NCBI GenBank assembly: GCA_027596945.1
Contig: JADGJH010000608.1
Location: 1-16,124, forward strand
Source of the DNA: Physocladia obscura
Taxonomy: Eukaryota; Chytridiomycota; Chytridiomycetes; Chytridiales; Chytriomycetaceae
Length of the DNA: 16,124 nucleotides
Direction: 5' to 3'
This document shows positions 1-16,124 of this stretch, in pieces. The notes beneath the pieces are model-generated. The model saw only the letters and a list, made by a program, of their open reading frames with translations. It did no database searches and had not been told where the DNA came from. The translations under genes were made by a program, and so were the position numbers. Numbering within the stretch: the first letter of the stretch is position 1; each line of letters begins with the position of its first letter.

Positions 1-700
1 ATTCTTCTGTTCTAATTGTTGATCCAATATTTTTGAAACCTCCTTTAAACATAATTTTGAGCCTTTTTTTTGTGGCTTTTGCTTCTCAATAGCTGCACTG
101 CAGTACAATCACCTACATGACAGAAATCAGCAAAAAAACCAACAGCAACAACCTACAATAAATAAACTCAGGCTTGTAAGTTAAAAAGAAGTTACAAAAA
201 TATGAAATTAACAGAGTGAGAACAGGAGAATTGCAAAAAAAAAAAACCAAAACAGAAAAAAAATTCCACCCAACCATAGAATATTTAACAAAAAAAAAAA
301 GAACAAAACCAAGGAGCAAGAAATCTATTGGAGAAGGAGAAATGTTTGCTGCAACAATAGAACTATTAGATTGCACAATATTTTAAATACACAAATCTCC
401 TTCCAAAATATGGGGGAATACTTGAAGAAAATGAAGTCACAGAGAAGTGTGATCTTGTTTTGTTGATTTTGTAATGTTTCAATCCAGGAAAAGTGGATAT
501 TCAGTTATTTTGGTATAATATGATGTGTGCAACAGTTTATTCTCAATTGTAAGTTTCTATTGGTAGTATTTTTTTTCTAATTAATTTTTTTCAACTCTAT
601 CTTGTATAACTTGAAATACATTCAAGGTTTATGCTACTCAAAAGTTGAACTATCATTTTGGGCATTTGTCTGGTCTATAGGTGCAATAAGAATCATATGA
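1..700. other. AT-rich stretch without a recognisable gene
   Basis: I see no supportable gene here. The sequence is dominated by A and T runs, for example around 235-247 and 290-300. A GT..AG pair around 551-626 could be an intron joining short open stretches that lead into the open region from 701, but the flanking frames contain stops. It is best read as flank or decayed sequence of the transposon island. Confidence 0.5.
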
Positions 701-1073
701 CTATTTCAAGGTGAAGGATATGTCAATGGGGTTGATGAGGCTAATACTGCAGTTCTTCATCCACAAGATCTTCAACATTGCCTCAATAAAAACCTGCACC
801 TTGCTTGGGAGTTTGAAGGCAGCATTGTACTTGAACCTGGAATTAAGCTGATAAAGCAAGCATCAGATACATTTTCACATGCATTTCCATATATCATGGG
901 ATGCAGTTCATGCAGGCACAGTCAATCTATTTGCTCAATACAACTGGAAGACAGGAAAAATTACTGGTGCTGTGGATTTTTTTTCACCCAGTTTTCTTAT
1001 TTCATGATTGCTTTTTTTTTTTTCTCTTTCATTCTCTCTTCATTTGTGGCATTATACCCATTCCTTTGCTTTT
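701..1073 (+). pseudogene. Unrecognised open stretch, possible exon remnant
   Basis: One frame stays open for about 124 codons between a TGA at 698-700 and a TGA at 1071-1073. The first 55 codons have ordinary hydrophilic protein composition (GEGYVNGVDEANTAVLHPQD near the start). The last part is translated T-runs and looks non-coding. There is no good start codon at the front, so if it is coding it is an internal exon or a remnant. A second frame over about 890-990 also reads plausibly, which suggests a frameshift. I do not recognise the family. Its position beside a transposase suggests transposon cargo or an older insertion. Confidence 0.25.
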
Positions 1074-1191
1074 GATGTAAAAAAAAGAAATGAAGTATTT
1101 TGAATTTTACACCTCAATTGCAACTCTATTCAAGATTATGAGGAAAGTATTTTCAGTAAAACAATTTTAACCAATAGATAAACAGATTATA

Positions 1192-1437
1192 TTGAAACTT
1201 CAGGAGAGGGCATCATCAATGATTAAACAGTTGTCTGGAAGACAAGTTGACATTTATGATTTTTGTGAGACAGACAGCAAAAAAAATGACCTGAAGAACT
1301 TATACAAGGTGCTGTTATCAAAAAGAAATCTTTTTTTGGAAACAGTAATTTCATTGAGTTGGCATTTGAACCTGTCCAAACATTTGAACCTGCCTGAAAA
1401 AGAAGAGATTAGATCAACAATAAAGTCTAAATCTTAA
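1192..1437 (+). CDS. Hypothetical short lysine-rich reading frame
   Basis: About 80 codons are open, ending in TAA. The translation is rich in Lys, Leu and Ser, with a soluble helical look (middle part DSKKNDLKNLYKVLLSKRNL). The sequence CTTCAG at 1198-1203 would be an acceptable intron acceptor, so this could be an exon continuing the open stretch that ends near 1073. I recognise no domain, and it may be chance or a transposon remnant. Confidence 0.2.
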   Translation: MKLQERASSMIKQLSGRQVDIYDFCETDSKKNDLKNLYKVLLSKRNLFLETVISLSWHLNLSKHLNLPEKEEIRSTIKSKS

Positions 1438-1573
1438 CTTTGGCAATAAATGCAACTGCATTTACTTGACATAAATGCAAGCAACAAGGCTAACACTTTT
1501 TTTTTTATGACTTAAATGTGTTTTAAGGTTGGAAATCCAACAAGCTATTTGTTCTTGCTGCACTTGACTTCAT

Positions 1574-2654
1574 TTGAACACCAGCAATTTGAAAGAGCCA
1601 CAAGATACATCATGGCATGCATTGTATGCTTCAAGTCAATTTGCTGAAGGGATAAATGGATTTATCCATCAAACAGGATTTGACAAACCAACATTTGATG
1701 CCATTCTCAAAGAATTCAGCAAAGACGTCATTGTTCAATCTGGACCTGGATTGCGCAGTTGCCCTCCTAAATTATCAAGGAAGTCAACAGTGCTGGGTTT
1801 ACTACTGCAATTTTATACAGGTATTTTTTGACTTTATTTGATATCTGATCTTATCTCAATTCATGCACTGGCAAATACAGTGAGCTTTGTCAGCTCTTTG
1901 GAATTCCTCCCAGCACTTTGGGAGATACTCTTCATAAGGCAGAGAAAGCCCTCTCAACTGCTTTGGATCAAATCAAAGATGCGCAAGTGCAATGGCCATC
2001 ACCAATGAATCACAAAAATTGGGCAACTGCTGTCAATCAAAAGAAGCCACTTGTCTGTAACCGTTGGGGATTCATTGATGGAAAGAACTATCCTGTGCAA
2101 GAGCCAACACATCAAGACATTCAGAATGCCTTCTACAATGGTTGGCTGCATACTGTCAGTGTAACTGGAGTTCTGTGCTATGGTGTCAATGGTACTATTA
2201 TTTGGGCATACCACAACTGTCCTGGGTCTTGGAATGCCAGGTAACCTCTCTTTTTTTGAAAGTACTGTTTTACACACATACCAGTTAAATATAGTGGCAA
2301 ATTTTGTGATTTTGGTGCAAGACTGATTAATCTGTGCTTTTCTCTGCAAGATTATGGAGTTGTTGTTGATTTGGCTTTTCCTGTTTCTAATGAAATGTCC
2401 AACAGGATTATAACTCCACTTAAAATTGGGGCTGTGGAACAATTTCCTTTGAACAAACTTCTGCTGAACTGGTTCACTCAGCAATTACTAGAGTCAGACA
2501 AGCTGCAGAATGGGGAATGGGGGCTGTAAAAAAGCCATTTTGGCGACTGACACAAAAGTTACCTTACAATCAAGACATTCGAGAGGTTTGGCTATGCAAT
2601 CTTTTTTACTTGTATAACTTGAGAGTGAGAAGACTGAAAATTAGGCAAATATGA
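1574..2654 (+). pseudogene. PIF/Harbinger-type DDE_4 transposase, broken
   Basis: The enzyme would cut and paste a PIF/Harbinger DNA transposon. Three exons are visible: 1574-1820, 1881-2240 and 2295-2654, separated by GT-AG introns of 60 and 54 bases. The family's catalytic core is recognisable: WGFIDGKNYPVQEP with the first Asp (about 2070-2110), VVVDLAFPVSNEM with the second Asp (about 2363-2400), and RQAAEWGMG with the Glu (about 2495-2520). The C-terminal LCNLFYLYNLRVR and a TGA stop follow. Two breaks are seen. Joining exons 1 and 2 leaves the frame one base out, and between about 2420 and 2465 the frame changes before the Glu block. No clear start methionine is seen. The D-D-E residues survive, but this copy cannot encode the whole enzyme as it stands. 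Confidence 0.85.
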
Positions 2655-2835
2655 TCCATTTATGAAGAATACTTAATTTAATAAAAAATTTAATAACTTC
2701 AGCTTTATGTCAAAATCATCAATGAGGAAAACCAAACAAAAACCAAAAACCAAAAACTGACATAAAAGCAATAAAAATAAGTCCCATTTACTTCTTTACA
2801 AGTGCCACAATAATAGACATTAGTTGCTGTTGGCT
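2655..2835. other. Spacer between convergent transposon genes
   Basis: This short AT-rich interval lies between the transposase stop on the plus strand and the end of the minus-strand coiled-coil reading frame. It contains a CCAAAAAC-type direct repeat near 2735-2757. I see no coding signal in it. Confidence 0.4.
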
Positions 2836-3975
2836 TTACTGTTGCTGCAACTCTAGTCTTGCTTTGCAATCTGCCTGTTCTCTGGATAATCTTTCCTCCC
2901 AATCAGCCTGTTTGCATTTTGCCTTGTCTTCCTGCTCTTTTCTTCTGCAAGCTTGTTTTTCCTCATGTTCTTCTTGTCTGCAATCTAGCTCCTTTTGTCA
3001 CTCTAGTCTTGTAATAGGTGCTGTTCCTGCTGAAGTCTGTGCCTGCCTTCAACAAGACTGCCACTGATTTTGCCCATTGCTCTTTGATCACTATCACTAA
3101 CATCCTCACCATTTTGTCCAAAATTTACTGGTTCAACAGCAATATTTTCATCACTTTCAACCTTTTAGGCCAGTGTGGCTTCTTCCCTGTCTGTCCCAAT
3201 TTCTGACTCAGCATCATATTAACCCTGTTTATCTCCTACTTCATCATCTCCACTGATTTAAGTTTTGATTTCACACCAAATTCCTTTTGCAGCTCTGATT
3301 TGATACAGACAGTCAGGATTACCAGTCAGCTTTGTTGATTTCCTCAGAGAATCAAATTTCTTGTGTTTATATTGATTATTTAAAAGGATTGATGATGTTA
3401 ATTTGATATCCTGATTTCATAAACTATCAAGTACAATGGTCTTTGCCATCCTCACAACTGTTATTATAGACTTTTTCAGCCTCCTTCCAAAGATATTCCT
3501 CATCTGCTGGGAGGTATTATCTGATTGCACATAAAATATCTAACAATCAAAGTGCTATTAACAACACAGACAAACAAAACTGCACTCACTGCCCTCCTCC
3601 TGTTCTGTGATCTCAATTATGCCACTCATGGTTTGAACTCCAATTTGCAATTCAATTTGCCCTTGGATTGCAACACTGCAATCAATAACTTCTTGTGGCT
3701 GTGATGCAGTAGGCTTATCTGTTGTTTGCTGTTGATTGAACTTTGATTTTACTTGAATTGAGGTACGTCTTTGATTTTCTTGAACTCCAGAATTGAATTG
3801 ATTTTCAACTCTTGCCTATTCATTCCCACCACTAGGACAATTCTTGTCAACTGAATTCAGAAGTTCTGTAAACAAAGTCAATCAGATTGAGTAATATTTA
3901 ATAAGGAAAACACAAATTACCATTGATTTCTTCTTGATCAAAGTTTGTTTGCAGTTCTGTCAGCCCCAGGGAGAG
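2836..3975 (-). pseudogene. Decayed coiled-coil accessory gene of the Harbinger-like element
   Basis: Read on the minus strand, this region gives pieces of a hydrophilic protein. A front exon (about 3921-3975) ends in TELQTNFDQEEIN and splices over a GT-AG intron (3866-3920) into ELLNSVDKNCPSGGNE before a stop. Gln/Ser/Thr-rich and acidic pieces follow. The end (about 2836-3006) is a strongly Glu/Gln/Lys/Arg/Cys-rich stretch, including DWEERLSREQADCKARLE, that should form a coiled coil, and it stops with TAA. An in-frame TGA precedes the coiled coil and further stops lie between. PIF/Harbinger elements commonly carry a second DNA-binding protein besides the transposase. Convergence with the transposase 182 bases away supports that role, but I see no clear Myb/SANT motif. 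Confidence 0.45.
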
Positions 3976-4051
3976 AGTGCAAAAGTTTTGGTGCTTTTGA
4001 CAGAGTGCTGCCAGCTGATACCCTTTTTGAACCCATTTGTGTTTTGTTTTA

Positions 4052-4161
4052 TTTGTGATTCACAAATCTGTGGAGACCTCTTTTTGGTTTCAACAAATTT
4101 GTGATAATTTGTGAAAGTATTTGTTAACAATTTGTGAAGGCATTTGTGAAGGTATTTGTGA
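4052..4161 (+). repeat. TTTGTGA word array with one inverted copy
   Basis: The word TTTGTGA occurs at 4052, 4098, 4108, 4131, 4143 and 4155, and its reverse complement TCACAAA at 4060-4066. The copies at 4052 and 4060 form a perfect short palindrome with one central base. The last two copies are spaced 12 bases apart (TTTGTGAAGG units). The array sits between two transposon remnants. Clustered short words near element ends often bind transposase, but that role is inferred here. Confidence 0.7.
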
Positions 4162-4194
4162 AAATTTGTTTTTGTCATTTTTATTCATTTTTCA

Positions 4195-4935
4195 GAGACT
4201 TTCAATGTTGATGAAATGCAAATCAAACTTGAAAATGGCAATGCACAACAAACCTACATTGTATCAAATGAAATTGAGTGCCATAATGCCAATGAAGGAG
4301 AATGCAGCTGATATGCCATAATTATTCCATTTATATCAGCAGCTGGTGAACATATAATTGACTTTATAGTTATGCCACATGAATTGAACAATTTGATATG
4401 GCTGTTGAACAATACAGGCAAACTTGACATGGTGATGTACCAGTATACTATGCCTTCAGTAAAACTGGATTTTTGTAGAGACACAATGGATTCCAATCCT
4501 TCAGAAATTTAAAGAAATTTGGTCTTCATTTCACCTGGTTTAATCCCTGCAGTACTACTGATAGACAATCTTGGAACATAAAACATTTGATGTGCTGTCT
4601 TTCTGCATTGATGTTGAAGTATTTTTTCTACCAGCCAATACAACTCATTTCTTGCAACCTTTGGATAGCCTGTATTTTGCTACTTTGAAACAAAAAATTT
4701 AAACAAATTTTCACCACAAAATGGCATTAGAACTAGACTCCATGGAAAACTAGGTCCACAACTTATGCCAACAGCACTTCAAATTCATGATGAAATATCT
4801 AAAAGTGTAATTTTGGGATTTTGGAAAAATGTTGGGATTTTTCCCCTTGATCTTGAAAATTTTTTTGGAAAGAGTTCAGCAAAATGTCACAGCTGTTCCA
4901 AACAATGAAAAAAAATTGGGACAATATTTACAACT
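4195..4935 (+). pseudogene. pogo/CENP-B-like DDE_1 transposase remnant
   Basis: This is a C-terminal catalytic part of a Tc1/mariner-superfamily transposase of the pogo/Tigger (DDE_1, CENP-B-related) type. In order one reads GEHIIDFIVMPHEL (about 4345), a block VLLIDNLGT with the central catalytic Asp (about 4552-4580), then, after a frame change, FFLPANTTHFLQPLDSLYF (about 4624-4680), the family's hallmark block before the last acidic residue, and finally GFWKNVGIFPLDLEN (about 4815-4860). Stops interrupt it near 4308, 4510 and 4699, and the frame shifts near 4580. An acceptor-like TTTTTCAG lies just before 4195. The N-terminal helix-turn-helix part is not visible. It is clearly inactive and old. 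Confidence 0.75.
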
Positions 4936-4954
4936 ATGCTTCCTGGTCCAATTG

Positions 4955-5371
4955 TTAAAAAGTCACTGTTGCTGATAGTAGTTGAATCTCGCGCAGAGGT
5001 GTCTTGCAGATCCATTGTGGTGAATTGTTCTTGGAGTTGAAACAAAGAGTAATCAAGGGCCAATCTATGGTTGAATTGAACTTGTCTAACCAGTCCTTAC
5101 CTAGTATTAAATTGTGGGCAATGTTAGAGGAGATGAAGTTATGTTGGTCCCTGAGTCTAGTTGAAGTAATAATAGTGTATTTGATATTCTTGTAAATGTG
5201 TCCATCAATAATTGAATGGTCTGCTAGGTTTATTGATTGCTTTTTGTTTGTGCGGTGATGGTTATGTTGTGCGTTCAAGAAGCTGATGAGTATTTTGGCT
5301 GGTTGGTTTCCTATGAAACTGTTAATTGTGAGGAGAGATGATTGTGAAGTTGGTTGTTCCATGTGGTGCAA
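4955..5371 (-). pseudogene. Retropepsin-like segment of the LTR element
   Basis: A 138-codon open stretch includes INSFIGNQPAKILISFLNAQ and further on HNLILGKDWLDKFNSTIDW. The latter is the conserved strand and 'ILG.DWL' end of retroelement aspartic proteases just before the polymerase region. The catalytic D-S/T-G triplet expected after the ILI strand is not seen; the sequence there is SFLN. So either the catalytic site is lost or the domain is degenerate. The open stretch ends at a stop near 4955, where the reverse transcriptase should begin but does not. Confidence 0.55.
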
Positions 5372-5669
5372 TTGAAGAGATATTAAGTCTGTTGATGAGT
5401 CTGTTGAGAAAGTTTTAGTATGTGTTGCAATTGATTCTTGTTCATATTCATGTTCTTCAAACTTGAGTCAATTTGCTATTGTTGCCATCTTTGGTAGTGC
5501 TGCTGCTTTCGCTGATAGTGGTGGCAGCTTTGACGTTGTTGATGTATTTGGCATGCTGAAAGATTCCAGTATTGGTTTGTTTGTTATTATTGTTCAAATA
5601 ATTTCTGCTGCTTTTATTAGGGGTTTTGTTGTAATTATTGTTGCTTGGGTACTGTTGTTGTGTCTTTCA

Positions 5670-5912
5670 ACATTGATTGTGCATATGGTTCTTGAGTCTC
5701 CAGAATGTGCACCAACTGTTCTTCTAGTACATCTTTTGTTCTTCTTCTGAGAGATGTGGGAAGGATTGTGTATTTGAGAGGTCCATCAGTTGTGGTCCAT
5801 TGCTGTGGTAATTGTAAAAATGTGGGTTGAAAATTTTTGTGAAGGAAAATTTTGTCTCATGCCGTTTTGCTGTGGAGTAGGCTTCCCATTTGTTCTTTGC
5901 CAATAAAGTCAT
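5670..5912 (-). pseudogene. Frame-shifted gag C-terminus with a damaged zinc knuckle
   Basis: The frame next to the main gag continues the protein: WEAYSTAKRHETKFSFTKIF, then LMDLSNTQSFPHLSEEEQKM, the usual gag linker before the nucleocapsid knuckle. After a TAG stop, the same frame gives a knuckle at 5711-5670 reading WCTFWRLKNHMHNQC. The pattern should be C-x2-C-x4-H-x4-C; the second Cys is Trp here and the other three ligands are in place. Thus gag is broken by a frameshift near 5870-5910, a stop near 5724 and a lost zinc ligand. Confidence 0.6.
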
Positions 5913-6651
5913 CTAGGTGTTTGGCTTTCATTTGAAGTTTATTTAGATCAACTTTGATGTTGAATAATTCATGCTTGTTGCAAAGGTGTGGCTTAAGACC
6001 CTGAAGGTACTTACTGCAAAGGTATCTGTCTTTGAAATTAATGCTTCCAAAGTGGATTACAGATAAGAGATTGTTGAATTCCTGTGAATGTAATGTTGCA
6101 GATCTTGTTTGTTTAAGAGAATCCATGCCTTCAACAGCTTGTGTTTGGGTTAATTGGGATCCAAAATTTGAACAAATCCAGGCTTGATAATTCTTCCAAG
6201 TCATGTTTCTACATTGATCTTCTGGTAGATGTCTCCAGCATGTACAAACATGTTCTGTGAGTCCTGTAGTAATCCAGGCTGCATAGCGCAGCTGTTGTTG
6301 GTGAGTTGGCTTGGCGCCATCTGCAAGAAATCCATATAGTTGGGCTTGTTCTTCACATCTAAGTAAGTAATTGTCAATGATGTTTTGAGTTTTGTGTGCT
6401 GGCTTGGTTTTAGTGTTGCCATTGAATTCTGGTGACCTTACTGAGGTGATTTTGAAAAATGGTAAGTTGCGTGTATTAGGAGGTATCACTGAAGAATTTT
6501 CTTGATAAACCCTATTTTGAAGTTCAGCTTGTAAGCTGTTGTTATTGATGCTAAGTCTTTGAACTGTTTTGCTGAGTTCCTGCATTTCTTGTAGAATAGC
6601 GGCTAGTTGTCTGGCTTGCAGATTTGAAGTGCTTGAGCCTGAGTAGTCCAT
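5857..6651 (-). CDS. Retrotransposon gag (capsid) protein, C-terminally cut
   Basis: This 264-residue reading frame starts at an ATG and opens with a short coiled-coil-like part (QEMQELSKTVQRLSINNNSL, residues about 20-40). The retrotransposon gag (capsid) fold follows, seen in blocks such as PEFNGN (about residue 75), YAAWITTGL (about 128), the W.NYQAWICSNFG block (about 155-165), and FNNLLSVIHFG with YLQGLKPHL (about 190-220). It packages element RNA into particles in known relatives. It ends at a TAG within the linker; the true C-terminus with the zinc knuckle follows in the neighbouring frame. The start fits a gag lying about 65 bases inside the primer binding site. Confidence 0.75.
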   Translation of the reverse strand: MDYSGSSTSNLQARQLAAILQEMQELSKTVQRLSINNNSLQAELQNRVYQENSSVIPPNTRNLPFFKITSVRSPEFNGNTKTKPAHKTQNIIDNYLLRCEEQAQLYGFLADGAKPTHQQQLRYAAWITTGLTEHVCTCWRHLPEDQCRNMTWKNYQAWICSNFGSQLTQTQAVEGMDSLKQTRSATLHSQEFNNLLSVIHFGSINFKDRYLCSKYLQGLKPHLCNKHELFNIKVDLNKLQMKAKHLDDFIGKEQMGSLLHSKTA

Positions 6652-6714
6652 TTGTCTGGAACAGCAAAGGTGCTTGGTCTTGACATTGATGAAGAGAGGC
6701 GTTTGTAGATTTTT

Positions 6715-6726
6715 CTGGTGCTACCA
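6715..6726 (-). other. Primer binding site of the LTR element
   Basis: On the minus strand TGGTAGCACCAG begins three bases after the LTR end. TGG is the complement of the CCA end of a tRNA, and the position directly inside the LTR is where a reverse-transcription primer site lies. The priming tRNA cannot be named from the sequence alone. Between here and gag there is only a short leader. Confidence 0.6.
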
Positions 6727-6729
6727 ATA

Positions 6730-7111
6730 TGTGAGAGAATTGAAGAGTTCCAAGTGGGTGAAGTTAACTTCGGACAGCGAAGCAAAATATTTTCTTGAGC
6801 TGTGTCTTACACAGCGAAGTCTTTCCTTTTTTTCTAAAGCGAAGCAAAGTTGAAGTTTATAATAAAGAATTCTCTGTTTATTCTAATTTCAATAACACTG
6901 AATTTAAAGAGTTTCAGGATGAAGTGAAATAGAATTTTTGGGCAGTGCAGGTAAAAATTTTGTAAGGAAAATTGTGAAATGGAAAAGAACTTGCAGAAGA
7001 CAAATAGAAGAATAATAAAGGAAAATAAAAGATAATAGGATAATAAAATAAGAATATAATAGTAATAAATTTTGAATTGAAGTTACAGAAAACTAGTTAG
7101 TTTCTGTGACA
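6730..7111 (-). repeat. Long terminal repeat (single copy), 382 bases
   Basis: On the element's strand the block starts TGTCACAG and ends TCTCTCACA, giving the TG...CA ends typical of LTRs. It is followed after three bases by the primer binding site. It is AT-rich with a TTTATTATAAAC stretch (about 6857-6868) that could serve as promoter or polyadenylation signal. The word AGCGAAG (plus strand) occurs at 6776, 6813 and 6838. There is no partner LTR in the window, so the ends rest on structure rather than on a repeat match. Confidence 0.6.
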
Positions 7112-7206
7112 CGTTGTAAACATTGGAACTTGATGAGTTCAAGTTGGACATTTCACTTTTATGTTGAAAAGTATTGACTGAGCCACAAGTCAGCACATTT
7201 CAACAA

Positions 7207-7925
7207 ATTTTTATCAAGCTTTAGATGAAAGCAGAATTGCAGACAAAAATAGAATTCAATATACTCAAGATCTTGAAAACTGCATTATCAAAGAATTTGG
7301 TGTCAAACTTACTTCTGTGACAAGTTGCGATAAATTGTATTGTCAAGGGCTGCCTTGGCATTTATTCTGCCACTGCTGGTCAATGTGTGGAATTTTAAGC
7401 TCCTATGCAATGAAATTATTTCAGAGACAGCCAGATCAAATGCAGTTCTTTTTGTTGTCCAGGCTGCATTTAGTACAAATGATGTTGAACAGGTGAGAAA
7501 AATTATTATGTTGAATTTTTGTTGAATCAAGTGATAGTTCTTCAGTCACACATGCATGTGTAATTGAATTAGTGGTCAAGGTAGATTAAATGAATTTCCA
7601 GCTGATTTATTGAAGTTACGTTGTGGGCAAGCAGCATTCATTCAAGAAACCATCAATGATGATGATATTAATTTCAGCTCTGGATTAAACAATGAAAACA
7701 AGTAAGTGATTTTTTTATGTTGCAACAATCAAAAATACATAAATCAAAATTAGCACATATTCACTGAATGGCTCAATTGAGAAAGTCAATGAATGGAATG
7801 TTAAAAGGGTTGAAGAAGAGATTACCAAGGCACCAAGATGCTTAAAACTAACAAATCATACTAATATTCAACATAAGCCCCATGCTCACACTATTGCAAA
7901 ATCAAGCTCATCAAAAGTTGAATGA
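7207..7925 (+). pseudogene. Unrecognised spliced reading frame or remnant
   Basis: Three coding-like blocks lie on the plus strand. About 7230-7491 includes DKNRIQYTQDLENCIIKEFG and, in another frame, SETARSNAVLFVVQAAFS, ending at a GTGAGA donor. About 7570-7700 includes EFPADLLKLRCGQAAFIQ and ends at the GTAAGT donor at 7701. About 7770-7925 includes IEKVNEWNVKRVEEEITKA and ends in TGA. AATAAA follows at 7930-7935, a possible polyadenylation signal. The frames do not join cleanly in the first part, so it is either broken or I have missed a splice site. I recognise no family. Confidence 0.35.
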
Positions 7926-8298
7926 GTTGAATAAAGAAAATTAAACACCTTTACTTGAAGTAAAAAGTCCCTTGTTTCTTTGCTTTTATTCCAATTTCAG
8001 CATGGTTTGCAGCATAAAAATTAATGTACAATTTTGATGTTGAAATATTAACTTAGCAAAGAAATAAAATTTGTATATCAATTATTTAACAAGAATCATA
8101 CCTGATTGTACAAAATGAGCACAATTTGTTGCAATCTACATTATGATTGTATGTGGTAAGGATTTTTTGGTGAAATTTTGATTATTCAAAATTTGCGATG
8201 CTTGCCGTTTTCCAATTACAACATCACGTGTTCCAAATTTCATTATTCATTTTGAATATTTGATTGGCCATATTAAAAAGGCTGCAGAAACAAGTGCA
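7926..8298. other. Intergenic region before the oxidase gene
   Basis: The interval is AT-rich with no supportable gene. It should hold the 3' end signals of the preceding reading frame (AATAAA at 7930-7935) and the promoter of the oxidase gene. No clear TATA or other element can be singled out. Confidence 0.4.
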
Positions 8299-10369
8299 AT
8301 GCAGCTTCCCACGATCGGTGCAACACTTTTGGCTGGTTCAGTGGTATTTGCAGGCGATACGAAGCAAGGATGGAGAACTCTGCGTCAGTTAGTTGTGGCG
8401 GGCTTAAATGACACTGAAACATCAAGTGAATTCTTTGAATGTCAGAGGGCAGCACGAAGGCTTTCTGCGTGCACAATGCACTCTTGACCAACAACCGACT
8501 CATGTGTATTGAAAGGCCGCACACGGACCCAGTTGAGTGTTTCCCCTTACTAAAACTTAAGTGCTTACTAAGTAGTTGCTGCCAAAACATAAACAGTACT
8601 GGTATATCAACCCAGAGACAAACGGCCGCACTTCCGTCGTCATCAGCGTCGACTACGACGCAGGGGCCATCAACGCAACAGTGAATGCGCTCCAGTACAA
8701 CGCGTTCTGTGCGGGACACTCGCAGGGCGCCGACGGCCAGATTTGGGTGGTTGGTGGCGACTGGCAGTCGAGCTCCACCTTGACGGACTGGTCGCAGCAG
8801 ACGCCGGTGAACGGAACGGATGCGGGCACTTTCCTGTATCCGGGCATCGACCACATCCGCTCCTTCACTCCTGGAGAGGCTGCCGCTGGAACCTGAGACG
8901 AATCCGTTACAATGCCTACACCGACATGGTACCCAACTGTCCTGACCATGGGCAATGGTCAACTGTTTATTGCATCGGGAGATACTAGAAATATCGTCTT
9001 TTCGCCTGATGGTCTTGCCAATCTCATTAACCCAACCTATGAGTTTTATCCTCCAACATTGAAAGCAACTTGTTGGCGTGAGTGTGTCCTTCACGTAGGC
9101 GCTAACAGGAAGTTGAATGATGATGTATTTTAAACAGATGGTCTTTCCCCCATAACTTGTATCCTATGGGTAATCTCGAATTTTTCGTTGTGGAACAATG
9201 CAATTAACTTGATTCAAAAGTATTCCAATTGCCAGCAAGAAAAATTTTCATGATGGCATCCAATCGATCCAACTGTGGATCCAAGCGTAAACCTTACAGG
9301 CCATGTACAACCGTTGGCTAACGTTTATTTGCCTGGTCTTGATCATGCTCCTTGGATTTACCCACACACCCCAACCTCATTCCTCTTACCAATGTATGAG
9401 AAGACGGGTTATCTCGCAGAAGTTATGATTTGTGGAGGCAACAAAAACTCCATTTTTTACGCGTTAGCTGATTGTCTGTCTTTGCAACCCGAAGTGTCAG
9501 GGGCTGTTTGGACCCGACAACCTGATATGCCCAATGCTCGTTTGATGCCAGAAGCTACACTACTACCAGATGGAACTGTTTTGTTCACCAATGGTATGGG
9601 GTGGGGTCAAGCTGGTGGAAATGCTGGAGAAACCAACTACGCTGCGAATCCTGTATTCCCAACAGATTTATATAATCCAGTTACAAACAATTGGACCACA
9701 GTTGGACAGAGTACAATCATCCGATCATATCACAATGGTGCGATTCTTCTTGCTGATGGATCTGTTATTACAACTGGTAGTGAAATGGGAAACTACTTGG
9801 ACTTTTGGGGAACTTACTTCCCACAAAACTTGCCGGAAGCTGCTTTCTTTAATACTACGGGAGTCGCCAAGTCAAATTGCTTCCCGGACAACAGAAATAT
9901 CAATTGTACTTACCCTTACACTATGGCTATTGAACAGTTTACACCATCGTACTTGGTTTCTGGGCAGCGACCAGTTCTCGTTTCCCTTCCAGAAGGCACA
10001 AAGTTCACATACAATAGTACTATTGGGCTCCAGTTCGACTCAACTGGAGCACCTGTGACACGTATCACGTTCCTTCGTTACACGACAACCACTCATAGCA
10101 CAAATACCTATCAGCGCTTCATTGAGCCAATTTTACTCTTTGTCAACTCGACATACGCGGTTGTTAGAATCCCTCCAACAGGACATATTGCACCTCCTGG
10201 AAACTGGCACATTTTTGGTATTTCAGCTTCAGGTATTCCATCTATTTCTGTAACCGCTCTGTTTGGGACGGGAGACGCAACTTCAGTTCCAATTCCAGGA
10301 AAGAGCAGTTCTTTGCACGTTGGATTGGCTTTGGCTGTTATTATTGGGGCAGCTTTAGTGGTTTTTTAG
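8299..10369 (+). pseudogene. Glyoxal/galactose-oxidase-like copper radical oxidase, with two lesions
   Basis: Enzymes of this family oxidise aldehydes or alcohols to make H2O2 outside the cell. The exons I infer are 8299-8383, 8446-8531, 8597-9081, 9138-9169 and 9236-10369. The start is the ATG opening a signal peptide (MQLPTIGATLLAGSVVFAG). Family marks follow: the N-terminal block FCVHNALLTNNRLMCIERPH; NAFCAGHSQG with the Cys that crosslinks to Tyr; TWYPTVLTM with that Tyr; SYHNGA with the axial Tyr-His (9728-9733); and THSTNTYQR with the last His (10094-10096) in the DUF1929-type domain. A hydrophobic GPI-type tail ends the protein. Two lesions are seen: TGA at 8894-8896, 11 codons before WYPT where Trp would fit, and one extra base near 9271-9274 after KIFMMASNRS. 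Without these it would be about 606 residues, normal for the family. It could be a recent pseudogene, or the breaks could be sequence errors. Confidence 0.85.
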
Positions 10370-10862
10370 AATATTTAAATAGAAATGTGTTCAATTTTCC
10401 CACAACCCTAGTGGTGATGAACCCACTTTTCAGATTTCATTGACAAATATAAGCATGTGAATGATGTGCGTGACAGGGGGTGTAGCCAAACAGAAAGACA
10501 TTTGTTACAGTCCATTTGCTATCACACTTGCTATATCATTTCTTGATTTTTATATTTCTGGTCACCTTTTGGACAACTAATCATTTTTTAATTTGCTTTA
10601 TTAAAAAACTCATGCACCTTTATTAAAATGCAAGTATCTTATCATGTTACCATTTGACTTTACACAAGTGATGGTGGATAGACGTTGAGAGTGCCGCAGA
10701 AACTCAGAAACGTGGGGTTACGCATAGCTGGCTACAGCGGAAGATCTGATAAACATTAAATCTTCCACCCTTTATGCCCAATGGCCACTTTTCTGTTGAA
10801 GAGCAGTGGCAAACAAGTACTTGTTGTATCATCCAATAATCTGAAAGAATGAATAGTTGCAT
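10370..10862. other. Downstream region of the oxidase gene, no gene seen
   Basis: This is about 490 bases of AT-rich sequence after the TAG stop. A less AT-rich patch around 10670-10750 does not read as a tRNA or a coding exon. No AATAAA is seen directly behind the oxidase gene. Confidence 0.4.
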
Positions 10863-11144
10863 ATGTCAAAACCTGCTTGCTGTTCTCGCCGAAACTTCAA
10901 TCAATACTCTAATTGTCGAAAAGAAGGCAATTCACAGTGCCGTTTAGCTGAATTTATCAATTTTTTGATCACGGAACTCAAGCTTTCCCCAAATATTCTC
11001 AACTCTTCTTTCTTCTCAATACCAACAATAAATATCCAAAACGAAGAAAATAGTTTTATTCCTTCCTTTTCTTTTTCTCACAATAACTGTCTTGATGAAA
11101 AGACTGCAATAGCAATACAGGAATCTTGCTTGTCGTGCAAATGA
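10863..11144 (+). CDS. Hypothetical small cysteine-containing protein
   Basis: A 93-codon frame runs from ATG to TGA. It opens with a basic Cys-containing part (SKPACCSRRNFNQYSNCRKE), has a hydrophobic helix-like middle (LAEFINFLITELKLS), a Ser/Phe/Asn-rich part and CLSCK at the end. I recognise no domain. Its length without stops in AT-rich DNA is modest support. It may be the first exon of a larger gene, though I could not follow a convincing continuation, or simply chance. Confidence 0.25.
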   Translation: MSKPACCSRRNFNQYSNCRKEGNSQCRLAEFINFLITELKLSPNILNSSFFSIPTINIQNEENSFIPSFSFSHNNCLDEKTAIAIQESCLSCK

Positions 11145-11473
11145 AACAAGCCTTTCTCCATTGCTGTATTCTCTGTATTTCATAAATACCTAGCTCTTTC
11201 TTGCAAGCTTTTGACAAGGAATAGATTTTCGATGAATTTCAGCATTTTTTTAGGCGGTTTGAGTTACGTGGCATGGATCATGCGGCAGCTGGATTAGTAT
11301 GGTGGAATTTTACGTCAAGGGCAAATCACTCTCTGGACTGAACTGATATCCGCCTTTTCCACAATTTTGCTTATTTTTTATTATTTTCTTTCACATGTTT
11401 TATTCTTTTTCTTCAGTTGCTGTCTGTGGTTTTAACTGTTGCCAAAAAAAATATATATAGGTTCAAGAATTAA
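11145..11473. other. Intergenic, with likely LRRC23 polyadenylation signal
   Basis: No gene is seen. On the minus strand AATAAA lies at 11404-11399, about 70 bases past the LRRC23 stop, and is the likely cleavage signal. An ATATATATAG run sits at about 11450-11459. Confidence 0.5.
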
Positions 11474-12736
11474 TCATTTCGCTGGTTGGTTCGAGAAAGT
11501 GCTTACTGCTGCGGCGTCTTCTTTCTCTTCGTCAGTTATGGGTTCTTTGTCAAGCTTCTCCAATAACTTGCAGCGATAAATAGTCTCAATTCGGTAGTTC
11601 GCCAACTTTGTAACAGGGTTGTCTTGGAATATAAATATTAACCTCTCCACACAAACTGCACCTATTGTTGTCTTACCAATCAAATTAAGGGCCTTCAAAT
11701 TGGGCAATTTTCCCAGACTCCAAATATCGTCAAGAGATTCCACAAGATTGTTTCTGTAACGTTGAGGAAAAATAAGAACTTAAAAGAAATCAAATAAAAA
11801 AATGCCATCTAAAATATCACCGAAGATTTACGTAAGTGAGCGATTTGAAGCTGTCATTGAAAGTGTCTAACGTCACAATTTTGTTATCACGCAAATGAAG
11901 AAATTGCAAGTTTGGTTTTTCTCCAAAATCAAGCGTTGTTATTTCGTTGCCGCCCTGTTTTGATTTTACATCAATTTTTGTGAAAAAACATGATTTCTCT
12001 TACAAGATATAGTTTTTCGAGTTTTTTAGCATTAATTCCTTTTGTTGTGAAGATTTTGTTCCCGCGAGCCTCCAAATGAATTAGTTCTTCAAATTCCTGT
12101 AATTTGATTTCCTTGAGTTTGTTTTCTGTGTATTTATATCAACATTAAATACATAAGTAAGAAAAAATGTTATATTGACATTATTTTACCATTCAGATTC
12201 AACCACGCCAGCATTGGCCAGTTGAACACTTCGATCAATTCGATTTCATTTTTTGCAAAATTTGCTTGTTGTAAATATTTTCGTCTTTCCAAACTAGCAG
12301 GAATTTTTTTGATTTTATTGGAATGAAAGTCCACAGAAAGGAGATATTCAAGAGAAGCAAGTGCAGAAATATTTGTGATCAAATTTTCGGATAGGTCCTA
12401 TTGTCATTGAAATCAATAATTATCCTTTTAAAAAAAACAACTATTTACAATATAACGTAAATGAACATAATTTTCCAAAATATCGATATTTGTTAAATTC
12501 TTTGATCGTATTTCTAGTCGCGTATATGCGTGACTTAAGCCATTTCCTGTGCGTGCAAGCAACGAAATATGTGGACCAATCATCTCGGCTGTTAATACTT
12601 CTGTATCAACAACGAGCTTTTCTTCATCATCTTCAACTTCTCCAGTTTTTTCTTCGTTTTGAATTTCATCTGAGTCTTCCAACTCTTCATTCCCCACTTC
12701 TTCGTGTGCCATAAATTCTCTGACAATTTTTAACAA
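11474..12736 (-). CDS. LRRC23: LRRC23-like leucine-rich repeat protein (radial spoke)
   Basis: LRRC23 is a radial-spoke-associated protein of motile cilia. The exons (minus) are 12736-12449, 12397-12190, 12125-12004, 11954-11821, 11753-11677 and 11622-11474; they total 978 bases in one frame, 325 residues plus TGA. This is close to the animal protein's roughly 340. An acidic N-terminus (residues about 10-48) is followed by the conserved RTGNGLSHAYTRLEIRSKNL. Leucine-rich repeats then run to about residue 275 (DLSENLITNISALASLEYLL, LHLRDNKIVTLD). The LRR cap reads DNPVTKLANYR and LLEKLDKEPIT, as in relatives. Two starts are possible: 12736, or the in-frame ATG at 12712 before AHEEVGNEE. The first lies 14 bases and the second 38 bases from the CFAP298 stop. 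The last intron (11676-11623) is 54 bases long without a stop, so its retention would keep the frame. Confidence 0.88.
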
Positions 12737-12750
12737 AAAAAATAAAGAAT

Positions 12751-13989
12751 TCAGCCTCTACTTGTTCTCGGACCCCATGAGACACTAGACGATCCATTAA
12801 GTGAATACTTCAAAGACTTTGTGTTTGCCCACGGCGCATTAAGATATTCATCATCATTGTTTTCCAGAAGTTTCTATTTTATTAATTAGATTATTTTGCC
12901 ACTGCACAATATTTCTTCTAACCTTATGCTCCTCTTGTTTTTTATAATAAAATGCCATCATTTCTCTTTGTGCTTGTTCATCCATAGGTGATTCACGAAC
13001 AGGTGCTCCTTGAGATTTCTAAAAAAATTGCAATTATTTTCAGTACATGATCTCTATCAATTTTTTTTTACCTTCTGTAGTTTGACAATAACTTTGCATT
13101 TATCATTCTTTCCCACGAAATCCGACAGATTTTTTCCGCGCATAATTTCCTTTCCAGCCCACCATAAGGTCGCATCGTCAAGAGAAATGACTTCTTTTGA
13201 TGCCTAATATTCATTTCCGCTGTTATTACACAGTAAATTTTAAAAGACGATACTCACAGCACTCCCCGACAGATCCTCGATATCTTTGATAATATCATCT
13301 GCAGGCTCTCCTTCAGACATACCCATTGGGTAAGCCATAGTCAATGCACCGGAAATGAGAGTGATTGCTTCTTGCATTAATTCTGTTGTCAAGAACTTTG
13401 ATGACATCCAAAACTCCTACCGAAACAAAAAAAGTTAGGTTGTATAAATATTCAAATAAAAAAAGAGAGAAAATGACAGTGATTCACTTTTTCTACAAGT
13501 TTTTTCGCGTTATCGGTGGTTGATTTGATTGCGTCAACATAGTTTGCAATTGGCGCTAATGGGAAATAAAACATCTTGTTCATTACATATATATAAATAT
13601 ATATCTACTCACCTTCTCCGTTACGTCGGCCAGTTGGATCTGGATTATAAACGTATTTGATACCGTTTTTTTCAAAAACTTGTCCGGCTTTGCTGTTTGT
13701 GGGTTTTGCCAACTCCTCACCACCTTTTATTTCTTCGAGTTCTTCAATTGAATATCCTTGGTCTTTTTCAGGTCTTAAAAGACCATATTGCGCGAGTTCG
13801 TTTGCAGCTGTTTTTTTTTTTCAATGAAAATTATGGTTATATTCATTGTTTACCATCAATTAGGCGACTCAGGCGCAACTTCATGTTGTGAATTTCAGTG
13901 ATCTTTTTGATTGTATCATCAACTGGCGAAAAAACAGGTAACTCCATCAAGAAAAGCGTTTCAGTGTTGCGTTTAACTGTCAAGATCAT
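12751..13989 (-). CDS. CFAP298: CFAP298 (C21orf59/Kurly), cilia dynein-arm assembly factor
   Basis: In animals CFAP298 is needed for dynein arm assembly and ciliary motility. Seven exons (minus) are 13989-13854, 13807-13613, 13555-13488, 13416-13258, 13203-13072, 13018-12923 and 12873-12751. They sum to 909 bases in one frame, 302 residues plus TGA, compared with 290 in human. The start MILTVKRNTETLFLMELP matches the family's N-terminal strand. Further marks are GRRNGEAP at an exon end, LISGALTMAYPMGM, the tryptophan block LWWAGKEIMRGKNLSDFVGK, SQGAPVRE, MAFYYKKQEEHKKL, NDDEYLNAPWAN and the end block SWGPR. Introns are 46-71 bases. It lies 66 bases after the TRAPPC4 stop and just before LRRC23 on the same strand, so it may share transcripts with its neighbours. 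Confidence 0.95.
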
Positions 13990-14055
13990 GAGCTTTGTTT
14001 TTCTTTTATTTGTCAAAAATTTCAGTTCAAACACATTGACATTCGCTCTTTCCAC

Positions 14056-14618
14056 CTATGAGTTAATTTGCTTCACAATCTTGTTCAAATTTAAATCAAA
14101 CAAGTCTGCTCGAATTGGCATCTCAGGTGTGTAAAACGGGTTCTTCATCACATAATCAGCATAAGTTTCGTAAATTTTTCGCATAATCGCATCCACATTT
14201 GACTGTAGCGGATCAGTTACAAGCAGAAATTTGGTTCCTGGAAGCGCCATAACAAGTAAATTAAAGCCAGAGCGCTGATAAAACTCTAACTGAACCAGGA
14301 TTAAACAAACCTGTTGGCGTTTGAATACAAAACATTTTAAAAAGATCTGCTTCAAGAACTTCGATCCCAGATGAACCAGGAACGGGGGAAAGTTTTGAAG
14401 TAATTACATGAATGCTAATGAGACACAGTGTTGGCAATGAATTTCAATTCACCGATTATTAGTTTTTTTGTGAACGTATGAAATGTGCCGGCAAACCTGT
14501 GGAAGGTTCCCGCGAGCACGAGATATTCATTGCTGGATAATGTCGCGATTCCATCCGTGTAATTCTTCAGGTAAATGAGACCGCCGGCTTTGTTGATGAT
14601 ATATAGGGAATGAAGCAT
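14056..14618 (-). CDS. TRAPPC4: TRAPP complex subunit 4 (Trs23), short fungal-type form
   Basis: TRAPPC4/Trs23 is a core subunit of the TRAPP tethering complex, which activates Rab1/Ypt1 in ER-Golgi traffic. The exons (minus) are 14618-14497, 14414-14311 and 14237-14056: 408 bases, 135 residues plus TAG. The longin-type N-terminus reads [17 protein letters not shown], then [15 protein letters not shown]. The middle has [20 protein letters not shown] and [14 protein letters not shown], and the C-terminal hallmark is [16 protein letters not shown]. The roughly 70-residue internal insertion of the animal protein is absent, as in short fungal Trs23. Both introns begin GTTTG (82 and 73 bases). The frame stays open 44 codons upstream of the chosen ATG, but that part is antisense to the next gene's first exon and has no family match. 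Confidence 0.95.
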
Positions 14619-14652
14619 TGCTTTGTTTTGCTGTTGAATTTTGCAGAAAAAG
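14619..14652. promoter_or_regulatory. 34-base bidirectional start region
   Basis: Only these 34 bases separate the start codon of TRAPPC4 (minus) from that of the TPGS1-like gene (plus). They contain no room for two separate promoters, so each gene's 5' leader or promoter must overlap the other gene or the transcripts overlap at their 5' ends. No TATA box is seen. Confidence 0.55.
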
Positions 14653-15577
14653 ATGACAAATCCTGGCAGTGTCACATCTGCGTCAAAAATCCTCAAAGAT
14701 ATCCTGTTGGATGTATTGGAAAATCGGCCCGATGATCCCATAAACTTCATCCGCGCTAGCCTAAAAGAGTAACTCCGTTTTGTGTTTAGTTACTCATGAG
14801 AGTTAAACAATTTTCTCAACAAACAGTTCCATCATATTTCAAGGAAATATCTTCGTTGTTCAAGCGTATAAACAAATAAGAAAATTTCATTGGACGACTA
14901 TCGACTATCGAGAGCGGCTAGCAATTGCCTTTGGGATGCTAAAGACTTTACGTATATTTTGAAACACTTTTTTGGATTATGTTTAATTTACTCAAAAATA
15001 CTTAGATGTGTCTGGTGAAATTAATGTTGGCATAGCACACTTCAAGGAATATTTACTGCTGTTTTTTAGGTGAATTTAGTGGTACTAATTCTTTATTAAT
15101 ATCAAATTTCAGTGACTATCCTCCCCTCCAAACAAATTTGATAGAATATGTCATTTCTTGGTTAGAATATGAAACTTCTGTTTCATTTGAAGTTTTTTCC
15201 ATGAGCACGTTTTTATTTTCCGTCATCTTAGGTAAACCTGTTGTGCTCCCCCACACACACAAACACACATTGTTTTAATGATGATATCCAATCAGAGTAT
15301 GTGATACAAGTAACTACAATGTATAAATCAAAAAATTACGACGGAATACTCTCTATTTCTTTGTTGAAGCAAATATTTCAACGAATTGCACGGATTGATG
15401 AAACAGTGATCGGAGACAGGTTTTAACTTTTATCTCCTTTTATGGTGCTCATAAATTGGTAGAAACAGCGAGCTTCGCAAATACTGGGCTCAAAAAATAT
15501 TTGAATTTCCGCTTCAGAGCCAAGTCTCTGAAGTTGAATTCTTTCAAATGATACACAGATGTTTTTTATTGGAATAA
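14653..15577 (+). CDS. TPGS1: TPGS1-like tubulin polyglutamylase complex subunit
   Basis: TPGS1 helps target the TTLL1 polyglutamylase, which adds glutamate chains to axonemal tubulin. Six exons are 14653-14768, 14827-14951, 15006-15069, 15113-15231, 15296-15419 and 15463-15577: 663 bases in one frame, 220 residues plus TAA. Five GT-AG introns of 43-64 bases join without a break. The start is supported by an in-frame TGA at 14635-14637. The N-terminal helix pair ILKDILLDVLENRPDDPINF (residues 13-32) matches the family's 'L..VLE.RP..P..FL' block. VSFEVFSMSTFLFSVIL (residues about 124-140) fits the later conserved helix. The rest is weakly conserved and shorter than human TPGS1 (about 290). Each exon is under 130 bases, so the gene is easy to miss. 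Another protein with the same RIIa-like N-terminus is possible. Confidence 0.6.
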
Positions 15578-15635
15578 ATCAACCAAAAATTTTGGATCAA
15601 CTCTACGGTCAAATGAATATTTGATAAGAAAGCGA
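15578..15635. terminator. Shared 3' region of convergent genes
   Basis: These 58 bases lie between the stop of the plus-strand TPGS1-like gene and the stop of minus-strand LZTFL1. The plus strand reads AATAAATC across the TPGS1 stop codon (GGAATAAATC, 15571-15580), so a polyadenylation signal overlaps the stop. The 3' ends of both transcripts probably overlap. Confidence 0.4.
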
Positions 15636-16124
15636 TCATGATGAAGGATTGTAATTGTACCTTTCCAAACGGCTTCGATAGTTTTTTATAAGTTCATTCT
15701 TTTGAACAAGCATTTTTTTAAGATTTTGTACTGGAATGGATTTGTCAATCCTGTCTTCCAAATCCTATTATCAATTTAAAAGAAATTTAAAAATATTTTT
15801 AGACTGTATCAAACCGTTTCTAAAAGTTGTATTTTTTCCATAAGATTACTGATGACTTTCTGATGAAAACAAAAATAAAAAAATTGAAGTTGACAAATAA
15901 TTAAAGAATCATCGATTTTTTACCTGCTCGTCATTATATTCCTTCTTTTGAGATATAGCCGTATTCTACATGGCATTTAATATTAAAGATAAAGATAAAT
16001 TTGAATATGTTACTTTAAATTGAAAAATTATCTATCAATTTTCAAACCATTTTTAAATCTTGCAAAGCTGTCTCCAAATCCTGAACTTTTTTTTTCAGGA
16101 ATTCTTGGGAATCCTGGAAAAAAA
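15636..16124 (-). CDS. LZTFL1: LZTFL1-like (BBS17) coiled-coil protein, 3' part
   Basis: LZTFL1 is a coiled-coil regulator of the BBSome, which sorts proteins into and out of cilia. Four 3' exons are seen (minus): 16113-16048, 15965-15924, 15859-15815 and 15764-15636, all joined in phase 0, giving 94 residues plus TGA; the gene continues beyond the window. The marks are QDLETALQDLK, matching the family's long coiled coil, and the C-terminal block VQNLKKMLVQKNELIKNYRSRLERY, which parallels the family's '..NMKEILTKKNDQIKDLRKRLAQY' end. Two of the three introns open with GTTTGA. Low complexity of coiled coils leaves some doubt, but the last exon is distinctive and ends at the right place. Confidence 0.78.

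Follow-up and report, generated by a model that had tools for sequence, protein, structure and literature searches.

Four genes that are likely flagellar lie side by side with the trafficking gene TRAPPC4 at positions 11474-16124 (4.7 kb) of a contig from the chytrid Physocladia obscura, which raises the question whether they form a dedicated cluster. The window analyzed here is the entire contig (C578, 16,124 bases) of a draft assembly of 1222 contigs. In our view the arrangement probably reflects local gene packing together with one inherited gene pair, with the four flagellar genes being adjacent mostly by chance, rather than a dedicated cluster.

Gene models and identities

The genes were modeled as spliced, and their introns are of the GT-AG type and 43-82 bp long (Table 1); the exons of the LZTFL1-like gene were read by eye and then checked. 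The orientation of the five genes is mixed, and their coding regions are separated by 38, 66, 34 and 58 bp. The joined frame of the LZTFL1-like gene is open down to the stop codon; the contig end interrupts this gene, and its N-terminal exons lie beyond. To the left, the nearest identified gene is non-flagellar.

Table 1. Genes and intervening gaps at the right end of the window.
Feature	Position	Strand	Description	Basis
LRRC23	11474-12712	-	5 exons, 335 aa	spliced model; LRR families; PDB
LRRC23 exons	12449-12712, 12190-12397, 12004-12125, 11821-11954, 11474-11753	-		
Gap CFAP298 stop / LRRC23 ATG	12713-12750		38 bp; contains TTGTCAG at -14	
CFAP298 (C21orf59/kurly)	12751-13989	-	7 exons, 302 aa	spliced model; PF11069
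Gap TRAPPC4 stop (TAG) / CFAP298 ATG	13990-14055		66 bp	
TRAPPC4 (Sybindin)	14056-14618	-	3 exons, 135 aa	spliced model; PF04099; PDB
Gap TRAPPC4 / TPGS1-like, divergent, ATG-to-ATG	14619-14652		34 bp	
TPGS1-like	14653-15577	+	6 exons, 220 aa	spliced model; weak PF24480
Gap TPGS1-like / LZTFL1-like stop codons, tail-to-tail	15578-15635		58 bp	
LZTFL1-like, last 4 exons	15636-15764, 15815-15859, 15924-15965, 16048-16124 (open)	-	C-terminal coiled coil	

As judged from sequence matches, the identities of LRRC23, CFAP298 and TRAPPC4 are firm. The top two PDB matches of LRRC23 were both LRRC23 chains (2.6e-48 and 3.1e-46), and LRR families were matched in Pfam. CFAP298 matched PF11069 in Pfam (1.1e-38) and had 215 homologues, the best among the matches listed being from Rhizoclosmatium globosum (73%). 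TRAPPC4 matched the Sybindin family PF04099 in Pfam (5.7e-48) and TRAPPC4 in the PDB (6.5e-40).

The identities of the other two genes are weak. Residues 50-153 of the TPGS1-like protein matched PF24480 (TPGS1_C) with an E-value of 0.047 and 13.7 bits compared with a cut-off of 27. The gene was named TPGS1-like because this score is under the curated cut-off, yet TPGS1_C was the only Pfam family reported at E-values up to 1 (E 0.03 with a shortened model). A protein search with the TPGS1 model returned 130 candidates and no homologue at E ≤ 0.01, and the five chains found in the PDB (best E 0.011) did not include TPGS1. The TPGS1_C profile gave no match in the whole genome; it also gave none in the control genomes and was therefore uninformative. 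The 23 N-terminal residues of the TPGS1-like protein aligned to human TPGS1, and none of 500 shuffles scored as well. Both on-target comparisons with human proteins were better than all 500 shuffles, and one of 8 off-target comparisons (TRAPPC4 versus LZTFL1) was bettered by only 3 of 500. Given this off-target result, the shuffle test was not clean.

For the LZTFL1-like gene, the C-terminal part present on the contig matched PF15294 (Leu_zip), with an E-value of 3e-5 and 24.1 bits compared with a cut-off of 28.2, and it aligned to the C-terminal end of the profile (198-274 of 275). No match to PF15294 was found in the whole genome at E ≤ 0.001. At E ≤ 10 there were three matches, with the window first (E 0.0026 versus 0.0034 on contig C887, a lead of 0.6 bits), and at this loose threshold 4 of 14 control genomes also gave matches. 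Due to the narrow lead and the matching controls, the genome-wide ranking adds little. A protein search with the C-terminal part returned 139 candidates and no homologue at E ≤ 0.1.

No search moved the TPGS1-like or the LZTFL1-like gene to a different family; both match their own families under the curated cut-offs. The original prediction of four cilium genes and TRAPPC4 within 4.7 kb thus holds in that all five genes are present, with identities that are firm for three and weak for two. Four of the five genes are flagellar, two of these by weak matches, so that most neighbors share a function.

Spacing and the TRAPPC4-CFAP298 pair

TRAPPC4, CFAP298 and LRRC23 lie in tandem at operon-like spacing. 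The stop codon of TRAPPC4 is followed by 22 open codons in the same reading frame as CFAP298. Possibly, these three genes are made as one operon-like transcript, or TRAPPC4 and CFAP298 are bicistronic, so that a trafficking gene would be co-made with two flagellar genes, but we consider this unlikely. The common strand, the gaps of 66 and 38 bp and the single TAG between TRAPPC4 and CFAP298 in one frame are consistent with such a transcript. So is a gene model of Chytriomyces hyalinus (HDU78_010728, P0005) of 435 aa, which carries both the TRAPPC4 and the CFAP298 domain connected by the linker AFTHT; in Chytriomyces the two may even be one protein. However, gene prediction may have merged two genes in C. 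hyalinus; in the window, our home-made gene finder fused this very pair. Moreover, a gap of 36 bp also separates the stop codon of a TPH-domain gene from the ATG of a UBE2K-like, non-flagellar gene at another locus. Short gaps are therefore no mark of all-flagellar units. Still more doubtful is a polycistronic TRAPPC4-CFAP298-LRRC23 unit in the Chytridiales that would couple genes for flagellar assembly to a subunit of vesicle trafficking; the Chytriomyces fusion protein would then arise via read-through or exon joining.

C. hyalinus has the same two genes in the same order and on the same strand as the window, with 89% identity over TRAPPC4, which aligns to the N-terminal part of P0005, and 68% over CFAP298. 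It differs in that P0005 is annotated as a single protein, whereas the window has a TAG between the two frames. Since the adjacency of TRAPPC4 and CFAP298 recurs in C. hyalinus, it is probably inherited. Of the order in relatives, which the original prediction had proposed to compare, one pair was seen to recur, in one relative, and this pair combines a trafficking with a flagellar gene. The closeness of the two genes in Chytriomyces as well may indicate constraint and was counted against the packing explanation.

It is very improbable that the genes were joined by an assembly artefact or haplotype duplication. The draft state of the assembly and the termination of the contig inside the LZTFL1-like gene would allow for it, but all nine P0005 matches listed for this genome fall on the one contig, the spliced frames of the four complete genes are open, and the TRAPPC4-CFAP298 junction is present in a second species, which largely refutes an artefact for that pair.

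Gaps as short as those in the window were also found at two further loci. Besides the 36 bp between the TPH-domain and UBE2K-like genes, 44 bp separate the assumed ATGs of a divergent pair of an RSPH9-like and a WD40 gene. The name UBE2K is ours, from UQ_con and UBA Pfam matches, and RSPH9 is from a Radial_spoke Pfam match. Larger gaps were read by hand for two other pairs, 204 bp for RSP3-kinase and no more than about 0.4 kb for CFAP20-GDH. The home-made hidden Markov gene finder, applied to 20 x 10 kb, yielded 17 tandem pairs with a minimum gap of 220 bp, 5 convergent pairs (minimum 92) and 3 divergent pairs (minimum 1658), and in view of these larger gaps those in the window may be atypical. 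On the window itself, this gene finder merged TRAPPC4 with CFAP298 and overlooked LRRC23 and TPGS1; it is therefore biased to large gaps and too insensitive for the typical gap length. Equally short gaps at two loci and only one pair known to recur make ordinary packing likelier than a dedicated cluster. Of the two possibilities originally proposed, a co-regulated zoospore cluster or simple compaction, compaction fits better, given the gaps of 36 and 44 bp elsewhere.

Upstream motifs and surroundings of other flagellar genes

A co-regulated zoospore neighborhood would consist of separate transcripts that are kept together by shared or overlapping promoters active during ciliation. We regard this as improbable. 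In its favor, flagellum-specific genes rise in R. globosum ciliogenesis according to PMC13358043, only 34 bp separate the divergent ATGs of TRAPPC4 and the TPGS1-like gene, and the word TTGTCAG is present ≤200 bp upstream of 4 of the 8 flagellar genes read, including LRRC23 (p 6.6e-5 uncorrected). However, correction for 1184 words raises this value to about 0.08. The 8-letter form ATTGTCAG is present at 3 of the 8 genes (about 0.005 corrected for 1384 words), but these genes were no held-out set. Among four fetched 5' regions of dynein heavy chain genes, one had a clear start codon, and TTGTCAG was absent from both strands of roughly 140 bp upstream of it. An RFX X-box was found neither in the 8 upstream regions nor in the window. 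A common promoter word TTGTCAG in flagellar genes is thus suggestive but not convincing.

The other flagellar genes found also show no sign of pairing. At four of them one side each was identified: a protein kinase at RSP3, NAD-glutamate dehydrogenase at CFAP20, the UBE2K-like gene at the TPH gene and the WD40 gene, which has no flagellar or other assignment, at the RSPH9-like gene. None of the three assigned neighbors is flagellar. Six flagellar families gave matches on 12 further contigs (C1021, C245, C65, C593, C368, C327, C19, C690, C376, C181, C151 and C50), and no contig had two families; these contigs are short, and at least one dynein match may be cytoplasmic dynein. IFT57 gave no match in the whole genome at E ≤ 0.01, and 5 of 14 control genomes matched below this cut-off.

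Under the assumption of 6,000-10,000 genes, of which 3-6% are flagellar, 0.024 to 0.62 runs of five genes with at least four flagellar genes are expected per genome by chance. Including TRAPPC4 among the flagellar genes lowers the expectation to 0.0001-0.0078. The range of 0.024 to 0.62 was counted in favor of the compaction and chance reading; that it stays below one per genome, and the lower values with TRAPPC4, were counted against it.

Under the favored explanation, packing plus one inherited pair, the locus would be a gene-dense part of the nuclear genome in a chytrid relative of Rhizoclosmatium and Chytriomyces, where four flagellar genes adjoin by accident, with gaps of a few dozen bases. 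The mixed orientation of the five genes was also counted in favor of this explanation. The adjacency of TRAPPC4 and then CFAP298 on the same strand would be inherited, every gene would have its own short promoter, partly within its neighbor, and the co-occurrence of the four flagellar genes would be mostly chance.

Comparison with known systems

According to an atlas of the fungal flagellum (PMC13358043), the minimal fungal flagellum includes radial spokes, dynein arms and TRAPP. Its main text does not mention synteny, gene order, LRRC23, CFAP298, TPGS1, LZTFL1 or TRAPPC4. Among the matches listed in a search for literature on flagellar or ciliary gene order and fungal polycistrons, no title or beginning of an abstract named a chytrid flagellar gene cluster.

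Should the tandem trio prove to be a single transcript, this would amount to a fungal operon-like unit of flagellar genes, and the link between TRAPPC4 and CFAP298 would be directly testable in cultured saprotrophic chytrids. If not, the locus illustrates that, where a genome contains several hundred flagellar genes, four functionally related ones may come to stand in a row by chance. Operon-like bicistronic transcripts are described for budding yeast in PMC8573964, which would favor a common transcript of the trio. Like the window, that system involves close neighboring genes in a fungus; in budding yeast, however, the transcripts were demonstrated, while the arrangement in the window is known from its spacing.

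Gene models and identities at the right end of the contig

The window covers contig C578 from end to end (16,124 bases), in an assembly of 21.76 Mb and 1222 contigs. Both strands of its right end were read, and exons were joined at GT-AG introns of 43-82 bp. This gave four complete genes and one truncated gene, with 38, 66, 34, and 58 bp between coding regions from left to right. To the left of LRRC23, the first gene that could be identified is galactose/glyoxal-oxidase-like and not flagellar.

By sequence comparison, the identities of CFAP298 and TRAPPC4 are certain and that of LRRC23 is nearly certain, because the two best PDB matches of the latter are LRRC23 chains (the next, another leucine-rich-repeat protein, 1.4e-22). 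The name TPGS1 had been given before any search; TPGS1_C was indeed the sole Pfam family reported, but below cut-off (E 0.047). The chance of this single family is therefore about 2e-6 (0.047/24,736 models), although the splice choices in the model were guided by the TPGS1 expectation. A separate N-terminal stretch was aligned to human TPGS1, and none of 500 shuffles was as good. The LZTFL1-like protein matched the C-terminal end of its profile (3e-5), but again below cut-off, and scored 94 against human LZTFL1 (shuffle mean 45; 0/500 as high). One of eight off-target comparisons in this shuffle test reached 3/500. The genome-wide LZTFL1 profile search added little, since a place on C887 scored just 0.6 bits below this top-ranking locus and 4 of 14 control genomes also matched. 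As two of five identities lie below curated cut-offs, the original prediction of four cilium genes around TRAPPC4 was partly confirmed: firmly for LRRC23, CFAP298, and TRAPPC4, weakly for the other two.

Features of the window and of other flagellar loci
Feature	Place	Strand	Basis
Transposase piece	1849-2244	+	DDE_Tnp_4, E 2.5e-5, slightly under cut-off
Open frame, part of Ty3-like element	5857-6720	-	Retrotrans_gag, E 1.9e-5
Galactose/glyoxal-oxidase-like gene	9254-10369	+	GO-like_E_set, 1.8e-13
LRRC23	leftmost of five	-	spliced model
CFAP298	second	-	spliced model
TRAPPC4	third	-	spliced model
TPGS1-like	fourth	+	spliced model
LZTFL1-like	rightmost, cut by contig end	-	spliced model
TTGTCAG, LRRC23	-14 (gap 12713-12750)	sense	
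TTGTCAG, DRC-like	-27	sense	
TTGTCAG, CFAP20	-68	sense	
TTGTCAG, RSP4/6-like	-170	sense	
TPH	C1021		Pfam profile search
RSP3	C245		Pfam profile search
CFAP20	C65		Pfam profile search
NYD-SP28 (DRC)	C593		Pfam profile search
Radial-spoke head	C368, C327, C19 (weak, 2.5e-5)		Pfam profile search
Dynein heavy-chain N-terminus	C690, C376, C181, C151, C50		Pfam profile search

Clustering, packing, and upstream words

The main text of PMC13358043 reports 547 flagellar genes in Rhizoclosmatium globosum and includes TRAPP among the components of a minimal flagellum; it does not mention TRAPPC4 by name. Under assumed inputs (6,000-10,000 genes, flagellar fraction 3-6%), a genome should hold 0.024 to 0.62 runs of five genes of which four or more are flagellar. 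Such a run is uncommon yet weak evidence, because it was chosen after reading the sequence. Since TRAPP belongs to the minimal set, TRAPPC4 may not be an outsider among its neighbors; with all five counted as flagellar, the same assumed inputs give 0.0001-0.0078.

Six of seven further flagellar families sought were found in the genome; IFT57 gave no match in the Pfam search. Some dynein heavy-chain hits may be cytoplasmic dynein. No two of the six shared a contig and none of the matches listed fell on C578, a test of low power because contigs are short and the best candidates alone were scored.

One neighbor each was readable at four other flagellar loci. A UBE2K-like gene follows the TPH-domain gene by 36 bp on the same strand (locus L036), and 44 bp separate the assumed start codons of a divergent pair, an RSPH9-like gene and a WD40 gene, so that two other places have gaps of the window's size. 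The divergent genes for RSP3 and a protein kinase are 204 bp apart, and NAD-glutamate dehydrogenase follows CFAP20 by at most about 0.4 kb (estimated without the last CFAP20 exon). None of three assigned neighbors was flagellar (one side per locus, WD40 gene outside the count). A home-made gene finder gave larger gaps in 20 stretches of 10 kb (25 pairs), to which we give little weight because it merges close genes; even so, gaps this short may not be typical of the genome. The TRAPPC4-CFAP298-LRRC23 tandem may be a candidate for shared transcription. The TPH-domain gene and the UBE2K-like ubiquitin-conjugating enzyme form a second candidate bicistronic pair.

No RFX X-box was found in eight flagellar upstream regions and the window. 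TTGTCAG occurred within 200 bp upstream of 4/8 flagellar genes (LRRC23 and loci L037, L041, and L035) versus 3.2% of 1500 stretches taken at random; corrected for 1184 words, the p value is about 0.08. Its 8-letter form, ATTGTCAG, preceded 3/8 (about 0.005, 1384 words). TTGTCAG is thus a candidate flagellar promoter word. Among four dynein stretches fetched, just one had a clear start codon, with no TTGTCAG before it.

The TRAPPC4-CFAP298 adjacency

Among the matches listed, the closest CFAP298 proteins came from Rhizoclosmatium globosum (73%), Podochytrium (71%), Entophlyctis, Siphonaria, Chytriomyces, and Obelidium, genera of the Chytridiales; none of the best 120 of 215 homologues exceeded 73%. 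The search admitted proteins up to 1.75 times the query length, so any CFAP298-LRRC23 fusion would be invisible to it.

The 435-aa Chytriomyces hyalinus model HDU78_010728 (P0005) carries Sybindin and CFAP298 domains. Over its N-terminal part it shares 89% identity with the window TRAPPC4, down to the same final residues; a five-residue linker then leads to the methionine of CFAP298. Both genes therefore adjoin on one strand in that species too, where a single TRAPPC4-CFAP298 protein may be made if the gene model holds. Against the whole genome, 9/9 matches listed for P0005 lay on C578. Conserved gene order was seen for this adjacency, in one relative. Between a co-regulated zoospore cluster and simple compaction, compaction with one inherited adjacency is better supported.

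In the window, the two frames are in phase and parted by a single TAG: at 13990-14058, the CFAP298 start lies 66 bp beyond the TRAPPC4 stop, with 22 open codons between. The gene finder fused the same pair, and the single Chytriomyces hyalinus model may likewise be a merger made by gene prediction. Because the frame stays open after the TAG, read-through of this one stop would join TRAPPC4 to CFAP298, giving a fusion like the Chytriomyces hyalinus gene model.
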